NCBI RefSeq assembly: GCF_900233005.1
Contig: NZ_LT960613.1
Coordinates: 18,267-82,266 of the forward strand
Direction: 5' to 3'
DNA length: 64,000 nt
DNA from: Vibrio tapetis subsp. tapetis
GTDB taxonomy: Bacteria > Pseudomonadota > Gammaproteobacteria > Enterobacterales > Vibrionaceae
Below, one piece after another: positions 1 through 64,000 of this stretch (the stretch's first letter is position 1; each line of letters opens with the position of its first letter). The position numbers and the translations under genes were made by a program. A model generated the notes under the pieces. That model ran no database searches and was not told where the DNA came from. It saw only the letters and a list, made by a program, of their open reading frames with translations.

Positions 1-2
1 CG

Positions 3-842
3 CAAGCGGCCATTGGGGGACTGGCGGCGTTTGCCGCGCCCGCCACAAAAAAACACGTCTGCGCCACCTTAGGCACGCAAAACAACGCCTTTTCAGACTG
101 GGTGGAAGCGCAGCACCAATGCGGCGCCGGAGGACAAGCGGCGGGGCAACTGGCGAGCGCCAAAGGCGATGCCAGCTTAAAAGACATGACCAAAACCAAT
201 CACAACGTGATTTGGTCCGCCATCATGACCAACCCCTTCTTAGCCGCAGACACAAAACTGGCCGAATTCATGATGAGCCTGTCGGGCACTTACGTGTACG
301 ACAAAAACGGCAAGCCCCACTACTACCCAAGCTTGCTCACGGACAACAACCTCATTCAAACGCTGCTAGAGGGCGGAAAAGGCGACATTTACCAATGCAA
401 GAACACGGGCAAAGACGCTTGCGTCACTCTGACCAAGACAACCGCCCTCACCATCAGTAAAAACAACGGCATTGAACGTCGCATTCGCGCGATATTAGAA
501 GGGCTGCTGCGCACCATTAACACCGACCAAGCCTTGACGAGCCAGCAAAAAGGCTTTTTGGAGTTCACCCAAACCCCGGTGCTGAAATTTTTCATTGATG
601 CGACCGCCACCCAACAAACCCCGGATTTAGGTCACTACGCGCGCATGATGTCGGTCGAGCTGTTAAACCAATACTTAACCAACATGCTCGCCATTGCCCG
701 GCAATCGCTTCAAAACACCAACAATGACTTAAAAGACATCGAACGCATCACCCAAGACATCGACAACGCCAAGCGCTTCACCGATGGGCTGGCGGACAAA
801 GCCATTCACGCCTTACTGAACAAGAACGCGCTCATTGCCTAA
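3..842 (+). CDS. traH: TraH, conjugative pilus assembly protein (5' end outside window)
   Basis: The frame is open from the window edge, so only the C-terminal 279 residues are visible; F TraH is about 458 aa. Visible signatures are VCATLGTQ, FSDWVEAQHQCG and TNPFLAADTKLAEFMMSLSG, followed by a helical C-terminal region. In F-type systems TraH is a periplasmic or outer-membrane-associated assembly factor needed to build and stabilise the pilus. An internal GTG at 102 is not the true start, because family sequence continues upstream of it. traG follows after 77 bases on the same strand, the usual F-like order. Assignment rests on recognisable family sequence plus traG, traD and traI nearby. 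Confidence 0.9.
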   Translation, partial: QAAIGGLAAFAAPATKKHVCATLGTQNNAFSDWVEAQHQCGAGGQAAGQLASAKGDASLKDMTKTNHNVIWSAIMTNPFLAADTKLAEFMMSLSGTYVYDKNGKPHYYPSLLTDNNLIQTLLEGGKGDIYQCKNTGKDACVTLTKTTALTISKNNGIERRIRAILEGLLRTINTDQALTSQQKGFLEFTQTPVLKFFIDATATQQTPDLGHYARMMSVELLNQYLTNMLAIARQSLQNTNNDLKDIERITQDIDNAKRFTDGLADKAIHALLNKNALIA

Positions 843-919
843 GAAAAAGAGACGCCGAAAGAAACGCGAAAAGCAATTCAAAAGCAGACCCCACCCACAT
901 CAACCTATGGACAATAGCC

Positions 920-3751
920 ATGAGAACCTTGGAATATTACACCTACACCGGCTCTGAGGTCGTGGCCAAGGCGCTGAACGCCTTAGCCACGTTTTTTACC
1001 ACCGCCACTTTTGGCAGCTTCTTACAAATCTGCTTGGGGCTGGGGCTCATCAGTAGCTTGTTCATGTTCATGCTCAGCCGTAACCCCAAAGATTTGATTA
1101 AATGGGGCGCGGTGTTTTTTCTGGTGCCGTTATTGCTCATCAACATGAAAGCGCGGGTCCTGGTGATAGACAAAACCGAGCCGGGTAAGTTTTTCACCGT
1201 GGATAACGTGCCTTATCTGGTTGCGCTGCCCACCTATTTCTTTTCTACCGTCATGGTGGGCATGGCGGAAGGGGTCGAGGCGATTTTCACCACCTCCGAT
1301 GATGAGCGTTATGGCCGCACGGGCATGATGTTTGGCTCTGAGCTGTATCAGCTTTCCAGACAATCGAGCGTACAAGAAGTGGCGTTAAAGAAAATCTGGA
1401 ACGACTACTTTGATAACTGCATGATTGGCGATGTGCAAATCAACAACAAGTACAGTTGGGATACCCTCTTTTCCAGTCCCGACATTTTTGCGATGTTAGA
1501 CACCGTGAGGCAAAGCCCCCTACGGGCGGTCTTTTTAGACGAAGGCGCGGGTAAGATGAGCTTTAAAACCTGCGCGCAAGTCTACCCCATCGTCAAAAAA
1601 CGCTTCACCGACGCCGCCGGTGACAACCTCACGGCGCTGGCGCACCACCTATTAGGGAAAAATGCCGCCAAATACAAACCTCAAATCGCGCTGTCGCTTA
1701 AACGCAGCTACGATAAATACGTCAACATCTCCGCCTCAGCGTCCAACAACATCAAACAAAACATGGTGATGAACGAAATTCGCTACAACCTTGACCGCCT
1801 TGATCCCACTCAAAGCGCGCTCAACTACGCCTACACCCAAAACAAACTGCAAACCACGTCCATGTGGGCCTCGCTTGGCCTCATGGCCCGCGAGTACTTG
1901 CCTATGCTGCACACCTTGATTTTCATGCTGTTTGCCTGCTTGGGTTTCTTTATTGCGGGCGCGGCGGTCATCCCCGGACTGACCGCGCTGGTCTTAAAGA
2001 ATTACGTATCCACCTTCGCGTACTTATCCACGTGGCCGACCTTGTTTGCCATCATTAATGCGCTGCAATTGTGGGGATTGGAATCCTTGTCCACCGATGT
2101 GTCTGGGCGCTTTGGGGGGCTGGTGCTCTCCAACGCGAACGCCATGGATGAGCTTCACAGCCGCTTTGCTTGGATGACGGGCATTCTCATGATAAGCGTC
2201 CCGGCCATTGCGGGCGGCCTTCTCAAAGGAGGTCAAGCGGTCATGTCCAGCATGAACTACCAACTGGCGGGCATGATCAACTCAACCAACGCCCGCGCAA
2301 GCGCCGCGGCGGCCAGTGGCAATTTGGATTTTGGTAACATGCAGATGGACAACCACAGCATGAACAACACCAACGCCAACAAATTTGATGACAACACCTT
2401 AACCAACACCGGGCACACCTACACGCAAAAAGGCGATGGCTCCGTGAGTACCCAACACGCCGATGGCCGCATGACCTATGACAGCAGCCAAACAACCAGC
2501 CGGGGCAACATCAGCGCCAACACCCAAGCCATGGTGCAAGAAACGGTGCAAAACGCGCGCAGCAGTACGCAACAATCGCTAGACCAAACTACCACGCAGC
2601 TCGGCCAAACTCTGAATGCGGGCATGGCGCTCAATGAGCGCTGGAATGACAGCGTCAGCAAAAACCTCTCTTACGGTGAGGGCGGCTCGACCGGCGTGAA
2701 CTCACAAGTGAGCGAGGGCGTAAACAACATGCAATCGGCCATTGATAACGTCAGCCAAAACACCGGCTGGAGCAAAGACCAATCGCAGTCGTACTTACAA
2801 AGCGTTCACGGCGGCGCGGATGCGGGCTTTGGCCTGGGCGGAAAAAGCGGCGCTGGCGGCCCTTCCCCGTTCAGTTTCGGCGTCAGTGGCGGGGTGAAAT
2901 TCTCAGACGAAGAGCGGACCGCCTACTCAAACATGAGCGCAGAGCAGCAACAGCAACTTGAGCAAGCCACGCAGCAATACAGTGAAGGCGCCACCACGGT
3001 TGCTAACGCCGCCTCGCAAATCGACCATAAAGACACGCGCAGCGATGTGGAGCAATACGCGCACGACTTTGCCTTAAACATGCAAAACACCCAATCCTTA
3101 ACAACCAGCGCCATGAACAGTCAATCGCAATTGGAGGCCTTATCAGAAACCCAAACGCGCTTAGATTCTGGCTCGTCCAGCTTCTCCGCCAACTCCATCC
3201 AAGGATTCCAGAATTACTTAGAGGCCACTGCACCAAACCAAGAAGACGTCAAACGCCTCATGACCGCCTTCCAGCCGGAAGACATCGCCGAGGCGAAAGA
3301 AAAATGGCAAAACTACACCCGCACCGAAGCCTTTGCCTCAATCGCGGGCTTTGAGGGCGATAACAGCGCCAAAATCAAACGCATGGAGAGTGACTACCAA
3401 GCGGGGGCAACCCAAGAAGGAGAGAAACCTGCATTAAGCCGTGGCCAACGCGGGTTAATGGATAAAGAGGGGGAACGCGTGCAATCGGCATTTGAGGCCA
3501 CCACTGAGGCGGTGCTTAGCGCCAAACAAACCGGCGCCTTGTACAACGATGAGTATTTTGAGGGCACAAAAGAGAGCGTTTATAACCAGCAAGCGCGGGC
3601 GCAACAAGACATCGCGCCGCCTGAGTCGATGATTGATATCCGCATCAAACCCCAAGTCGAGGCAGAGCTTAACCCCGAAAGGACAGAGTACGTCAGCTCA
3701 GACCAAGCGTATCCGGCGGCGCCGGCTTACACCAAAAACCCAACACAATAA
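920..3751 (+). CDS. traG: TraG, mating-pair stabilisation / pilus assembly protein
   Basis: The protein has 943 aa, close to F TraG (938 aa). The N-terminal third is a membrane domain with hydrophobic segments at about residues 30-55, 62-78, 97-115, 330-360 and 365-440. The remaining C-terminal half is hydrophilic, Gln/Asn/Ser-rich and predicted to lie in the periplasm. TraG acts in F-type pilus assembly through its N-terminus and in mating-pair stabilisation and entry exclusion through its C-terminus. The C-terminal half is rich in QQ and NN runs and ends in a Pro/Ala-rich tail. It follows traH and precedes small unknown genes. No separate traS or traT exclusion gene is recognised next to it. 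Confidence 0.92.
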   Translation: MRTLEYYTYTGSEVVAKALNALATFFTTATFGSFLQICLGLGLISSLFMFMLSRNPKDLIKWGAVFFLVPLLLINMKARVLVIDKTEPGKFFTVDNVPYLVALPTYFFSTVMVGMAEGVEAIFTTSDDERYGRTGMMFGSELYQLSRQSSVQEVALKKIWNDYFDNCMIGDVQINNKYSWDTLFSSPDIFAMLDTVRQSPLRAVFLDEGAGKMSFKTCAQVYPIVKKRFTDAAGDNLTALAHHLLGKNAAKYKPQIALSLKRSYDKYVNISASASNNIKQNMVMNEIRYNLDRLDPTQSALNYAYTQNKLQTTSMWASLGLMAREYLPMLHTLIFMLFACLGFFIAGAAVIPGLTALVLKNYVSTFAYLSTWPTLFAIINALQLWGLESLSTDVSGRFGGLVLSNANAMDELHSRFAWMTGILMISVPAIAGGLLKGGQAVMSSMNYQLAGMINSTNARASAAAASGNLDFGNMQMDNHSMNNTNANKFDDNTLTNTGHTYTQKGDGSVSTQHADGRMTYDSSQTTSRGNISANTQAMVQETVQNARSSTQQSLDQTTTQLGQTLNAGMALNERWNDSVSKNLSYGEGGSTGVNSQVSEGVNNMQSAIDNVSQNTGWSKDQSQSYLQSVHGGADAGFGLGGKSGAGGPSPFSFGVSGGVKFSDEERTAYSNMSAEQQQQLEQATQQYSEGATTVANAASQIDHKDTRSDVEQYAHDFALNMQNTQSLTTSAMNSQSQLEALSETQTRLDSGSSSFSANSIQGFQNYLEATAPNQEDVKRLMTAFQPEDIAEAKEKWQNYTRTEAFASIAGFEGDNSAKIKRMESDYQAGATQEGEKPALSRGQRGLMDKEGERVQSAFEATTEAVLSAKQTGALYNDEYFEGTKESVYNQQARAQQDIAPPESMIDIRIKPQVEAELNPERTEYVSSDQAYPAAPAYTKNPTQ

Positions 3752-3843
3752 TAGTGATCGAGGTGCATAAAAATAGCTTTATGCACCGCTTAAGTACTGG
3801 TATTATGATCAGGTATTGAGTCTCACAATTAAAGGACATCGCC

Positions 3844-4374
3844 ATGAAACATTTTCTTGCGTTACTGCTGCTTACTTGTGCGAGTGCGCAAGCTCAAACG
3901 CACTCCCCGGAGTTAGATCAGTTACTTGAAGAGCTTCATCATCAATATGAAAACCCCACGCTTGCGGGGGCACAGCGAGACATGGCCGACGTAGGCAAAC
4001 TCCCTTACTTCTTGATGCACATTGATGAGACGGACACCGTTGAGAGCATGAGGCTGAACGCGTATTTAGACGGGCTTCAAGCGGCGTATCTGGGCAGCGT
4101 CAATCGTCAAAACGACTTAGGGGGCAACCACTGGTTTTGCATGCGTGACACCATGGCCATGCACCCCAAACGCAACCCTGAGTTTGTGAAAGAAATGATT
4201 TGGACGGTTCTAGAGAAAACGGCCAAGAATGATCCTGAACGATTTACTCGATATAACTATGCGACGGCATTTTCAATGTCAACAGCGGGCATTTTTGAAT
4301 ACGGATTACAAACTGAATACCCTTGTTACTCGCCCATTCCAAAATCATTGCATTTTATGGGCTGGAAATACTAA
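3844..4374 (+). CDS. Small exported protein of unknown function
   Basis: The 176-aa product starts with a clear Sec signal peptide (MKHFLALLLLTCASAQA, probable cleavage after AQA), so the mature protein is probably periplasmic. The mature part contains two Cys residues (WFCMRD and YPCYS) that could form a disulfide. The segment NAYLDGLQAAYL followed later by a Cys and a helical tail faintly recalls small Rap1a/Tai-type secreted immunity proteins, but I cannot confirm that. It lies between traG and traD in the tra operon direction. An exclusion or pilus-related role is possible from position only. A purine-rich Shine-Dalgarno (AAAGGA) precedes the ATG. Confidence 0.7.
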   Translation: MKHFLALLLLTCASAQAQTHSPELDQLLEELHHQYENPTLAGAQRDMADVGKLPYFLMHIDETDTVESMRLNAYLDGLQAAYLGSVNRQNDLGGNHWFCMRDTMAMHPKRNPEFVKEMIWTVLEKTAKNDPERFTRYNYATAFSMSTAGIFEYGLQTEYPCYSPIPKSLHFMGWKY

Positions 4375-4398
4375 CCTCAAGAAAGCAAAGAGCACAAC

Positions 4399-4626
4399 AT
4401 GGATACGAATTGGCAAGAAAAACTCAAGCTCGATACAAGCAGTGTGGCGTTAGTTGAGTCTCGATTTGTCCGCACGACACAGTCTCAAACCGACGTAGCA
4501 AAGTGGATGCTGGATGAATGGATGCCGATGGATTCAGTGGTGGCCATAACGGGTTTACCGCTTGAAACCGTGGTGTTGATTGAACTGGAGATGACATTCG
4601 GCATAGGGACTCATGGCTTGCACTGA
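4399..4626 (+). CDS. Hypothetical protein, 75 aa
   Basis: This short ORF begins 24 bases after the upstream exported-protein gene and ends just before a strong rho-independent terminator, which supports a real gene at the end of a transcription unit. The product has a charged N-terminus and a hydrophobic segment around AITGLPLETVVLIELEM. No family is recognised. The Shine-Dalgarno is weak. It could be translated by coupling to the upstream gene. Confidence 0.5.
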   Translation: MDTNWQEKLKLDTSSVALVESRFVRTTQSQTDVAKWMLDEWMPMDSVVAITGLPLETVVLIELEMTFGIGTHGLH

Positions 4627-4682
4627 CCACACAACATCAAGGGAGCACGCCCCTTAACCTCATCGGCGTCTTTCTTGCAAAA

Positions 4683-4713
4683 AAAGCCCCACGCATGAAG
4701 TGGGGCTTTGGTT
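4683..4713 (+). terminator. Rho-independent terminator after the traG-side gene cluster
   Basis: A perfect 10-bp stem AAAGCCCCAC / GTGGGGCTTT (4683-4692 and 4700-4709) with a 7-base loop is followed by GGTTTTC. It lies about 55 bases after the 75-aa gene, so it separates the traG cluster from traD. Confidence 0.8.
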
Positions 4714-5182
4714 TTCAATCATAAGGTTACACAAAAGTCACATAGAGCATTAATGTTGACTTATTTCGCTTGCCCGAAACAAACGAGTCAACACCTTACT
4801 CAAAATCTCGCCATTTGCCAATAAAAAAACGATGACGTAGAGGTCAATCACTCACACCCTTTGGCGATGGTGTGCTGCTTGATGAAGGCGAAAAAGGTAT
4901 ATCAGCTCCTATCGCCTTCCACGCCTTATCCTTAAGGACAACCTCCGTGTCTCGTGACACCAAGCAGCCTAAAAAGCATATCGCAAAAATCCGTTGATTT
5001 CACGCATAAAAATGCACTCATCAAGGAGGGCATTTCGTTTACCTATGCGATAAAACCCCCAAACGATAAAACCATGAGTTAGCAAGGCATGTCTAAGGCT
5101 GCTGACTCTTTTATCGCCTGAGCCTAACTAAACTACCACACTCCCTGATTGTTTTTCAACCGCCCCAATAAGGTGTCTCTCC
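4714..5182. other. Intergenic region without a clear gene
   Basis: I see no convincing ORF on either strand in these roughly 470 bases. There are small dyads, for example CACACC...GGTGTG near 4853-4874 and two GCGATAAAAC-like stretches around 5045-5070. The region probably holds the promoter for the genes from 5183 onward. Confidence 0.4.
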
Positions 5183-5770
5183 ATGATGAATAAAATCCTT
5201 ACATGGTTATCCATGGCCAAAAGCGACGAACCCAATGTCGATAAAGCCACCGGTGACAACCTCAATGCGTTTTTAATGCAATGTCAAAAACAACACGTTC
5301 ATTTGGTTTTACCTGCAGACAAAAGTAAAACGCATCCGTTAACCACGCTCATCCAACCTCTCAACCTTTCTCAAAACCAAGCCAAGCGCCTATTAAAAGC
5401 GCACTTATCGCCATTGACTCGCTTTCACCTCGGTCCTGCGGCCTTTTTCACGGCCATGAACCACCCTGAGCAACAAGCCTTTCCTTGTCAGGTGTGTGAT
5501 AACTGCGCGCCTGGGTTATTTAAACACGATGGCTACCTGGTTGCCGATACCTCATGGTGCAGTCAGTGTCACGAAAAAGGAGCGTGCATCGACGTGGCAT
5601 TAATTGAGCACTACCGAAAATTCGGCATCGATGATGACACGATATGGATAGCACTACCAAGAACTCGATGGGGTTCAAGAAATGGGCCTTCTACTTATCA
5701 ATCACTTGAAGATATTGAAATGCGTTATCAAGCGGTGTTTGAGGGCGCAAAAAACAAATCACTCCTGTAA
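5183..5770 (+). CDS. Hypothetical Cys-rich, probably zinc-binding protein
   Basis: The 195-aa product has two Cys clusters near residues 103-136: CQVCDNC, then CSQCHEKGAC after about 24 residues. This is the pattern of a treble-clef or zinc-ribbon fold. The N-terminal half is helical and charged, with no signal peptide or membrane segment, so it is probably cytoplasmic. It starts at one of two adjacent ATG codons behind AAGGTG. It heads a short run of genes leading into traD. No named family is recognised; a DNA- or protein-binding role is inference from the Cys motifs. Confidence 0.65.
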   Translation: MMNKILTWLSMAKSDEPNVDKATGDNLNAFLMQCQKQHVHLVLPADKSKTHPLTTLIQPLNLSQNQAKRLLKAHLSPLTRFHLGPAAFFTAMNHPEQQAFPCQVCDNCAPGLFKHDGYLVADTSWCSQCHEKGACIDVALIEHYRKFGIDDDTIWIALPRTRWGSRNGPSTYQSLEDIEMRYQAVFEGAKNKSLL

Positions 5771-5793
5771 TCAAGTTTAAAGAGCTTATTATC

Positions 5794-6186
5794 ATGACCA
5801 TACCGCTACTCACCTTAGTGTGTTTGACACTTCAACTCACGTTGGTTTTGAAAATCATTACCTTAGCTTGGGGTTCACTGAAACAGACACGTAAAGCCGC
5901 TCAAAGCATAAAAATAGCATTAATACTGACATCCATAATTTGTCTTTTCTACAGCTTACCTATTGGGTCGAACATTAGCATTATCTTCACACACCCGATC
6001 CTTTCATTTGTTACTTTTTCTTTTTTAACCCTATCACTTCAAAATACTGAAAGCCCTAGCCAAGAAAGAACGCTCTCGTATATCAAAAGCCTGATGATTA
6101 TTGATTTCTCCATCGTCTATTGCTTTGTCGGCTTGTTAGCCTTCGATGCAATGACAAGTAAACATCACTCTTATCCATTCTTCTGA
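5794..6186 (+). CDS. Small integral membrane protein
   Basis: The 130-aa product has about four hydrophobic segments: residues 3-25, 40-60, 65-83 and 100-122. A basic loop (KQTRKAAQSIK) follows the first segment. It starts 23 bases after the Cys-rich gene and lies just upstream of traD. No family is recognised. Small membrane proteins next to traD in F-like plasmids are sometimes entry-exclusion factors, but nothing in this sequence proves it. Confidence 0.55.
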   Translation: MTIPLLTLVCLTLQLTLVLKIITLAWGSLKQTRKAAQSIKIALILTSIICLFYSLPIGSNISIIFTHPILSFVTFSFLTLSLQNTESPSQERTLSYIKSLMIIDFSIVYCFVGLLAFDAMTSKHHSYPFF

Positions 6187-6296
6187 TTGCTCAACACTAA
6201 AAGGACAAAAACACCACCAACAAACACACTTCGCACTCCCTCTTACTGCACACATCAGAAAAACACGTTCACGCTCACTCGTTATAGGAAACCATT

Positions 6297-8402
6297 ATGC
6301 CTAGACCCACGCGCGCCAAAGGGAATCACTTTACCCGTGGCGGACAAATCACCTTTCACTCCATTCGGATGTTCTTTCAAGTCAACAACACCTTAGTCAC
6401 CGCCGCCATTTGGTCAGTGATTGCCTTAACCGGCTTGATGACCTGGTTCAGAGCGCCGGATAACGCCTTTTGGTCCATCTTCTATTACTGGCGTAATCGG
6501 CTTTATGCCAGTTTAGGCCACGACCTCAACAGCGAAGTCACCACCCTATGGAGTGGGAAGCGCTACGTCGGCACGCTTGCCTCTCAATTGAACAACACCC
6601 AACTCATTAACCTGTATGATGAGGTTATCCAGCAAATACAAATCAACTTCTTGCTCACCATCGGACTGATTGTTGTGCTCTGGATGCTGGCCATGCGCTT
6701 TTTCAGACGACAAGGGGAAAAGCAAAGTGAAGACTTTCATGTTCGGGGCTATCAATACGCGGAGCCTAAACGACTGACCCAAGATTTAAAATCGCGGGCC
6801 AAAAAGCTGAAAAAGCAAGGCGTCGGTAACGGGCGTATCTCGGATTTTAAGATCGATGGGCTTGCGTTGTTTAAACACGAATTTGAGGTGCAGCACCTAC
6901 TCGCCGATGGTACTACGGGGGCCGGTAAATCCGTGTTGCTGAGAAAGCTTTTAACCTGGATACGCAAGCGTGGGGATAAGGCCATTGTTTACGATAAAGG
7001 CTGCACCTTCACCAGTAAGTTCTTTGACCCAAGCCAAGACACACTGCTTAACCCGTTTGATGAACGTTGTGCCAACTGGGATGTGTGGTGTGACGCGAAG
7101 GATGCCCCTGATTTTGAGAACATCGCCAACGCGCTCATTCCCCAACACGGCGAAGGCGACCCGTTCTGGGTGGATTCCGCGCGCACCATCTTCTCCAGCG
7201 CCGCGTATCAAATGAGCCAAGACGACAAACCGTGCTCAACTGCCCGATTACTCAGCCTCATTTTAACCTCTGAGCTTGAAACGCTGGGCAATTTCTTACA
7301 AGGAACCGAATCGGCCTCACTGGTCTCCAAGGACATCAAAAAGACCGCCATCTCCATCAAGTCGGTGCTGGCCACCTACATAAAAAGTCTGCGTTTTTTA
7401 GATGGATTGGATGACAAAGACGCCAAAGGCAAACACAAACGCAAACCGTTTTCTATTACCGACTGGGTACAAGATGACAAACAAAAAGGCTTTTTGTTCT
7501 TATCCAGTAATGCGCAGCAACACGCCTCATTGCGCCCGCTCATCTCGACATGGCTTGCTATCGCTTCTAATGCTATTTTGGGCTTGAAGGCCGATGACAA
7601 CCGGCGTATTTGGGTCATCATGGATGAGATGCCCAGTTTACATAAACTGCCAGAGCTGGATAACATCATCTCAGAGGTGCGTAAATTTGGGGGGTGCTAT
7701 GTGATTGGCCTCCAGTCTTACGCTCAATTGGTTAAGACTTACGGCAAAAACACCGCGGATGTGATTTTTGATTTGCTCAACACCCGCTTCTATTTTCGCG
7801 CGCCGTCGGCACAAATGGCGCAGATTTCATCCAAAGATTTAGGGGAGCAAGAAGTGGACGTATCGAGAGAAAACATCTCTTATGGTGCAAACGCCTTGCG
7901 TGACGGGGTCTCCATTGGCCATCAGACCGTGACTCGCCCGGTGGTGTCGAGCAGTGAAATACAAGCCATGGACGATTTACAATGTTACTTACGCGTCCCC
8001 GGTAGCAGTTTCATCACTCAACTGGATTTACACTTTGATAAGAGACGCGATGTGACGCCCGCGTTCATCAAGCGGGATTATACGCTCTCACCTGCCATGA
8101 TACGAGCGTATCAAGAAGCGGTGTATTGTGAATGTGTGGCGCCTGGACTGTTTCTTAGTGAAGAAGACCGGGATGTACTGGCGAAAAGGCAATCGGAGCA
8201 GTTTGATACCCCCGAAGAGATGACGCTTGAGACCGACCAAATCAAAGCGGCCACTCAAAGTGACGCAGTCAAACACCTCGCAAGCGAAGAAGCCGCTAAG
8301 CTCAACGTCGAGAGTGACTATCAAGAGCGCGCGCAGCAAGAGCTTGAAGAGTCTGCGATATCTCAAGATATCGAGATGGAAACAGGAGAAATGATTGAGT
8401 GA
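6297..8402 (+). CDS. traD: TraD, type IV coupling protein (conjugative DNA pump ATPase)
   Basis: This 701-aa member of the VirD4/TraD family links the relaxosome to the secretion channel and drives DNA transfer with ATP. Two N-terminal transmembrane segments lie at about residues 34-52 and 117-136. Walker A is DGTTGAGKSVLL at about residue 203, and Walker B is RRIWVIMDEMPS at about residue 435. The motifs FYFRAPSAQMA and LQCYLRVPG typical of TraD follow. The C-terminal tail is Glu/Gln-rich and charged, as in F TraD where it contacts the relaxosome. The ATG follows AGGAAA. It is slightly shorter than F TraD (about 717 aa). Confidence 0.95.
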   Translation: MPRPTRAKGNHFTRGGQITFHSIRMFFQVNNTLVTAAIWSVIALTGLMTWFRAPDNAFWSIFYYWRNRLYASLGHDLNSEVTTLWSGKRYVGTLASQLNNTQLINLYDEVIQQIQINFLLTIGLIVVLWMLAMRFFRRQGEKQSEDFHVRGYQYAEPKRLTQDLKSRAKKLKKQGVGNGRISDFKIDGLALFKHEFEVQHLLADGTTGAGKSVLLRKLLTWIRKRGDKAIVYDKGCTFTSKFFDPSQDTLLNPFDERCANWDVWCDAKDAPDFENIANALIPQHGEGDPFWVDSARTIFSSAAYQMSQDDKPCSTARLLSLILTSELETLGNFLQGTESASLVSKDIKKTAISIKSVLATYIKSLRFLDGLDDKDAKGKHKRKPFSITDWVQDDKQKGFLFLSSNAQQHASLRPLISTWLAIASNAILGLKADDNRRIWVIMDEMPSLHKLPELDNIISEVRKFGGCYVIGLQSYAQLVKTYGKNTADVIFDLLNTRFYFRAPSAQMAQISSKDLGEQEVDVSRENISYGANALRDGVSIGHQTVTRPVVSSSEIQAMDDLQCYLRVPGSSFITQLDLHFDKRRDVTPAFIKRDYTLSPAMIRAYQEAVYCECVAPGLFLSEEDRDVLAKRQSEQFDTPEEMTLETDQIKAATQSDAVKHLASEEAAKLNVESDYQERAQQELEESAISQDIEMETGEMIE

Positions 8403-8469
8403 ACCATGATGACGTCGTACTTAATAACAAGTCCTCTTTTTTAACTGAGATCAATACAAGGAAGTTCAC

Positions 8470-8649
8470 ATGGTAAAACAGCCCTTACAAGATCATCAAC
8501 GCATCACCATTAAATCCAAATCAGACCACAGTGAGTCTCCCATCAAACCCTTATCAGAAGGAAAAAAAAGTGAACACAAAGTGCGGCGGCGCATTGAGGA
8601 TTTACTGGACGAGCAAGCTTTTCACCAATTATGGGACACACTAGAATAA
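8470..8649 (+). CDS. Small charged protein, 59 aa
   Basis: ATG at 8470 follows AAGGAAG and opens a 59-codon frame with a strongly charged product. The C-terminal part, KVRRRIEDLLDEQAF, recalls short bacterial proteins of the PA3496 type, but the match is by eye only. It lies 67 bases after traD in the same direction and before the ACATTGCTC repeat, so it is probably the last gene of the traD unit. Confidence 0.5.
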   Translation: MVKQPLQDHQRITIKSKSDHSESPIKPLSEGKKSEHKVRRRIEDLLDEQAFHQLWDTLE

Positions 8650-8700
8650 GCATTGACACCCTAAATGACAATAATTACTATTTGCAAACAATTTGACGCA

Positions 8701-8735
8701 ACATTGCTCACATTGCTCACATTGCTCACATTGCT
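8701..8735 (+). repeat. Tandem repeat of ACATTGCTC
   Basis: Three perfect 9-bp units (8701-8709, 8710-8718, 8719-8727) are followed by an 8-base partial unit. It lies between the small gene after traD and a terminator. It could be slippage-prone sequence or a protein-binding array. Confidence 0.85.
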
Positions 8736-8787
8736 TCCAGTGTAATTTTGGGGTGGCTGAACATAACGCCCTAACTTTGTTTCATTT

Positions 8788-8815
8788 AACGACGCCACTT
8801 GGCGTCGTTTTTTTC
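8788..8815 (+). terminator. Rho-independent terminator after the traD unit
   Basis: A perfect 9-bp stem AACGACGCC / GGCGTCGTT (8788-8796 and 8801-8809) with loop ACTT is followed by a run of T. Confidence 0.9.
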
Positions 8816-8877
8816 TACTCCACATCGCGTATCCTATCCCTTGTCTTTTTTCATTCCTGTTTTGCATGGGAGGCCAC

Positions 8878-9105
8878 ATGAAGCCAAGAAAACACCACAA
8901 ACACCAACAAAAAATCCAAAGACAACATCAGCCCCGTCCGGCATCATCTCAAAAAGAGAGCCAAGCAAAAGCGTTATTCGTGCTTGATATGCTCGATGGC
9001 AATGACTGGCGACACCTGACATTGACGCATGAAGCCGCATTAAAGCTCATTCGACGAACCAACCACAGAGGGTATACCTTGACCCCTTGCACGCCCGCCG
9101 ATTAA
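8878..9105 (+). CDS. Hypothetical basic protein, 75 aa
   Basis: The N-terminus is extremely basic and rich in His, Lys and Gln (MKPRKHHKHQQKIQRQ). The second half is ordinary and folded-looking (LTLTHEAALKLIRRTNHRGY). A start at 8866 (four residues longer) is possible. It lies between two good terminators, so it is probably a single-gene unit. The basic tail suggests nucleic-acid binding. No family is recognised. Confidence 0.5.
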   Translation: MKPRKHHKHQQKIQRQHQPRPASSQKESQAKALFVLDMLDGNDWRHLTLTHEAALKLIRRTNHRGYTLTPCTPAD

Positions 9106-9118
9106 TCACTCCAACACC

Positions 9119-9144
9119 AAGCCTTGCCATCGCAAGGCTTTTTT
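9119..9144 (+). terminator. Rho-independent terminator
   Basis: A perfect 9-bp stem AAGCCTTGC / GCAAGGCTT (9119-9127 and 9132-9140) is followed by TTTT. It ends the 75-aa basic-protein gene. Confidence 0.88.
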
Positions 9145-9190
9145 ACGCCACGCAGCCAAAACGCGCCATTTCACATATTTACCGACCGAC

Positions 9191-9233
9191 TCACCGCTCA
9201 GCTTTGCGGCTAGCGGCGATTTGCGTTGAACAA
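9191..9233 (+). repeat. 43-bp imperfect direct repeat, copy 1
   Basis: TCACCGCTCAG...GATTTGCGTTG is repeated at 10854-10896 with about six mismatches. Copy 1 lies 60 bases before the 507-aa gene, and copy 2 ends 11 bases before traI. Each copy contains a CCGCT...AGCGG-type dyad (weaker in copy 2). Confidence 0.75.
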
Positions 9234-9293
9234 AATACAACCCTGTCATTCAAAGACACACTCGCACCCTACTCACGGAAAAAGGATAAAAAG

Positions 9294-10817
9294 ATGAGCC
9301 ATAACACCACCATCAAACCAGAGCACCTCCCCGTACTTCAAACACAATTACTCACCATCCGCCACCAACTCATCAGCACGGAAATTCTGCCTAACCCCTT
9401 CATTGGAAAAATCGCATGGTTGTCGATTTGCGCTCAAGCGATAGGGTATCTCGATTGGGACGACTTAACAGCACAAACCCAAATGCCCCCCATATCGACC
9501 AATAGCATTGTGTTTGACCCCGCATCCATTATCCCTTTCATACAAAGCGTGAGAGTCGGGGTAGGTGAGCACATCGACAACATTGAAGGGCTGTCCAGTG
9601 TCATTTTGAGAAACTTAACTGGCGAAGAGTTAAGTTCGATGGATGGCAATGAAGAGGATCGCCCTCCATTACCCACGCCACCCACTTCTTATGTCATCGA
9701 GTTAGGACCCAACACCCTGTATGCGTCCGACCTTTTAAATTGGCTCTGGCCTATGACCCAACATCATTCCGTTCATCGTATCGAACATCACTATTTAGAA
9801 CACATGAAAAAAAGGCGAGCCGGATTGAGTCAGTCACAAGCGAAAGAGCGCGCCTTGGATGTTTATCCACACTCAGGCGTGTTAGTCAGCGATATTTTAA
9901 CCTCACTCATGTCTGGGGGGTATCTAGAGATTAACGGCAAGCAAACGTCCGTGTCTTTTACACAAAAAGGACTTAACTATGTAAACCATCAAATGACCAA
10001 CGAATATGACGCAAAATGGAAAGCCTGGTTTAAGGAGTTCGCAGCTCATGTCAAAACAATCCCATACCGATACATCAAGCACGATTGGACACGCTACATC
10101 TCTTTATATGCCAGTGGGATCACCGCGATGGCCGCCGCAAAAAGTGTTGAGTGGTCAGAATGCTACACCCAAGCGCATTCTGAGATCCAATCCGCCATTA
10201 AACACCAACTCGACATTGACTTACCTCTTTATCCAAAAGAACGATATCTGCAATTTACGCCGAGAATACTGCTGACACCAGCGCTGACCAGCAACAAGAT
10301 CAGTGACATTCATTTTGAATTTATCGGGCCAGACTGGGCAAAGCCAAACGGCAAGTTAAAAACAAAACGCTTCTGGCCAAACAAACGTTATGTGTCGGTG
10401 TACTTAGGCGATCGCACTAAAAGTCGAGGTTGGTACGCCACAATCCCTAGCCATATTGACTCTTTTAACGTGATCTATAAATGGACAAGCCCGTCCCATT
10501 CTTTTGCAAGCGTCACACACCACATGACTTATCAATTAGAAACCAATATGGAGTGCGCTCAAGATTGGCTGTACGGCAACGAGTGCATGAAACATTCCGA
10601 TGCTTCGATACCAGCAATGGCAACCGATGAATACAGCTTTAACAGTCTAGATTGCTTGACGCATGGCAAGCACTTAACCGAAGACGACATTGTAGAATTA
10701 GATCGATTTAAAGCCGGCATTACATCCATTCAGATTGATGAACATGGCGTCACCATTCACGAAGAACGAACGTTGACCGCCAGCAATTCATTTGCCTGTG
10801 TTGGGATCATTTTGTAA
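9294..10817 (+). CDS. Hypothetical protein, 507 aa
   Basis: The chosen ATG at 9294 follows AAAGGATAAAAAG. The frame stays open upstream to 9087, but that stretch contains a terminator and a repeat, so the longer start is unlikely. The N-terminal segment LTIRHQLISTEILPNP...AIGYLDWDDL resembles the small helical domain with an 'A..LGY..W..L' signature that heads several plasmid and phage proteins. The central part has an HTH-like stretch (SGVLVSDILTSLMSGGYLEING). The C-terminus is unrecognised. It stands immediately upstream of traI and shares an upstream 43-bp repeat with it, which suggests co-regulation. Confidence 0.7.
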   Translation: MSHNTTIKPEHLPVLQTQLLTIRHQLISTEILPNPFIGKIAWLSICAQAIGYLDWDDLTAQTQMPPISTNSIVFDPASIIPFIQSVRVGVGEHIDNIEGLSSVILRNLTGEELSSMDGNEEDRPPLPTPPTSYVIELGPNTLYASDLLNWLWPMTQHHSVHRIEHHYLEHMKKRRAGLSQSQAKERALDVYPHSGVLVSDILTSLMSGGYLEINGKQTSVSFTQKGLNYVNHQMTNEYDAKWKAWFKEFAAHVKTIPYRYIKHDWTRYISLYASGITAMAAAKSVEWSECYTQAHSEIQSAIKHQLDIDLPLYPKERYLQFTPRILLTPALTSNKISDIHFEFIGPDWAKPNGKLKTKRFWPNKRYVSVYLGDRTKSRGWYATIPSHIDSFNVIYKWTSPSHSFASVTHHMTYQLETNMECAQDWLYGNECMKHSDASIPAMATDEYSFNSLDCLTHGKHLTEDDIVELDRFKAGITSIQIDEHGVTIHEERTLTASNSFACVGIIL

Positions 10818-10853
10818 CCACACCTCTTTTAATTCCACTTCCCCTTAACCTAC

Positions 10854-10896
10854 TCACCGCTCAGTTTTGCTGCTAGCGACGATTTGCGTTGCACAA
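10854..10896 (+). repeat. 43-bp imperfect direct repeat, copy 2 (traI leader)
   Basis: This is the second copy of the element at 9191-9233. It ends 11 bases upstream of the traI ATG and runs into its Shine-Dalgarno (AAGGAA), so it probably sets transcription or translation of traI. Confidence 0.75.
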
Positions 10897-10907
10897 GGAA
10901 AATACTC

Positions 10908-13900
10908 ATGCTTTCTATTAGCCCATTAAAATCCGCCTCTGGCGCCGCCAAATATTACCTTAGCGAAGAAAACCCAAAAGACTCACCGGATCTCTCGTTA
11001 GAAAAAGACGCCGGTGACAATTACTACCTCAAAGAAAAAGACCAAGAGGAGAACACCTTTTGGCATGGCAAGCTCGCCATCGAAGCGGGACTGGCAGGCA
11101 AAGCCGTAGACCAACCGACCTTAGAATCGGTACTCTCAGGCAACCTAGGCGATGAAACCATTAAAGGGAAACGGGAAAATCACAAATCAGGCTTCGATCT
11201 GACCTTTTCGGCTCCTAAAACCATCAGCGTTCTTGCGCTTGTTGGAGGAGATGCCCGTCTCATTGAAGCGCATAACAACGCCGTCAAATTTGCTTTAACA
11301 GAGCTTGAAAAAGACGTGGCACAAGTCAAAGTCACTCATGAAAAAGGGATCCAAGAATACGAAAATACGGATTCGATGCTATTTGCGGTCGTGCGCCATA
11401 AGACCAGCCGTGAAAATGACCCACAAGTCCACTCTCACGCTCTAGCGGCAAACATGACGCGAGACCAAGAAGGTGATTTACGGGCTTTATCAACCAGCCT
11501 AAAACAAAAAGGCGGTGTCATTAACGGCACAGGCGAACGCATTTACAACTTCCAAAAATACTACGGTATCTTATACCAAAGCCAGCTTGCTAAAGACGTA
11601 CAAGCCCTTGGTTATTCCACGCGAGGCGTCGGTAACGGTCAGTTCGAAGTCAGCGGTGTCCCTCAACCCATTATTGAAGCCTCATCGACTCGCAAACAGC
11701 AAATTGACCAACGCACCCTAGACTTAGGCTTTGATTCACGCGCGGCAAAAGACGTCGCCAACCTCGATACACGTAAAAGCAAAACCTACCAGAGTCATGA
11801 AAGCCTCAATAATCAATGGCAAACTAAAGTACGCTCGCAAGGCTATGAGCCGTCTGAGTTAGTGGGAATGGCGCAGCAAGCCAAGACATCACAAGATGGG
11901 ATTACGCCAGATGATACGAAAGCTGCCATTCATAGAGCCATTGACCATTTGGGTCAATACAGCACCGCATTACACCTAGAAAAAATCATTGAACTTGCCG
12001 CGTCTGATTTTACCAAAGGAGGCGTTCAAGCCAATGCGATTGAGCTTAAAACCATCCTAGACCAACAGATAAAAGAGGGCGCGCTTATTCCTTTAGCCGA
12101 TAAAGGGCAATACACCACCCAAACCCTGATTGATAATGAGCACTCACTCATGAAAAGCACCCAAGGACGGGCGCACCACATGCGCACCCACGTTGACCCC
12201 TCGCTCTTACATCGCCTTGATATTCCAGCCAACCAGCAACAAAAGCTCACCGACCTATTTCAGTCCACCAAGCAGTTTCATGTCGTCAATGTGCATGGCT
12301 CATCACAAGGCATCGCGCAGCAACTGCTTAATGTCGGCAACCACAGCGGCAAACGGGTTCAGTTCGTCTCCCAAACCGCCAAAGCCAAATCAGAAGGCGT
12401 GGAAAATATTCAGCGCCACAGCCACACCTTAGGCGCCTGGATAGCCCATCATTTTTCATCGGAGCAGCGCCACACTACCCAAAGCTTGCTCCAGGGCGCA
12501 ACGCCGTTCACCAACAAAGACATCTTGCTCATCGACGACGCCAATAAGATGAGCGCTAAGGAGCTGATGAGTCTCACCAACCAAGCCAAGCAATCCAACA
12601 CCAAGGTGGTGATGCTGAACCGCGTCTCCAGTCGTCAAGGCTTTAAAGCCAACAACGCCATTGAACTGTACCGCAAAGGCAACGTAGAGCGTCATACGTG
12701 GGTGGGTGGGAAAAGCGCCCCCACCGACATCAAACTGCATGACAACGACACCGATAGAATAGCAAGGGTCTACGCTGACTTACCGGACAAAGCCAACACT
12801 CAAGTGATTGCCACCTCCGGCGTCGAGCAGCGGCGGTTAACCGAAGCGATACGAGGGCAGTTAAAAAACACCGGCGCCCTCTCTCGTCATGAAACCACCC
12901 TATTCACTCAAACCCCTCACTCTCTCTCCAAAGCGCAGCAACCACTTGTCCAACACTACAAACCCGGCATGACCCTCACCCATTGGGAGAAAAACAAACC
13001 CCAAAGTTTTGTCATTGCCAGTATCGACAAAGAGAGCAACACCATGACCGCACTCAGCAAACGCGATGGACAGTCACACCGCTTTGACCCGTCCAGTCGC
13101 GCCTTTAAGAAGATGAAGATGCAAATCAATAAACCGCAAAGTCTCAACATCGCCCAAGGCGAACGCCTTCGCACGCTGGGTAAGCACTTTCCTTCTGGCT
13201 TAGAGGGCAACCAAAGTTACCTTGTCACACACATTAACAAAGAAAGCCTCATGCTTGAGAGCAAAGGTAAAACGCAGCGCCTAAGTTTAGAGAGTCTAAA
13301 AGACGCACCATTGCAATACGATTACGTTCACGGCGCCAACCATATTGAGCAAAAAGCCCATACCTTGTTATCAGGAAAAACCTTTACTCTGTCTAAACCG
13401 CTGATAAACGACCTGACCGAAAAAACAGCGCGCCTGGATGTCTTCACCGACAAGCCAAACAAAGCCCAAAGCGCCCTAGAAAAAGAGCAGGTCTCCCCGT
13501 CAGCCATTGAGCGCGTCTTGCACACGCAAAACGTCAACGACCGCTACCTAAGCGGCGCCACCCAAGCCTTGTTAACGCAAGACGTCAGTCAGGCGCTTTC
13601 GACCCTGGCAAAAGCGCAAAACGCCCCACTGATTGAAAAAGCGGTCAGCTTTGCCTTAAACCATTTATCTGAGCGTGAAGCGGGGTTTAGCCAAAAAGCG
13701 TTAGTGGTGGAGGCGGTACGTTACGCCTTTGAAGAAGCCGGCGGCGCTATTACCAAAGACCAGATTGACACGGAGCTTGCCAAGCGCCGTGACACCCTTT
13801 CCGCGGAGTACAGTGACGGCACACGCTGGACAACACACGCGGCGCTGGAGACTGAAAAACGCATCTTGCAAAACATCACTGATGGCAAGGGCCAACATCC

Positions 13901-16685
13901 GCCTTTTGCGATAACCAAGCAGGTGCAAGCCTTTCTTGAGACCCAGCCTCGCCTCACTCAAGGACAACAAGGCAGCCTTACCCTGATTTCAACCACCCAA
14001 GACAGCTTTGTCGCCATTCAAGGCTTAGCCGGTACAGGGAAATCCACCATGCTTGAATCCAACATTGAACTTATCCAATTAGCGAAACAAGTCAGCCAAC
14101 AACCCGAGCAAAACGTCATTGGCCTTGCGCCCACCCACGCCGCCGTTTCTGAGCTGGAAAGCAAGGGCGTGAAAGCGCAAACCCTAGAGAGCCTACTCAG
14201 TGACATCCGACAAGGCAACCGCCAAGCCAGCGACTATCAAGGCACTTTGTTCTTTCTCGATGAAAGCTCCATGGTCAGTAACAAACAAGCCGATGAATTC
14301 ACCACGCTGGTCAATGCCAGTCAATCCAAAGCCGTGTTGTTAGGGGATAAAGAGCAGTTGTTATCTTTAAGCGCCGGTAAACCCTTTGAGCTGGCCATGC
14401 GTCAAGGTCGCCTCGATACCGCTTACATGACCGACATCATTCGTCAGCAAAACGACCCCCTACTCAATGCCGCGCAAAACACCATTGATAAGCAGCCCGA
14501 AAGCGCCTTGGACAAACTCCAACGCCAATCGCCTGACGCGCAAGGCAATCACCAACATGTCATCTCCACGCTGGATGAAAACAATCAAGACCGACGCCAA
14601 GCGCAGTTAGAAGCCACTGAAAAGCTGCCCTACCTGGTAGCAAAGGATTACCTAGAACGCACACCTGAAACCCGCGAAAACACGCTTATCATCGCCTACA
14701 CCAACCAAGAGCGTGATGACATCACGGCCTACGTTCGTGTTGGCTTAATGAAAAACGAGGAAATCGGCAAAGAGAACATTGTCGCCACGAGATTGCGCTC
14801 CATCGGCGCCACCGGTGAAGAGCTCACCACCATGATGCCGTATCAAAAAGGCTTAGTGCTGAGCACCAAGCCCGGTGAGTACGCCACCATTACCCACGTG
14901 GATTCGGAGCACGGTGTGGTGACGCTTGAAGACGCCAGCACAGGCAAGACAAAGCCGTTCTTACCGCGTAACCGTGACCATCGTTTCACGACGCTTTTCT
15001 CTGTATCAGAAAAACCACTCTCAACAGGCGATAAGATTGTCACTCGCTTTACCGATAAAAGCCGCGACATCAAAGCCAATGTGGAGTACCGCATCACCCA
15101 AGCAAGCCCGGATAGCATCATGGCGCAATCAAAAAGTGGCCAAACGCTCACCATCAACCCGAATGAGTTAACAGACAGTCATTGGGATTACGCTTACAGC
15201 CGAACCGCGGACATGGCGCAAGGGGCCACGTACCCGCACGTCATTACGGCCATCAAAAGCAAAGGCGCATTAACCAACCTAAGACGTGCCGGCATTGATG
15301 TCACCCGCGCCAGCCAGCACGTGAGGCTCTATACCGATAACACCACACACCTGCTCAAAAGCTGGTTATCCAAAGAAAGCCATAAAGCTAGCGCGATAGA
15401 AACCGCCAACCAAACCCCACCCCAAGACACCACTTACTTTAACCGCAACGCCCTGCCCCATGAGGACGTTCGCTTCCAAAATAAAAGCGGTGACTTTGAC
15501 TACAACACCTTTAAGGAGCACATCAATACACAACTCCCGAAATACACCGAAAGCCTAGCCATGCACTTATTAGGCAAGCCCAACCAGTCCAAATCCGACC
15601 GCGACTATTTAACCTTTGGCATTGGCAAATCCGCCATTAAAGTGACCTTAACAGGCGAGCATCGTGGTTATTTTAAAGACTACACCACGGGCGAGAAAGG
15701 CTCGCTGATTAACCTCATCATGAGCCACAAAGACATGGGCTATAAAGAGGCCATGACGGAAGCCAATAACCTGTTAAATGAGCCAGATAAATATCAACTG
15801 GAGGAAAACAGCAAACATGACAAATTACTCAACACCACGCCAAAGCATATTGCGCAATTTGAAGAAAGAGCCAAAGAATACATCAGTCAAAGTAAACCGA
15901 TAGAGAACACACTGGCCCAAACTTACTTAAACAAGCTAGGGGTAAATCACACCCACAATGACCAAGTTAAATTCCACCCGGCAGTCTACTCGTCCGAAGA
16001 CAAACTCTTCCATCCGGCCATGGTTACCAATATTCACAACAAACAAGGCGAAACCAAAGCCGTTGAAGTGACCTACCTTGACCATCAGGGAAATAAAGAC
16101 GATGCCTTAGACATTAACCCAAGGACGCTGGGGACAAAATCCAAACAATTAACGACCTTCCATCAAGGGGAGCATGTAAACACCACCCTCATCAGCACGT
16201 CGATTGAAAACTCGTTTTTAATACGCGAGCACACTCAAGGCCAAATGGACATTATTAACGTCAACCACAAGAACGACATTCAAAATATACCCACGGATGA
16301 ATTAAGACAGAATGTCATTATTGTCTTAAACCAAGGCAACCACGATGTAAACCCGAACAACATCGAGAAGATTGTTGAGAATTTTAATGGTCGAGACGTT
16401 CAATTCATGTCAGACGATCATTTAAAGGAGGACATTAAAACCTGCATAGATAAATTAGACCGCGATAACCGCGCGCATGATATCGAATTAAGCGAACCCC
16501 ATCCCACTCATCAAGAAAGAGAATTAGACACACTGAACATGGATGAGAAAAAAGAACGGGACAGTCAATCCCTTGAACACTTTGAAACCAAAGCGCCGTC
16601 ACCTCAACACGAGATGGATTTTAATCATCCAGAGAAAGAGAGCGATTGGGAAAACAGAGAAATAGACAGAGAGTTAGAGAGATAA
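10908..16685 (+). CDS. traI: TraI, MobF relaxase-helicase with a C-terminal primase-like extension
   Basis: The 1925-aa product nicks oriT, stays bound to the transferred strand and unwinds the plasmid. The start at 10908 has AAGGAA behind it; a TTG eight codons earlier is less likely. The N-terminus has paired tyrosines (AKYYLS, DNYYLKE) and the relaxase metal motif HKTSRENDPQVHSHA near residue 163. A RecD-like helicase follows, with Walker A GLAGTGKST near 1038 and Walker B FFLDESSM near 1114. From about residue 1555, a segment (RDYLTFGIGKSAIKVT, GYFKDYTTGEKGSLINL) followed by VKFHPAVYSS looks like the zinc-ribbon-less start of a DnaG/Toprim-type primase module. F TraI (1756 aa) lacks this. 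The tail is very acidic and charged. Confidence 0.93.
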   Translation: MLSISPLKSASGAAKYYLSEENPKDSPDLSLEKDAGDNYYLKEKDQEENTFWHGKLAIEAGLAGKAVDQPTLESVLSGNLGDETIKGKRENHKSGFDLTFSAPKTISVLALVGGDARLIEAHNNAVKFALTELEKDVAQVKVTHEKGIQEYENTDSMLFAVVRHKTSRENDPQVHSHALAANMTRDQEGDLRALSTSLKQKGGVINGTGERIYNFQKYYGILYQSQLAKDVQALGYSTRGVGNGQFEVSGVPQPIIEASSTRKQQIDQRTLDLGFDSRAAKDVANLDTRKSKTYQSHESLNNQWQTKVRSQGYEPSELVGMAQQAKTSQDGITPDDTKAAIHRAIDHLGQYSTALHLEKIIELAASDFTKGGVQANAIELKTILDQQIKEGALIPLADKGQYTTQTLIDNEHSLMKSTQGRAHHMRTHVDPSLLHRLDIPANQQQKLTDLFQSTKQFHVVNVHGSSQGIAQQLLNVGNHSGKRVQFVSQTAKAKSEGVENIQRHSHTLGAWIAHHFSSEQRHTTQSLLQGATPFTNKDILLIDDANKMSAKELMSLTNQAKQSNTKVVMLNRVSSRQGFKANNAIELYRKGNVERHTWVGGKSAPTDIKLHDNDTDRIARVYADLPDKANTQVIATSGVEQRRLTEAIRGQLKNTGALSRHETTLFTQTPHSLSKAQQPLVQHYKPGMTLTHWEKNKPQSFVIASIDKESNTMTALSKRDGQSHRFDPSSRAFKKMKMQINKPQSLNIAQGERLRTLGKHFPSGLEGNQSYLVTHINKESLMLESKGKTQRLSLESLKDAPLQYDYVHGANHIEQKAHTLLSGKTFTLSKPLINDLTEKTARLDVFTDKPNKAQSALEKEQVSPSAIERVLHTQNVNDRYLSGATQALLTQDVSQALSTLAKAQNAPLIEKAVSFALNHLSEREAGFSQKALVVEAVRYAFEEAGGAITKDQIDTELAKRRDTLSAEYSDGTRWTTHAALETEKRILQNITDGKGQHPPFAITKQVQAFLETQPRLTQGQQGSLTLISTTQDSFVAIQGLAGTGKSTMLESNIELIQLAKQVSQQPEQNVIGLAPTHAAVSELESKGVKAQTLESLLSDIRQGNRQASDYQGTLFFLDESSMVSNKQADEFTTLVNASQSKAVLLGDKEQLLSLSAGKPFELAMRQGRLDTAYMTDIIRQQNDPLLNAAQNTIDKQPESALDKLQRQSPDAQGNHQHVISTLDENNQDRRQAQLEATEKLPYLVAKDYLERTPETRENTLIIAYTNQERDDITAYVRVGLMKNEEIGKENIVATRLRSIGATGEELTTMMPYQKGLVLSTKPGEYATITHVDSEHGVVTLEDASTGKTKPFLPRNRDHRFTTLFSVSEKPLSTGDKIVTRFTDKSRDIKANVEYRITQASPDSIMAQSKSGQTLTINPNELTDSHWDYAYSRTADMAQGATYPHVITAIKSKGALTNLRRAGIDVTRASQHVRLYTDNTTHLLKSWLSKESHKASAIETANQTPPQDTTYFNRNALPHEDVRFQNKSGDFDYNTFKEHINTQLPKYTESLAMHLLGKPNQSKSDRDYLTFGIGKSAIKVTLTGEHRGYFKDYTTGEKGSLINLIMSHKDMGYKEAMTEANNLLNEPDKYQLEENSKHDKLLNTTPKHIAQFEERAKEYISQSKPIENTLAQTYLNKLGVNHTHNDQVKFHPAVYSSEDKLFHPAMVTNIHNKQGETKAVEVTYLDHQGNKDDALDINPRTLGTKSKQLTTFHQGEHVNTTLISTSIENSFLIREHTQGQMDIINVNHKNDIQNIPTDELRQNVIIVLNQGNHDVNPNNIEKIVENFNGRDVQFMSDDHLKEDIKTCIDKLDRDNRAHDIELSEPHPTHQERELDTLNMDEKKERDSQSLEHFETKAPSPQHEMDFNHPEKESDWENREIDRELER

Positions 16686-16751
16686 TAAAGGGTAGCCATA
16701 GGGCTTAATGCCGATCGTTTAGCTACTTGAACGATCCTCCAGAGGCCTCAT

Positions 16752-16785
16752 AATCGGTCGTAACGTAAGTTACGGCCGATTTTTT
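16752..16785 (+). terminator. Built-in terminator ahead of the IS4 transposase
   Basis: A 12-bp stem AATCGGTCGTAA / TTACGGCCGATT (16752-16763, 16770-16781, one G-T pair) runs straight into TTTTTATG, whose ATG is the transposase start. It would stop transcripts entering from traI. Confidence 0.8.
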
Positions 16786-18108
16786 ATGTCTGAGTTTTCA
16801 AAAGAGTTACAGGTTACCGCAGAGTTTTGCCACGAACGTCCAATCGATGTGTTTAATAAACACATTCCTTGGGAATGGGTTGAAGAAGCTGTTCAACAAA
16901 CTGGACGAGTATCGCTCAGAAAGCGACGCCTCCCCGCAGAGCAAGCTGTTTGGTTAGTATTAGGGATTGGGCTCCAACGTAATCGCTCCATTCAAGATGT
17001 CTGCGACAAGTTGGAGTTAGCATTCCCTGATGTAGATGGTGAACTCACACCTATGGCAACAAGCAGTATTATCAAGGGGAAAGAACGCCTCGGCGATAAA
17101 CCTATGCGTTACTTATTTAAAACTACAGCCCAACAGTGGGAGCAACAATCAGACTTTGACGAAGTTTGTGGCTTAAAGCTTCTTAGTGTCGATGGAACGT
17201 ATTTCAAAACTCACAATACCGAAGAAAATCAGCATTTTGGGTTTGCTCAAAAAGGTGCATCATTTCCAAGCGTGTTGGCAGTAACATTAATGTCTACACG
17301 TAGCCACCTTGTGTCCGATGCTGCTTTTGGACCAGTAACAAACAGTGAAATATCATATGCCCAACAACTTGTGGGGTCAGCACCAGATGACTCATTAACA
17401 CTTTTTGATAGAGGGTTCACTTCTGCGGAGTTATTTACCAGCTGGCAGGGTGCTAGCAGTAACAGCCACTGGTTAACACCAATCAAAACCAAAATGCGCT
17501 ATGACATAATCGAGAGTTATACTGATTATGATCATCTCATTGAGATGCCTGTTTCACCACAAGCTCAAAAGCAGACTCCCTATCTTGGCAAGAGATGGCA
17601 AGCACGCCTTATTCTAATTCCAACCCCTAAAGGTGAAATCAAAGGCTTCATTACTTCGTGCTTATGCCCTGAGCGCTATCTGTTTGATGACTTAGTTAAA
17701 GTGTATTGGGAGCGTTGGGAAATCGAACGCAGTTACGGCGAACTAAAGCAGTATCAGTTACAAAACAAACCAACATTACGAAGTAAGAAAAAAGTCGGGA
17801 TATATCAGGAGCTATGGGGAATATTAACCAGCTATAACATCGTGAGGCTGGAAATGGCTGAGATGGCTAAACAACATGAAGTTGAGCCTCTACGGATCAG
17901 CTTCATTAATGCCTTATTTTTGATTATGGATGAGATGATTTGGGCGAGCGACACTCGAAGTCCAGGAGCGATACCAAAAAACTTAAAAGCTCTCAGGGAC
18001 AATGGGAAGCGGCTTATTCTCCCCAAGAAACGGAAAAGGAAACCATACCCCAGAGCGGTTTTAAAAAAGCCAGCCCGATACCCCAATAAACATGCCACTC
18101 GCTCTTAA
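16786..18108 (+). CDS. IS4-family transposase
   Basis: The 440-aa intact transposase catalyses cut-and-paste movement of the surrounding element. DDE signatures are visible: LLSVDGTYF near residue 130, LTLFDRGFTS near 205, and the IS4-type YREK-like segment YWERWEIERSYGELK near 310. The start codon lies directly after a terminator hairpin. The stop is embedded in a perfect 12-bp hairpin (18093-18120 region, ATGCCACTCGCT / AGCGAGTGGCAT). It appears functional. Confidence 0.93.
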   Translation: MSEFSKELQVTAEFCHERPIDVFNKHIPWEWVEEAVQQTGRVSLRKRRLPAEQAVWLVLGIGLQRNRSIQDVCDKLELAFPDVDGELTPMATSSIIKGKERLGDKPMRYLFKTTAQQWEQQSDFDEVCGLKLLSVDGTYFKTHNTEENQHFGFAQKGASFPSVLAVTLMSTRSHLVSDAAFGPVTNSEISYAQQLVGSAPDDSLTLFDRGFTSAELFTSWQGASSNSHWLTPIKTKMRYDIIESYTDYDHLIEMPVSPQAQKQTPYLGKRWQARLILIPTPKGEIKGFITSCLCPERYLFDDLVKVYWERWEIERSYGELKQYQLQNKPTLRSKKKVGIYQELWGILTSYNIVRLEMAEMAKQHEVEPLRISFINALFLIMDEMIWASDTRSPGAIPKNLKALRDNGKRLILPKKRKRKPYPRAVLKKPARYPNKHATRS

Positions 18109-18131
18109 GCGAGTGGCATTAAGCCATAGGG

Positions 18132-18491
18132 CTACCCTTTTTTTTCGCCTGCAAGATAATCCTCGACACTTTTATCAACCAAGGCCGTATTGGATTTTCT
18201 TTGCTCAATGGAATCGGCTTTATTTTTGTAATACCTCTCACCATCAAAGCTATGCGCTAAATTTAAATTTAATACCCCTTGAACTTGCCTAACTCTGCGA
18301 TACGTATCTTCCATCAACTCACGGTTTGATGGACGATCGTCATCGCTATCATTAAGTTTGATCCGCAACGCCAACGTCAAAAGCTGGCGAGCGGCTTCTG
18401 CATCACTCAACTTCTCTCTCTTTTTAAACTTAACGAAATCTTGCTCTAACTTCCCATTAAGGGAAGTTTGTAAAGGGTAAGAACGCGACAT
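18132..18491 (-). CDS. Probable ribbon-helix-helix relaxosome accessory protein, 3' end altered by IS
   Basis: The 119-aa product begins MSRSYPLQTSLNGKLEQDF followed by REKLSDAEAARQLLTLAL, the strand-helix-helix pattern of RHH DNA-binding proteins such as TraY and mobilisation accessory proteins. The rest is charged and helical. It is convergent with traI and flanks the candidate oriT, the expected place for a nicking accessory factor. The last Gly codon and the stop (GGG TAG) lie inside the right inverted repeat of the IS4 element. The original C-terminus has therefore been replaced. Function is inferred from fold and place. Confidence 0.6.
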   Translation of the reverse strand: MSRSYPLQTSLNGKLEQDFVKFKKREKLSDAEAARQLLTLALRIKLNDSDDDRPSNRELMEDTYRRVRQVQGVLNLNLAHSFDGERYYKNKADSIEQRKSNTALVDKSVEDYLAGEKKG

Positions 18492-18700
18492 AATTTACCT
18501 TTTTTCCGTCAATGAATGTCAATGAACGCTTACTTTTAGCCTCAATGAACCCCAATTAAATCACAATGAAAATGCATTGTACATGACCATTATCATTCAC
18601 TCTAGACCCACAGCACAAAAGGGATAAATATCAATCCAATCAAATATCATTGATATTACATTGAAATCGCTCCCAAGCCTTTACCCAAAAGGTATCAATT
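18492..18700. promoter_or_regulatory. oriT: Candidate oriT / accessory-protein operator region
   Basis: The AT-rich non-coding stretch has repeated TCAATGAA-type boxes at 18509-18516, 18519-18526, 18542-18549 and a CACAATGAA variant at 18562-18570. A dyad AATATCA-T-TGATATT follows at 18643-18657. It lies between the RHH gene and the transglycosylase gene, where F-like plasmids place oriT. The boxes begin 18 bases upstream of the RHH start, so they may also serve autoregulation. The nick site itself is not identified. Confidence 0.5.
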
Positions 18701-18819
18701 AGAATTCATTCTATCTGCATGTTTTTTAATTGGGATTTCAGCGGCTAATTAGTTGAGATTTTGAAAATTTTTCCCATCTAAATACACGCACCACAAATCT
18801 AATTAAGCCTTTGTTTTTA
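18701..18819. other. AT-rich continuation of the candidate oriT region
   Basis: I see no gene here. It is AT-rich with runs of A and T and may form part of oriT or a promoter for the small + strand ORF at 18820. Confidence 0.3.
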
Positions 18820-19035
18820 ATGCTTTTATATTTTTACAGACAACCATTTAAATCGTTTTCCGATTTAGCGTGGTGTGTGGGAACTTTCAGAGAAAGTAAA
18901 AAGTCGGGGCGGCTTCATCAGCTTGAGTGGGTAGAACTTGAGGAAATAAAACCAGGCCGAAGAAAAAAGACGAACCCATGGCGACTGAATCGGGGATGCA
19001 GAAAGGGACGAACAGGCAAGAGCAAAGAGGAATGA
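18820..19035 (+). CDS. Possible small basic protein, 71 aa
   Basis: ATG at 18820 opens a 71-codon frame encoding a basic product ending GCRKGRTGKSKEE. It is followed 18 bases later by a long hairpin, which slightly supports a real transcript. No clear Shine-Dalgarno and no family are seen. It is on the strand opposite to the neighbouring leading-region genes. Confidence 0.3.
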   Translation: MLLYFYRQPFKSFSDLAWCVGTFRESKKSGRLHQLEWVELEEIKPGRRKKTNPWRLNRGCRKGRTGKSKEE

Positions 19036-19053
19036 GAACGTTGGACGGCAAGA

Positions 19054-19080
19054 CGCATTGCACCAGAGTGGTGCAATGCG
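19054..19080. terminator. Hairpin between the small ORF and the transglycosylase gene
   Basis: A perfect 11-bp stem CGCATTGCACC / GGTGCAATGCG (19054-19064, 19070-19080) has loop AGAGT. On the + strand it is followed by GGTTATTTTA, a modest U-tract. It starts right at the 3' end of the - strand transglycosylase gene, so it could act from both sides. Confidence 0.55.
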
Positions 19081-19082
19081 GG

Positions 19083-19526
19083 TTATTTTACGTTTTGCGA
19101 ATAATAAACAGATTGGACTTTTTGGATGTATATTTTTCTGGCGGTTTCGGTACGTTTGGAAAACCCTGCGTTATATGCCCCCACGCTGTTCCAGTTATAA
19201 CCGTGACTGGCAAAGTTCGCGCTTAATACCCATGCACCTAATGACACGTTAAAACACGGATCATAAACATTCTGATCATTCACATTAAAATCCGAAAGCT
19301 TGTCGAACCAGATTGAGTTAATTTGCATTAGGCCATAATCGCTACTCACGACCTCACCGACGTTATTTTTATTTTCATTGATAGCATTAGGGTTTAAGTT
19401 ACTTTCAACGGTTGCAATGGCTCTGAGTAAGTCTGATGATACATTATAATGATTGCCAGCCTCATCAAAACAAAAAGCGAACACGGGAAAAGGAAACCAT
19501 AGCATCAATACGGACAGTTTATTCAT
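19083..19526 (-). CDS. Conjugation-associated lytic transglycosylase (VirB1 / Orf169-like)
   Basis: The 147-aa product has a signal peptide (MNKLSVLMLWFPFPVFA), so it acts in the periplasm. The SLT/lysozyme-like catalytic Glu lies in AIATVESNLNP (E41), followed by SSDYGLMQINSIWF and VGAYNAG, the standard motifs. It opens local gaps in peptidoglycan for the transfer apparatus. In F the homologous gene is the first of the leading region beside oriT, and it sits in that place here. Cys residues at the mature N-terminus and in DPCF may form a disulfide. Confidence 0.88.
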   Translation of the reverse strand: MNKLSVLMLWFPFPVFAFCFDEAGNHYNVSSDLLRAIATVESNLNPNAINENKNNVGEVVSSDYGLMQINSIWFDKLSDFNVNDQNVYDPCFNVSLGAWVLSANFASHGYNWNSVGAYNAGFSKRTETARKIYIQKVQSVYYSQNVK

Positions 19527-19587
19527 TTTACCCCTCTATTAACCATCCAGCCCGAAGGCTGGATGATAACACGATAGACAACCGACA

Positions 19588-19923
19588 TTAATATTCGAAC
19601 GGGAATAATACGGTGGTCACACTTCGATCGCCTTCGGTAATAACCCAAATCCTTTGATTGCAAATTTGATAACCTGACATGATACGAGCGCCTATTTTTG
19701 TCGCTTCATCATTGGCAATTTTATCTTCTATTGGCATATCCCCCCAATCGCCGTTTTGATGACGCATTAAGTAAATACGCAAATTGGCTCCGATGTTGTC
19801 ACTCAATAACATTTTTACGCCTTGAGTCATCACCACCGCTCCTAAATCAAAAGGTTGGGCGCTGCACACATACTGCTCTGCTTCCGTTTTTTTGTTTTCT
19901 ATTGTAAACTCTAGTTCACTCAT
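19588..19923 (-). CDS. Hypothetical plasmid-family protein, 111 aa
   Basis: The product carries the pattern of a small protein family common on plasmids and integrative elements: FDLGAVVMTQGVKMLL, then RHQNGDWGDM, N-E-A-x-x-x-G-x-R, SGYQI and a C-terminal WVITEGDRSVTTVLFP. Biochemical function is unknown to me; database names for such proteins vary. It lies in the leading region in the same direction as its neighbours. It has no signal peptide and is probably cytoplasmic. Confidence 0.7.
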   Translation of the reverse strand: MSELEFTIENKKTEAEQYVCSAQPFDLGAVVMTQGVKMLLSDNIGANLRIYLMRHQNGDWGDMPIEDKIANDEATKIGARIMSGYQICNQRIWVITEGDRSVTTVLFPFEY

Positions 19924-20007
19924 TATTGGGTTGTCCTTTATCTCTATATAATGGGTAGCGCCTTGATATTTATTGACGTCGATATCAAGGCGTTTTTTAT
20001 TGGCTGA

Positions 20008-20394
20008 TTAACACACGTTTTCGGTCTGGCAAATGTGGCGATAGACTTGGTGAACATCATCAAAGCAATAGCCGTACTCGGTGAGGTTTTCGACGCAATC
20101 CATAATGTCCCCGCTATAAAAGCATTCGTAGTTAAATAGCTCACGGCGAATAATGGCGTCTTTCCCATTTTCTTCGATGTCTTGCTTAATTCCTTCTTGG
20201 TTAATGGTGGCGAGACGGTTAATTAATTGTTTGGCTCTGTCGGTAGGACAAATTAATCCAGCCCCTATTGAGACGTATTCAATGCCTTGTTTTTTTGCTT
20301 TGGCAAACTGCTGATTAGAAAAAGCAAAAAAAGCCCCTGCGTCATTAAACGCTTGCGTTTGTTTATCTTGGATGTAATGGGATAACGATTTCAT
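20008..20394 (-). CDS. Hypothetical leading-region protein, 128 aa
   Basis: The ATG at 20394 (MKSLSHYIQ) is preferred over the frame's first ATG at 20430, which would overlap the upstream gene; AAGGAATAG lies just ahead. The product is soluble and mixed helical. Its N-terminal segment (QDKQTQAFNDAGAFFAFSNQQFAKAK) is followed by a Cys-containing C-terminus (FNYECFYSGDIMDCVENL and a terminal HICQTENVC). Similar proteins occur on other conjugative plasmids, but I assign no function. Confidence 0.65.
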   Translation of the reverse strand: MKSLSHYIQDKQTQAFNDAGAFFAFSNQQFAKAKKQGIEYVSIGAGLICPTDRAKQLINRLATINQEGIKQDIEENGKDAIIRRELFNYECFYSGDIMDCVENLTEYGYCFDDVHQVYRHICQTENVC

Positions 20395-20417
20395 GGTTTT
20401 ACTATTCCTTGTCTTAA

Positions 20418-20762
20418 TTAAAACGGGCAACGGTCAAATGAATAAAGGGTTTCAAAAGGCGTAGACACATCCAGCACAACAAAACAGTCCCTTAACGTCC
20501 CGATTTGAAATTGGCGCATGATAAGGGCGCGTACCTCTGCCAGCGTGAACGGGAAGTACTGAGCCTCACGCTGAACAAACCCTGCGGCCTTGAGTTCTTC
20601 TGCTGTAATGTCACTCCACGGCGCAATCGCAAATCCTTGTTGTTCGCTCTTGCTTTGCTCTAAAGAGACATCATGTTTTGGTGAGCTTTCGTGCTCCAGC
20701 GGCGAGACGCTGGTCGCTGTTTGGCATGTAGAGAGAGTTAGGGTTGAGTTTTGTTGCGCCAT
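20418..20762 (-). CDS. Hypothetical leading-region protein with shared N-terminal leader peptide
   Basis: The 114-aa product shares its first 34 residues (MAQQNSTLTLSTCQ..., TSVSPLEHESSPKHDVSL) almost exactly with the gene at 45348-45818, then diverges completely. The same TSVSPL core also appears near the N-terminus of the ParB-like protein at 21446. The common N-terminus continues a common 5' leader, so duplication covered promoter, leader and first codons. The unique part (APWSDITAEELKAAGFVQREAQYFPFT) is unrecognised. Shine-Dalgarno AAGGAAA precedes the ATG. Confidence 0.7.
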   Translation of the reverse strand: MAQQNSTLTLSTCQTATSVSPLEHESSPKHDVSLEQSKSEQQGFAIAPWSDITAEELKAAGFVQREAQYFPFTLAEVRALIMRQFQIGTLRDCFVVLDVSTPFETLYSFDRCPF

Positions 20763-21246
20763 GGGGAGTTTCCTTTTTGTTTGAGTATCACCTTTCGGAG
20801 CCGCTTAGCTGTCCATCGGGCTTTCATGGTTCTCAATAACAAGGGCGCGAAGCGTTCATATACCCTTGTTATTGAGGTTCTGAAAGGTCATGGTTAACAG
20901 CTTGCGAGTCCGTAAGGGGATACGAGTAGAAAGGAAAATCGGCGCATAAAAAACTCGGCCCTTACTCTGCCTTAATGACAGGCAGTGAAAGACAACGAGG
21001 AAGAATGACGAGGCGTAGCGAACGCAGTGAGCGGAGGCGTTGGGTGATTGTTCGCAGGAACGCAATGGCACATCGAGCTTTGCTCGATATTCGTGTCATG
21101 CGTTATCGCGGGAGGAGCGAAGCGACGGAATGAACGGAGCGAAGCGAGAACGCCCAAGAAAACGGAAAGCTCAGCACAAGAAGTCACCTCCACATGCCTC
21201 ACCGATACTTAAGTATTCTCACCCTAAACCTAAACCAGCATGCGTT
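20763..21246 (-). promoter_or_regulatory. Long structured 5' leader repeat, copy 1
   Basis: This non-coding leader is nearly identical to 45819-46217 over about 400 bases. It contains a perfect 14-bp stem (CTCAATAACAAGGG at 20832-20845 with its complement at 20863-20876). It also has a 7-bp stem ATCGAGC-TTT-GCTCGAT at 21072-21088, repeated GAGCGAAGCGA words near 21115-21150, and a short CCTAAA array near 21230. It feeds the - strand gene at 20418, which is transcribed toward the candidate oriT. I propose a single-strand-active promoter like F Frpo/ssi; this is inference. Confidence 0.6.
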
Positions 21247-21445
21247 GAGTTCACGCCTTGCCCATAAACAAAAACCGGCCAATCAAAACAGGCCCTGGGA
21301 CAGCGCTTGCTCGTGTTAACGAGCCTTTCTTTTTGCTTTTTCCTGAACTTATCCTGGTAATGGGGAGCACGCCTTTTTCGTAGACGAAGAAAGAAGCACA
21401 CACGGTTAGGGATATGCAGTCCGTCAGGACTGCATATTGAGGACA
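21247..21445. other. Intergenic stretch downstream of the ParB-like gene
   Basis: No gene is seen. A dyad CAGTCCGTCAGGACTG lies near 21416-21431, just after the ParB-like gene's 3' end, and may serve as a terminator for it. Confidence 0.4.
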
Positions 21446-23269
21446 TTAAAAGCCCACGGGCATCCACTGAGCGAAATGCGCCCTTTGTGGCTCTGTCAGT
21501 GAGTTATCTCCCCCATTAAGCCAGACAGTTAATTGCTTCACCAAATCACTCTTCTTGAGCGTTTGGGCGCTCTGTAACCACGTTTCTGACATCACGGGAC
21601 GGGCAATATCAATCAGCGCCTCTTTGTTGATGCGTTTGATGAAGCTGTCCGTGGTTGGTCGCCAGTAATCGGGGGCGTCAAAGGCCAGCGCTTGATAGAG
21701 GAAATTATGAGTGGAGCGGTTATCCCCAACCAGACAAGGCACGAGCATTAATGACGTGGCGAACGCCACTTGCTTGTGTTTTTCTTCACTATCGAGGGCA
21801 ACGAACGCTTGAAAGCGTTCGTGCTCACCGCTTGCCTCATACCACGTCATGTCCAAGCTTTGCTTGTGTTGCTCGATACGCTCAAGTGCTTTGTTCTCAT
21901 TAAAATCCCCTTGCTTTGGCTCAACAGCGCTGTGATGTAGGGTGACATTAATGGGCGCACTCAAGTATTGATTTTGGGCTTTCAGGCACAAAGAGAAGTG
22001 AAGCGCATCGAGCGCAAGTGACGTATTTTGCATCAAGGCATGTTTTGCGATAACAAGGCGGTGCGCGTTCAAATCGTCAGTAAGTGCGCCGGAATAGGTT
22101 GGCTCTGACGCGACAACGTCACTTAAACCCTCTCCTCGTTCGACATCCTTTTCACGGTTTGCTTTCTTGGCATATTCGGCTTGCAAGGCTTTGAGCGCTT
22201 TACGTTCGGATTTCGCCACCAAACCTTTAATGATACAGATATCCCCGTTGTGACCTAACGCGAGAATGCACCCTGCTAACGCTTTCTCGGCTTTCTTATA
22301 TTTACCTTGATTGGCCGTCAGTTCAACATAGCCACGCGATTCATCGTGAGTGCGTGTGAGCAGTATTTCGGTCCATTTCCAGCCCTGCGCGCTCAGTTTA
22401 TCCGCTTCAAGTTGTATCTTAGCCCTCGCAAGCGATTCCATTAAGGCGCGGTCTTCAAAATAGATTTTGTCAGAAAACAAATCCGTGGTGACCATTCCCC
22501 CTGCTTGTTCGTAAGACGCTTGACCAACAAACGTGACGAGTCCGCTTGACGCTTCCAATGCAGATCCTTTGAGCATGTGGCGTACTTGATGTTCAGAATA
22601 CCAAGATTTCTCTTTCACTTGTTCCCACACGTCTCGTTGACGCTCTGGACTGGCAAAGGTGAATAACATGACACGCTCAAGAGAGACGTTGCCCTCGCGG
22701 TATGCTTCAAGGATAGCCGACTCGACCGCCGCTAATTTCATGCGCTGATGCACGTAACGTTGTGTTTTACCAAAGCGTTGCGCGACTTCGGCCACGGTTG
22801 CGCCGTCTTCGACTCTTTTTGAGTACGCCTCAAACTCATCGACTGGGTGCATCGAGGCGCGTGTGACGTTTTCAGTCAATGAGATTTCAGTGGCATCGTG
22901 CGACACGGTGGACGCATTCAAGATTTTAACGGGCACAAGGTATTCAGGCGGGATGTTATTTAATTCAACCAGCGCTTGAAGTTGAGTTAAACGACGACCC
23001 CCACTGATAACAGGATACCGACCTGACTCACAAGGCAGCGCGACCAAGTTTTGAATGACGCCATGCGCCAAGATGGACGCTTGTAGAGATTCATCATCGG
23101 CTTTACTGGCTTTGCTCTTTCGCACGTTTAAATCCGACACCACCAATTGATTAACAGGCAGCATCACAATAGAGGCATCATTTTGTGCAGTTGCCTGAGT
23201 GTCCAGCGGCGATACGCTGGTCGCGTCTTGACGGTTAGAGGGCGCTGAGATTGGGTTGATTGCGTTCAT
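21446..23269 (-). CDS. Large ParB/Spo0J-domain protein of the leading region (YubM-like)
   Basis: The preferred ATG at 23269 (MNAINPISAP) has AAGGAAA ahead of it and gives 607 aa. After a variable N-terminus containing DATSVSPL comes the ParB nuclease-like domain: IVMLPVNQLVVSDLNVRKS, then SGGRRLTQLQAL and EISLTENVTRASMHPVDEFEAY. An HTH follows (DGATVAEVAQRFGKTQRYVHQRMKL). The long C-terminal half is unassigned. Proteins of this size and architecture lie in F-like leading regions and are not the segregation ParB; the true parAB pair is at 59-61 kb. A role early after DNA entry is inferred. Confidence 0.85.
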   Translation of the reverse strand: MNAINPISAPSNRQDATSVSPLDTQATAQNDASIVMLPVNQLVVSDLNVRKSKASKADDESLQASILAHGVIQNLVALPCESGRYPVISGGRRLTQLQALVELNNIPPEYLVPVKILNASTVSHDATEISLTENVTRASMHPVDEFEAYSKRVEDGATVAEVAQRFGKTQRYVHQRMKLAAVESAILEAYREGNVSLERVMLFTFASPERQRDVWEQVKEKSWYSEHQVRHMLKGSALEASSGLVTFVGQASYEQAGGMVTTDLFSDKIYFEDRALMESLARAKIQLEADKLSAQGWKWTEILLTRTHDESRGYVELTANQGKYKKAEKALAGCILALGHNGDICIIKGLVAKSERKALKALQAEYAKKANREKDVERGEGLSDVVASEPTYSGALTDDLNAHRLVIAKHALMQNTSLALDALHFSLCLKAQNQYLSAPINVTLHHSAVEPKQGDFNENKALERIEQHKQSLDMTWYEASGEHERFQAFVALDSEEKHKQVAFATSLMLVPCLVGDNRSTHNFLYQALAFDAPDYWRPTTDSFIKRINKEALIDIARPVMSETWLQSAQTLKKSDLVKQLTVWLNGGDNSLTEPQRAHFAQWMPVGF

Positions 23270-23700
23270 AGCGGTTTTCCTTTTTGGTTCGTTGAGTATC
23301 ACTTCGCTTATTGCCTGGTTTCATCGACTCAACTTGAAAGACCGCTTTGACAAGGGCGCGAAGCGGCGCAGCCTCCCTTGCAAAGAGGGCGAACGTTGAG
23401 AGATTAAGAAATCAGCGCGGGTAAGCAAGTGAGCTCAAATCAAAAAGTAAAACAAAATGAACGAAGCACCGAAGCGATGACGCCCTCTTAGCGTAAAGGC
23501 GTGAAATAGAGCGGAGTGCGTCGCTTCAGACGCCTAACGACGCGTTTGCGTGAGGGATTGTCTATCTGGAACTTAGAAGCGCATTGAGCTTGCTCAATAT
23601 GGGCTTCAAGTTAGCGATAGGAGGAGGAACGACGAAAAGCCCGACCGCTTGCGGTCACGCCCTAACGGGAACGGCTGCAGGAAGAGCATAAAGTGTGTTC
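23270..23700 (-). promoter_or_regulatory. Diverged structured 5' leader of the ParB-like gene
   Basis: This leader shares the layout of the copies at 20763 and 45819: TTTCCTTTTTG, GAGTATCAC, ACAAGGGCGCGAAGCG followed by CCCTTG, and then a distal hairpin. Here the hairpin reads ATTGAGC-TT-GCTCAAT (23583-23598) instead of ATCGAGC/GCTCGAT, a compensatory C-G to T-A pair change. That supports a folded structure under selection. No gene lies in the interval. Confidence 0.55.
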
Positions 23701-23765
23701 ATTTTGAGCATCAATTGAACCGTTAGAGAGCGATCACAACAGTTAGACCTTTAACTCTAAGAAGG

Positions 23766-24090
23766 TTTTGCCCCAAAATCGTTCAGAGCTAAAGCTCTAC
23801 ACATTTTAGGGAACGTGCGTTTTCCCTACCAAATCTAATCGATGAAAGAGGGTAAGAGCATGCTCATTTTAGTTTGAGCAGGCGAAAAATCATATTGCTC
23901 AGACACCGCTGGAATTATACGGAAATTTTCGGCAATTTCTGAAGTTCATATCTTAGACGCTAGGCAGAACAGGCTTTCGATTGAGCGTGAGTATAATTAG
24001 AGTTGACTGATGATTGGTTGCATATAATTAAAGAATAAATCCGTTTAATAAGCGTCATAGCTCAAGTCAGACTTACTGCTCCAAAAATTA
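23766..24090 (+). repeat. Long direct repeat, copy 1 (left edge of accessory island)
   Basis: TTTGCCCCAAAATCG...GCGTTTTCCCTACCAAATC...CAATTTCTGAAGTTCA...GCATATAAT is repeated with about 80-85% identity (by eye) at about 39480-39880. Shorter relatives lie at 25868 and 29920. It contains a TAGGGAA...TTCCCTA stem. The two long copies bracket the toxin-antitoxin, cassette and restriction genes. Confidence 0.75.
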
Positions 24091-24149
24091 TAGCCACGTT
24101 AATCACGTATAGTTTTGCTATCTGTACGTTACTTGCGTATACTTTGCGT

Positions 24150-24482
24150 ATGAGAAGTATATTTGTCGAATCGACCATATTTGAAAAGTACCGTTATGAA
24201 TATCTCAGCGATGATGAGTTTAGGCTTTTTCAAGCTGAGTTAATGTCTAACCCGAACCAAGGTGACGTGATTCAAGGTACAGGTGGTTTGCGAAAGATTC
24301 GAGTTGCAAGTAAAGGTAAGGGCAAGCGAGGTGGCTCTCGCGTTATCTATTACTTCCTCGATGAGAAACGTCGTTTCTACTTGCTGACGATTTACGGCAA
24401 GAATGAAATGTCCGACTTAACCGCAGACCAAAAGAAACAACTAAAGGCTTTTATGGAGGCGTGGCGTAATGAGCAATCGTGA
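24150..24482 (+). CDS. higB-2: HigB-2 type mRNA interferase toxin
   Basis: The 110-aa product closely matches what I know of V. cholerae HigB-2: SIFVESTIFEKYR, DVIQGTGGLRKIRVASKGKG, GSRVIYYFLDEKRRFYLLTIYGKNEMSDL. It is a RelE-superfamily ribosome-dependent endoribonuclease. The start is the ATG at 24150; a start two codons earlier is less likely. Its 3' end overlaps higA by 14 bases, so the two are co-translated. CGTATAC-type short repeats at 24103-24150 probably form the HigA operator and promoter. In Vibrio this pair is typically an integron cassette that stabilises the array. Confidence 0.95.
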   Translation: MRSIFVESTIFEKYRYEYLSDDEFRLFQAELMSNPNQGDVIQGTGGLRKIRVASKGKGKRGGSRVIYYFLDEKRRFYLLTIYGKNEMSDLTADQKKQLKAFMEAWRNEQS

Positions 24483-24783
24483 TCTATTTGCGGAGCTAAG
24501 TTCAGCACTTGTTGAGGCTAAAGAGCATTCAGAGGGCAAGCTTACCCTTAAAAATCATCAATTTAACGACATCAGTGAGTTAAATATCTCACCTGATGAA
24601 ATCATGAGAATTCGAGAGCATTTTAATATGTCTCGTGGTGTTTTTGCTCGTTTGTTGCACACATCATCTCGTACGTTAGAGAACTGGGAACAAGGGCGTA
24701 GCGCACCAAATGGACAAGCAGTAACCCTTCTAAAATTGGTTCAGCGCCACCCAGAAACTCTGTCGCACATCGCTCAGCTATAA
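24469..24783 (+). CDS. higA-2: HigA-2 type antitoxin
   Basis: The 104-aa product has a disordered N-terminal toxin-binding segment (MSNRDLFAELSSALVEAKEHSEGKLTLK). A C-terminal Xre-type HTH follows (IREHFNMSRGVFARLLHTSSRTLENWEQGRSAPNG). It neutralises HigB-2 and represses the operon together with it. The start ATG lies inside the end of higB, in the toxin-first order typical of higBA. The match to V. cholerae HigA-2 is close throughout. Confidence 0.95.
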   Translation: MSNRDLFAELSSALVEAKEHSEGKLTLKNHQFNDISELNISPDEIMRIREHFNMSRGVFARLLHTSSRTLENWEQGRSAPNGQAVTLLKLVQRHPETLSHIAQL

Positions 24784-24996
24784 AGTTTGTTAGCTTTTCC
24801 TCTGTCAGTCCACTTGGCAGAGGTGATGCGAACCGACTATAGCAAACACGCTTTGCCCCATTCCTTCTCAGCGCGAATATCTACTCAAAATCTTAGACTG
24901 TACGTTTGCCTTATCTGTAGTTATTCGATGAAGTGCCGAATTAAGCTTTTTAAAAATTATGCGTCATTTGGCGGTCTAATACTCAACACATCTCAT
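24784..24996. other. Short non-coding stretch after higBA
   Basis: It contains a possible stem CCTCTG...CAGAGG near 24799-24823 and otherwise nothing recognised. An ORF of 70 codons here lacks any recognisable feature and is not called. Confidence 0.35.
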
Positions 24997-25090
24997 TAAC
25001 TTATTGATTGTTAATTGAACTTTGATTGGAAAGGCTGCATTATAGGACGATAAAAGACGACCAAAAGTCGTATAGAAAGCGTTATGTTAA
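24997..25090 (+). repeat. attC-like integron recombination site 1
   Basis: The site runs from TAACTTATTGATTG to GAAAGCGTTATGTT, with internal dyad GACGACCAAAAGTCGT. It closely resembles the reconstructed site split by the IS21 element (26013-26056 plus 28648-28702). It lies directly upstream of a cassette-like gene, as expected for attC. Confidence 0.55.
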
Positions 25091-25198
25091 TTGTCGCTCA
25101 ATATTGAGGTGAATTTCAATAGGTTGAGTATTAACTTGAGAAAGAAATTACATTGCGTATCATATGTTTGCGTCGGTTTTATAAACTAGGTAAATAAT

Positions 25199-25690
25199 AT
25201 GAAAGATAATGTTCCTGCTAAAATGAGCGATTTGTACGAATACTCAGGCTTTTGGCCTCGAGTTGGTGCTAGTCTAATCGATACTGTGATAATTTGTGTC
25301 CTTACATACCCGATTCTAGTAGCAGTTTATGGCTGGGCATATTTTGACAATGATGCATTAGTGCAAGGTTTCGCTGACCTGATTTTAAGCTGGATTTTTC
25401 CATTGGTAGCGATCATCGGTTTCTGGCTTTATCGTCAAGCGACTCCAGGCAAAATGGCTATATCAGCTAAAATTGTAGACGCTAAGACTGGCGATAAACC
25501 TACCCTTCAACAGTATATTATAAGATACCTTGGGTATATCCTAGCGACAATCCCTCTTGGTCTAGGTATATTTTGGGTTGCGTGGGATAAGCGTAAACAG
25601 GGGTGGCACGACAAACTCGCCAATACTGTAGTTATATGCGAAAAAGATCGCAATATACCTCAAGAAGTTGAGTTCTCGTCAAAAAATTAA
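25199..25690 (+). CDS. RDD-family membrane protein
   Basis: The 163-aa product begins with YSGFWPRVGASLIDTVII, the RDD signature in which a conserved Arg and Asp flank the first transmembrane helix. Further helices lie at about residues 63-82 and 108-128. The conserved KRKQGWHDKLANTVVI follows near the C-terminus. RDD proteins are poorly defined inner-membrane proteins, some linked to ion transport. The gene sits between two attC-like sites with its own short leader, the usual form of a Vibrio integron cassette. It is AT-richer than the tra genes. Confidence 0.85.
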   Translation: MKDNVPAKMSDLYEYSGFWPRVGASLIDTVIICVLTYPILVAVYGWAYFDNDALVQGFADLILSWIFPLVAIIGFWLYRQATPGKMAISAKIVDAKTGDKPTLQQYIIRYLGYILATIPLGLGIFWVAWDKRKQGWHDKLANTVVICEKDRNIPQEVEFSSKN

Positions 25691-26056
25691 CATAACAAGA
25701 TAATTGGACTCCCCACCTACTCAGTCTATTCTGAACCGTGAAGTGTTTAAGGGAGTCTAATTATGAAAAACTGATCTGCTCCAATCAGACTGGGCATTCA
25801 CTAAGCGACTTTCCCATACCTGACGTTATCTGTATTTCCCTAATTTAAGCAATTGCTCTAAGTAATTTTTGCCCCAAAATCATTTAGTGCAAAAGATCAT
25901 ACACATCCTATTAATACGTATTTTCCCTACCAACATTTATCCGAAAGGGGTGTGCTACGAGCATGGAAAGAAATTATGCCTCATGTCGAATCTAACCATC
26001 ACTTCGTCATGCTAACTTATTGATTGTCAATTAACTGCTGAATGAAAGACGGCATC
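25691..26056. other. Repeat-bearing interval before the IS21-family element
   Basis: No gene is seen. AATTGGACTCCC and GGGAGTCTAATT (about 25700-25763) form a long-spaced inverted repeat resembling an IS remnant. TTTTTGCCCCAAAATC with TATTTTCCCTACC (about 25864-25932) is a short copy of the island repeat at 23766. The left half of an attC-like site occupies 26013-26056. Confidence 0.5.
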
Positions 26057-26285
26057 TGCGTATTTCGGAGCATTGCGATCACCTATTTCGGCATTATCCG
26101 ATCACCTGTTTCGGTTTAAACCGATCGCTCATTCCGCAATAATCCGATCACTTTAGCCCAAACTCCGAAATGGGCGATCGGAATAGCGAAATCACTGATC
26201 GGATACTCCGAAACCCTCCCTTTTTCTCTTTTAAATCAACCAGTCGCTATCCTTGTTAGTAGTCGTATACAACTAGGAAGTGATG

Positions 26286-27818
26286 ATGCCAAAAAAGAGA
26301 ACACCAATGACAAAAATCAAAGAGGTTTTACGCCTTAAATTCGAGTGCGGATTGTCACACAGAAATATCGCTTCCTGTCTGAAAATTGGTTGTGCGACCG
26401 TATCTGAAATCATCAGTCGTTTTAATCAAAGCCAAATAGGTTGGCCGCTCCCTGATAGTTGTTCAGATACAGAGTTAACCAATGCGCTTTATCACCCAAA
26501 AGGAGCGAATAAAGCCAAAGCGATGCCAAACTTCGCTAACTGTTGTACGGAACTAAAAAGAAAAGGCATGACGAAACTGCTGTTGTGGGAAGAATATTAC
26601 GAGCAATATCAGGAGCGAGCCTACGCTTATACTCAGTTCTGTGAACATTACATGCGTTGGTTAAAGAAGCAGAAGCGTAGCATGCGACAGACCCACATCG
26701 CAGGTGACAAGCTGTTCATTGATTACTGTGGCCCAACGATCCCAGTCGTTAACCCTGACACGGGAGAGATCCGTCATGCCCAGGTTTTTGTTGCCACTCT
26801 TGGTGCATCCAATTATACCTACGTGGAAGCAAGTGAGAGTCAAAAACTAGAACACTGGCTGGAAGCCCATGCCAATGCCTTCGAACACTTCGGCGGGGTT
26901 CCAAGGTTGTTAGTCCCTGATAACCTGCGTTCGGCTGTCACTAAACATGACCGCTATGAACCTCAGCTCAACGATAGTTACCAGAAACTATCTAACCATT
27001 ACCAGACGGCTGTCATGCCTGCTCGACCATACAAACCTAAAGACAAAGCAAAAGCTGAAAATGCAGTGCTCATTGTTGAGCGTTGGATAATGATGCGACT
27101 ACGACACAATACCTTCCACACGTTCAAAGAGTTAAACCTAGCCATCCGTGAGCTAATGAATGATTTGAACCAAAGGGAAATGAAACAGCTAGGAGCCAGC
27201 CGTCAGGCACTGTTCGAGCAGTTAGATAAACCAGCATTGAGACCACTTCCAATCCAACGCTACATCTATACCGAAACTAAGCGGGCGAAAGTTGGGCCTG
27301 ACTACCACATAGAGTACAGAAAACATTACTACTCTGTGCCTCACCAGTTAGTGGGACAACATGTTGAACTTGAAGCCACTTCCCGCTTGATACGCATTTA
27401 TTATCAAGGAAACCTAGTCTCACAACATCCATGTAGCCCAAAAGAACGAGGGATAAGCACTTACCCCGAACACATGCCCAGCAACCATCGGTATCAGAAA
27501 TGGTCTCCTGAACGATTATTGCGCTGGGGAGAACATATTGGCGCTGCAACTCGTGAAATGGTGAATGTTCAATTGATGAAAAAGGCACACCCTGAACAAG
27601 CTTATCGTAGCTGTCTTGGCTTATTGAACCTGAGTAAAAAATACGGTGATGTTCGTCTAGAGCAAGCCTGTAAGGATGCGCTTCTAATCAATAAACCCTA
27701 TCTTAAGTTCGTCAAAAACTTGTTAGTAAACCATCGGGAAGGCCAACTCTCATCAGAAACTCAAACCACACCCAACATAGAGCACAGCAATGTTCGTGGC
27801 CCTGACTTTTACCACTAG
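26286..27818 (+). CDS. istA: IS21-family transposase IstA
   Basis: The product has about 510 aa depending on which of three adjacent start codons is used (GTG 26280, ATG 26283 or 26286). An N-terminal HTH (LKFECGLSHRNIASCLKIGCATVSEII) is followed by an rve-type integrase core with FIDYCGPTIPV, VPDNLRSAV and KPKDKAKAENAV. A C-terminal Mu-transposase-like beta domain follows. IstA cuts and joins the element ends together with IstB. The gene is nine bases from istB and intact. Confidence 0.95.
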   Translation: MPKKRTPMTKIKEVLRLKFECGLSHRNIASCLKIGCATVSEIISRFNQSQIGWPLPDSCSDTELTNALYHPKGANKAKAMPNFANCCTELKRKGMTKLLLWEEYYEQYQERAYAYTQFCEHYMRWLKKQKRSMRQTHIAGDKLFIDYCGPTIPVVNPDTGEIRHAQVFVATLGASNYTYVEASESQKLEHWLEAHANAFEHFGGVPRLLVPDNLRSAVTKHDRYEPQLNDSYQKLSNHYQTAVMPARPYKPKDKAKAENAVLIVERWIMMRLRHNTFHTFKELNLAIRELMNDLNQREMKQLGASRQALFEQLDKPALRPLPIQRYIYTETKRAKVGPDYHIEYRKHYYSVPHQLVGQHVELEATSRLIRIYYQGNLVSQHPCSPKERGISTYPEHMPSNHRYQKWSPERLLRWGEHIGAATREMVNVQLMKKAHPEQAYRSCLGLLNLSKKYGDVRLEQACKDALLINKPYLKFVKNLLVNHREGQLSSETQTTPNIEHSNVRGPDFYH

Positions 27819-27827
27819 GAGTACGTA

Positions 27828-28568
27828 ATGAACCAGATAAATGAACAACTAAAAGCACTTCGCCTTGGTCATGCAGCACAAGCTTTAGAGCAGCAACGTG
27901 AGCAGCTATCCACTTACGCAGAGCTAGCGTTCGAAGAAAGGTTAAGCTTACTTCTAGAGAGTGAGTTGCTTAACCGAAACCAAACTAAGATCCAAAGGCT
28001 CAAGCGACAAGCCAAGCTCAGAGTAGATGCGCAGGCAAGCCAAATTATTTACAAAGAAGGGCGAGGTCTAATGCGGAGTCAGATGAGTGAACTTCTGACA
28101 GGAATCTATCTGCACAAACATCAAAATATCTTGATCACTGGCCCTACAGGAGCAGGAAAAACCTATATCGCTTGCGCTTTATCGGCTCAGGCTTGCGAGC
28201 AGCAACATAGCGTTCGATATTACCGTTTGAGTCGCTTACTGGATGATCTAAGTTCAGGCCGTCTTGACGGCACATATCAAAAACAGCTACTGGCACTATC
28301 GAAAAAAGGCTTACTCGTCCTAGATGACTGGGGAATGGAAAAGCTCACTCAGGATCATGCAGGTCATTTACTGGAGTTACTTGAAGACAGATATCAGGTC
28401 AGCAGCACGATGATGATAAGCCAACTTCCTGTAAAAGAATGGTACAACATGATAGGTAACGCCACGGTTGCTGATGCTGTTTTAGACCGATTAATCCATA
28501 ACAGCCACCGATTAGAACTAGGAGGGGAATCAATGAGAAAACTGGCGCAATCCGATCAGTTAGAGTAA
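27828..28568 (+). CDS. istB: IS21-family helper ATPase IstB
   Basis: The 246-aa AAA+ ATPase is related to DnaC. Walker A is ITGPTGAGKTYIACAL near residue 103, Walker B is LLVLDDWGM near residue 164, and sensor-like MMISQLPVKEWYNMIGN follows. It regulates target choice and activates IstA. It ends about 80 bases before the right end of the element. No damage is visible. Confidence 0.95.
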   Translation: MNQINEQLKALRLGHAAQALEQQREQLSTYAELAFEERLSLLLESELLNRNQTKIQRLKRQAKLRVDAQASQIIYKEGRGLMRSQMSELLTGIYLHKHQNILITGPTGAGKTYIACALSAQACEQQHSVRYYRLSRLLDDLSSGRLDGTYQKQLLALSKKGLLVLDDWGMEKLTQDHAGHLLELLEDRYQVSSTMMISQLPVKEWYNMIGNATVADAVLDRLIHNSHRLELGGESMRKLAQSDQLE

Positions 28569-28647
28569 AACTAGAGGTAGAGAAAAACGGCAGGGTCAGG
28601 TGATCGGATTAAACCGAAACGCCCGATCGGAATCGCCGAAATACGCA

Positions 28648-28702
28648 GGCATCATAGCAATATAGAAAACGGCTGGCAGCCGTATAGAAAGCGTGATGAG
28701 TT
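28648..28702 (+). repeat. attC-like site 2, right half (split by IS21)
   Basis: Joined to 26013-26056 with one target duplication removed, this gives a site matching attC-like site 1. Both have TAACTTATTGATTG at the start and CGTATAGAAAGCGT(T/G)ATG at the end, with an internal ACGGCTGGCAGCCGT dyad. Confidence 0.5.
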
Positions 28703-28712
28703 AGAGGTAATT

Positions 28713-29180
28713 ATGGAATCTTCAGCAAAGCAAGGATTTAGATTTGCTCGCTTTATGAGGCTACTTCCCGTAGGCGAAGATAAGGTCTTAGTTGTCCTTA
28801 AAGGGCATTTATTAATCGAAGAACTTTTGAGTGATATTTTAACCCTCCACCTGAGCTTAGATAATCCTCTAGGTATAAAGATCACTAATAATATGATGTT
28901 CGCCAAAAAATTAGAGTTATGTTGGGCCCTATCGAAATCTACAGAGTTACCCGATGAGTTCTGGGTTGCAATAAAAAAGCTGAATACGATTCGAAACAAA
29001 TATTCGCACAACATTTCACCTTCAGGGATTGATGTAACAATACAAGACTTCACTTGTGAAGTTGAGCGACTTGACCCCTTTGGTTATATAAAAGATGGTG
29101 GAGACTCTAAGTTTGAAATTTCAATCAGTTGCTTATACATTATGCTAAATGAGCAATTAGGTGCTTTGCGAAACTCATAA
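28713..29180 (+). CDS. Hypothetical cassette protein, HEPN-like
   Basis: The 155-aa all-helical product contains LNTIRNKYSHNISP, an R-x4-H motif like the active site of HEPN ribonucleases or of HEPN-derived MAE-type domains. It could be a toxin, defence or structural variant; I cannot tell which. It starts ten bases after one attC-like site and its stop codon is the first base triplet of the next (TAACAAGAGC), the classic arrangement of an integron cassette. No partner antitoxin is obvious apart from the next gene. Confidence 0.6.
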   Translation: MESSAKQGFRFARFMRLLPVGEDKVLVVLKGHLLIEELLSDILTLHLSLDNPLGIKITNNMMFAKKLELCWALSKSTELPDEFWVAIKKLNTIRNKYSHNISPSGIDVTIQDFTCEVERLDPFGYIKDGGDSKFEISISCLYIMLNEQLGALRNS

Positions 29181-29282
29181 CAAGAGCTAAGGCAGATTCC
29201 CAACCCTTGGCATTCTCAGTTCAAGGTTGGGTTTTGGGTTAAGGTGCAATAGGTTAGGTGGTGGCGTTGCAACTTAACGCGA
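29178..29282 (+). repeat. attC-like integron recombination site 3 (Vibrio type)
   Basis: It starts TAACAAGAGCTAAGG, continues with TTGGCATTCTCAGTTCAAGG and ends GGTGGCGTTGCAACTTAACGC. The length (about 105 bp), the beginning at the stop codon of the preceding ORF and the internal words match Vibrio superintegron attC sites as I know them. It is the best of the attC-like sites here. Confidence 0.75.
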
Positions 29283-29311
29283 CTAGCCTTCTTAAGGAGT
29301 ATATAAATCAA

Positions 29312-29800
29312 ATGTCAGTTCAAAAAATGCATGGTGGGGCGACCCATACAGCTGAAGAGTTTGTGTTAGCGGGTTTAGAGGCCTCAAAGAGTGTTGAAAA
29401 TAATCGTTTAGTAGCTCCTGTTATGGTCTGTTTTGCTTTTGCATCAGAGTTATTCCTTAAGGGGGAGTTAGCAAATCAAGGAATTGACCCTTGTAAGGAA
29501 CATAGCCTTTGGAGCTTGTATAAACTACTTCCAGAAGATAGGAAAAACTGGGTAAGACGAATGTATGTTCACCTAGTTGGTGATATTGAAAAAGCTAGTT
29601 TTGAAAGAGAAATACAGCGTTGGTCTAAATCATTTATAGAGATTAGGTACTGGCATGATCAAACATCAAAAGAGCAGGCATATTTTGATTTTTCTAACTT
29701 CATACCAAATCTCGCGATCAGTTTATATAACGCTTACTCACACATAGACGAATTTCCAATATTTGAGTTTCCGCAACTTCGAGGAAAACATATCAAATAA
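29312..29800 (+). CDS. Hypothetical cassette protein, HEPN-like
   Basis: The chosen start ATG at 29312 (MSVQKMHGGATHTAEEF) follows the attC-like site; a longer frame would begin inside that site. It gives 162 aa. Helical segments and the motif FIEIRYWHDQ resemble the C-terminal part of HEPN domains (R-x-W-x-H/E). After the stop, GCTAACAAGCGTTT at 29809-29822 looks like the start of another attC site that is then cut off by the island repeat. Function is unassigned. Confidence 0.6.
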   Translation: MSVQKMHGGATHTAEEFVLAGLEASKSVENNRLVAPVMVCFAFASELFLKGELANQGIDPCKEHSLWSLYKLLPEDRKNWVRRMYVHLVGDIEKASFEREIQRWSKSFIEIRYWHDQTSKEQAYFDFSNFIPNLAISLYNAYSHIDEFPIFEFPQLRGKHIK

Positions 29801-29884
29801 CAGAATGCTAACAAGCGTTTAGATTTTCAAGATACTTTTCCTAATCAATTGAAGTAATTTTGTCCAATGTCACTAAATTACTTC

Positions 29885-29931
29885 TGTCCAGAGACGTGCC
29901 AGCACGATCACTGCTAGAACGTTTATGCCCC
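29885..29931 (+). repeat. 47-bp perfect direct repeat, left copy
   Basis: The repeat begins TGTCCAGAGACGTGCCAG and ends GTTTATGCCCC, and is identical to 39444-39490. It lies 133 bases upstream of a tyrosine recombinase gene. It may be an attachment site bounding a 9.5-kb unit with integrase, AbiE-like pair and type I restriction system. Confidence 0.9.
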
Positions 29932-30063
29932 AAAATCAGCTAGATCAAATACTCTAACGCACTTAAGCCTGCAATCTTTCTCAGCTTCCTCACTGCATAA
30001 CCATTCAATTTATCTCCTCTAAACTTAATAAGGCCACTTCTAAAGTCATACTGGAGGTCAATT

Positions 30064-30657
30064 ATGTGGACAAAGAAAGGTCATTTAACAGGGCAGAAAA
30101 AACCCTTCAAACTTGAAGATATCTGGCGAATTCGCACTAGACTCGAAATCGAAGGAAACATCATGGAACTGGCCTTGCTCAATCTCGCCATAGACTGTAA
30201 GTTACGTTCTTGTGACTTGCTTAGAATGAAAGTGAGGGATATCTCTTCTGGTGGTGTGATTCAAGATCGCGTGCTTTACAGCCAGAGTAAAACTGGTAGA
30301 GAGGTCCAGTTTGAGATCACATCTCGTACTGCACAGTCATTGGCTCAATGGATAATGAAGAGCCAAATATCCGCATCAGATTACTTGTTCCCTAGCCCTC
30401 GCAAGCAGGGTAAGCCCATGAGTTATAGTCGTTACGCAACCATCATTCGTCGTTGGGCCACTGAACTCTGTTACGACCCATACCTTTACGGCACACATTC
30501 AATGCGTCGAACGAAAGCGACATTAATCTATGCTCGCACCAAAAATATCCGTGCAGTTCAATTACTACTTGGTCACGTAAAGCTCGACAATACCATTCGT
30601 TATCTAGGTGTCGAAATTGAAGATGCGCTCAATATTTCAGAGGGGATAGACTCTTAA
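30064..30657 (+). CDS. Tyrosine recombinase (catalytic-domain-only integrase)
   Basis: The 197-aa product consists essentially of the catalytic domain. The active-site set is visible: R48 (CKLRSCDLL), a Lys in SKTGRE, H145 and R148 (HSMRRTKAT), H171 (LLGHVKLDN) and Y180 (IRYLGV). It lacks the N-terminal core-binding domain of full-length integrases. GGAGG precedes the ATG. It is the first gene inside a unit flanked by 47-bp direct repeats, so it is the obvious candidate for moving it. It is not an IntI: no integron-integrase-specific insertion is seen. Confidence 0.85.
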   Translation: MWTKKGHLTGQKKPFKLEDIWRIRTRLEIEGNIMELALLNLAIDCKLRSCDLLRMKVRDISSGGVIQDRVLYSQSKTGREVQFEITSRTAQSLAQWIMKSQISASDYLFPSPRKQGKPMSYSRYATIIRRWATELCYDPYLYGTHSMRRTKATLIYARTKNIRAVQLLLGHVKLDNTIRYLGVEIEDALNISEGIDS

Positions 30658-30844
30658 TGTAGGTCAAAGCTTCCTTTTCTTTATGGTGCCACGGATGAGG
30701 TGTTGGTTTATTTTAACTTATAACAATCACTTATGTTTTTTGATCTTATTTTAATACCGCTTTCTTTCAACGCACAGTGCCGTATTTATTCCTTGTTAAA
30801 ATAAGTTGAGTTATACTGTTTTGAATTAAAGTTAGGAGGTTCAA
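30658..30844. promoter_or_regulatory. Promoter interval upstream of the AbiE-like pair
   Basis: This is a non-coding, AT-rich stretch. It includes GTTGAGTTATACTGTTTTGAATT close to the AGGAGG of the downstream gene, so it is probably the promoter of the AbiE and restriction genes. Confidence 0.4.
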
Positions 30845-31249
30845 ATGACTGCGGCAGATCGTATTTATCAGAATATAAAGCGTTCAAGACGCTATGTCTT
30901 TGAACGCAAAGACTTTGATGGGTTTGCCAGTTATGATCAAGTAGGTAGAGCATTGAGGCAATTAGTAAAGCAAGGTGAACTAATGAAGCTTGGCTATGGT
31001 TTGTATACCAAAGCAAGGGTTAATAGCCTTACAGGAAGACCCATGCCTACCAACCCTGGTGGTAGCGATGCCCTTATCCGGGAAATATTAAAAATGAAGG
31101 GCGTTGACTTTGAGATGGATAGTTTGTCTCTACAGAGCTTTTCAGGTGAAAGCACACAAGTACCATCATCCGTTCATTATTCATGGAATCCTAAGCAGTT
31201 TAATCGCAAGCTGGTAGTAGGTAATCGAGTACTGAATTCTCCGAGTTAA
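30845..31249 (+). CDS. AbiEi-like antitoxin (DUF6088-type)
   Basis: The 134-aa product has an N-terminal winged helix (RSRRYVFERKDFDGFASYDQVGRALRQLVKQGEL) followed by KLGYGLYTKAR, the pattern of AbiEi-type transcriptional antitoxins of type IV toxin-antitoxin systems. AGGAGG precedes the ATG. The next gene begins two bases after its stop and encodes the matching nucleotidyltransferase. By family knowledge the antitoxin represses the operon rather than binding the toxin directly. Confidence 0.8.
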   Translation: MTAADRIYQNIKRSRRYVFERKDFDGFASYDQVGRALRQLVKQGELMKLGYGLYTKARVNSLTGRPMPTNPGGSDALIREILKMKGVDFEMDSLSLQSFSGESTQVPSSVHYSWNPKQFNRKLVVGNRVLNSPS

Positions 31250-31251
31250 CG

Positions 31252-32193
31252 ATGAAAAAACTAAAACAACAATTCCTTGAGGTTTCCGATGCTTTAGCGC
31301 TAGGAAACCCAGCCATTATTGAAAAAGATTACTGGGTTGTTGCTCTGCTTGCTGAGCTAGAAAAACTTACCTTTGAAACTCACCAATTGGTTTTTGCAGG
31401 TGGTACGGCATTAGCCAAATCTAATGTCAAAATCCTACGGATGTCAGAAGACGTTGATATTAAACTGATCCCAAGTAAAGAGTTTGATGCGTTGAGTCGT
31501 GGTAAAAAGAAAACCGCACGTAAAATGCTTATCGAGCAAATAGAGCAGGTGATTGCGCGATCTCAGCAATTTACAGTTGAAAGCCGACTTGTTCGTGATG
31601 AATACCGTTATGTGGAGTATGAACTTAAATATCCTCAACAATTCAACCAAGCTCCATGCTTGCGACCAATCATCAAATTAGAGCTGATGGAAACTATTCC
31701 GCTTCTAGAAGTAGAAGACCGAGGAATTCAATCGTTAGTTGCAGAGCTTTATAAGCAACCACAAGAGGTCAGCGCATTCGCTTGTGTTTCTGTTTACGCA
31801 ACATTAGTGGAGAAAGTACTTTCTATGTTACGTCGTACTATGTTGGTTAAGCGTGACACCGAACGTAAAGATGATGTCACGTTGGTCCGTCATATCTACG
31901 ACGTTCATTGCATTGATACAGCGCAGACGCTAGATATTGAGTCACTAACCTCATTATTTCTCACAGTATTGAAAGAAGATATCGACCGCTTTGGTAACCA
32001 GCATGCTGAGTTTGTCGCTGCCCCTATTAAGGAGCTACGCCTTGGCTTACAAGAGCTAGAAGACAACCCGATTTTCCGCCAACGCTTTCAAGACTTTGTT
32101 ACGCCAATGGTGTTTAACACCGAACCCCATGATTTTGATACCTGCTTTGCCTCATTTAAACGCATCGCTGAATCATTGATTAAAACAATTTGA
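31252..32193 (+). CDS. AbiEii-like nucleotidyltransferase toxin
   Basis: The 313-aa product is of the AbiEii/AbiGii family. It contains the DNA-polymerase-beta-like core FAGGTALAKS near residue 46 and RMSEDVDIKL near residue 62, then a conserved KLELMETIP. AbiEii toxins block growth by adding nucleotides to tRNA or a similar target, and can act as abortive infection. It is directly coupled to the AbiEi-like gene and is followed after seven bases by hsdM, so toxin-antitoxin and restriction genes probably form one transcription unit. Confidence 0.85.
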   Translation: MKKLKQQFLEVSDALALGNPAIIEKDYWVVALLAELEKLTFETHQLVFAGGTALAKSNVKILRMSEDVDIKLIPSKEFDALSRGKKKTARKMLIEQIEQVIARSQQFTVESRLVRDEYRYVEYELKYPQQFNQAPCLRPIIKLELMETIPLLEVEDRGIQSLVAELYKQPQEVSAFACVSVYATLVEKVLSMLRRTMLVKRDTERKDDVTLVRHIYDVHCIDTAQTLDIESLTSLFLTVLKEDIDRFGNQHAEFVAAPIKELRLGLQELEDNPIFRQRFQDFVTPMVFNTEPHDFDTCFASFKRIAESLIKTI

Positions 32194-32200
32194 GTAGATA

Positions 32201-34795
32201 ATGAATAAACAACAACTTGCCGCCAAAATTTGGGAATCGGCAAACCAAATGCGTTCTAAAATTGAAGCGAACGACTACAAAGATTACATCTTGGGTTTTA
32301 TCTTTTATAAGTTCTTGTCAGATAAGCAAGTTCAGTTTCTGATCAATAACGAATTTGATGAACAATCAATCAAAGAACTCAACGAGCAAGACGAAGACAC
32401 CCTGAATTATGTACGAAATGAGATTGGCTATTTCATCGCCTACGACAATCTGTTTTCTACTTGGGTAGAAGACGGACAAGATTTCGACATTGCCTACGTC
32501 CGTGATGCATTATCAGCGTTTGGTCGCTTGATTAACCCTGCCCATAAAGATCTGTTTGAGGGCATCTTTAACACGCTAGAGACTGGCCTTAGTAAGTTAG
32601 GGGAAAATGCCGCATCACAAACTAAAGCGGCGAGAAGCTTGATCCACTTGATCAACGACATCCCAATGAAAGGCAAGCAAGACTATGATGTACTCGGCTT
32701 TATCTACGAATACTTAATCAGCCAATTTGCTGCTAACGCGGGGAAAAAAGCCGGCGAATTTTATACGCCTCACGAAGTCTCGGTACTGATGTCAGAGATC
32801 ATGGCTGACCACCTTAAGGACCGAGAAAAAATTCAAATTTACGATCCAACCAGTGGCTCAGGCTCGTTGCTGATCAACATCGGTCAATCGGTAGAAAATC
32901 GTCTAGGTGGTGAGAATAACATTCGTTATTTTGCCCAAGAGCTCAAGAAAAACACCTACAACTTAACCCGTATGAACCTATTTATGCGTGGGATTTTGCC
33001 TAACGACATCATCACCCGCAATGCAGATACGCTAGAAGATGACTGGCCAATTGATAGCAATAAAACCCATGAGCCGCTGCGAGTGGATGCCGTCGTTTCA
33101 AACCCGCCTTATTCACAAAAGTGGGACCCGGAGTTTAAAGATAAAGATCCGCGTTATTCGCCATTTGGCCTTGCGCCAAAAACCAAAGCGGATTACGCCT
33201 TCTTGCTGCATGACCTATACCACATAAAACCCGATGGCATCATGACCATTGTATTGCCTCATGGGGTACTGTTCCGTGGGGGGGATGAAGGTAAAATTCG
33301 TGAAAACCTAATAGAAAAGAACCACATTGACGCCATTATCGGGCTGCCTGCCAATGTTTTCTTTGGTACGGGTATTCCCACTATTGTTTTGGTGCTCAAG
33401 CAAACCCGAAACAACGATGACGTACTCATCATTGATGCCTCAAAAGGCTTCGTTAAAGAAGGAAAAAACAACAAGCTACGTGCCTGCGACATCAAGCGCA
33501 TTGTGGATACCGTGGTTAGCCGCCAATCTCAGCTAAAATTTTCTGCACTGGTCAACCGACAGACGATCCGAGAGAACGGTTACAATCTGAACATTCCACG
33601 TTATGTCGACTCATCTGATGAGGCTGAAAGCTGGGATATCTACGCATCCATGTTCGGGGATATCCCCAACAGCGAACTTGCGGCGTTAAGCCCCTATTGG
33701 CAGGCAATGCCAAGCCTTAAAGCGAGCTTGTTTACTGCAACCTCTAGCGAATACTCCGCACTAAGCGTGGAAGATGTGAAAGCCGCCATCACCGCCCATG
33801 AGGACACCCAACGGTTTAACGGCCAATATAAACAGGCGTTCGGCGACTTTGAAGCCTACCTAAAGCAAAGTTTGATCACCGAGTTATTACAGGTAAAACG
33901 TTCGCGACAGCGAGGTATTATCAGTGATGAGATCTTCCGCCGTTTGCAAGGCATTGCCTTGATTGACAAATACGACGCCTATCAAATGCTGGATGCCAAA
34001 TGGCAGCAGCTTGGGGCAGATTTAGAGATGATCCAAACCGAAGGCATGGACACCTGTAAAAAGGTGGAGCCTAAGATGGTTACCAAAAAACAGAAAGGCA
34101 AAGAGGTACAAGTACAAGAAGGCTGGCTTGGTCATATCTTTCCTTTTGAGTTAGTTGAGAAAACCTACTTTAAGGAAGAGTTAAAACACATTCAAACCAT
34201 CAGCGAACGTCTGCAAACCATTAATACCGAGATTGAAGAACTCTTTAATGGCTTGAGTGAAGACGATAAAGAGTCCGCTTGCGTCAATGAAGATAAAACG
34301 GCTTTTGTGAATGTTGAACTAAACAAAGAAGTGAAGCAAATCAAAGCTGATAAAAAGCGTGGTGAAACCTTTGCTAAAGACGGCTTTGAGAACACATTGT
34401 TAGCCGTTTCAAAGCTGCAAAGTGAAGAAAAAACGCTGAAAAAGAGCCTTAAAACTGCAGATGAAACCTTGCTAGAAGCGACTAAGAAAAAGATCACTGA
34501 ATTGACTAAATCAGAAATCGAGCACCTACTGCTACTTAAATGGGTGCAACCCATCGTACAGTCATTAGCACAGTTGCCACAACAGCTCATCCAACGCTTA
34601 ACTAATAAACTGCAAGCGTTAGCAGACAAATACGCCCAAACCTATGGCGATATAGCCAATGAAACCCAGCAAGTCGAGCAGCAACTAGCTGAAATGATGG
34701 GTGAGCTACAAGGGAGTGATTTCGATATGCTGGGCATCAAAGCGTTAAAAGGCTTCCTGCAAGGTAAAGCATTAGCAGGTGGACAGCATGAGTAA
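32201..34795 (+). CDS. hsdM: Type I restriction-modification methyltransferase subunit (HsdM)
   Basis: This 864-aa adenine-N6 methyltransferase subunit has an N-terminal HsdM helical domain (LAAKIWESANQMRSK), SAM-binding motif I YDPTSGSGSLL near residue 215 and catalytic NPPY (SNPPYSQKW) near residue 300. Typical HsdM is about 500-550 aa. Here roughly 300 extra residues follow, with Lys/Glu-rich coiled coil (ELNKEVKQIKADKKRGE, KTLKKSLKTADE). With HsdS it methylates the recognition site; with HsdR as well it restricts unmodified DNA. Its stop overlaps the hsdS start by eight bases. Confidence 0.95.
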   Translation: MNKQQLAAKIWESANQMRSKIEANDYKDYILGFIFYKFLSDKQVQFLINNEFDEQSIKELNEQDEDTLNYVRNEIGYFIAYDNLFSTWVEDGQDFDIAYVRDALSAFGRLINPAHKDLFEGIFNTLETGLSKLGENAASQTKAARSLIHLINDIPMKGKQDYDVLGFIYEYLISQFAANAGKKAGEFYTPHEVSVLMSEIMADHLKDREKIQIYDPTSGSGSLLINIGQSVENRLGGENNIRYFAQELKKNTYNLTRMNLFMRGILPNDIITRNADTLEDDWPIDSNKTHEPLRVDAVVSNPPYSQKWDPEFKDKDPRYSPFGLAPKTKADYAFLLHDLYHIKPDGIMTIVLPHGVLFRGGDEGKIRENLIEKNHIDAIIGLPANVFFGTGIPTIVLVLKQTRNNDDVLIIDASKGFVKEGKNNKLRACDIKRIVDTVVSRQSQLKFSALVNRQTIRENGYNLNIPRYVDSSDEAESWDIYASMFGDIPNSELAALSPYWQAMPSLKASLFTATSSEYSALSVEDVKAAITAHEDTQRFNGQYKQAFGDFEAYLKQSLITELLQVKRSRQRGIISDEIFRRLQGIALIDKYDAYQMLDAKWQQLGADLEMIQTEGMDTCKKVEPKMVTKKQKGKEVQVQEGWLGHIFPFELVEKTYFKEELKHIQTISERLQTINTEIEELFNGLSEDDKESACVNEDKTAFVNVELNKEVKQIKADKKRGETFAKDGFENTLLAVSKLQSEEKTLKKSLKTADETLLEATKKKITELTKSEIEHLLLLKWVQPIVQSLAQLPQQLIQRLTNKLQALADKYAQTYGDIANETQQVEQQLAEMMGELQGSDFDMLGIKALKGFLQGKALAGGQHE

Positions 34796-36047
34796 AGGAA
34801 AACTCGCTTTACCTACTATACGTTTTGAAGGATTTGAAGATGAGTGGGAAGAAAAGCCACTTGGAGACGTTTTATCATTGGCAAATGGCTATGCGTTTAA
34901 AAGTGAGTATTTCTGTAAAGATAAAACTGGTTATGAAGTATTGACACCGGGAAGTGTGCATATTGGTGGGGGTTTTCAATATGGGAAAGGTCAAAATTAT
35001 AAACTAGAAGGGAAAACACCCCAAAAGTTTATATTTGCAGCTGGTGATGTTTTCATCACGATGACAGACCTAACTCCAACTGCACAAATGTTAGGGCTTC
35101 CCGCTATTGTCCCTGATGATGGAACGACTTACTTACACAATCAGCGTTTGGGTAAGTTAATTCAATACAAAGGTGACTATGGATTTCTTTTTTATCTTTT
35201 AAGTACGGACACATATCGAAACCAAATAGTTGCAACATCCTCTGGCACGACTGTTAAGCATTCTTCACCAGATAAAGTAAAAAGTAGCAAGTTTTTTTTT
35301 CCAAACAAAGTTGAGCAAACATCCCTAGGTTATTATTTTCAAAATGTCGACAAGCAACTAAAGCTACACCAAGACAAGTTCGCCAAGCTGCAACAGCTAA
35401 AGAAAGCCATGCTGGGTAAAATGTTCCCTAAAGCTGGACAGACGGTGCCTGAACTGCGTTTTGCTGGGTTTAGTGAGAAATGGGAAGTTGAGCCTTTGGG
35501 AACAAATGCCAGCTTTAACAAAGGAAAGGGGTTTACAAAAGGCGACTTGAATACGTTTGGAGTCCCTATCGTGCTGTATGGTCGTTTATATACCAATTAT
35601 CAAACAATCATCACAGAGGTCGATACATTTGTTAGCTCTGAGAGCAAAGGTATTATGAGTAAAGGAAGAGAGGTCATCGTACCTGCGTCAGGGGAAAGTG
35701 CGGAAGATATTGCTCGTGCTTCAGCGGTTTTACAACCTAATGTAATACTGGGTGGAGACTTAAATATAATTTATCCAAATAATAAAATTCTACCTAGCTT
35801 TTTGGCACTCATCATAACTTATAGTTGTTGTCAGGCTGAGCTAGCGAAAAAAGCTCAAGGAAAATCAGTTGTTCATGTTAGAAATAGTGACATAAAAGAT
35901 TTACTTGTTCCTATGCCTACTATAAAAGAACAAACCAAAATCGCTGAGTATTTCCAAAACCTTGACCGTTTGATCAACCTACAACAGCAGCAGATAGATA
36001 AGCTGAAAAATCTGAAACAGACGTATCTGGCAAAGATGTTTGTGTGA
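34788..36047 (+). CDS. hsdS: Type I restriction specificity subunit (HsdS)
   Basis: The ATG at 34788 overlaps the hsdM stop (ATGAGTAA) and is preferred over 34779, giving 419 aa. Two target-recognition domains are visible, each introduced by P-x-(L/I)-R-F-x-G-F (LPTIRFEGFEDEWEEKPLG and VPELRFAGFSEKWEVEPLG). Each is followed by a conserved helix (DKQLKLHQDKFAKLQQLKKA and DRLINLQQQQIDKLKNLKQ). The two domains read two half-sites of a bipartite recognition sequence, which cannot be predicted from sequence here. No frame damage is seen. Confidence 0.93.
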   Translation: MSKGKLALPTIRFEGFEDEWEEKPLGDVLSLANGYAFKSEYFCKDKTGYEVLTPGSVHIGGGFQYGKGQNYKLEGKTPQKFIFAAGDVFITMTDLTPTAQMLGLPAIVPDDGTTYLHNQRLGKLIQYKGDYGFLFYLLSTDTYRNQIVATSSGTTVKHSSPDKVKSSKFFFPNKVEQTSLGYYFQNVDKQLKLHQDKFAKLQQLKKAMLGKMFPKAGQTVPELRFAGFSEKWEVEPLGTNASFNKGKGFTKGDLNTFGVPIVLYGRLYTNYQTIITEVDTFVSSESKGIMSKGREVIVPASGESAEDIARASAVLQPNVILGGDLNIIYPNNKILPSFLALIITYSCCQAELAKKAQGKSVVHVRNSDIKDLLVPMPTIKEQTKIAEYFQNLDRLINLQQQQIDKLKNLKQTYLAKMFV

Positions 36048-36208
36048 TGATTTTCATCCATTAAGTTTAATCGCTTGAATCTCAGCGCCCTCACATCAAA
36101 TCTGGTGTAAGCGCACAAACAGACCAGCATAAAATATATATTTAGCCCCTCGCGTCAACCTCTGCAAATAGACGGCGGATTGCGAGCCAACGTCAGCAAG
36201 GACAGGTT

Positions 36209-39200
36209 GTGACCTACACCAAAGAAGCTTTATTCGAACAGGATGTAATTACCGAACTTTGTAAAAAAGGCTGGGAAGATACTGTTCTAAAAAACCTCAC
36301 TGAAGCGGATTTACTGCAAAACTGGGCAGATATTCTCTTTCAAAATAACAATAGCATTGATCGCCTCAATAACGCACCGCTAACCGGCAGCGAGATGCAG
36401 CAGATTGTTGAACAGATAACCTCGCTTAAAACGCCTTTAAAACTCAATGGCTTTATTAACGGTAAAACCGTATCCATAAAGCGAGATAACCCCGACGATG
36501 CGCTGCATTATGGCAAAGAGATCAGCCTGCATATCTACGACCGCCAAGAGATCGCGGCGGGTAAGAGCCGGTATCAAATTGTTCAGCAGCCAAGATTTAA
36601 CCGCAAAAGTGCCGTGCAGCATGACCGCAGAGGCGATCTGCTATTGCTGATTAACGGCATGCCTGTCATCCATCTGGAGCTAAAACGTTCCGGTGTACCC
36701 GTGATCGAAGCGTGCAACCAAATAGAGAAATACACTCATGAAGGCCACTTTAGCGCAGGCATTATTGCACTGGTGCAAGTATTTGTGGCGATGACCCCAG
36801 ACCACAGCCTCTATTTTGCCAATCCCGGCAAAGATGGCCGCTTTAATCACGATTACTACTTCCAATGGGCAGATTTTTCTAACGAGCCGGTGAACCATTG
36901 GCATAAAGTGATTACTGATCTGCTTTCTATCCCTATGGCACACCAGTTAATAGGTTTTTACACTGTGGCCGACAATGCTGATGGCGTATTAAAGGTGATG
37001 CGCAGCTATCAGTACTATGCCACTAACGCCATTTCCAGCAAGATAAGTGGCCTTGACTGGTCGGTGAAAAACAAAGGTGGTTATATCTGGCACACCACAG
37101 GCTCTGGTAAAACCATGACCAGCTTTAAATCCGCGCAGCTTATCGCTAACTCAGGGGATGCCGATAAAGTCGTATTTCTGATGGATCGTATTGAGCTGGG
37201 CACTCAGTCGTTGGAAGAGTATCGCAGTTTTGCCGATGCCACGGATGAAGTTCAGGGCACGGAAAATACCCATGTATTAATCACCAAGCTAAAAAGCACC
37301 AAGCCTGGCGATTGCCTCATTGTTACCTCTATCCAAAAAATGAGTAACATTCAGGATGAAGGTCAGTTAAAAACCGCCGATATTGAGAAAATTAACCAAA
37401 AGCGTATTGCCTTTATTGTTGACGAAGCGCACCGCTCTACCTTTGGCGATATGCTAACTGACATTAAAAAAACATTCCCTAATGCGGTGTTTTTTGGCTT
37501 TACTGGCACCCCGATTCAGGAAGAAAACCAAAAGAAAGACAGCACGACCAGTACGATTTTTGGCGATGAACTACACCGTTATAGCATTCGCGATGGCATT
37601 CGTGACGGCAACGTGCTGGGATTTGATCCCTATAAGGTGATGACCTACAAAGATAGCGATTTACGGAGCGCTGTTGCCCTCGAAAAGGCCAAAGTGAATA
37701 CACATGCGGAAGTGTTTGGCGATCCAGTAAAAGAAAAAGCTTACGATAAGTACATGGACAGTGCACGAGTGCCCATGGCTACGTCCGAGATTAACGGCAA
37801 AACCGTGCGTGGCATTGAGGCATTGCTGCCAGCCAGTCAATATGACCGCATCGAGCATAAGCAAAAAGTGATGGATGACATACTGGGTAACTGGACACGA
37901 TTCAGCCGCGCCAACAAGTTTCATGGTATTTTTGCCACCCATAACATTCCCGAAGCGCTGGAATATTATCGCCTATTTAAGCAACAAGCCCCTCATTTGA
38001 AGGTTACAGCTCTGTTTGACCCGAATATTGACAATAAAGGCGGCGCGATAGCAAAAGAGGCCGGCTTAACCGAGATTATTGAAGATTACAATAACACCTA
38101 CAACACCACTTATACCCTGCCAACCCATGCGCAGTTTAAAAAGGATATCGCGGCACGACTCGCCCATAAAAAGCCTTACCAACACGCAGAGCAGCAACCA
38201 GATCAACAATTGCACCTGTTGATTGTCGTTGACCAAATGCTGACGGGGTACGATTCAAAATGGGTGAATACCCTCTATCTGGATAAGACGCTGGAATACG
38301 CCAATATCATTCAGGCGTTTTCACGCACTAACCGTCTGTTCGGTTTGGATAAACCTTTCGGGAATATCCGTTATTACCGTAAACCACATACCATGGAGCA
38401 GAACATCAATAAAGCGCTCAAGCTTTACTCTGGGGATCGTCCTTTTGGTGTCTTCGTCGATAAGCTGGAAGATAATCTTAATCACCTCAATGAGGTGTTC
38501 GCAGACATTGAAGTGCTGTTTAACAATGAGCAAATCACGTACTTTGGGCAGCTGCCGAAAGACGAGGCTGTTCAAGCTAAGTTTGCGAGCTTATTCAATG
38601 AGTTCAATAAGTATTTAGAAGCGGCCAAAGTGCAAGGATTCGACTGGCAGGAAAGCAGCTATCAGTTTGAGGATACGGGCAGTGCGGTAGATGTGGCCTT
38701 TACCGAATCGCAGCATCAAACCCTATTGCAGCGCTATAAAGAGCTATCATCTGGTGGTGACGGTGGGGGGAATGAGCCCGCCGTACCTTACGCCATTTGG
38801 GGTTATTTGACAGAGCAAAACACGGGGCGAATTGATCATAACTATATGAATGCACAGTTTTCTAAGTTTCTAAAACAGCTTAGCCAACCCAATGTTACGC
38901 CTGAGCAGATGCAGCAAACACGAGATGAGCTACACAAATCTTTTGCGAGTTTAAGTCAAGATGAGCAAAAGCAAGCCCATAAACTGCTTATTGATGTACA
39001 AGCAGGTAACTTGATTATCGAATCCGGGAAAACATTGCAGGACTACATTACTAGGGCGCAAGTAGAAGAAGAAAATGAAGCTTTGCAAATTATTGTCGAT
39101 GCGTTGGGGCTAGATGGGCAACTGCTAAAATCACTGAAAACAGGTCAGGTTACTGCTGCAAACCTGAATAACTTCGGACGCTTTGACACACTGAAAGCCA

Positions 39201-39325
39201 GTGTCGATAAAGCCAAGGCAAAGGCTTATTTGGAAGCAAAGTTAGATAAAACGTTACCGCCACCTAAGGTGAACATCGAGCTGGATAAGCTTCTAAGAGA
39301 GTTTGTTTTACAAAAAGAAGATTAA
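36209..39325 (+). CDS. hsdR: Type I restriction endonuclease motor subunit (HsdR)
   Basis: The 1038-aa product starts at a GTG at 36209. The PD-(D/E)xK nuclease is visible as GDLLLLINGMPVIHLELKRSG near residue 145. The SF2 translocase follows, with Walker A HTTGSGKTMTSF near residue 296, IVDEAHRST near 403, GFTGTPI and a C-terminal motif VI region (QAFSRTNRLF). It translocates DNA and cleaves it away from the site. All motifs are intact, so the system looks functional. The gene is followed by a good terminator and then by the right 47-bp repeat. Confidence 0.95.
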   Translation: MTYTKEALFEQDVITELCKKGWEDTVLKNLTEADLLQNWADILFQNNNSIDRLNNAPLTGSEMQQIVEQITSLKTPLKLNGFINGKTVSIKRDNPDDALHYGKEISLHIYDRQEIAAGKSRYQIVQQPRFNRKSAVQHDRRGDLLLLINGMPVIHLELKRSGVPVIEACNQIEKYTHEGHFSAGIIALVQVFVAMTPDHSLYFANPGKDGRFNHDYYFQWADFSNEPVNHWHKVITDLLSIPMAHQLIGFYTVADNADGVLKVMRSYQYYATNAISSKISGLDWSVKNKGGYIWHTTGSGKTMTSFKSAQLIANSGDADKVVFLMDRIELGTQSLEEYRSFADATDEVQGTENTHVLITKLKSTKPGDCLIVTSIQKMSNIQDEGQLKTADIEKINQKRIAFIVDEAHRSTFGDMLTDIKKTFPNAVFFGFTGTPIQEENQKKDSTTSTIFGDELHRYSIRDGIRDGNVLGFDPYKVMTYKDSDLRSAVALEKAKVNTHAEVFGDPVKEKAYDKYMDSARVPMATSEINGKTVRGIEALLPASQYDRIEHKQKVMDDILGNWTRFSRANKFHGIFATHNIPEALEYYRLFKQQAPHLKVTALFDPNIDNKGGAIAKEAGLTEIIEDYNNTYNTTYTLPTHAQFKKDIAARLAHKKPYQHAEQQPDQQLHLLIVVDQMLTGYDSKWVNTLYLDKTLEYANIIQAFSRTNRLFGLDKPFGNIRYYRKPHTMEQNINKALKLYSGDRPFGVFVDKLEDNLNHLNEVFADIEVLFNNEQITYFGQLPKDEAVQAKFASLFNEFNKYLEAAKVQGFDWQESSYQFEDTGSAVDVAFTESQHQTLLQRYKELSSGGDGGGNEPAVPYAIWGYLTEQNTGRIDHNYMNAQFSKFLKQLSQPNVTPEQMQQTRDELHKSFASLSQDEQKQAHKLLIDVQAGNLIIESGKTLQDYITRAQVEEENEALQIIVDALGLDGQLLKSLKTGQVTAANLNNFGRFDTLKASVDKAKAKAYLEAKLDKTLPPPKVNIELDKLLREFVLQKED

Positions 39326-39399
39326 AGTACAATTCCATATAATTTTTATGCAAAAAACAGCCTATAAAATCACATGTACTTGTTGGCGGAAAAATAAAG

Positions 39400-39428
39400 C
39401 CCGAGTAAACATATTTACTTGGGTTTTT
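39400..39428 (+). terminator. Rho-independent terminator after hsdR
   Basis: A 10-bp stem CCCGAGTAAA / TTTACTTGGG (39400-39409, 39414-39423, one G-T pair) is followed by TTTTT. It closes the recombinase-AbiE-hsd unit just inside the right 47-bp repeat. Confidence 0.85.
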
Positions 39429-39443
39429 ACTCTAACTGATAAT

Positions 39444-39490
39444 TGTCCAGAGACGTGCCAGCACGATCACTGCTAGAACGTTTATGCCCC
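39444..39490 (+). repeat. 47-bp perfect direct repeat, right copy
   Basis: Identical to 29885-29931 and in the same orientation. It runs directly into the second long copy of the island repeat (GCCCCTTTTTGCG onward). Confidence 0.9.
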
Positions 39491-39880
39491 TTTTTGCGTT
39501 AGAACAAATGCTCTACACCCTCTAGGGAGCGTGCGTTTTCCCTATCAAATCTAATCCGATGCAAGAGCGTTAGGCCGAGCTTATTTTGGGCGTTTGTAGG
39601 TTGAAAATCGTATTGCTTGCTCAGAATCCGCCGGAGTTATACGAAAACTTTCGGCAATTTCTGAAGTTCACATCCTAGTCGCTAGGCAATACGGGCATTA
39701 GATTGAGCGGGAGTATAATTAGCGTTATGATTAGTCGCATATAATCAGAAAAAATGCATCTATATAGCGTTAAATGGATTTGATTTGATTTATCTTGCAC
39801 CAGAAAAGCGAAAAGCACCCCGCGGGGTGCTCTCTAGAGTGCTCAAGTCAGAGTCATTGGCGAGAATTTTATTACCAAAA
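39484..39880 (+). repeat. Long direct repeat, copy 2
   Basis: This diverged copy of 23766-24090 contains TAGGGAGCGTGCGTTTTCCCTA, CAATTTCTGAAGTTCACATCCTAG and GCATATAATCAG in the same order. A terminator hairpin (39815-39830) interrupts the part matching GCTCAAGTCAGA at 24060. Confidence 0.75.
39805..39830 (-). terminator. Terminator for the Abi_2-like gene
   Basis: The perfect palindrome GCACCCCGCGGGGTGC (39815-39830) is followed on the - strand by TTTTCGCTTTT. It lies about 105 bases downstream of the - strand gene at 39936-40880. Confidence 0.75.
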
Positions 39881-39935
39881 CTTTAGTCTGACGAGCTAGT
39901 GACTGAATTATGATACATAGTGGCTCTAGTGTCAA

Positions 39936-40880
39936 CTATACAACTCCAGGTAGGATTGTAACGACCCCACGCTTGCCCACGATCTCGTATACTTTTGAAC
40001 TTTTTATGATGGAGTTAAACTGTCTTTTCGCTTGAGTCGGTGTAAGCATATTACTATAAGAAAGTGATTTATATACATTCAACGCTTCTAAACTAGTTAG
40101 CCAGTCAAAATGAGCTTTGTAATGAGATTCGAGGTAGTCATTCTTCCTATCTTCAGAAATCCAACCTAACAATCTGCACATTCTGTCATTAAGCGTTCTC
40201 ATGCGTTGCATGCTTTCTTCTGGTGTTGATGCTGCAGGATAAATTACGGTGTTTGTACGATGATGCTTAACTTCTGTAAATTTCCATATAGGTTCATGAT
40301 GAGCAATACGATTCCTCAGCTCATTTACTTGGCTTAAACGGTTGAGAAAATCGTCTATTGCATCTTGAGTCCAATAAGTTGAGTGCACTGCAAAGTGCCC
40401 CTTTAGTCCATTAAATAGAACATTTTTCCAGTCAACAGTGTTATTTCCTACAGTATGAGTAATCAAAAAACTCCAAAAGCCAAAGCTTTGTGCCGCAATC
40501 ACCTTTCCCGGTGTGGGAACTGGGTGTTTGGCAGTTAACCTTCGTCTTCTCGATTTTAGGTGAGTCACCTTTCTAATTAGATCTATAGTTTTTGGGTGTA
40601 AATGATTTTGTGCAATTAGGTGCTCATACCAATCATTGTCAAATACGTGCCCTTGTTGGCGATTTGCTTCAAGTTGACGAGACAGCTCTCTATGAATAGT
40701 ATTTCGCAAGGCTACTTCAAATATACTAATTAGCTTAAAAAATGATGCTGATAGTGCATCATTCCACAAGTATACACCTAAGCATTCCTCATCTGATGCG
40801 AGGTTAAAGTAATTACGATAACTGTTAAGGCGATCTGATGATATCGTATTGATGGTTTCACTAATATTGTTAGGTTTCAT
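39936..40880 (-). CDS. Abi_2 (AbiD/AbiF)-like abortive infection protein
   Basis: The ATG at 40880 (MKPNNISETI) is preferred; a longer frame begins at 40928. The 314-aa product has the family pattern YLWNDALSASFFKLISIFEVALRNTIHREL near the N-terminus and ELRNRIAHHEPIWKF in the second half. The latter is the HEPN-type R-x4-H ribonuclease motif. Abi_2 proteins are linked to phage defence and abortive infection. The gene is alone and faces the opposite way to the restriction operon. It lies just outside the 47-bp repeats, so it belongs to a separate module. Confidence 0.75.
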   Translation of the reverse strand: MKPNNISETINTISSDRLNSYRNYFNLASDEECLGVYLWNDALSASFFKLISIFEVALRNTIHRELSRQLEANRQQGHVFDNDWYEHLIAQNHLHPKTIDLIRKVTHLKSRRRRLTAKHPVPTPGKVIAAQSFGFWSFLITHTVGNNTVDWKNVLFNGLKGHFAVHSTYWTQDAIDDFLNRLSQVNELRNRIAHHEPIWKFTEVKHHRTNTVIYPAASTPEESMQRMRTLNDRMCRLLGWISEDRKNDYLESHYKAHFDWLTSLEALNVYKSLSYSNMLTPTQAKRQFNSIIKSSKVYEIVGKRGVVTILPGVV

Positions 40881-40950
40881 ATGCTTGTGGTTAGAGAGCA
40901 AAAGGAACATTATATGCCAGTTATGCAAAGGCGTCTAAATGCATTTAACA

Positions 40951-41225
40951 GATAAGGATTAAGCGCCGCGTAGCCAACGTTAAATCCCAAGTGTTGAATA
41001 AGCCCGAGCCTCTATAAAAGTAAATTGAGCGATCTGCTCTAGAAGGGTGGCGGCCTTAATACTTTTCTCAGGCGAGTGCGGTCTTCGTAAGGTAGATGTT
41101 TCGACACATCATCCGGTGCGTCCTGCACGTCAATTGTGCTATTTGCCACACCTGTAGTTATTCATGATTTGCTAATGTATGGTTTTCCGAAACTGATTTA
41201 TGCCCCAAAGTTTGTTTCGACCACT
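40951..41225 (+). repeat. Diverged direct repeat flanking the CHAT gene, left copy
   Basis: AACAGATAAGGATTAAGCG...GAATAAGCCCGAGCCTCT, then ATTCATGATTTGCTAAT, recur in the same order at 43897-44245. They bracket the CHAT gene. ATTTATGCCCCAAA near 41208 also matches the island repeat family. No gene is seen between 40929 and 41450. Confidence 0.6.
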
Positions 41226-41450
41226 AAAGAAGACATTACTAAACCTAATAGTAAGCATCTCCAATAACGATGATGCTCTATAGTTCTGTATAAACTTTAC
41301 TTTGGGTTGATACGCATTCGATTCCATAGTTTAATATACGGAATTGATCCGCAGATAAATCGTTAGTTGCTAAGGTTTCAATATTAGTCATCATGTTTTC
41401 TGTTCTTAATGGTTGGTTAGAATTTAATAAAAATAAAGATAGGTAGTAGA

Positions 41451-41806
41451 ATGAATCAAAAAATTATAGAGTTAAAAAAATTATTTCTTGAGAAGGTGTC
41501 GTTAGGTAACGACGTTGATGAAGATATACTAAAAAAATAGATGAAATATTATATTTAATTAATGGATCAGAAGTTGATGATTTAAGACAAATGTCTGCTA
41601 ACTTATCACATGAACTTCATGAGATAGGTTCTAACTCTGTCCCTTATTTACTGATGTTGCTTCTTAATAAGGTCGAAGCTGTTAGCTATAAACCTAATTA
41701 TAAAGGAAGCAATGTATCACATGAAATTGATATGGAACTATTCATAAGCTTTTTTAAAAGGTGTTTTGGAACGTGTGAAAAAAGGTATAAGAATACTAAA
41801 TTTTAA
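41451..41806 (+). pseudogene. 5' part of the CHAT gene, split by frame changes (or an upstream small gene)
   Basis: ATG at 41451 starts MNQKIIELKKLFLEKV and stops at TAG 41538-41540 right after a run of seven A (CTAAAAAAATAG). A -1 shift on that run gives KKIDEILYLINGSEVDDLRQM, a continuous frame to 41806. The next frame change lies near TTTTTTAAAAGG at 41750, where a +1 shift joins the long downstream ORF. Together they would make one protein of about 814 aa. Alternatives are true decay, sequence error in homopolymers, or programmed frameshifting at A-AAA-AAA. Base composition is very AT-rich, like the downstream ORF. Confidence 0.55.
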
Positions 41807-43895
41807 ACTACCATATTTAGATGAAAGTGAGAAATTAAATATATATTGTTGCACAAGATCTATGCTGGATAAGTATGTTAGTGAACCAATAGATGTTAGT
41901 GAACTAAATGCAGAGATGCCTCCAAGAGCTATTTGCCTAGGGATATCTAAAGTCCTATCAAAAAAATATGATTGTCAACACGAGTTTTTTATACAGTTTA
42001 GTTCTATTTTGGAACGAATGAATAGAGATGGCTTATACCAAGAAGCCCGTGATTATGCAGATGAGGCATTGATTTGCTCTCATGCTGATGACGTTTTGTA
42101 TTATGGTCATTACGCTAGATTTTCTATTTATACTAGCCAGACTAATGTTATAGATTCACTATTAAATGGTTGTCTACTTTTTACGTCACTGTGCAATGAA
42201 GAATCTATTTGTGCAGAATTTATGGAAAAGGCTTATATTACAATATTTTTAGCCTTAAGAACTTTTCAGTTTTTCGAATTGGCAAGAAGTATATACAAAA
42301 GATATATATCAGATCTAAATCTCGATGAATATAATAAACAAAAGCTAGATCTTGCTAATTTTTACATGCAAATAATGGAAAATAATTCAAGCGTTGTTAA
42401 AGACACTGAACGATATCTTGGTGAAAATAAAGATAAAATATTAGAATTTGGCAAGTCCTCCTTGATACCATGGTACGCACTAATTTGTAATATGAATACA
42501 CTCTTCAATCAAGAGTATAAAACAACAAAAAATATTATAGAATTTGAATCTATAGTTGAATCTAAACTTACAAGCCAAGAAATTCAAGGCCTTAGAGCGA
42601 AGATTTTAAAGGGGAACTCAGAAGGGAAAGCTGCCTTGATTGAAGGGCTTGTTAACCTATCTCGCACAAGGAATAAGGCAGACTATGTCCATGAAGTAAA
42701 TCAGTTAATCGTTACGGCTAATCGAGTGATTGAAAGTGCATTTAATAAATCTGACATTGAAGGCGTTTTATTGGGACATCAATTAAATTCAGATGCAGGT
42801 GTTGGTTTTGTCGGTAATCCTATAGATTCTGTTAGTGGAACAATCCATCAAACTTTTAATCTAGAAAGTAAAAATTCATTAAGGTTTAGAAAATTTTTAA
42901 CTTACATTTCTGATAGATTGTCAGTAATTAATTCTCAATTTTTATGGCTTGGGTTTAATAATGATCGAGTGTACGCTGTTGTTTTTGAGAATGGTGGATT
43001 CACGTTTTGTGATTACATTGAATCTACAAATAAAAAGGAAATTAATGAGTGGGTTAAAAATTACCAACAAGAGTTGGCTTTTAATGATTCGCCTATAACT
43101 GGTAGCCCTTTTGTAACTAGAGAAGACATCTGGCTAAAAGAAAAAGATTCTATAGTTAAAAGATTACCTAATTTTAATATTCCAATTTCCTCTAGTAATA
43201 TAGTTGTTTTTAGTGACGTGGGATTTTCTTCCTTTCCTCATAATTTAATAAAAGTTGATGGAGATATTTTAGGGTTAAAACAATCAATATCATCGCCATT
43301 ATCATTTGATAATTACTTAACGTATGCAAATAATAAAATTGATCTACAGAAAATAAATGTTTGGGCACCTATAGTTGAAGGTGATACTGCTATTTCTATT
43401 GCTTTTTCAAAAATCAAAGAAAATTTAGGCGATACTAATGTTATATATGAAGAAGGTTTAATTCCTAACCCTAGTTCAGATATTAATGTTTTTATATCAC
43501 ATGGGGGGCGTGATGGTAATTCAGGATTTCGTGGTTTATACCCATCAGATGGGAAAGCATATAACATAGATAACATTTTTGGTTCTGGAAAAGTCGCTAT
43601 TATGTTTGTTTGCCACGCTGGAAGTATTGTTGAGAACTACTATTCGAATAGCACACACACCTTAGTTAAAAAACTGTTACAGGAAGGGTATGAGGCTGTC
43701 ATTTCTCCGAGTTGGAGTTTAAATGTATCTATTCCTGGGATCTGGCTGAAAGAGTTTATTAGAAATATGGAAAATGGTTACAATATTTCTTATTCAGTCA
43801 ACAAAGCTAATTTGTATGTTGAATCTATTTATATAAGTCCAGGGGCATCTACTGCAATGCACCTGTTTGGGAATGATAGGCTCATCAGCAACTAA
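41766..43895 (+). CDS. CHAT-domain (caspase-like) protease, candidate defence effector
   Basis: The long frame gives up to 709 aa. The N-terminal two thirds are helical and repeat-like (LYQEARDYADEALICSHADD and similar), suggesting TPR-like sensing repeats. The C-terminal third is a caspase-like CHAT domain with the catalytic pair visible: His in FISHGGRDG (about residue 579) and Cys in FVCHAGSIV (about residue 616). CHAT proteases in bacteria commonly act as triggered effectors of phage defence. The TTG start is uncertain, because the frame may continue from 41451 through frameshifts. Codon use is far AT-richer than tra genes, implying separate acquisition. Confidence 0.8.
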   Translation: MERVKKGIRILNFKLPYLDESEKLNIYCCTRSMLDKYVSEPIDVSELNAEMPPRAICLGISKVLSKKYDCQHEFFIQFSSILERMNRDGLYQEARDYADEALICSHADDVLYYGHYARFSIYTSQTNVIDSLLNGCLLFTSLCNEESICAEFMEKAYITIFLALRTFQFFELARSIYKRYISDLNLDEYNKQKLDLANFYMQIMENNSSVVKDTERYLGENKDKILEFGKSSLIPWYALICNMNTLFNQEYKTTKNIIEFESIVESKLTSQEIQGLRAKILKGNSEGKAALIEGLVNLSRTRNKADYVHEVNQLIVTANRVIESAFNKSDIEGVLLGHQLNSDAGVGFVGNPIDSVSGTIHQTFNLESKNSLRFRKFLTYISDRLSVINSQFLWLGFNNDRVYAVVFENGGFTFCDYIESTNKKEINEWVKNYQQELAFNDSPITGSPFVTREDIWLKEKDSIVKRLPNFNIPISSSNIVVFSDVGFSSFPHNLIKVDGDILGLKQSISSPLSFDNYLTYANNKIDLQKINVWAPIVEGDTAISIAFSKIKENLGDTNVIYEEGLIPNPSSDINVFISHGGRDGNSGFRGLYPSDGKAYNIDNIFGSGKVAIMFVCHAGSIVENYYSNSTHTLVKKLLQEGYEAVISPSWSLNVSIPGIWLKEFIRNMENGYNISYSVNKANLYVESIYISPGASTAMHLFGNDRLISN

Positions 43896-43896
43896 C

Positions 43897-44245
43897 AAAT
43901 AAGGATTAAGCGCTGCGAAGTCAGCACTTAATCCGATTGTTGAACAAGCCCGATGCCTCTATGAGTTTCTCAAGGCGACCGCTGTCGTGATAAGACTATA
44001 TAGACTACTAAAAATTATCCGTAACAGACTAAATTAGCAAAACCGCTGACACACTTCTGTCCAAAAATCAGTTGGTTCATTGAAGCTTACTAGTTGCAAA
44101 ATATGAACTTGCATATAATCTGCAAGTTCATATTTTGCTTAAAATCATATAATACCTACGTTGCCCACTCTCATTCAGTCTGAGAGTGGGCTTTTTTTCC
44201 TTTTCCATATCTGCACCTATTCATGGTTTGCTAATATCCAAAAAT
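43897..44245 (+). repeat. Diverged direct repeat flanking the CHAT gene, right copy
   Basis: It begins at the CHAT stop codon (TAACAAATAAGG) with stem GGATTAAG...CTTAATCC (43903-43910, 43927-43934) and continues GAACAAGCCCGATGCCTCT. A stretch from TGTCCAAAAATCAGTTGG onward (about 44058-44175) recurs at 53102-53226. Confidence 0.6.
44163..44198 (+). terminator. Strong rho-independent terminator
   Basis: A perfect 11-bp stem GCCCACTCTCA / TGAGAGTGGGC (44163-44173, 44181-44191) is followed by seven T. It ends transcription from the CHAT side and protects the convergent - strand genes beyond. Confidence 0.92.
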
Positions 44246-44307
44246 TAGCTAGAAATTGATCATTGTTTAATTTTTATCATGCTCTTGCTCCTCTCGGCGG
44301 TGACACG

Positions 44308-44604
44308 TCATAACTGACCGATCCAAGCGAGTTTGATGTCCTTGATGGTTCGATATGAATGGCTGCACAGCCAATCGCCCCACATGGAATAGGTCTCCAC
44401 AAAATAGAGCGGCTTTTTATCAACGCAGGACACGTTTAAGCGCAAATAGATGTGCGTTTGATATTCGCTTGACCAATTAATCACATTGTAGGATTGGCCG
44501 TTGTTATAGATATCAAACCGACGTTTAGGGGTGATCACTGCTTGTTTTTTAAAGTCACGAGCCGTGAGCTCGGAAAGTGCCGCAAAATGAGTAGGCGTTT
44601 TCAT
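44308..44604 (-). CDS. Hypothetical leading-region-type protein, 98 aa
   Basis: The soluble product has many aromatic residues (YNVINWSSEYQTHIYLRL, VETYSMWGDWLCSHSY), consistent with a small beta-rich fold. It is the last of a run of - strand genes (44308-45818) that share direction, and partly the leader sequence, with the leading region at 19-23 kb. No family is recognised. Confidence 0.6.
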   Translation of the reverse strand: MKTPTHFAALSELTARDFKKQAVITPKRRFDIYNNGQSYNVINWSSEYQTHIYLRLNVSCVDKKPLYFVETYSMWGDWLCSHSYRTIKDIKLAWIGQL

Positions 44605-44615
44605 CGCATGCTTCC

Positions 44616-44833
44616 TTATTCTTCAATCCAATGGCTGAGGGTATACACACTGTTCAATCCTTTTTGACACAAGATTTCTTGCACGTTATTACGCGCGATA
44701 CCTTGGCCCAATAAGAAAGATGAAGCGGAGTGCGCTCAATATGAATCACGATGGGTTGACGAGTACCAGCATGACGTCCTTTTACTAAGACCAACGCACC
44801 GGTCACAAAAATAGAAGGGATGGGCTGTTCCAT
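44616..44833 (-). pseudogene. Small frame-disrupted gene
   Basis: ATG at 44833 starts MEQPIPSIFVTGALVLVKGRH and the frame stops at 44654. In another frame from about 44710 the sequence reads LLGQGIARNNVQEILCQKG and ends HWIEE at 44616, just ahead of the next gene. One frame change would fuse both into about 72 aa. No family is recognised. It may be a real broken gene or a sequence error. Confidence 0.45.
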
Positions 44834-44867
44834 TTTTTCTCCATGACAATCAGATTAGGAGTTAAGG

Positions 44868-45332
44868 CTAAGATGCCAGGCGGATATCAAAGTTGAAGCC
44901 GCTACAGTGGTAGTGCTCACCCTGCTTTTGAAAACGCAAACCAGGGAAGACGGAGCCATAAGAGGCATACACAATGACTTCTTCACGGCTTTCTCGTAAA
45001 CGCCACTCACCAAGTCCGATACGGCTATCGAGATCCAGTAAAAGCTCATAGAAGTCATGATGCTGAAACGTTTTCTGTCCGATGCCAGGGAATTGAGTGT
45101 TGATGGCATCCCGGACTCTTTGTTCTTTTAATTGAGCGATATCATCCAATTGCTCAGAACTCTGACCGCGACTGAACATTTTCAAATGTTGCATGCGCTG
45201 CACAATCGCGTGACGCTGTGGTGATAGGGTTGGCGCCGATGGCGCTCCCATTCCCTTAATCGACTGACGCAACGCCTTCACTTGGCAGCGAAGCGCCACT
45301 GGCTCTATCGTACGGCTTGATTGTTGTTTCAT
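44868..45332 (-). CDS. Hypothetical protein, 154 aa
   Basis: The N-terminal half is basic and helical (RCQVKALRQSIKGMG, SPQRHAIVQRMQHLKMF). The C-terminal half is beta-like with alternating hydrophobics (REEVIVYASYGSVFPGLRFQ). It starts 15 bases after the upstream 156-aa gene, so the two are co-transcribed. No signal peptide is present and no family is recognised. Confidence 0.6.
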   Translation of the reverse strand: MKQQSSRTIEPVALRCQVKALRQSIKGMGAPSAPTLSPQRHAIVQRMQHLKMFSRGQSSEQLDDIAQLKEQRVRDAINTQFPGIGQKTFQHHDFYELLLDLDSRIGLGEWRLRESREEVIVYASYGSVFPGLRFQKQGEHYHCSGFNFDIRLAS

Positions 45333-45347
45333 ATGAGCGCCCTCTGG

Positions 45348-45818
45348 TTAACATTCCGACGTGCCAATCCAGCGACCGTCGCTATCAAAGGCATCCCATG
45401 GTTCGGTCGTCGTGTCGTTCTCTTCCCATTGCTCTGCCCGCCCTTCCCAACATGGCTTGATAGACACCGGCTCTTGATCCGTCAATTGGTTGAGGTAACA
45501 CTTAACCAGGGCCTCTTTAGGGAGCGCACAAAAGAATTTCGTGGGATGAACATGATCCGTTTGCGCCACAAACTGCATGGCTACCTGCTCGCTCATGTTC
45601 CACACGTACTTTTCTAGATACTCAAAAGAGGCCTCATCATTTAAACCTTCACGCTGCGCTAAGATCTGTTTTGAATCGGAGTTAATCAATTGAATGAAGC
45701 CCCTTTCGCCCTCGGACAAAGAGACATCATGTTTTGGTGAGCTTTCGTGCTCCAGCGGCGAGACGCTGGTCGCTGTTTGGCATGTAGAGAGAGTTAGGGT
45801 TGAGTTTTGTTGCGCCAT
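45348..45818 (-). CDS. Hypothetical protein with the shared leader peptide
   Basis: The first 34 of 156 residues equal those of the gene at 20418-20762 (MAQQNSTLTLSTCQ, TSVSPLEHESSPKHDVSL). The rest is unrelated and acidic (QWEENDTTTEPWDAFDSDGRW). The duplication therefore spans leader, Shine-Dalgarno and first codons but not the body, as if a promoter-plus-start cassette had been placed on two different genes. No function is assigned. Confidence 0.65.
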   Translation of the reverse strand: MAQQNSTLTLSTCQTATSVSPLEHESSPKHDVSLSEGERGFIQLINSDSKQILAQREGLNDEASFEYLEKYVWNMSEQVAMQFVAQTDHVHPTKFFCALPKEALVKCYLNQLTDQEPVSIKPCWEGRAEQWEENDTTTEPWDAFDSDGRWIGTSEC

Positions 45819-46320
45819 GGGGAGTTTCCTTTTTGTTTGAGTATCACCTTTCGGAGCCGCTTAGCTGTCCATCGGGCTTTCATGGTTCTCAATAACAAGG
45901 GCGCGAAGCGTTCATATACCCTTGTTATTGGGGTTCTGAAAGATCATGGTTAACAGCTTGCGAGTCCGTAAGGTGATGCGAGTAGAAAGGAAAATCGGCG
46001 CATAAAAAACTCGGCCCTTACTCTGTCTTAATGACAGGCAGTGAAAGGCAACGAGGAAGAATGACGAGGCGTAGCGAACGCAGTAAGCGGAGGCGTTGGG
46101 TGATTGTTCGCAGGAACGCAATGGCACATCGAGCTTTGCTCGATATTCGTGTCATGCGTTATCGCGGGAGGAGCGAAGCGACGGAATGAACGGAGCGAAG
46201 CGAGAACGCCCAAGAAAAGGTCAGGATTTGCGAAAATATATCTCAAAAAACAGCGCATTGATGCTTGATAATTCTCAGCCCCTCCTTAGACAAACAGACC
46301 TAGACCTAGACCTAGACCAG
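45819..46320 (-). promoter_or_regulatory. Long structured 5' leader repeat, copy 2
   Basis: Nearly identical to 20763-21160. The first stem is CTCAATAACAAGGG (45888-45901) against CCCTTGTTATTGGG (45919-45932), where the one change gives a G-T pair and keeps the stem. The second stem ATCGAGC / GCTCGAT lies at 46128-46144. At the distal end, where copy 1 has CCTAAA units, there is a GACCTA array (46297-46318). No gene is called inside. Confidence 0.6.
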
Positions 46321-46343
46321 TATGAGGTGAATAGTAGACAACA

Positions 46344-46580
46344 TTAAGATTCAGAAAAAAGCCACTCATCAGCTTCATTAAACGCTTGCTCAACAATGTT
46401 ATTTGCGAGAGTTTTTTTATCTTTATGTGCATAAATATCGAGTCGATTACTCGTGCCAGCACGTACACGGACTTTTGCATCAGGAAAGATCCCATGCAGC
46501 CTTTTCTCTAACTCAACCGTGATCAAAGAGAGCCCGTTTTTAGGTAACTTATCCTTTTGAACCATCATTTCAACTCGCAT
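46344..46580 (-). CDS. DinI-like SOS-regulated protein
   Basis: From ATG 46580 (MRVEMMVQKDKLP) behind GGAGG the product is 78 aa. It follows the DinI-family pattern: MRVE-x-M, a helix ITVELEKRLHGIFPDAKVRVRAG, then NNIVEQAFNEADEWLF. DinI proteins bind RecA filaments and modulate the SOS response. A perfect LexA box lies 30 bases upstream of the ATG, which confirms the regulatory context. On conjugative plasmids such genes may damp the SOS response set off by incoming single-stranded DNA, as PsiB does; that is inference. Confidence 0.85.
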   Translation of the reverse strand: MRVEMMVQKDKLPKNGLSLITVELEKRLHGIFPDAKVRVRAGTSNRLDIYAHKDKKTLANNIVEQAFNEADEWLFSES

Positions 46581-46609
46581 AATTAACGCCTCCAGAGCCA
46601 CACGTAATA

Positions 46610-46625
46610 CTGTATGAAAATACAG
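46610..46625 (-). promoter_or_regulatory. LexA-binding SOS box
   Basis: CTGTATGAAAATACAG matches CTGT-N8-ACAG perfectly and extends to TACTGTATGAAAATACAGTA. It lies upstream of the DinI-like gene, in position to cover its promoter. Confidence 0.9.
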
Positions 46626-46719
46626 TATCATACCGCGTATTTTTATGTAAAGCGCTTTAATATTTGCCTATTAATCTCAAAAAACCTGCCCGTTCCTTTT
46701 GAACTGTCTGGAGAGCGGA

Positions 46720-46884
46720 TCAGTCGCTCTCCAAAAGCTCGACCAGTTTAATGTATTCATTTATGGTCAGCGGCTCCGGTGACTGTAGAACGGTTTTTCT
46801 GATCAGCTCTTTAGTCATATCAAGAGAGCCATTAAGATATTGCTGAGTAACAAAGAGAAGTCGCTTGAAAATCACCGTTGTTGG
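46720..46884 (-). pseudogene. 3' fragment of an unknown gene
   Basis: The frame reading QQYLNGSLDMTKELIRKTVLQ and ending KLVELLESD looks coding. Its upstream part runs directly into the third leader-repeat copy at about 46885, so the 5' end is lost or it begins at the internal ATG (46818, 32 codons). A hairpin GGAGAGCG / CGCTCTCC (46710-46732) overlaps its end. Confidence 0.35.
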
Positions 46885-47102
46885 CAGGAACGCAATGGCA
46901 CATCGAGCTTTGCTCGATATCGGTGGCATGCGTTATCGCGGGAGGCGGGAGGCGGGAGGCGACGGAATAAACCGAGCGAAGCGAGAACGCTAAGAAAAGG
47001 CAAGGCTTTGCGAAAAGAACAAAAAACACCTCACTGATGCTTGAGTATTCTCTGCCCCAAAGCCAAAGCCAAAGCCAAAGCCAAAGCCAAAGCCAAAGCC
47101 AG
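46885..47102 (-). promoter_or_regulatory. Structured leader repeat, partial copy 3
   Basis: It shares GGAACGCAATGGCACATCGAGC and the stem ATCGAGC / GCTCGAT (46902-46918), then GTTATCGCGGGAGGCGGGAGG and GAGCGAAGCGAGAACGC. The gene-proximal half, with the 14-bp stem, is missing. Confidence 0.6.
47057..47102 (+). repeat. CCAAAG hexanucleotide tandem array
   Basis: Seven perfect CCAAAG units (47057-47098) end in CCAG. They occupy the same place, just before CAGCATG, as the CCTAAA units near 21230 and the GACCTA units near 46300 in the other leader copies. Confidence 0.95.
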
Positions 47103-47268
47103 CATGCACCGAGTTCAATTTTTATCCGTAAACGAACCAAAAATAAGGATTTGAATCGCCATAGGCACTAGAATAGTGCTGGTTCGTGTAAACGAACCCT
47201 TCTTTTCGCTTTCCCCAGGGGATCCGCAGCGCCAAGAGCGCCATAGATAGAGAGTCAGACCAGCAAGC

Positions 47269-47871
47269 ATGCAAATAAAACGCGATTTTAATTACTATTA
47301 TCATTTACACGACACGGTGACGCACGCGTTACTTCACTTGTTCTTTCAGATATCAACGACGACCCGTTATGTTCCGGTGAATCGCCGTAATGAGATACTG
47401 ATTAAATATCTCAAGCCTAAATTAAGCGACACATCGTTATCAAGCATTAAGAAAGACATTAAGCTCATGGTAAACTCACCCAGAAAGAGCGGAGGGAACT
47501 TAGAAATGAAACTGCATGAGTTAAACGCCCTGGCGAAGCAATCTAAGCTTAAAGGAGCGGAGAAGCTTTATCACTTGTTGGTCTGCCTTTATGATGAAGA
47601 AGGCATCGAGTCTCAACTGTTTGAAAAAGGGATGCAAACCAAGCCCGGCATACTGTATTTACTTGAAGAGCAATTAGAGCAGGGCTTTGATGCTGAGTAC
47701 CGGCAAGTGAGCCCCATTTCAATGCTCATCGAGTTAGAGCGCGCGCCTGAGCTGATTGAGTGCATCAACCGACACGGTTTATTTGTGGCGGAGATGAAAG
47801 AATGGAATGAGAAGACACACCAAGCGCACCTTTTGGTTCATCCTTTAGACATCAATCTGGTTGAAGGCTAA
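47269..47871 (+). CDS. Hypothetical protein, 200 aa
   Basis: The helical, charged, soluble product includes YVPVNRRNEILIKYLKPKL and LLEEQLEQGFDAEYRQVS. It starts at an ATG after AAGCATGC without a strong Shine-Dalgarno. It is the first + strand gene after the - strand leading-region block and is followed by the truncated Rpn gene. No family is recognised. Confidence 0.55.
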   Translation: MQIKRDFNYYYHLHDTVTHALLHLFFQISTTTRYVPVNRRNEILIKYLKPKLSDTSLSSIKKDIKLMVNSPRKSGGNLEMKLHELNALAKQSKLKGAEKLYHLLVCLYDEEGIESQLFEKGMQTKPGILYLLEEQLEQGFDAEYRQVSPISMLIELERAPELIECINRHGLFVAEMKEWNEKTHQAHLLVHPLDINLVEG

Positions 47872-47918
47872 CGGGAAGTGCGATGAACGTATCACATTAA
47901 CAATGAGATAACGCAACG

Positions 47919-48068
47919 ATGGCAACGAACAACCCTCACGACGGTTTATTTAAATCCTTTTTAACGCTGCCTGAGGTGGCAAAGGATTTTCTAGAAATCC
48001 ACTTACCGCCCGACATTCAGGCATTGTGCGATCTTTCCACGCTGCAACTGAAATCGACGTCGTTTTTG
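47919..48068 (+). pseudogene. Rpn/YhgA-like recombination-promoting nuclease, truncated
   Basis: Only the first 50 or so residues remain: [30 protein letters not shown], then LCDLSTLQL. This is the characteristic N-terminus of the Rpn (PD-(D/E)xK, transposase_31) family of about 300 aa. The rest has been replaced by an IS6-family element starting at 48069. The remaining frame runs antisense into the IS. Confidence 0.8.
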
Positions 48069-48903
48069 GGGGCTGTTGCAACTAATCAGAGAATGCAGAT
48101 CTACCCAGTAATGTGCGTAACTGAAGAGGCGATTCATGAAGGCGGATCTCTCCCGAACAAGCGTTTTACGCTCATCATCACGTAACCAGAAATCAAACTG
48201 GCCTTTGTTCAAAATTCGCAGTGATTCGAATCCCTCGATGGTTGACCAGGCTCGCTTTCGTATTTTAAAACCACCGGTGCTGACGACGAGCTTCTTGATG
48301 GGGGCGTGATCGGACTCGATACCATTATTGAGATACTTTACTTGCCGTTGCTCGACATCCGCTCGCAGCCACCCCTCTTTCTTCAGGCGCGAAATAGCAT
48401 GAGCATACGAAGAATGCTTGTCCGTGTTCAAGGTCTTAGGCTGAGTGTCTACATCATAGTATCTTAGACACCGTTTCAAGAACTGATAAGCCGCGTTTTT
48501 ATTACGTTTTTGGGAGAAATAGAAGTCCAGTGTTTCGCCTTGCTTGTTGATAGCTCGATACAGATAGTGCCATTTCCCTTTCACCTTGACGTAGGTTTCA
48601 TCGAGCTGCCACGAAGAGTCTGTTCGGATGAACTGATGGCAGCGTAACTTTTTGCGTAATGGTGGGGCATATTCAATGAACCAACGATAAATGGTCGAGC
48701 GATTAACCGAAACCCCTCACTCTGCCAGCATGTCGCTGAGATTGGCGTAGCTCATTGGGGTCGAACCATACCAACGAAGGGACCAAAGAATGATTTCAGG
48801 GGCAAAGTGTTTCCATTTGAATGGGGGATTGGTCATTGAGTCACTAAATCAGAAAAGACAGAACTGAATTCTGAGTATTGGCTGATTTTTTTGCAACAAC
48901 CCC
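48069..48903 (-). mobile_element. IS6-family element, degraded copy A
   Basis: Inverted ends GGGGCTGTTGCAA (48069) and GGGGTTGTTGCAA (complement ending 48903). Compared with copies B and C, about 25 bases near the 3' end of the transposase gene are missing. A further 14 bases of another copy's end (GTTGCAACAGCCCC, 48904-48917) abut it. Confidence 0.9.
48097..48838 (-). pseudogene. IS6-family transposase, inactivated
   Basis: Relative to the intact 245-aa copies, codon CGA in MLAERGVSV has become TGA (48717-48719). The C-terminal NVEV-YQ end is lost through a small deletion, so the frame runs out into the neighbouring Rpn fragment. The DDE residues in WQLDETYVK, NTDKHSS and GIESDHAP are still encoded. 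Two independent lesions show this copy is dead. Confidence 0.88.
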
Positions 48904-48931
48904 GTTGCAACAGCCCCATCCGAATTGGAAT

Positions 48932-49348
48932 CTAGATGAACATATAGGCTGGAATATTAAAGCGTTCCGACAAGGATTTAATATGTCGGAGAGTCAAAGA
49001 ACGTGAACCACTCAGAATCATTGATACTGTAGATTTTGCTCCAATTTCATCTTTAAAATCTGATAGAGTCATTTCATTTTGATCAATGATCACTCTGAGC
49101 ATTGCTAACCCAGGCTCTAACTCACCAACAACACGGTTGAATTCATTGAACTCTTCAGATTCAGATTCATATCTTTCGATAACGGGAAATAAAAGGTCAA
49201 TAAGCACTTGATTTCCTTCGTAGTCTTCGACCAACTCATCCATTAACTCGATGAGTTGGTCGTATTCATCAGAAGTAGAGATACCATTAATCCAAGGCAT
49301 AACTTCAATCATTTGGTTAGAAAACTCTTTCATTCGTGTAATATTCAT
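48932..49348 (-). CDS. higA: HigA-family antitoxin (second higBA pair)
   Basis: The 138-aa product is of the YgjM/HigA type. A long helical acidic N-terminus (QLIELMDELVEDYEGNQVL) is followed by a C-terminal Xre HTH (DFKDEIGAKSTVSMILSGSRSLTLRHIKSLS). It should neutralise the HigB toxin encoded eight bases upstream and bind the two palindromes ahead of the operon. It is unrelated to higA-2 at 24469. It is intact despite lying right beside the degraded IS6 copy. Confidence 0.85.
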   Translation of the reverse strand: MNITRMKEFSNQMIEVMPWINGISTSDEYDQLIELMDELVEDYEGNQVLIDLLFPVIERYESESEEFNEFNRVVGELEPGLAMLRVIIDQNEMTLSDFKDEIGAKSTVSMILSGSRSLTLRHIKSLSERFNIPAYMFI

Positions 49349-49356
49349 GAGGTCCC

Positions 49357-49671
49357 CTACTTTTTCTTCTCACTTCGATAAGATTTAATTATCTTGTCAT
49401 ACTCCGCATGAGTAACAATATGCTTTACGTAAAATCGCCCTTGCGTAAATTCAATGTAAGCCATCAATCGCAATTTGTTACCGCCAATGTCAATAACATA
49501 CAACTTATCCCTGTACTTACAATTATCTAATGATGGAAACAAAGCTTTTAATTCCTCCGGTGTTTTAGCTCGACTTATACGCAATACTTTATATGCTGCA
49601 TCCAAAGCTTCGGCACACGTAGGAAAATTTTTCTTAGCATCATTAAATGGTCTTTTACTTATTACGTGCAT
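49357..49671 (-). CDS. higB: HigB-family mRNA interferase toxin (second higBA pair)
   Basis: From ATG 49671 (MHVISKRPFNDA) the product has 104 aa. It shows the HigB pattern: PFNDAKKNFP, DKLYVIDIGGNKLRLMAYIEF, RFYVKHIVTHAEYDKI. It is a ribosome-dependent RNase that slows growth until HigA binds it. A start five codons earlier exists but overlaps an operator palindrome. Toxin-first order is typical for higBA. It probably stabilises this plasmid. Confidence 0.88.
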   Translation of the reverse strand: MHVISKRPFNDAKKNFPTCAEALDAAYKVLRISRAKTPEELKALFPSLDNCKYRDKLYVIDIGGNKLRLMAYIEFTQGRFYVKHIVTHAEYDKIIKSYRSEKKK

Positions 49672-49685
49672 CAAGCTACCCAACA

Positions 49686-49739
49686 TTCACATTATGTGAA
49701 CAGTATAAACCAAAACAACCGCGTTCACAATTAGTGAAC
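49686..49739 (-). promoter_or_regulatory. Two palindromic operators of the higBA operon
   Basis: TTCACATTATGTGAA (49686-49700) and GTTCACAATTAGTGAAC (49723-49739) share a TTCAC-N5-GTGAA core and lie directly upstream of higB, so they are probable HigA binding sites. Confidence 0.75.
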
Positions 49740-49761
49740 CAGTCCAAATTAAGTATACTTA

Positions 49762-49833
49762 ATGCGAACTAGTGTTTAACGACCCAATATTAGTTCGCAT
49801 ATTGTTGATTTATAACCCTATGCGAACTAATAT
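49762..49833 (+). promoter_or_regulatory. res-like site of the adjacent resolvase
   Basis: ATGCGAACTA (49762-49771) and its inverse TTAGTTCGCAT (49790-49800) form one dyad; a third copy ATGCGAACTAATA starts at 49820. Repeated dyads just upstream of a serine recombinase gene are typical of res sites and autoregulation. Confidence 0.6.
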
Positions 49834-49870
49834 TATAAACCAGACTCAAAACAGACCAAGACTTAACATT

Positions 49871-50482
49871 ATGTTCATAAGAGCCTACCTAAGAGCATCA
49901 ACTGGTGAGCAAGACGCTAATCGTGCAAAATCTGAACTTATCCAATTTACAGACCAAAAAGGTGTACGGATAGCAAGTTTCTATACTGAGAACCAATCAG
50001 GTTCAAAATTAGAGAGAGCCGAGTTATCGCGCTTAATTGAGGATTCACATAAAGGAGATATATTGCTCATCGAAAAGGTGGACAGGCTGTCACGTTTACC
50101 TTATGAACAATGGAACCGGCTCAAAGACCATTTAGTTGAAGCTGGCTTACATATCGTAGTCGTCGATCAACCAATGACGCATGGTGTACTCAATAGTAAT
50201 GATGAAAGCTCAATGCTCTCAAAAGTGCTGACAGACTTCATGATCGACTTAGCCGCGGCAATGGCGAGAGATGATTATGAGACACGGCGAAAACGTCAAG
50301 CTCAAGGGATAGAAAAAGCCAAGAAATTAGGGAAATATCGGGGTAGGAAGCCAGACCATCAGCTAAGAGAAAATATCTCTTTACTACTAAGCGAAGGAAA
50401 AAGTTGGTCGCAGGTTCAGGAGCTACTTGGGTGTAGCCGTTCAACGGTCGCTAAAGTAAAGAAACTAAGCGAGCCTAATTAA
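49871..50482 (+). CDS. Serine recombinase (resolvase/invertase family)
   Basis: The start ATG at 49871 (MFIRAYLRASTGEQDANRA) places the catalytic Ser in YLRAST; the longer frame from 49772 would overlap the res-like repeats. The 203-aa product has the resolvase core (ENQSGSKLERAELSRLIED, LLIEKVDRLSRLP) and a C-terminal HTH (EGKSWSQVQELLGCSRSTVAKV). It could resolve plasmid multimers or cointegrates left by the many IS6 copies nearby. It is divergent from the higBA pair, with operators in between. No damage is seen. Confidence 0.88.
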   Translation: MFIRAYLRASTGEQDANRAKSELIQFTDQKGVRIASFYTENQSGSKLERAELSRLIEDSHKGDILLIEKVDRLSRLPYEQWNRLKDHLVEAGLHIVVVDQPMTHGVLNSNDESSMLSKVLTDFMIDLAAAMARDDYETRRKRQAQGIEKAKKLGKYRGRKPDHQLRENISLLLSEGKSWSQVQELLGCSRSTVAKVKKLSEPN

Positions 50483-50491
50483 CCATCCAAA

Positions 50492-50681
50492 AATTCGAGT
50501 CACTACGAATGTTGAACAAAGGCCAGTTTAATTTCTGGTTACGTCATGATGAGCGTAAAATGCTTGTTCGGGAGAGATCCGCCTTCATGAATCGTCTCTT
50601 CAATGTTGAGGTAGCTTACCAGTAATCGTTAAGCCCATGACTGGGTAGATCTGCATTCTCTGATTAGTTGCAACAAGCCCG
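50492..50681 (+). mobile_element. IS6-family element remnant D (3' end)
   Basis: Matches the last about 190 bases of IS6 copy B (CGAATGTTGAACAAAGGCCAG to TTGCAACA-GCCC), with several substitutions. It begins ten bases after the resolvase stop codon. Confidence 0.85.
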
Positions 50682-50695
50682 ATTAAACATAATGG

Positions 50696-50725
50696 GGTTC
50701 TACGCCGAAACCGACGAAATTTCCG
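50696..50725 (+). repeat. GGTTCTACGCCG-type hairpin repeat, copy 1
   Basis: GGTTCTACGCCGAAACC followed by AAATTTCCGAT. A direct relative lies at 52141-52170, and an inverted relative GTTCCGGCGCAGAACC at 51055-51070. Confidence 0.75.
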
Positions 50726-51053
50726 ATATTGAGCCAAAGAATATATAAGCAATTGATTGCTATAATATTTATATTTGATTGTGCACTCTAATATCATTGA
50801 TAACGAGTGACCTCGATATAGAAGGTAACGAATCATCTTTGTTTTCTCACTCTGATTTTGGGAGAAGCTGTTGCCAAACTTTTTTGCTTTAAGGCAAATC
50901 TCAAACCAATTACATCGGTATCTTCAAGCTCTTGTTCTATCACTAAGGACTCGAGCCTTTTTGCCTTAATTCTTGGTTAATACGAGAGACCCCATGGTAT
51001 TTAATTGCTTTGCGATTTCCTTTTCTGTCAACCGAACGTCATCGAGATAATGG
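50726..51053 (-). pseudogene. recX: Decayed recX-like gene
   Basis: Reading the - strand in shifting frames gives LDDVRLTEKEIAKQLN, then GVSRINQELRQKG, then LVIEQELEDTDVIGLRFALK, then KFGNSFSQNQSEKTKMIRYLLYRGHSLSMI. The order and words (R-I-x-Q-E-L-R-Q-K-G, the KFG step, K-M-I-R-Y-L-x-Y-R-G) follow the RecX family, regulators of RecA. At least three frame changes and several stops show it is dead. It is flanked by hairpin repeats and an IS6 remnant. Confidence 0.7.
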
Positions 51054-51054
51054 A

Positions 51055-51070
51055 GTTCCGGCGCAGAACC
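51055..51070 (-). repeat. GGTTCTACGCCG-type hairpin repeat, inverted copy 2
   Basis: GTTCCGGCGCAGAACC is the complement of the repeat at 52141 with one mismatch. Together the two bracket the nuclease-like gene at 51259. Confidence 0.7.
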
Positions 51071-51258
51071 CCATCATATGATCTCTTATTCAATAATTCG
51101 CGATAGAATTAAACATTAATGAAATGGTTGATAAATGTACTGATTGTGAGATATGTATCACTAATTGTTTTTGTTTTTGAGGTTTTTTCACTGAAAAAAA
51201 CGATTCTATGATTTATTTTGATACGTAAATTTACTATCAAAAATAATAAGGTGTAAAA

Positions 51259-52122
51259 ATGAAATTAACAAGCATTGCTGCGGTTATAGGGTTTATAGTT
51301 CTTTCCTCTTCAACTTTAGCTTTTGATCGCCTCATGGATGGTCCTGCAGATACCAATAGTATTCGTGTTGGGTCATATAACATAATGGCCTCTAGAATGG
51401 GGAGTACTGATGCCATTGTAGAAGCAATTCGTAAAATGAATGTTGATATTATTGGACTGCAAGAAGTTGATAACATGACTGGGCGTTCTGGTAAGAACTT
51501 TAGTAAAGAGGGTTCTAACCCAGTTAGTCAAGCAGAGTATATAGCTAACAAGTTGGGAATGAATTATTACTTCTGCAAGGCTATAGATCATGATGGTGGG
51601 GAATATGGTACAGCAGTGCTGTCTAAGTATGATTTGAAATTGAATAAAAGGATGGAACTACCTAACATCAAAGGTGCGGAGCAAAGAGCGGCTTGTGCTG
51701 TAGAAGTTGATGTCCCTAATTATCCTGCGCCTGTTATGTTAGTAACTACTCATTTGGACTTCACTACGCAGCCATTACGAGCAGAGCAGGTAAGAACTCT
51801 TCAAACAAAATTCTCTTCTTGGCAGTTTAAAAATGCACTTCCAATTATAGTGGGTGATCTTAATTTACCACCTCAATCAACAGAATACTTAGATTTGACA
51901 GCATGGTTCAATGACACTGATAAGGAATTGAAGTACACAGCACCGTCATGGAATCCAGACAGGAAAATTGATTATATACTTACATCAAATGCTCAAAAAT
52001 GGGACATTAAAGAGGTATATATTCCTAAACCATCAGATAGAGCAACCCCTGAAAGTAAGCCATATGCATCTGTCTCAGATCATTTACCTTTACTTGTCGA
52101 AATGAAGTTAACTGAACAATAA
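51259..52122 (+). CDS. Secreted endonuclease/exonuclease/phosphatase-family protein
   Basis: The 287-aa product has a signal peptide (MKLTSIAAVIGFIVLSSSTLA). The metal-dependent EEP fold motifs appear in order: RVGSYNIMAS, IIGLQEVDN, VTTHLDF, IVGDLNLPP, RKIDYILTS and SVSDHLPL. The family includes DNases, sphingomyelinases and phosphoinositide phosphatases; CdtB-like toxins also belong to the fold. With a signal peptide and no anchor, an extracellular or periplasmic nuclease or lipase-like role is likely, but the substrate is not predictable here. It is flanked by inverted hairpin repeats and is AT-rich. Confidence 0.85.
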   Translation: MKLTSIAAVIGFIVLSSSTLAFDRLMDGPADTNSIRVGSYNIMASRMGSTDAIVEAIRKMNVDIIGLQEVDNMTGRSGKNFSKEGSNPVSQAEYIANKLGMNYYFCKAIDHDGGEYGTAVLSKYDLKLNKRMELPNIKGAEQRAACAVEVDVPNYPAPVMLVTTHLDFTTQPLRAEQVRTLQTKFSSWQFKNALPIIVGDLNLPPQSTEYLDLTAWFNDTDKELKYTAPSWNPDRKIDYILTSNAQKWDIKEVYIPKPSDRATPESKPYASVSDHLPLLVEMKLTEQ

Positions 52123-52140
52123 TTCGGATAAGGGGTTCTG

Positions 52141-52170
52141 GGTTCTACGCCGGAACCGCCTAAATTTCCG
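52141..52170 (+). repeat. GGTTCTACGCCG-type hairpin repeat, copy 3
   Basis: GGTTCTACGCCGGAACC followed by AAATTTCCGAT lies just after the nuclease-like gene; it is a direct relative of 50696. Confidence 0.75.
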
Positions 52171-52241
52171 ATCTGATATTTTAATGATCTTTAGGAACTT
52201 CAATTACACCATCAACAATACCCTACGCCAACCGTTCCATC

Positions 52242-53101
52242 GGGGTTGTTGCAAAAAAATCAGCCAAGACTCAGAATTCAGTTCTGTCTTTTCTGATCGA
52301 GTGACTCAATGACCAATCCCGCATTCAAATGGAAACACTTTGCCCCTGAAATCATTCTTTGGTGCCTTCGTTGGTATGGTTCGACCCCAATGAGCTACGC
52401 CAATCTCAGCGACATGCTGGCAGAACGAGGGGTTTCGGTTAATCGCTCGACCATTTATCGTTGGTTCATTGAGTATGCCCCAGCATTACGCAAGAAGTTA
52501 CGCCGCCATCAGTTCATCCGAACAGACTCTTCGTGGCAGCTCGATGAAACCTACGTCAAGGTGAAAGGGAAATGGCACTATCTGTATCGAGCTATCAACA
52601 AGCAAGGCGAAACACTGGACTTCTATTTCTCACAAAAACGTAATAAAAACGCGGCTTATCAGCTCTTGAAACGGTGTCTAAGATACTATGATGTAGACAC
52701 TCAGCCTAAGACCTTGAACACGGACAAGCATTCCTCGTATGCTCATGCTATTTCGCGCCTGAAGAAGGAGGGACGGCTGCGAGCGGATGTCGAGCAACGG
52801 CAAGTAAAGTATCTCAATAATGGTATCGAGTCCGATCACGCCCCCATCAAGAAGCTCGTTGTCAGCACAGGCGGTTTTAAAATACGAAAGCGAGCTTGGT
52901 CAACCATCGAGGGGTTCGAATCACTTCGAATGTTGAACAAAGGCCAGTTTGATTTCTGGTTACGTCATGATGAGCGTAAAACGCTTGTTCGGGAGAGATC
53001 CGCCTTCATGAATCGTCTCTTCAATGTTGAGGTGGTTTACCAGTAATGGTTACGCACATGACTGGGTAGATCTGCATTCTCTGATTAATTGCAACAGCCC
53101 C
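52242..53101 (+). mobile_element. IS6-family element, intact copy B
   Basis: The 860-bp element has ends GGGGTTGTTGCAA and TTGCAACAGCCCC around an intact transposase gene. Flanks GTTCCATC and TAATTGTC give no target duplication. Confidence 0.95.
52309..53046 (+). CDS. IS6-family transposase (copy B)
   Basis: The intact 245-aa DDE transposase begins with an N-terminal HTH region (SYANLSDMLAERGVSVNRSTIYRW). Catalytic residues lie in SWQLDETYVKVKG, LNTDKHSSY and NNGIESDHAPIK. IS6 elements move by replicative or conservative cointegration, recruiting adjacent genes and making deletions. It differs from copy C by only a few residues. It is probably the source or sister of the remnants in this region. 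Confidence 0.95.
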   Translation: MTNPAFKWKHFAPEIILWCLRWYGSTPMSYANLSDMLAERGVSVNRSTIYRWFIEYAPALRKKLRRHQFIRTDSSWQLDETYVKVKGKWHYLYRAINKQGETLDFYFSQKRNKNAAYQLLKRCLRYYDVDTQPKTLNTDKHSSYAHAISRLKKEGRLRADVEQRQVKYLNNGIESDHAPIKKLVVSTGGFKIRKRAWSTIEGFESLRMLNKGQFDFWLRHDERKTLVRERSAFMNRLFNVEVVYQ

Positions 53102-53226
53102 TAATTGTCCAAAAATCAGTTGGTTCATTGAAGCTTACTAGTTGAAAATATGTGCGTGACTGCATATAATCTTCGAGTTCATATTTTGCTTAAAATCATG
53201 TAATACCTACGTTGCCCACTCTCATT
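53102..53226 (+). repeat. Second copy of the 44.06-44.18 kb sequence, cut by IS5
   Basis: From TTGTCCAAAAATCAGTTGG to TTGCCCACTCTCATT it matches 44058-44175. The right arm of the terminator hairpin is missing because the IS5-family element starts at 53227. The left side abuts IS6 copy B. Confidence 0.85.
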
Positions 53227-54341
53227 GGCTTTGTTGAATCGCTCAGATAACACTCAATTATTCCATTAACATTGAATTCAGTTATCATAGCCAGCCTTTC
53301 ATTCAGGTTGGCTGATTAACAAATGCCTTACAAATACAATGACACCAAACGCCATCATTTTAAGAAGCCTACCTACGCCTTAAATAACTATGGTGAGTAC
53401 AATCAGGCTCTCAAGCAACGCGGGCAGTTCGATATTTGGATATCTGAAGATATCATCAATAATTGGCAATACGACGAACGCGTTTATGACGGTACCAGCT
53501 CATCCGTTAAGTATCCTGACAGCACCATCGAAGCCTGCCATTACATCAGATTGGTGTATAAACTTCCCTTACGTCAAGCTCAGGGGCTGATTGAATGTTT
53601 ACTGACGAAGCTTGGCATGACCAGCCTTCAATGCCCTGATTATACGCTGTTGTCAAAACGGCTGAAGCAGCTCAATTTCACGGCGCCACGCTTTAGAAAG
53701 CATGAAAGGCCAGATGACAAAATTGCAGCGATAGCCATTGATTCAACGGGACTCAAACGGTTTTGTATGGATGGCACCAGGAAAAACATAAAGTTAAGGT
53801 AAAACGAAGCTGGCGAAAGGCGCACTTTGCTGTTGATGAAGCTCACTTCATTCAAGGCGCAGTCCTCACCGATAAAAACACGATGGATGATCAGGTTGTC
53901 GGGGTGTTATGTCAGTCCATCATTACGGATGTCGAGCACGTCAGTGCCGATAAAATGTATGATACCAATGCGGTGTACCAGACATTAGAAAATCATTTCC
54001 CGAATGCTGAGATTGTTATTCCGCCGAAAGACAATACGTTTGCCGATGAGGCTCATCATCCTAAGAGGATGAGCAACTTGATAGGTTGCTTCGCCCTTGG
54101 TATTATAGGTTGGCAGAGCGTACGGCAATACGGAAAAAGGAATATCTCAGAAACCGCCATGCAACGTTACAAAAAGATAATCGGCAATACATTACACAGC
54201 AGGGAGTTTGAAAATCAGTCAAAAGAAATGTTACTCGGTTGTTCTATTTTAAATCGCTTTACTCATCTCGGGATGCCCAATAGCTACCGAGTCGCCTAAC
54301 CGTATCAAAAGACCACCTAGGTTGAGTATTGCAACAAAGCC
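53227..54341 (+). mobile_element. IS5-family insertion sequence
   Basis: The 1115-bp element has ends GGCTTTGTTGAAT (53227) and TTGCAACAAAGCC (complement ending 54341). Its transposase is in two overlapping frames. Immediately to the right lies an IS6 remnant. Confidence 0.88.
53323..54299 (+). pseudogene. IS5-family transposase, split between two frames
   Basis: The first frame (53323-53802) encodes the DUF772/HTH-like N-terminal part through IAIDSTGLKRF, with the first catalytic Asp. The second frame (from about 53763) continues WHQEKHKVKVKRSWRKAHFA and holds the remaining DDE residues to 54299. A single missing base near 53760 would restore one protein of about 325 aa. Some IS5-family members use programmed frameshifting, but no clear slippery heptamer is seen here, so I lean to inactivation. 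Confidence 0.8.
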
Positions 54342-54419
54342 ATGTTGAGGTGATTTACCAGTAATCGTTAAGCCCATGACTGGGTCGTTCTGCATTCTCT
54401 GATTAGTTGCAACAGCCCC
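54342..54419 (+). mobile_element. IS6-family element remnant E (3' end)
   Basis: ATGTTGAGGTGATTTACCAG through TTGCAACAGCCCC matches the last roughly 78 bases of copies B and C, directly abutting the IS5 right end. Confidence 0.85.
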
Positions 54420-54420
54420 G

Positions 54421-54546
54421 ATTTTTTCCGAAGATGAAAGCTTCCAACATTCAAAAGTAATGTTCCGAGGTAAAACCAAATATATTTTGGTTATGACAAA
54501 AAATAATAATGTAAAAGGCGTTATTGCTAAACCTCATAGGCAATAA
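54421..54546 (+). pseudogene. C-terminal fragment of an unknown gene behind an IS6 end
   Basis: An open frame without a start reads FSEDESFQHSKVMFRGKTKY and ends GVIAKPHRQ. It begins right at the IS6 remnant and looks like protein sequence, so it is probably the surviving 3' end of a gene cut by the IS. No family is recognised. Confidence 0.4.
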
Positions 54547-54823
54547 AAAATATTTTATCTGACTCAACCAGCAAGCTTTGGGGCTTAACATTTCAGAACT
54601 TAACCTAAGGCGCTTTTGTCCCTTAATGACCTGAATCTTTGTCTAAAACGTCAGATATCTCTCAAAAGAGAGCATATTAGTGCAACCAAACGTACTGTTA
54701 GTGTGAAGACTATGTTACCATATTGGTTACCAAAAAATCTCCTACGAAGAATTCGAAAATGAATGACTAGAGTTGATAGAAGATTTCAAACAACACCTTG
54801 CCTGATTCTGTAAAGGATGACTA
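54547..54823. other. Apparent gene debris before the lipoprotein gene
   Basis: Near 54727-54804 the + strand reads SYEEFENE, a TGA, then LELIEDFKQHLA before a stop. This looks like the tail of a former gene with one nonsense change. Nothing else is recognised. AAAGGATG near the end is the Shine-Dalgarno of the lipoprotein gene. Confidence 0.35.
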
Positions 54824-55258
54824 ATGAAGAAAAGAGCATTCATATTATCTGCAATATCTATTAGCCTTTTATCTGGCTGTGTTAGTCAGCCACTTAGTAA
54901 TGCTGAGTCAGCTCCGGTTGAAGAATCAAAGATATTGGCACCTATGAGCATTAGACAGGACTTCCCTAATGCAGTAAAAACAGTCGTAAAGCGGGATAGC
55001 GGATTTAGAGGTTCTGCTTGTGATTTTACGGTTTATTTAGATGGAGACCCAATTGTTAAACTAGGCCCTAAAGAAAAATTTGAAATGTTCTTAAAGCCAG
55101 ATATTTACATACTGGGAGCGCAGCCAGAAGGCAATTTATGCGCATTAGGGGTTGGTATGACTGAAGTTGAGGCTAACCTAACCAACGGTAACGCCGCAAA
55201 TTACCGCATTGGTTACGACGAAGGTTCAGGCTTTCAAGTTTATAAGACCGCATTTTAG
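54824..55258 (+). CDS. Small outer-membrane-type lipoprotein
   Basis: The 144-aa product has a lipoprotein signal: MKKRAFILSAISISLLSGC with lipobox LLSGC and Ser-less position +2 (Val). The mature part contains two further Cys residues (GSACDFTVYLDGDP and GNLCALGVG) and a beta-rich domain with EVEANLTNGNAANYRIG. This resembles small DUF2846-type lipoproteins in outline only. It stands between IS copies and has its own Shine-Dalgarno (AAAGGATG). Function is unknown. Confidence 0.75.
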   Translation: MKKRAFILSAISISLLSGCVSQPLSNAESAPVEESKILAPMSIRQDFPNAVKTVVKRDSGFRGSACDFTVYLDGDPIVKLGPKEKFEMFLKPDIYILGAQPEGNLCALGVGMTEVEANLTNGNAANYRIGYDEGSGFQVYKTAF

Positions 55259-55358
55259 TAACACAGAGAAAGTAGAGCCCCTCTCCATTTTTAGATATTT
55301 ATCACTCGAAGAGTCTACATGCCTGAGTAAGCGACATACTGGTTCTCTTAGTTTGCAC

Positions 55359-56218
55359 GGCTTTGTTGCAACTAATCAGAGAGTGCAGATCTACCCAGTC
55401 ATGGGCTTAACTATTACTGATAAATCACCTCAACATTGAAGAGACGATTCATGAAGGCGGATCTCTCCCGAACAAGCGTTTTACGCTCATCATGACGTAA
55501 CCAGAAATCAAACTGGCCTTTGTTCAACATTCGCAGTGATTCGAACCCCTCGATGGTTGACCAAGCTCGCTTTCGTATTTTAAAACCGCCTGTGCTGACA
55601 ACGAGCTTCTTGATGGGGGCGTGATCGGACTCGATACCATTATTGAGATACTTCACTTGCCGTTGCTCGACATCCGCTCGCAGCCGTCCCTCCTTCTTCA
55701 GGCGCGAAATAGCATGAGCATACGAGGAATGCTTGTCCGTGTTCAAGGTCTTAGGCTGAGTGTCTACATCATAATATCTTAGGCACCGTTTCAAGAACTG
55801 ATAAGCCGCGTTTTTATTACGTTTTTGGGAGAAATAGAAGTCCAGTGTTTCGCCTTGCTTGTTGATAGCTCGATACAGATAGTGCCATTTCCCTTTCACC
55901 TTGACGTAGGTTTCATCGAGCTGCCACGAAGAGTCTGTTCGGATGAACTGATGGCGGCGTAACTTCTTGCGTAATGCTGGGGCATACTCAATGAACCAAC
56001 GATAAATGGTCGAGCGATTAACCGAAACCCCTCGTTCTGCCAGCATGTCGCTGAGGTTGCCGTAGCTCATTGGGGTCGAACCATACCAACGAAGGCACCA
56101 AAGAATGATTTCAGGGGCAAAGTGTTTCCATTTGAATGCGGGATTGGTCATTGAGTCACTAGCTCAGAAAAGACAGAACTGAATTCTGAGTCTTGGCTGA
56201 TTTTTTTGCAACAACCCC
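55359..56218 (-). mobile_element. IS6-family element, intact copy C
   Basis: The 860-bp element is in inverse orientation to copy B. Ends are GGCTTTGTTGCAA (55359) and the complement of GGGGTTGTTGCAA (56218). No target duplication is present: GTTTGCAC against CAATTTAA. Confidence 0.93.
55414..56151 (-). CDS. IS6-family transposase (copy C)
   Basis: The intact 245-aa transposase is nearly identical to copy B (for example SYGNLSDM for SYANLSDM, QFLKR for QLLKR, EVIYQ for EVVYQ). All DDE residues are retained. B and C are inverted relative to each other, so recombination between them could invert the 53.1-55.4 kb segment with the IS5 element and the lipoprotein gene. Confidence 0.95.
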   Translation of the reverse strand: MTNPAFKWKHFAPEIILWCLRWYGSTPMSYGNLSDMLAERGVSVNRSTIYRWFIEYAPALRKKLRRHQFIRTDSSWQLDETYVKVKGKWHYLYRAINKQGETLDFYFSQKRNKNAAYQFLKRCLRYYDVDTQPKTLNTDKHSSYAHAISRLKKEGRLRADVEQRQVKYLNNGIESDHAPIKKLVVSTGGFKIRKRAWSTIEGFESLRMLNKGQFDFWLRHDERKTLVRERSAFMNRLFNVEVIYQ

Positions 56219-56222
56219 CAAT

Positions 56223-56504
56223 TTAATGACCTCCAGCCGTGTTCGTTTGATGAACATCGTCCAAATTCGATTTTGTTCGTATTTTAGATGATTGCTCTAA
56301 GGTTCTTAATGCCTTAGCTACTTGGTCTGTATTTCTAGCTGAGAAAACAAACTCTGAAGCTTTTCCGTTACTGTCCTTGTATTTAACTGCGTATTGCTTC
56401 GGCATTGTCTTGTTTAGAGTAGTTCGAGTGAAGGCTCTCACTAGCGTAACAATAAACGGGTACGCAATGATGAGTCCTATCACTATCACTGTACCTGTAT
56501 CCAT
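56223..56504 (-). CDS. Small membrane-anchored protein, 93 aa
   Basis: An N-terminal hydrophobic helix (VIVIGLIIAYPFIVTLVRAF) anchors a short cytoplasmic domain with a beta-like stretch (QYAVKYKDSNGKASEFVFSA) and a polar tail. It starts nine bases after the frame-disrupted gene upstream and likely forms one operon with it. Its 3' end is four bases from IS6 copy C, so the C-terminus may have been altered. No family is recognised. Confidence 0.6.
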   Translation of the reverse strand: MDTGTVIVIGLIIAYPFIVTLVRAFTRTTLNKTMPKQYAVKYKDSNGKASEFVFSARNTDQVAKALRTLEQSSKIRTKSNLDDVHQTNTAGGH

Positions 56505-56513
56505 AAAAAGCCC

Positions 56514-57358
56514 TTACTGGTCAACATGCCAGTGTTTATTTACTTTATGTATGGTATATGTGTTAGTTTTTCTTACACCTTTTCGTGTAACGTCCTTTTC
56601 GAGTAAGACTTCCATCTTGTCTTTTGTTCGGAATGTAACTGCACCTTGATCAATGCGATTTTGAAACGCTTCATCAACCATTGTAGCTGTTACTGCACGT
56701 TTGTGACCATGCACGTATACTCGCCATTTGCCTTCGGGAGTCAACGATACTTGCTCCACAGAAACAAGGTGATCTAATGTCCAATTATCTAACTGCTCTT
56801 CAGTTGCACCTTCAAAAAGAGTTTCAGCCCTAGTTTTAGGGAACGCAATGGTCGTTTGGTTGTTTTGAGACACGAAAACCCTATCTAGATCTAGGCGCTC
56901 AAACGGTTCAACAAATATCCTCTGAAGCTGGGCGGTGATTGTACTATCAGAAGAAAGCTTTACAACCTCATTCGTTGTTTTTTTAACCTCTCCTGAATCT
57001 AAGTCTTTTACTTCGACTTCACCGTTTTCACCCTTTATGACGTCTAGGTTTTTTCGTCCTTTTCTCCAGTCAATGTAGCCTAGAATACCGCCATGACCGA
57101 TAGCAGTGATACCAATAAGCCCCATTAAATGAGCAGCAGTTATTTTGACACCACCCAAGATAGCCAGTTCAATAGCAAAACAACCTTCTTTGAAAGCTTG
57201 GACATCGACGACAATATCTTCATCTTTATCTGTTTTTTACTTACTCGCTGAACAAGGATATCTAGCGCACTAAGTACATCCCTTGTAACAGAAATATCCA
57301 TTGAATGATTTTCAGTAGCATTACCTTCATAGTGCAGTTCAAAGTGATCTGGTTGCAT
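56514..57358 (-). pseudogene. Unknown membrane-associated protein gene with a frame change
   Basis: The first frame from ATG 57358 reads MQPDHFELHYEGNATENHSM to LVQRVSK near a run of six A (about 57222). The second frame then carries DEDIVVDVQAFKEGCFAIEL, a hydrophobic helix (LMGLIGITAIGHGGILGYI) and a roughly 170-aa soluble C-terminal domain to 56514. One extra A would fuse them into about 281 aa. The domain content is unrecognised. It is paired with the small membrane gene downstream, so it could be a two-gene accessory system of unknown job. Confidence 0.6.
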
Positions 57359-57558
57359 CAAAAAAACAGTTCCTTGTATCCACAATTTATATGCATCTAT
57401 ATTAGATGTGGCCAGATAATAAAGATAGTAGATAAGTCAAAAAGTTAGCGAAGGAATACTGAAAAGTGTATAGGAAATCTGAGAGTTTACAGGCTGATGA
57501 TTTCGAATCGCTTTATTGAACATAACTACACTTAATCCGTACCAAAAATCAAACCTCC

Positions 57559-57584
57559 AGCACGAGCAGTTTACTGCTCGTGCT
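57559..57584 (-). terminator. Inverted repeat, probable terminator
   Basis: A perfect 12-bp dyad AGCACGAGCAGT / ACTGCTCGTGCT has a 2-base loop and is followed on the - strand by GGAGGTTTGATTTTT. It lies just after the gene fragments at 57591-57844. Confidence 0.7.
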
Positions 57585-57590
57585 AGCTCT

Positions 57591-57844
57591 TCAATCATGT
57601 GAGCGAATCGGATGAAGTTGGTAATGATAATTTCTTAATTCTTCACTGACTTGATACTGCTCGAATTTAAAGTAACGTTGATCTGTTAAGCAGTGAGTAA
57701 ACTTGCCTAATTCATTGGTATGTATGAACAACGAGATTGGTGCAACTTAGCGATTATCATCATCGAAGCAATAATCAATGTGTGCTCTATCGAGATAAAC
57801 AACGTCTCTATCCTGAGTCGGCGTCTCTTCAACAAGTTTTGTCT
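57591..57844 (-). pseudogene. Two overlapping C-terminal gene fragments
   Basis: On the - strand, LVEETPTQDRDVVYLDRAHI ending DDDNR stops at 57747. It is followed in another frame by LFIHTNELGKFTHCLTDQRY ending PIRSHD at 57591. Both read like natural protein. The upstream side is cut by IS6 remnant F at 57845. They are probably the remaining 3' end of an operon that continued into the genes now at 58019-61000. Confidence 0.45.
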
Positions 57845-57993
57845 TTTCTGGTTACGTCATGATGATCGTAAAACGCTTGTTCGGGAGAGATCCGCCTTCA
57901 TGAATCGTCTCTTCAATGTTGAGGTGATTTACCAGTCATGGTTACGCCCATGACTGAGTAGATCTGCATTCTCTGATTAATTGCAACAGCCCC
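57845..57993 (+). mobile_element. IS6-family element remnant F (3' end)
   Basis: TTCTGGTTACGTCATGATGA through TTGCAACAGCCCC matches the last about 150 bases of copy B. Confidence 0.88.
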
Positions 57994-58018
57994 ATGACTT
58001 AATTCCTTGAGTTTTTAA

Positions 58019-58390
58019 TTAACCGAAAACACTTAACCCTTTGTCGGATATACGCCAATAGATTTTGGCCGTGTTTCTTTGGTAGCTATCACCAATAACG
58101 ACTTGGCCATCTTTATCTAACACTCGTCGCTCAATAAAACCCGCATCGAGTAGGAAATAGAGCACCTTATGAGAGTTACTAAGACTCGGCACATCGAGTA
58201 GTTGCTCTTTCAGTGAATTAGCCTCATAGAAAAAGGTTTCATCATCTGATTTCAATCGTTCGACCTTGCCATTATCCAAGTTGTGATAACAAAGATTCAT
58301 GATCGTTAAAAGCTGAAAGCACAACGATTGTCTAGGCAATTGAGAAAGCTCATGTAAGTACTTAATTCTTTGTTCATATGAAAAACTCAT
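58019..58390 (-). CDS. Hypothetical protein, last gene of the par operon
   Basis: The 123-aa product looks like a winged-helix protein: RIKYLHELSQLPRQSLCFQLLTIMNL, then NSHKVLYFLLDAGFIERRVLD and YWRISDKGLSVFG at the C-terminus. Its ATG overlaps the TGA that ends the upstream frame (TCATGA), so it is translationally coupled to the par-linked genes. A DNA-binding or partition-linked role is possible but unproven. Confidence 0.6.
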   Translation of the reverse strand: MSFSYEQRIKYLHELSQLPRQSLCFQLLTIMNLCYHNLDNGKVERLKSDDETFFYEANSLKEQLLDVPSLSNSHKVLYFLLDAGFIERRVLDKDGQVVIGDSYQRNTAKIYWRISDKGLSVFG

Positions 58391-58455
58391 GACGGATTCT
58401 CTTGTTTTTGTTTTTTGATGTCATTCACTGCATTAACGCAAACCTTAAGCCACTG

Positions 58456-58599
58456 CTAACCTAATTCACCTTCTAGGTTAGCAGGGAGGCTTTGACTCAG
58501 AGCCTCATAACTTGGTGTATCACCACCAAACTCACGAACGTAAAAGGCCAACATCACAAACCATTCACTGTTTTTCGTAGGAGTCCAGTTTCTAGCCAT
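58456..58599 (-). CDS. Small par-operon ORF ending at an amber codon with open sequence beyond
   Basis: ATG 58599 overlaps the stop of the gene upstream (ATGGCTAG). The frame reads MARNWTPTKNSEWFVMLAFY and stops at TAG 58456-58458 after 47 codons. The same frame then continues QWLKVCVNAVNDIKKQKQ to a TGA that overlaps the next gene's ATG at 58390. That junction is typical of an intact operon, so the TAG is probably a recent nonsense change in a gene of about 70 codons. Readthrough is an alternative. Confidence 0.5.
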   Translation of the reverse strand: MARNWTPTKNSEWFVMLAFYVREFGGDTPSYEALSQSLPANLEGELG

Positions 58600-58851
58600 A
58601 AGGCAAATAGTATGCAGATTTAGCTATCCATTGGGGTAGGTGCTTATATTTTAGAGGTTGGTAAACACGATTGCACAACCAATCCGCACTCATTGATTCT
58701 TTGTCAGAGAGTGATTTGGATTTAGCCATTTCAAACAGCATACAGGCGCTAAGTTCGCGGTCTTCACGTTACTCTCAACGGTATTAAAAAATGCCACAAC
58801 TAATGTACGGTATTCATCTTTAAGAGTTTCATTGTAGTTATTCGTATTCAT
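58592..58851 (-). pseudogene. Small par-operon gene with a frame change
   Basis: ATG 58851 reads MNTNNYNETLKDEYRTLVVAF up to VESNV and then runs to an early stop at 58690. In a neighbouring frame the sequence REDRELSACMLFEMAKSKSL continues to 58592, ending YYLPYG just over the start of the next ORF. One frame change near 58765 would give about 86 aa. The overlaps with both neighbours indicate it was a coupled gene of the par operon. Confidence 0.5.
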
Positions 58852-59242
58852 CTGAGTTCTCTTTTTGTGCTTGCTTGGCAAGTTCTAACCACTCGCCTAA
58901 TAACGCTTTCCAACTTTCATTGATTGGGTAGTCATTCAAGAGAAGAAAGCGAGCTGCAATAGCTTTTTCAATATCAGTATTTGGCAACCAATTAAGTTCA
59001 ATCAACAAGTCAAAGGTGGCTCTACAAGCCCATTGAGGAGCACGACTTTCAATAACCCAAGCTTTCATTACTTCACCCGGGGGAGGCGGCCTATGACTAA
59101 CATAGGCCCGTTCAACCGCTCTCGTCGTTATTTGTTCAATGGCTTGAGTAGCGCTGCCTTCAAAGTTTAATGAGTACAACTTAATTAGTTTGGCTCGATG
59201 TGTATTCACGACTCGAGCCAACTTCTTTTTATTAGTAGACAT
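58838..59242 (-). CDS. Hypothetical par-operon protein, 134 aa
   Basis: The product starts with a basic segment (MSTNKKKLARVVNTHRAKLI) and continues with helices (ATQAIEQITTRAVERAYVSHR, ALLGEWLELAKQAQKEN). It overlaps the parB stop by 11 bases and the next ORF by 14, so it is part of the same polycistronic message. No family is recognised. Its place directly after parB suggests a role in maintenance. Confidence 0.65.
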   Translation of the reverse strand: MSTNKKKLARVVNTHRAKLIKLYSLNFEGSATQAIEQITTRAVERAYVSHRPPPPGEVMKAWVIESRAPQWACRATFDLLIELNWLPNTDIEKAIAARFLLLNDYPINESWKALLGEWLELAKQAQKENSDEYE

Positions 59243-60206
59243 GCTCTATCGAGTGATACCCAATCACTGAGATATCTCTGGCTGGTACGGTCAATTTCCC
59301 AGGACTAGCATCAAGTACAATAACGATTTGTCCACTTTCAGCTTGGCCATTGAGATCAATGAAGCCTTGCTCCCCCTCAAACGATATTCTTATTCCATTA
59401 TTTTGCGGAGTAGGCGTAGCACCTGATACTGTCGTTTGAGTGACTTCATTTAAAGGCGTCTCATTCGTTACTTCTTGATGTTCAGGGGAGGATTGTTCTT
59501 CATCAGCTTGTTTTGATTTAGCCTTTTTCTTAGAAGCCTTTAGGCTTTTTACAAGCTCTTTAGCTTCTTTACGTGAAACAGGGGATTCAAGAAGTTTCTT
59601 TGTTTCTAACTCGCTGAGTTCTCCTGCAATACGTAGAGAGTTGACCGTATCAACATCACGGATAATACCATTGTGATAAGCAAGCTCAATATAAGGAGGA
59701 CATTGAGCCGCCTTTCGAAAAGCGCTAATACGAGACTCAGATAAGCTCACAACATTGGCTAGATCTTTGTTCTCAACAATCCCTTGTTCTTCCATTAGCA
59801 GCTCTAAAGGCGCGCCTGTTTCAAAAGGGGTAAGGTCGCTTCTATGAAGGTTTTCTGATAGTTGTGCTAATACTGTTCCCGCGTCACGCACCAAACATTC
59901 TACGTGAGTGATTTTGTCACTCAGGTTGGCCGCCCTCCAACGACACTCACCCACTTGTATTTTGTAGCCACGAATATCTTTACGAGTCACAACAATGGGT
60001 TGAAGCTGGCCAATATCGTCCATGTTTTTAGACAGATCGGCAATGTACTCTTTATCAAAGAATTTGCGTACCTGTTCGGATGAATAAATCTCCTCTTTAG
60101 GAATCAGAACAACGCTCTCACCAGGTTTTACCTCGTTGATTTCTTCATCGAGCAACGATTTGGACTTGTTTTTCATTAAGGCTTTAAAGTCTTTTTTATT
60201 ACTCAT
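59232..60206 (-). CDS. parB: ParB, plasmid partition DNA-binding protein
   Basis: The 324-aa product has an N-terminal ParB nuclease/CTPase-like domain (IYSSEQVRKFFDKEYIADLS, IGQLQPIVVTRKDIRGYKI, GECRWRAANL) and Box II-like AQLSENLHRSDLTPFETG. An HTH follows (NKDLANVVSLSESRISAFRKAAQ). The C-terminal part is charged with a Lys-rich linker. It binds parS and with ParA positions plasmid copies at division. The start overlaps the parA stop (ATGA). This is the segregation ParB, unlike the 607-aa leading-region protein. Confidence 0.93.
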   Translation of the reverse strand: MSNKKDFKALMKNKSKSLLDEEINEVKPGESVVLIPKEEIYSSEQVRKFFDKEYIADLSKNMDDIGQLQPIVVTRKDIRGYKIQVGECRWRAANLSDKITHVECLVRDAGTVLAQLSENLHRSDLTPFETGAPLELLMEEQGIVENKDLANVVSLSESRISAFRKAAQCPPYIELAYHNGIIRDVDTVNSLRIAGELSELETKKLLESPVSRKEAKELVKSLKASKKKAKSKQADEEQSSPEHQEVTNETPLNEVTQTTVSGATPTPQNNGIRISFEGEQGFIDLNGQAESGQIVIVLDASPGKLTVPARDISVIGYHSIEHVY

Positions 60207-61000
60207 GACAACACCTCCGCTTTCAACTCAAACTCTTGCATCAAAGCATCGATATTGATGTATTCAGCTTTTTTCGCGTCATATTCAATAATGCTTTGCT
60301 TGAACGCTGAGGCTTCTGAAACCCTAGTTGTATGGATCACCTGAGTCTTGAATACCAGATCGCCATAATCCTCAGATAACTTAGTAGCGAAGTAATCTTG
60401 CAATTGAGTTGGGACTTTTTTCACCATGTTTAGATACATACCTAATACAGATACATCCAAACCATAAGTGCTTTTGATACGCGCTACAGATTTAAGGATC
60501 TTCGATACACCTTGAAAACTGTCTTCTTCTGCTGTGGTAGGAATCAATAAACCATCACACCCGATAAGGGCCGAGTATTGCAGGTTTCCAACAGAAGGGG
60601 CGGTGTCGATAAATACGTAGTCGTATTGTGCAGCCAGTTTATTGATGTTTTGGGCAAAGAAACCAATTTCATCATTTGTACAGTTGTTAAGACTGCTGAT
60701 GTTGAAAGTAGCACCAAAGATATGAAGATTAGAATTGAGTTCGACAGGCTCACCATAGAACTCTTCATCAAAGAATGAAATGACATTCGCCTCACCGACT
60801 TTTCGAGTGATAGAGGCGGGTTTCGCTTTACTCTCATCATTTTGGTCAAAATACTTATCCGTCAAATTACATTGCGGGTCCATATCTACAACCAACACTT
60901 TTTTATTGCGCACATGAGAAAAGTAGTAAGCTAAATTCACAACAGTAGTCGTTTTACCGACTCCACCTTTTTCATTACCGATTGCGATGATTTTACCCAT
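60203..61000 (-). CDS. parA: ParA, plasmid partition ATPase
   Basis: The 265-aa product has deviant Walker A NEKGGVGKTTTVVNLAYYF at residues 8-26, Walker A' VLVVDMDPQCNLT and Walker B YVFIDTAPSVGNLQYSAL. The short N-terminus means no HTH of the P1/F SopA type, so regulation is probably by ParB or by ParA without its own DNA-binding domain. A perfect palindrome lies 21 bases upstream. It heads an operon of at least parA, parB and four small overlapping genes. Confidence 0.95.
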   Translation of the reverse strand: MGKIIAIGNEKGGVGKTTTVVNLAYYFSHVRNKKVLVVDMDPQCNLTDKYFDQNDESKAKPASITRKVGEANVISFFDEEFYGEPVELNSNLHIFGATFNISSLNNCTNDEIGFFAQNINKLAAQYDYVFIDTAPSVGNLQYSALIGCDGLLIPTTAEEDSFQGVSKILKSVARIKSTYGLDVSVLGMYLNMVKKVPTQLQDYFATKLSEDYGDLVFKTQVIHTTRVSEASAFKQSIIEYDAKKAEYINIDALMQEFELKAEVLS

Positions 61001-61020
61001 TGTATTACTCCTTTGAGACT

Positions 61021-61032
61021 GGCGTTAACGCC
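61021..61032. promoter_or_regulatory. Palindrome upstream of parA
   Basis: GGCGTTAACGCC is a perfect 12-bp palindrome 20 bases upstream of the parA start. It is a candidate operator or part of parS. No array of copies was found nearby. Confidence 0.45.
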
Positions 61033-61044
61033 TGATTACAAGGG

Positions 61045-61332
61045 TCATACTACGGGGAAAACATAAAAGGTCAATAAGAAAAAACAAGATTTTGCATGCA
61101 AAAATGAACTTGAGCCCCCTATGATAATTTCATAAATGTCCTTTCTAACACAGTAAACATTGAAGTAGCCTAACTGCAGAATAAAATAAATACGGGTCTT
61201 GGTGTTACTGAACTGCGCCAGAGCCGTCCGTTCAAACTGCGTCAGTGTGAAATAAAGACGTCGTTCATGGGCATTGAACTCCGGCCGCACATAAAGCTCT
61301 TCAAGACGGAAGCGGGAGCCACCATTGGGCAA
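61045..61332 (-). pseudogene. Tn3-family transposase N-terminal remnant (tentative)
   Basis: The - strand frame reads RPEFNAHERRLYFTLTQFER, then KTRIYFILQLGYFN. This recalls the N-terminal DUF4158 part of Tn3-family transposases (ERxxYFxLT..., FILQLGYFKA). After YFN the similarity stops and the frame soon ends. A full TnpA has about 1000 aa, so this is only a scrap. Identification is by eye. Confidence 0.45.
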
Positions 61333-61494
61333 CTGGCCCGGGAATTCAGGCTGGGAGAAGCCTCAATCTACCGGGCACTTAGCACGGTCAGGCAATCGAG
61401 TATTGAGCCGGAATTGAAGACGACCAAAGTGATTCTCTGGTTACAGGTGGAAAACAACAGCAAATTGGCTATTTTTGCCCATCCCCCGATATAG
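61267..61494 (+). CDS. Small HTH protein or recombinase C-terminal fragment
   Basis: The 75-aa frame carries an HTH reading AGATIGQLAREFRLGEASIYRAL, as at the C-terminus of resolvases or in transposase-associated proteins. The segment KTTKVILWLQVENNSK follows before the frame ends. It overlaps the Tn3-like scrap on the other strand by 66 bases, so at least one of the two is not a real gene. The upstream frame stays open without a clear start, which suggests a truncated gene. Confidence 0.35.
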   Translation: MGIELRPHIKLFKTEAGATIGQLAREFRLGEASIYRALSTVRQSSIEPELKTTKVILWLQVENNSKLAIFAHPPI

Positions 61495-62582
61495 TTCATT
61501 CTGAATGTAAAGCAAACGGTCGTTTAAATTACAATGAATTTTTGAAGGTTTAGCTTTAGGTATTCTGTCAATTAACCCGTTAATTAATCAATGTGTAGTA
61601 AACGTTAAGCTAGTCTGGTCGATATCGGAGGTTGGGCAAAAATGACCATTGGTGCTCAAACCCCTTAACTGGAGAGTACCGTTGGCCAAGCCCTTAGCGT
61701 GGGATAATTTACAAATTCCCTGTCTACCCTTCAAACCCCATCTAGCGATTAACACATTACACTGTAACATTGAGAGTAATGTAGCATTCAGCAGCAAAAC
61801 CTTTCATTTGTTTAAGATCTGAACAGATCAAACTTGATCTTGTGCTCTGTCCCTTTTTATTTCATGAGTCGCTGTGCGACGAATACCAGAAAGCGCGAGC
61901 GAAGCGAGTAAGAGAGGTGATGAAGCGTCCGCCATTTCTTTTTTATCGCATGATTCTCCCCCACAAAAAAAGACCTCGGCCCTGCTAAGCCTGATGAGCG
62001 GTTTAGGTTGACGGGAATAAGGAGCTTAAGGATTGGTTTCACAAGAGTGGGCGTATGAGTGAGAAAGGTTCCTGTCGTATGACAAAAGAAAGATCCAGCG
62101 CAGCCAGCTAAGAATAATAAGGTGGCTTTAACGATGTCTTCATGCTGGCTGAGACAACTTTGGAGCGAAGCGACGGTTTAGGATCGATCAAGTAAGCTGT
62201 GGGGGATGAGACTGACGCGCTAACGCTTGTCGGGTTTGCACTGTCTCTACATGCAAGCATATAGCAGCCAGTACAAACCTTGAGTAGAGAAATCGAATTA
62301 AATGAGGTTACATTATCAGTATATACGTAGTGTAAGTACGGAGTACTCCTAACCGCAGTCCAATATACAGAGCCTTTTTAAGGGTAACGTCTACCCTCCA
62401 TTTCTTGCACCCTCTTTGTAAAAAGAGCCTATGATTACACACGTTTGTCTAAATACAGTTCAATTGTTCCGCTAAAACCTAAGACATAACGCCGTAAAAG
62501 TCCTCGTTAGCTCACTTTTTTACCCCAGATTAAACGCCAGACGTGACAAATCCTCCGCCGTGAAGCGGATACCGGTTCTAAT
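61495..62582. other. Non-coding region downstream of the putative rep gene; candidate origin area
   Basis: No convincing gene is seen in about 1.09 kb. It holds a hairpin GTCGC-TGT-GCGAC (61868-61880) followed by GCGAGCGAAGCGAG, weakly reminiscent of the leader repeats, and another GAGCGAAGCGACGG near 62162. CTCTTT-GTA-AAAGAG lies near 62411. In IncFII-like replicons the origin lies downstream of repA, so ori may be here. No iterons or clear DnaA boxes were found. Confidence 0.35.
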
Positions 62583-63467
62583 TTAATGCGGGGAAAGGTG
62601 AGCTTGGCTACGCTGAGAGGGTAAGAACCAGCCCGAAACTAAAGACGCCGTCTTATTTAACTTGTCGGCATTAAAGATCTCTTGAACGCCCGCAGCGATG
62701 GTACGAAACGCAAGCCATTCAAACCTCAAGCCCTTCTTTTCCATCCGTTGCCGACTGGCCATGATGAGATCAGAAATGTTGCGGTAACTGACGACTTTTA
62801 AATCTCTGAAAAACGTCGCGGTAAACTGCTTATACGCGGCCGCGCTGCGAACCGTGCCCTCATCACTGTCCACACACACATTAATGCGCTCAGAGGTGAG
62901 ATAAGACGCTCGTTGCAAGTATTTCACGACTTTAGCAAACGCCTTAGGAGAAATAAACTCCCCCCAACGCAACGCATAATCTTCTTGCAATTGATCATAA
63001 CTGATGGTTTTTAAGCCCGCTTCGGTCGGTAAACCGATGCGGCCACCAATCAAATCCGTGTTTGGCATCATGCACGCCAACACCTTCGCTATCAAAGTGC
63101 GGCACTGGACATTATGAATGGCCGCGCCCCCCCATGCAAACAAACTGGCAAACCGTTGTGGGTTGGTAATGAAATCCTGGCACGACTTTAAGATCACCGC
63201 ATACTCAGGCGGCAATTTGACAATCTCACCACTGCGAAGCAAACGATAACATCGAAATCCAATGGTAAAATCCGGAGACTCTTCTTGTTTTTGTGTCACC
63301 ACCGAGTGGCACAGCGCAATCAGCTCATGCTTACGCGCTTTGCGTTTGGCGCGATACGCTTTGTCGTATTCCGGTTTGGTGAGGCTTGAGGCGTTGTTAT
63401 CGGCAAACATGAGACTCGCCCTCAAGTTCATCACCGAAACGGGCATCACACGGAATGCCATCGTCAT
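62583..63467 (-). CDS. Probable plasmid replication initiation protein (RepA-like)
   Basis: The 294-aa product (or 282 aa from the ATG at 63431) is basic. Its N-terminus is Lys/Arg-rich (KPEYDKAYRAKRKARKHELI). Two winged-helix-like segments follow: TEAGLKTISYDQLQEDYALRWG and SPKAFAKVVKYLQRASYLTSERIN. That layout resembles RepFIIA-type initiators, but no diagnostic motif is certain. It lies near parAB, is followed by a long non-coding region and preceded by a leader with a bidirectional terminator and a long hairpin, all as in antisense-controlled replicons. Confidence 0.5.
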   Translation of the reverse strand: MTMAFRVMPVSVMNLRASLMFADNNASSLTKPEYDKAYRAKRKARKHELIALCHSVVTQKQEESPDFTIGFRCYRLLRSGEIVKLPPEYAVILKSCQDFITNPQRFASLFAWGGAAIHNVQCRTLIAKVLACMMPNTDLIGGRIGLPTEAGLKTISYDQLQEDYALRWGEFISPKAFAKVVKYLQRASYLTSERINVCVDSDEGTVRSAAAYKQFTATFFRDLKVVSYRNISDLIMASRQRMEKKGLRFEWLAFRTIAAGVQEIFNADKLNKTASLVSGWFLPSQRSQAHLSPH

Positions 63468-63645
63468 TATCGGTCATTACTTGGGTGCTGAGTCTCAAGG
63501 GAGCTTGCGCAGGGCAAGACAAAATAAAGCGATTCATAGTTTGATTCCAGAAGATTTTTAGGGTTGCTTGGTTCTCACACCAAACAATGAGCCTTTAATT
63601 TACACAAGATCCGATGAAAGATCAAATGCTTAAATTTCAGGCACA

Positions 63646-63680
63646 AAAAAGCCGTTCACTTCTGGGAGAACGGCTTTTTG
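63646..63680. terminator. Bidirectional terminator in the rep leader
   Basis: A perfect 12-bp stem AAAAAGCCGTTC / GAACGGCTTTTT (63646-63657, 63668-63679) has T-tracts on both strands. It lies about 180 bases upstream of the rep start, so it may end an antisense RNA and/or attenuate the rep mRNA. Confidence 0.8.
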
Positions 63681-63910
63681 CGAATGCTATGTGGTTAGAT
63701 TGAGAGTCCAACACATTCTGCTTTAACTAAGAACACTATACAGAATCTTCTATATAGCGAGTGCTCTATATAATGCACTATGTTGCTAAAGTTGACTTCA
63801 TTATAAGAAATCCCGCCTCAGTTATCAAGAACTCAATGTGTGATAAGTCACATTTTCACTTTTGCATTTAACACTATGTGCATTATACGCATTGAAATCA
63901 ATCACTTAAG
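63681..63910. other. AT-rich rep upstream region
   Basis: No gene is seen. Repeated TCTATATA words (about 63749-63775) and several TATAAT-like stretches suggest promoters. Confidence 0.35.
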
Positions 63911-63961
63911 TGCCAAGTCGTCCAATCTGTGATTTGTCATCACATATTGTACGACTTGGCA
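63911..63961. repeat. Long near-perfect inverted repeat (cruciform-like)
   Basis: The arms TGCCAAGTCGT, CAAT and TGTGAT pair with ATCACA, ATTG and ACGACTTGGCA around loop TTGTC: 21 pairs with two small mismatches. Seven A follow on the + strand. It may be an RNA control element of the replicon or a protein-binding dyad. Confidence 0.75.
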
Positions 63962-64000
63962 AAAAAAGAACAGTTTTTTTACATTCTATTTTTTCGCAGA

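Follow-up and report, generated by a model that had tools for sequence, protein, structure and literature searches.

Folded leaders repeated in the leading region of Vibrio tapetis plasmid pVT1 resemble the single-stranded promoters of plasmid F

The Frpo sequences of plasmid F, described by Masai and Arai in 1997, are reportedly single-stranded promoters, and to our knowledge promoters of this kind have been demonstrated in very few plasmids. According to the available part of Couturier et al. (2023; PMC9849209), F derivatives without Frpo1 or Frpo2 show no significant early rise of the downstream fusion proteins. In IncI1-type plasmids (ColIb-P9 and relatives) the sites ssi1-3 drive anti-restriction and anti-SOS operons, as set out in the accessible portion of PMC10104558. 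A 2024 survey of leading regions took as its queries five known Frpo/ssi sequences (E 1e-6) and candidates from four islands, and the accessible main text of that survey does not contain the word Vibrio (PMC11541004). In the text of the 2011 paper on plasmid pVT1 (PMC3033894) the terms oriT, leading region, intergenic and nic site do not occur.

The window analysed here is a stretch of 64,000 nucleotides, 18267-82266 of the 82,266-bp plasmid pVT1 of Vibrio tapetis, which is typed MOBF / MPF_F, and positions are those of the window unless another sequence is named. Within it a unit recurs that carries on the + strand, from the coding sequence outwards, a coding hairpin, a long hairpin termed h1, a less conserved middle and a distal fold termed h2. 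The features are the following.

18850..18880, + strand: F-like nic region from a motif scan, with the hairpin AAATCG-TTTTC-CGATTT (18850-18866), an A, and GCGTGGTGTGTGG (18868-18880)
20418..20762, - strand: gene behind leader A, 114 aa, N-terminal tag MAQQNST..ATSVSPLEHESSPKHD; no Pfam match above cut-off
20696..20713, + strand: coding hairpin of copy A, CCAGCG-GCGAGA-CGCTGG
20763..20946, + strand: h1 of copy A, long imperfect hairpin, candidate ssDNA promoter of the transferred strand
21033..21185, + strand: h2 of copy A, distal structured element with GNA-loop mini-hairpins
21446..23269, - strand: ParB-like gene, 607 aa; Pfam HTH_ParB above and ParB_N just under cut-off
23203..23220, + strand: coding hairpin of copy D, CCAGCG-GCGATA-CGCTGG
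23270..23444, + strand: h1 of the diverged copy D, from a profile search with copy D itself among the queries
23544..23690, + strand: h2 of the diverged copy D, from a covariance model that includes copy D
45348..45818, - strand: gene behind leader B, 156 aa, N-terminal tag as in the leader A gene; no Pfam match
45752..45769, + strand: coding hairpin of copy B, CCAGCG-GCGAGA-CGCTGG
45819..46002, + strand: h1 of copy B
46089..46240, + strand: h2 of copy B, from the h2 model
46344..46631, - strand: DinI-like gene (Pfam DinI, E 1.1e-15), the first gene after copy C, with no h1 between
46871..47021, + strand: copy C, h2 alone with no h1 found, from the h2 model; similarity continues to about 47067

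A sequence-only reading of the window had noted that some 400 nt upstream of the gene at 20418 recur before the gene at 45348. This repeat is real and larger than claimed, with 99% identity between 20662-20961 of copy A and 45718-46017 of copy B and 100% identity between 21048-21124 and 46104-46180, and given its length and identity a chance origin of the duplication is excluded. It extends about 100 nt into the coding sequences (20662-20762; 45718-45818), and the final ~84 nt of leader A (21163-21246) are absent from copy B. The partial copy that had been placed at 46885-47102 is present, but comprises the distal element only (46871-47021 by the h2 model), and the diverged copy proposed upstream of the ParB-like gene was recovered by profile (23270-23444; 23544-23690), its likeness to copy A being visible in alignments. 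The V. tapetis genome holds nine near-full and three distal-only leader copies over three contigs. On contig C1, between 3.61 and 3.74 Mb, seven leader copies (five near-full, two distal-only) lie within 132 kb, and this clustering suggests integrated plasmid or conjugative-element DNA. The window also contains diverged repeats that are not part of the leaders (23757-24004, 25858-25941 and 39473-39726; 64-85% identity) and a 50-nt direct repeat (74%) at 25037-25086 and 28649-28698 that flanks istA/istB genes.

The orientation of transfer was read from the nic region. Cleavage presumably falls between 18878 and 18879, by analogy with the F cleavage site, and F has a like arrangement of hairpin and nic site, with GCGTGGGGTGTGG on its transferred strand. 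The order that characterises an F-like MOBF oriT, a hairpin and then the nic motif GCGTGG(G/T)GTGTGG, is found in pVT1; the nic region matches 41 Vibrio plasmid records, all 40 of the 41 that are listed reaching the motif, and the arms of the hairpin swap in concert between two types, AAATCG/CGATTT and CGCATTG/CAATGCG. Because the F-like motif and the arm-exchanging hairpin both lie on the + strand, this strand is taken as the transferred strand of pVT1, with entry proceeding toward higher coordinates, and genes of the - strand would therefore have the + strand as template and point to oriT. The leaders accordingly stand in the leading region with the transferred strand, assigned by likeness of the nic strand to F, as template of the downstream genes. 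In 14 plasmid loci with an oriT, h1 is on the nic strand in 39 of 39 copies, 1.75 to 28 kb downstream, although these copies are related and the loci were fetched mostly on the leading side, which biases the downstream-of-oriT count. For this reason four MOBF plasmids were scanned whole (pHLE minus 5.5 kb), and all 16 h1 (16/16) and all nine h2 copies (9/9) fell on the nic strand and the leading side. The h2 covariance model gave 23 matches in 20 sources (21 distinct, its own training copies included), and those in oriT-bearing loci are all on the nic strand. The sequence thus bears out the proposal that the genes lie on the leading side of the candidate oriT and are transcribed toward it, and the predicted nick strand, with the nic motif on +, does not run opposite to the direction that this proposal requires. 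On the traI side of the nic site lies a small - strand gene without a Pfam match (18132-18491), and a similar-sized gene of the same direction is present on that side in the other 13 oriT loci; this position suggests that the product of 18132-18491 is an oriT accessory protein.

The first fold, h1, is one imperfect hairpin of about 172 nt that starts at the ribosome-binding region/start codon, and on the transferred strand it has the long imperfect stem-loop that marks an Frpo-type element. From the fetched loci, in which some plasmids occur twice, 78 copies were gathered, of which 36 were non-redundant (shared 15-mers) and long enough; the covariation alignment (A1) holds 34 of these 36, leaving out L032, whose far arm aligns poorly, and one near-duplicate in L046. 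A further alignment (A3) holds 23 chosen copies. Across A1, 90.8% of cells pair, both sides are changed in 200 cells vs 63.9 in shuffles, and the covariation score is 0.385 vs 0.137 shuffled, a value as high being reached in 0 of 500 shuffles; on one of the five covariation measures (further pair types), 60 of 500 shuffles came as high. When the partner is shifted by 1 to 3 bases, pairing falls to 35-46%. With DNA parameters the transferred strand outfolds its complement in 35 of the 36 copies (mean 3.5 kcal/mol, mean z -5.4). Among pairs that both strands are predicted to form, the counts of G.T and A.C are close (29 vs 22), so that loops and a small number of conserved wobble positions are probably the main source of this bias. 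The wobble asymmetry was rejected as proof of the folded strand, as the 138 G.T vs 32 A.C had been counted on pairs derived from the transferred strand.

The leaders are rich in small hairpins of a distinct type. Across 37 non-redundant leaders, GCGAAGC and GCGCAGC, each with two G-C pairs and a GNA loop, number 57 on the transferred strand against 2 on the complement, a frequency roughly 20-fold that of the plasmid background; many are in homologous places and so not independent events. If the third loop base is left free, the counts become 67 vs 11, while GCGTAGC on its own is unbiased (7 vs 9). In copy A, CGCGAAGCG is present at the apex of h1. DNA mini-hairpins with a GNA loop are extraordinarily stable, with a Tm of 78 C for GCGAAGC, according to the consulted portion of PMC4686876.

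The sequence-only reading had named transcription solely from a conventional duplex promoter outside the structure as an outcome that would count against it, and no conventional duplex promoter above chance was found in the leader of 35 of the 36 copies. On the duplex sense strand, the best s70 score of the 400-nt leader exceeds that of 95% of shuffles in a single copy of the 36, and that of h1 alone does so in 0 of 36; for comparison, three of nine other pVT1 gene starts examined reach 5% or less in the same shuffle test. On the transferred strand, the 3' arm of h1 has as its best pair, in 10 of 36 copies, TTAACA or a one-letter variant followed after N15-17 by AATGAT/TGTGAT; TTAACA is exact in 6. 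A convincing conserved -35/-10 pair did not emerge from h1: the top transferred-strand column averages 4.2 bits and is not the TTAACA column (2.9), and the sense strand reaches 2.6. The idea that the entering + strand folds into promoters is partly supported: it stands as regards the strand, the oriT side and a hairpin with compensatory change, and folding the copies as single-stranded DNA gave the long hairpin and the better fold of the transferred strand, but not clear -35/-10 boxes in duplex arms. Such boxes in the arms of h1 are candidates at most, and here lies the main gap in the promoter reading.

The distal fold, h2, comprises two stems, one closing and one covarying, together with a long hairpin and two mini-hairpins. 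Its covariation alignment (A2) holds 19 of 24 non-redundant copies, the five most divergent (L031, L033, L034, L040, L054) having been dropped, which favours good pairing figures; its score, from which one doubtful pair (columns 37/72) was excluded, is 0.300 vs 0.122 shuffled, with 0 of 500 shuffles reaching it on any of the five measures. The transferred strand outfolds the complement in only 17 of 24 h2 copies, and the wobble count is 31 G.T vs 21 A.C, or 31 vs 10 without columns 37/72. Since h2 also occurs without h1, at 46871-47021 upstream of the DinI-like gene and at L042:3181-3332, it may have another function. A comparison of the window with Rfam 15 gave no family at gathering score, although Rfam, a library of RNA families, is a weak test for h2.

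Conservation continues into the genes. The coding hairpin lies 67 nt inside the coding sequence, and the genes behind the leaders have in common an N-terminal stretch of about 33 residues. The start could be located for 34 of 36 non-redundant copies, and the tag, by a pattern defined after reading the copies, is present in 30 of the 34. All 30 tagged copies have a perfect 6-bp stem with a 6-nt loop at nearly fixed distance. The stem is CCAGCG in 19 and is replaced by concerted exchange in 11 (CCAACG in four, CCCACG in two, CAAACG in two, CCAAGT in two and CCTGCG in one), and the loop is reversed in one redundant copy (L006). The hairpin is read in phase 1 in 19 and in phase 2 in 11 of the 30, so that different residues (ATSVSPLE or SDQRFAAG) stand between like flanks. 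Because it is preserved across two reading frames, the coding hairpin is, judging from these alignments, kept by selection as nucleic acid. A protein signal, for example for T4SS transfer, was rejected as the main cause of the tag on the same grounds, the middle of the tag changing phase with the hairpin kept; a minor protein role, the flanking residues being conserved, is conceivable.

The genes served are diverse. In pVT1 they are the ParB-like gene and genes for two proteins without a Pfam match, and in relatives they encode RadC-like, DUF3560 and ArdC proteins and further unknowns. The ParB-like protein of pVT1 matches the leading-region ParB-family protein of F (BLASTP 23% over 603 aa, E 8e-33), whose gene, by gene order, lies in the ssb-psiB cluster, the Frpo2 operon. 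A search of related Vibrio plasmids for the repeat, which had been suggested as a check, was productive: leader BLAST against PLSDB returned 94 plasmid records, 79 of them from Vibrio, 13 from Photobacterium and one each from Thaumasiovibrio and Aliivibrio, and the leader was found in 24 of 227 Vibrio genomes, that of V. tapetis itself counted. Of 26 stretches that a degenerate pattern picked out of the genome collection, 20, all Vibrio/Vibrionales, also match the h1 profile; the six non-Vibrio stretches have no h1 profile match and were taken as chance.

The MOBP, MPF_T plasmid pES100 of Aliivibrio fischeri carries the h1 plus h2 unit twice, before ArdC and before an unknown gene, and given its presence on this plasmid the element is not tied to one transfer system. 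With the pES100 leader as query 95 records were found, including Shewanella (15), Klebsiella (6), Citrobacter (4), Proteus (3) and Escherichia (2), and with 22 extra coding bases 427 records. Loci from Citrobacter, Klebsiella (typed MOBC) and Shewanella (typed MOBF) gave four h1 profile matches (E 4e-19 to 6e-26), directly before ArdC in three cases and ParB in one; the would-be template strand folds better in four of four, and in the Shewanella plasmid, the only one of these loci in which an oriT was sought, an F-like nic motif lies on that strand. Scans with h1 and h2 models of 369 genomes across the class, under strict filters and with one genome per species, found the V. tapetis genome only, Vibrio being represented by V. 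tapetis alone, and the spread to Shewanella and enteric bacteria therefore rests on plasmid records. Among the literature matches listed on Frpo and ssDNA promoters, also in combination with Vibrio, which mostly leave subscription journals uncovered, there was no paper on the h1/h2 element.

On balance, h1 is probably a diverged and widespread Frpo-like single-stranded-DNA promoter, and h2 may aid priming. Each h1 plus h2 unit would then be a control element that acts when the + strand enters the recipient: the entering strand would fold, h1 would form a promoter-like imperfect duplex beside the start codon, and host RNA polymerase would initiate inside h1 and read the + strand toward its 5' end. 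The product would be an early mRNA for establishment genes, which in pVT1 are the ParB-like gene and the two unknown genes and in relatives ArdC, RadC-like and DUF3560 genes. Complementary-strand synthesis would replace the hairpin by a duplex without a good promoter, and expression would stop. The h2 fold probably helps, either in docking polymerase or priming proteins or in starting complementary-strand synthesis, and the coding hairpin, within the first ~70 coding bases, is kept as nucleic acid.

Other explanations of the same folds have to be considered. Were h1 and h2 primarily single-strand initiation sites, loading a primosome or serving as RNA-polymerase primers, with gene proximity secondary, the strong structure of h2, its position on the nic strand wherever the same locus has an oriT and its occurrence without h1 at 46871-47021 would all be accounted for, and Frpo itself primes DNA synthesis in vitro, according to the accessible part of a review (PMC7690428). 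This is unlikely, however, given that 34 of the 36 non-redundant h1 copies have an ATG with an open frame at most about 14 nt from their gene-side edge, and a priming site needs neither several copies per plasmid, each before a separate gene, nor conservation that extends into the coding sequence. The closeness of h1 to the gene is equally what would be seen if it were an attenuator or translational lock of the mRNA, its strand agreement only reflecting the one-way direction of leading genes. A perfect pairing of at least 7 bases between the Shine-Dalgarno zone and the far arm is possible in 22 of 36 copies vs 391 of 1800 shuffled, the compensatory changes fit RNA folding equally well, and the strand-neutral wobble counts do not decide between the strands. 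Yet RNA parameters, too, favour the transferred strand over the mRNA-sense strand in 33 of 36 copies, the stable DNA-type mini-hairpins sit on the transferred strand, and the leader lacks a promoter above chance in 35 of 36 copies, so that an RNA leader as the main function is quite improbable. As the ribosome-binding zone can pair with the far arm, h1 may nevertheless lock for translation the read-through transcripts made from duplex DNA, and it could do so beside its main function.

That the leaders are simply recent duplicates of gene starts, homogenised by recombination and of no special function, would agree with near-identical copies within one genome and shared N-terminal tags. It is very hard to reconcile with diverged copies that retain pairing by compensatory change, with a coding hairpin that survives in two reading frames and with unrelated genes (RadC, ParB, ArdC, DUF3560) that carry h1 in several genera, and can be given almost no weight. 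A bolder extension of the promoter reading is tentative and itself rather doubtful: the coding hairpin, the GNA-capped promoter hairpin and h2 might form the three-part fold of a separate, widely shared class of ssDNA switch that acts on incoming strands alone, passes from one relaxase type to another and links early transcription to the onset of complementary-strand synthesis. If so, a DNA fold, the coding hairpin, would have shaped the start of a protein, a new case of its kind; the maintenance of this hairpin in two frames is in any event a clean oddity. Should the h1 family be an ssDNA promoter, the strategy would be wider than thought, the family being present in many copies in Vibrionaceae and having relatives in Shewanella and Enterobacteriaceae. 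Its dozens of natural variants would then help to define the requirements of RNA polymerase on ssDNA, and it would mark establishment and anti-restriction genes of marine plasmids.

The kinship of h1 with Frpo can also be sought in the letters, where the similarity is suggestive only. TTGAGT-N(0-15)-GGAGCCGC occurs in the 20 kb of F that were examined only in Frpo1 and Frpo2, on the transferred strand, with one match in 300 shuffles, and TTGAGT..GGAGCCGC near the hairpin base is common to h1 and the two Frpos, the shared words having been chosen after comparison. GGTTGTGG and TTTTGAGT are in F confined to the two Frpos, and GGTTGTGG is found in 7 of 36 h1 copies, none from the window, whose h1 copies lack the full ordered word pattern of F and carry GGTTCTG. 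Leader BLAST against 5,426 E. coli genomes, their plasmids included, gave one 29-nt match (E 0.2) and thus no significant link to Frpo; the best match of the h1 HMM in F (E 0.7) is not significant and is located in Frpo2, and the h1 CM has no match in Frpo. Frpo2 shares 17 of the 7-letter words (complement 19), a number reached by 36 of 1000 shuffles; 6 of the 8-letter words present in at least six copies (complement 7; 53 of 1000 shuffles); and 16 of those in at least three copies (complement 15; 0 of 1000). This k-mer result is mixed and lacks strand specificity, and the top windows of F belong mostly to a third hairpin outside Frpo. That third large hairpin of the F leading region (NC_002483.1, 56339-56757) lies directly upstream of the antirestriction gene of F, is more stable on the transferred strand than on the complement (-112.8 vs -106.2), and has an apex identical to a Shewanella h1 apex in 22 of 23 nt (E 2e-5), the strongest h1-like stretch in F; it is a candidate for a further single-stranded promoter of F. 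In the F positive controls the transferred strand folds better in both Frpo2 (-98.7 vs -91.0) and Frpo1 (-101.2 vs -89.8).

Compared by general type, primosome assembly and ssi sites are, like h2, strand-specific folded DNA near the point of plasmid entry. With ssi1-3, set beside pVT1 by description, h1 has in common that a leading region holds several such elements; as differences, the stretches of pVT1 that were read have no annotated PsiB, and its annotated SSB adjoins the replication gene, not a leader. Frpo is longer, at about 300 nt vs ~172 for h1, and pVT1 units differ from it by the presence of h2, of an apex with GNA mini-hairpins and of the coding hairpin; the consulted passages on Frpo mention no counterpart of h2 or of the coding hairpin. 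To speak of a new class of ssDNA promoter, as the sequence-only reading had considered, is nevertheless too strong, since h1 resembles Frpo of F in architecture and in some ordered words, the likeness being drawn from positional and structural tests that do not in themselves establish class membership. Frpo1 and Frpo2 are, like h1, non-coding, duplicated in the leading region and placed immediately before establishment genes; their template is the transferred strand, which forms a long imperfect hairpin, and the Frpo2 gene cluster of F holds a homologue of the ParB-like gene of pVT1.
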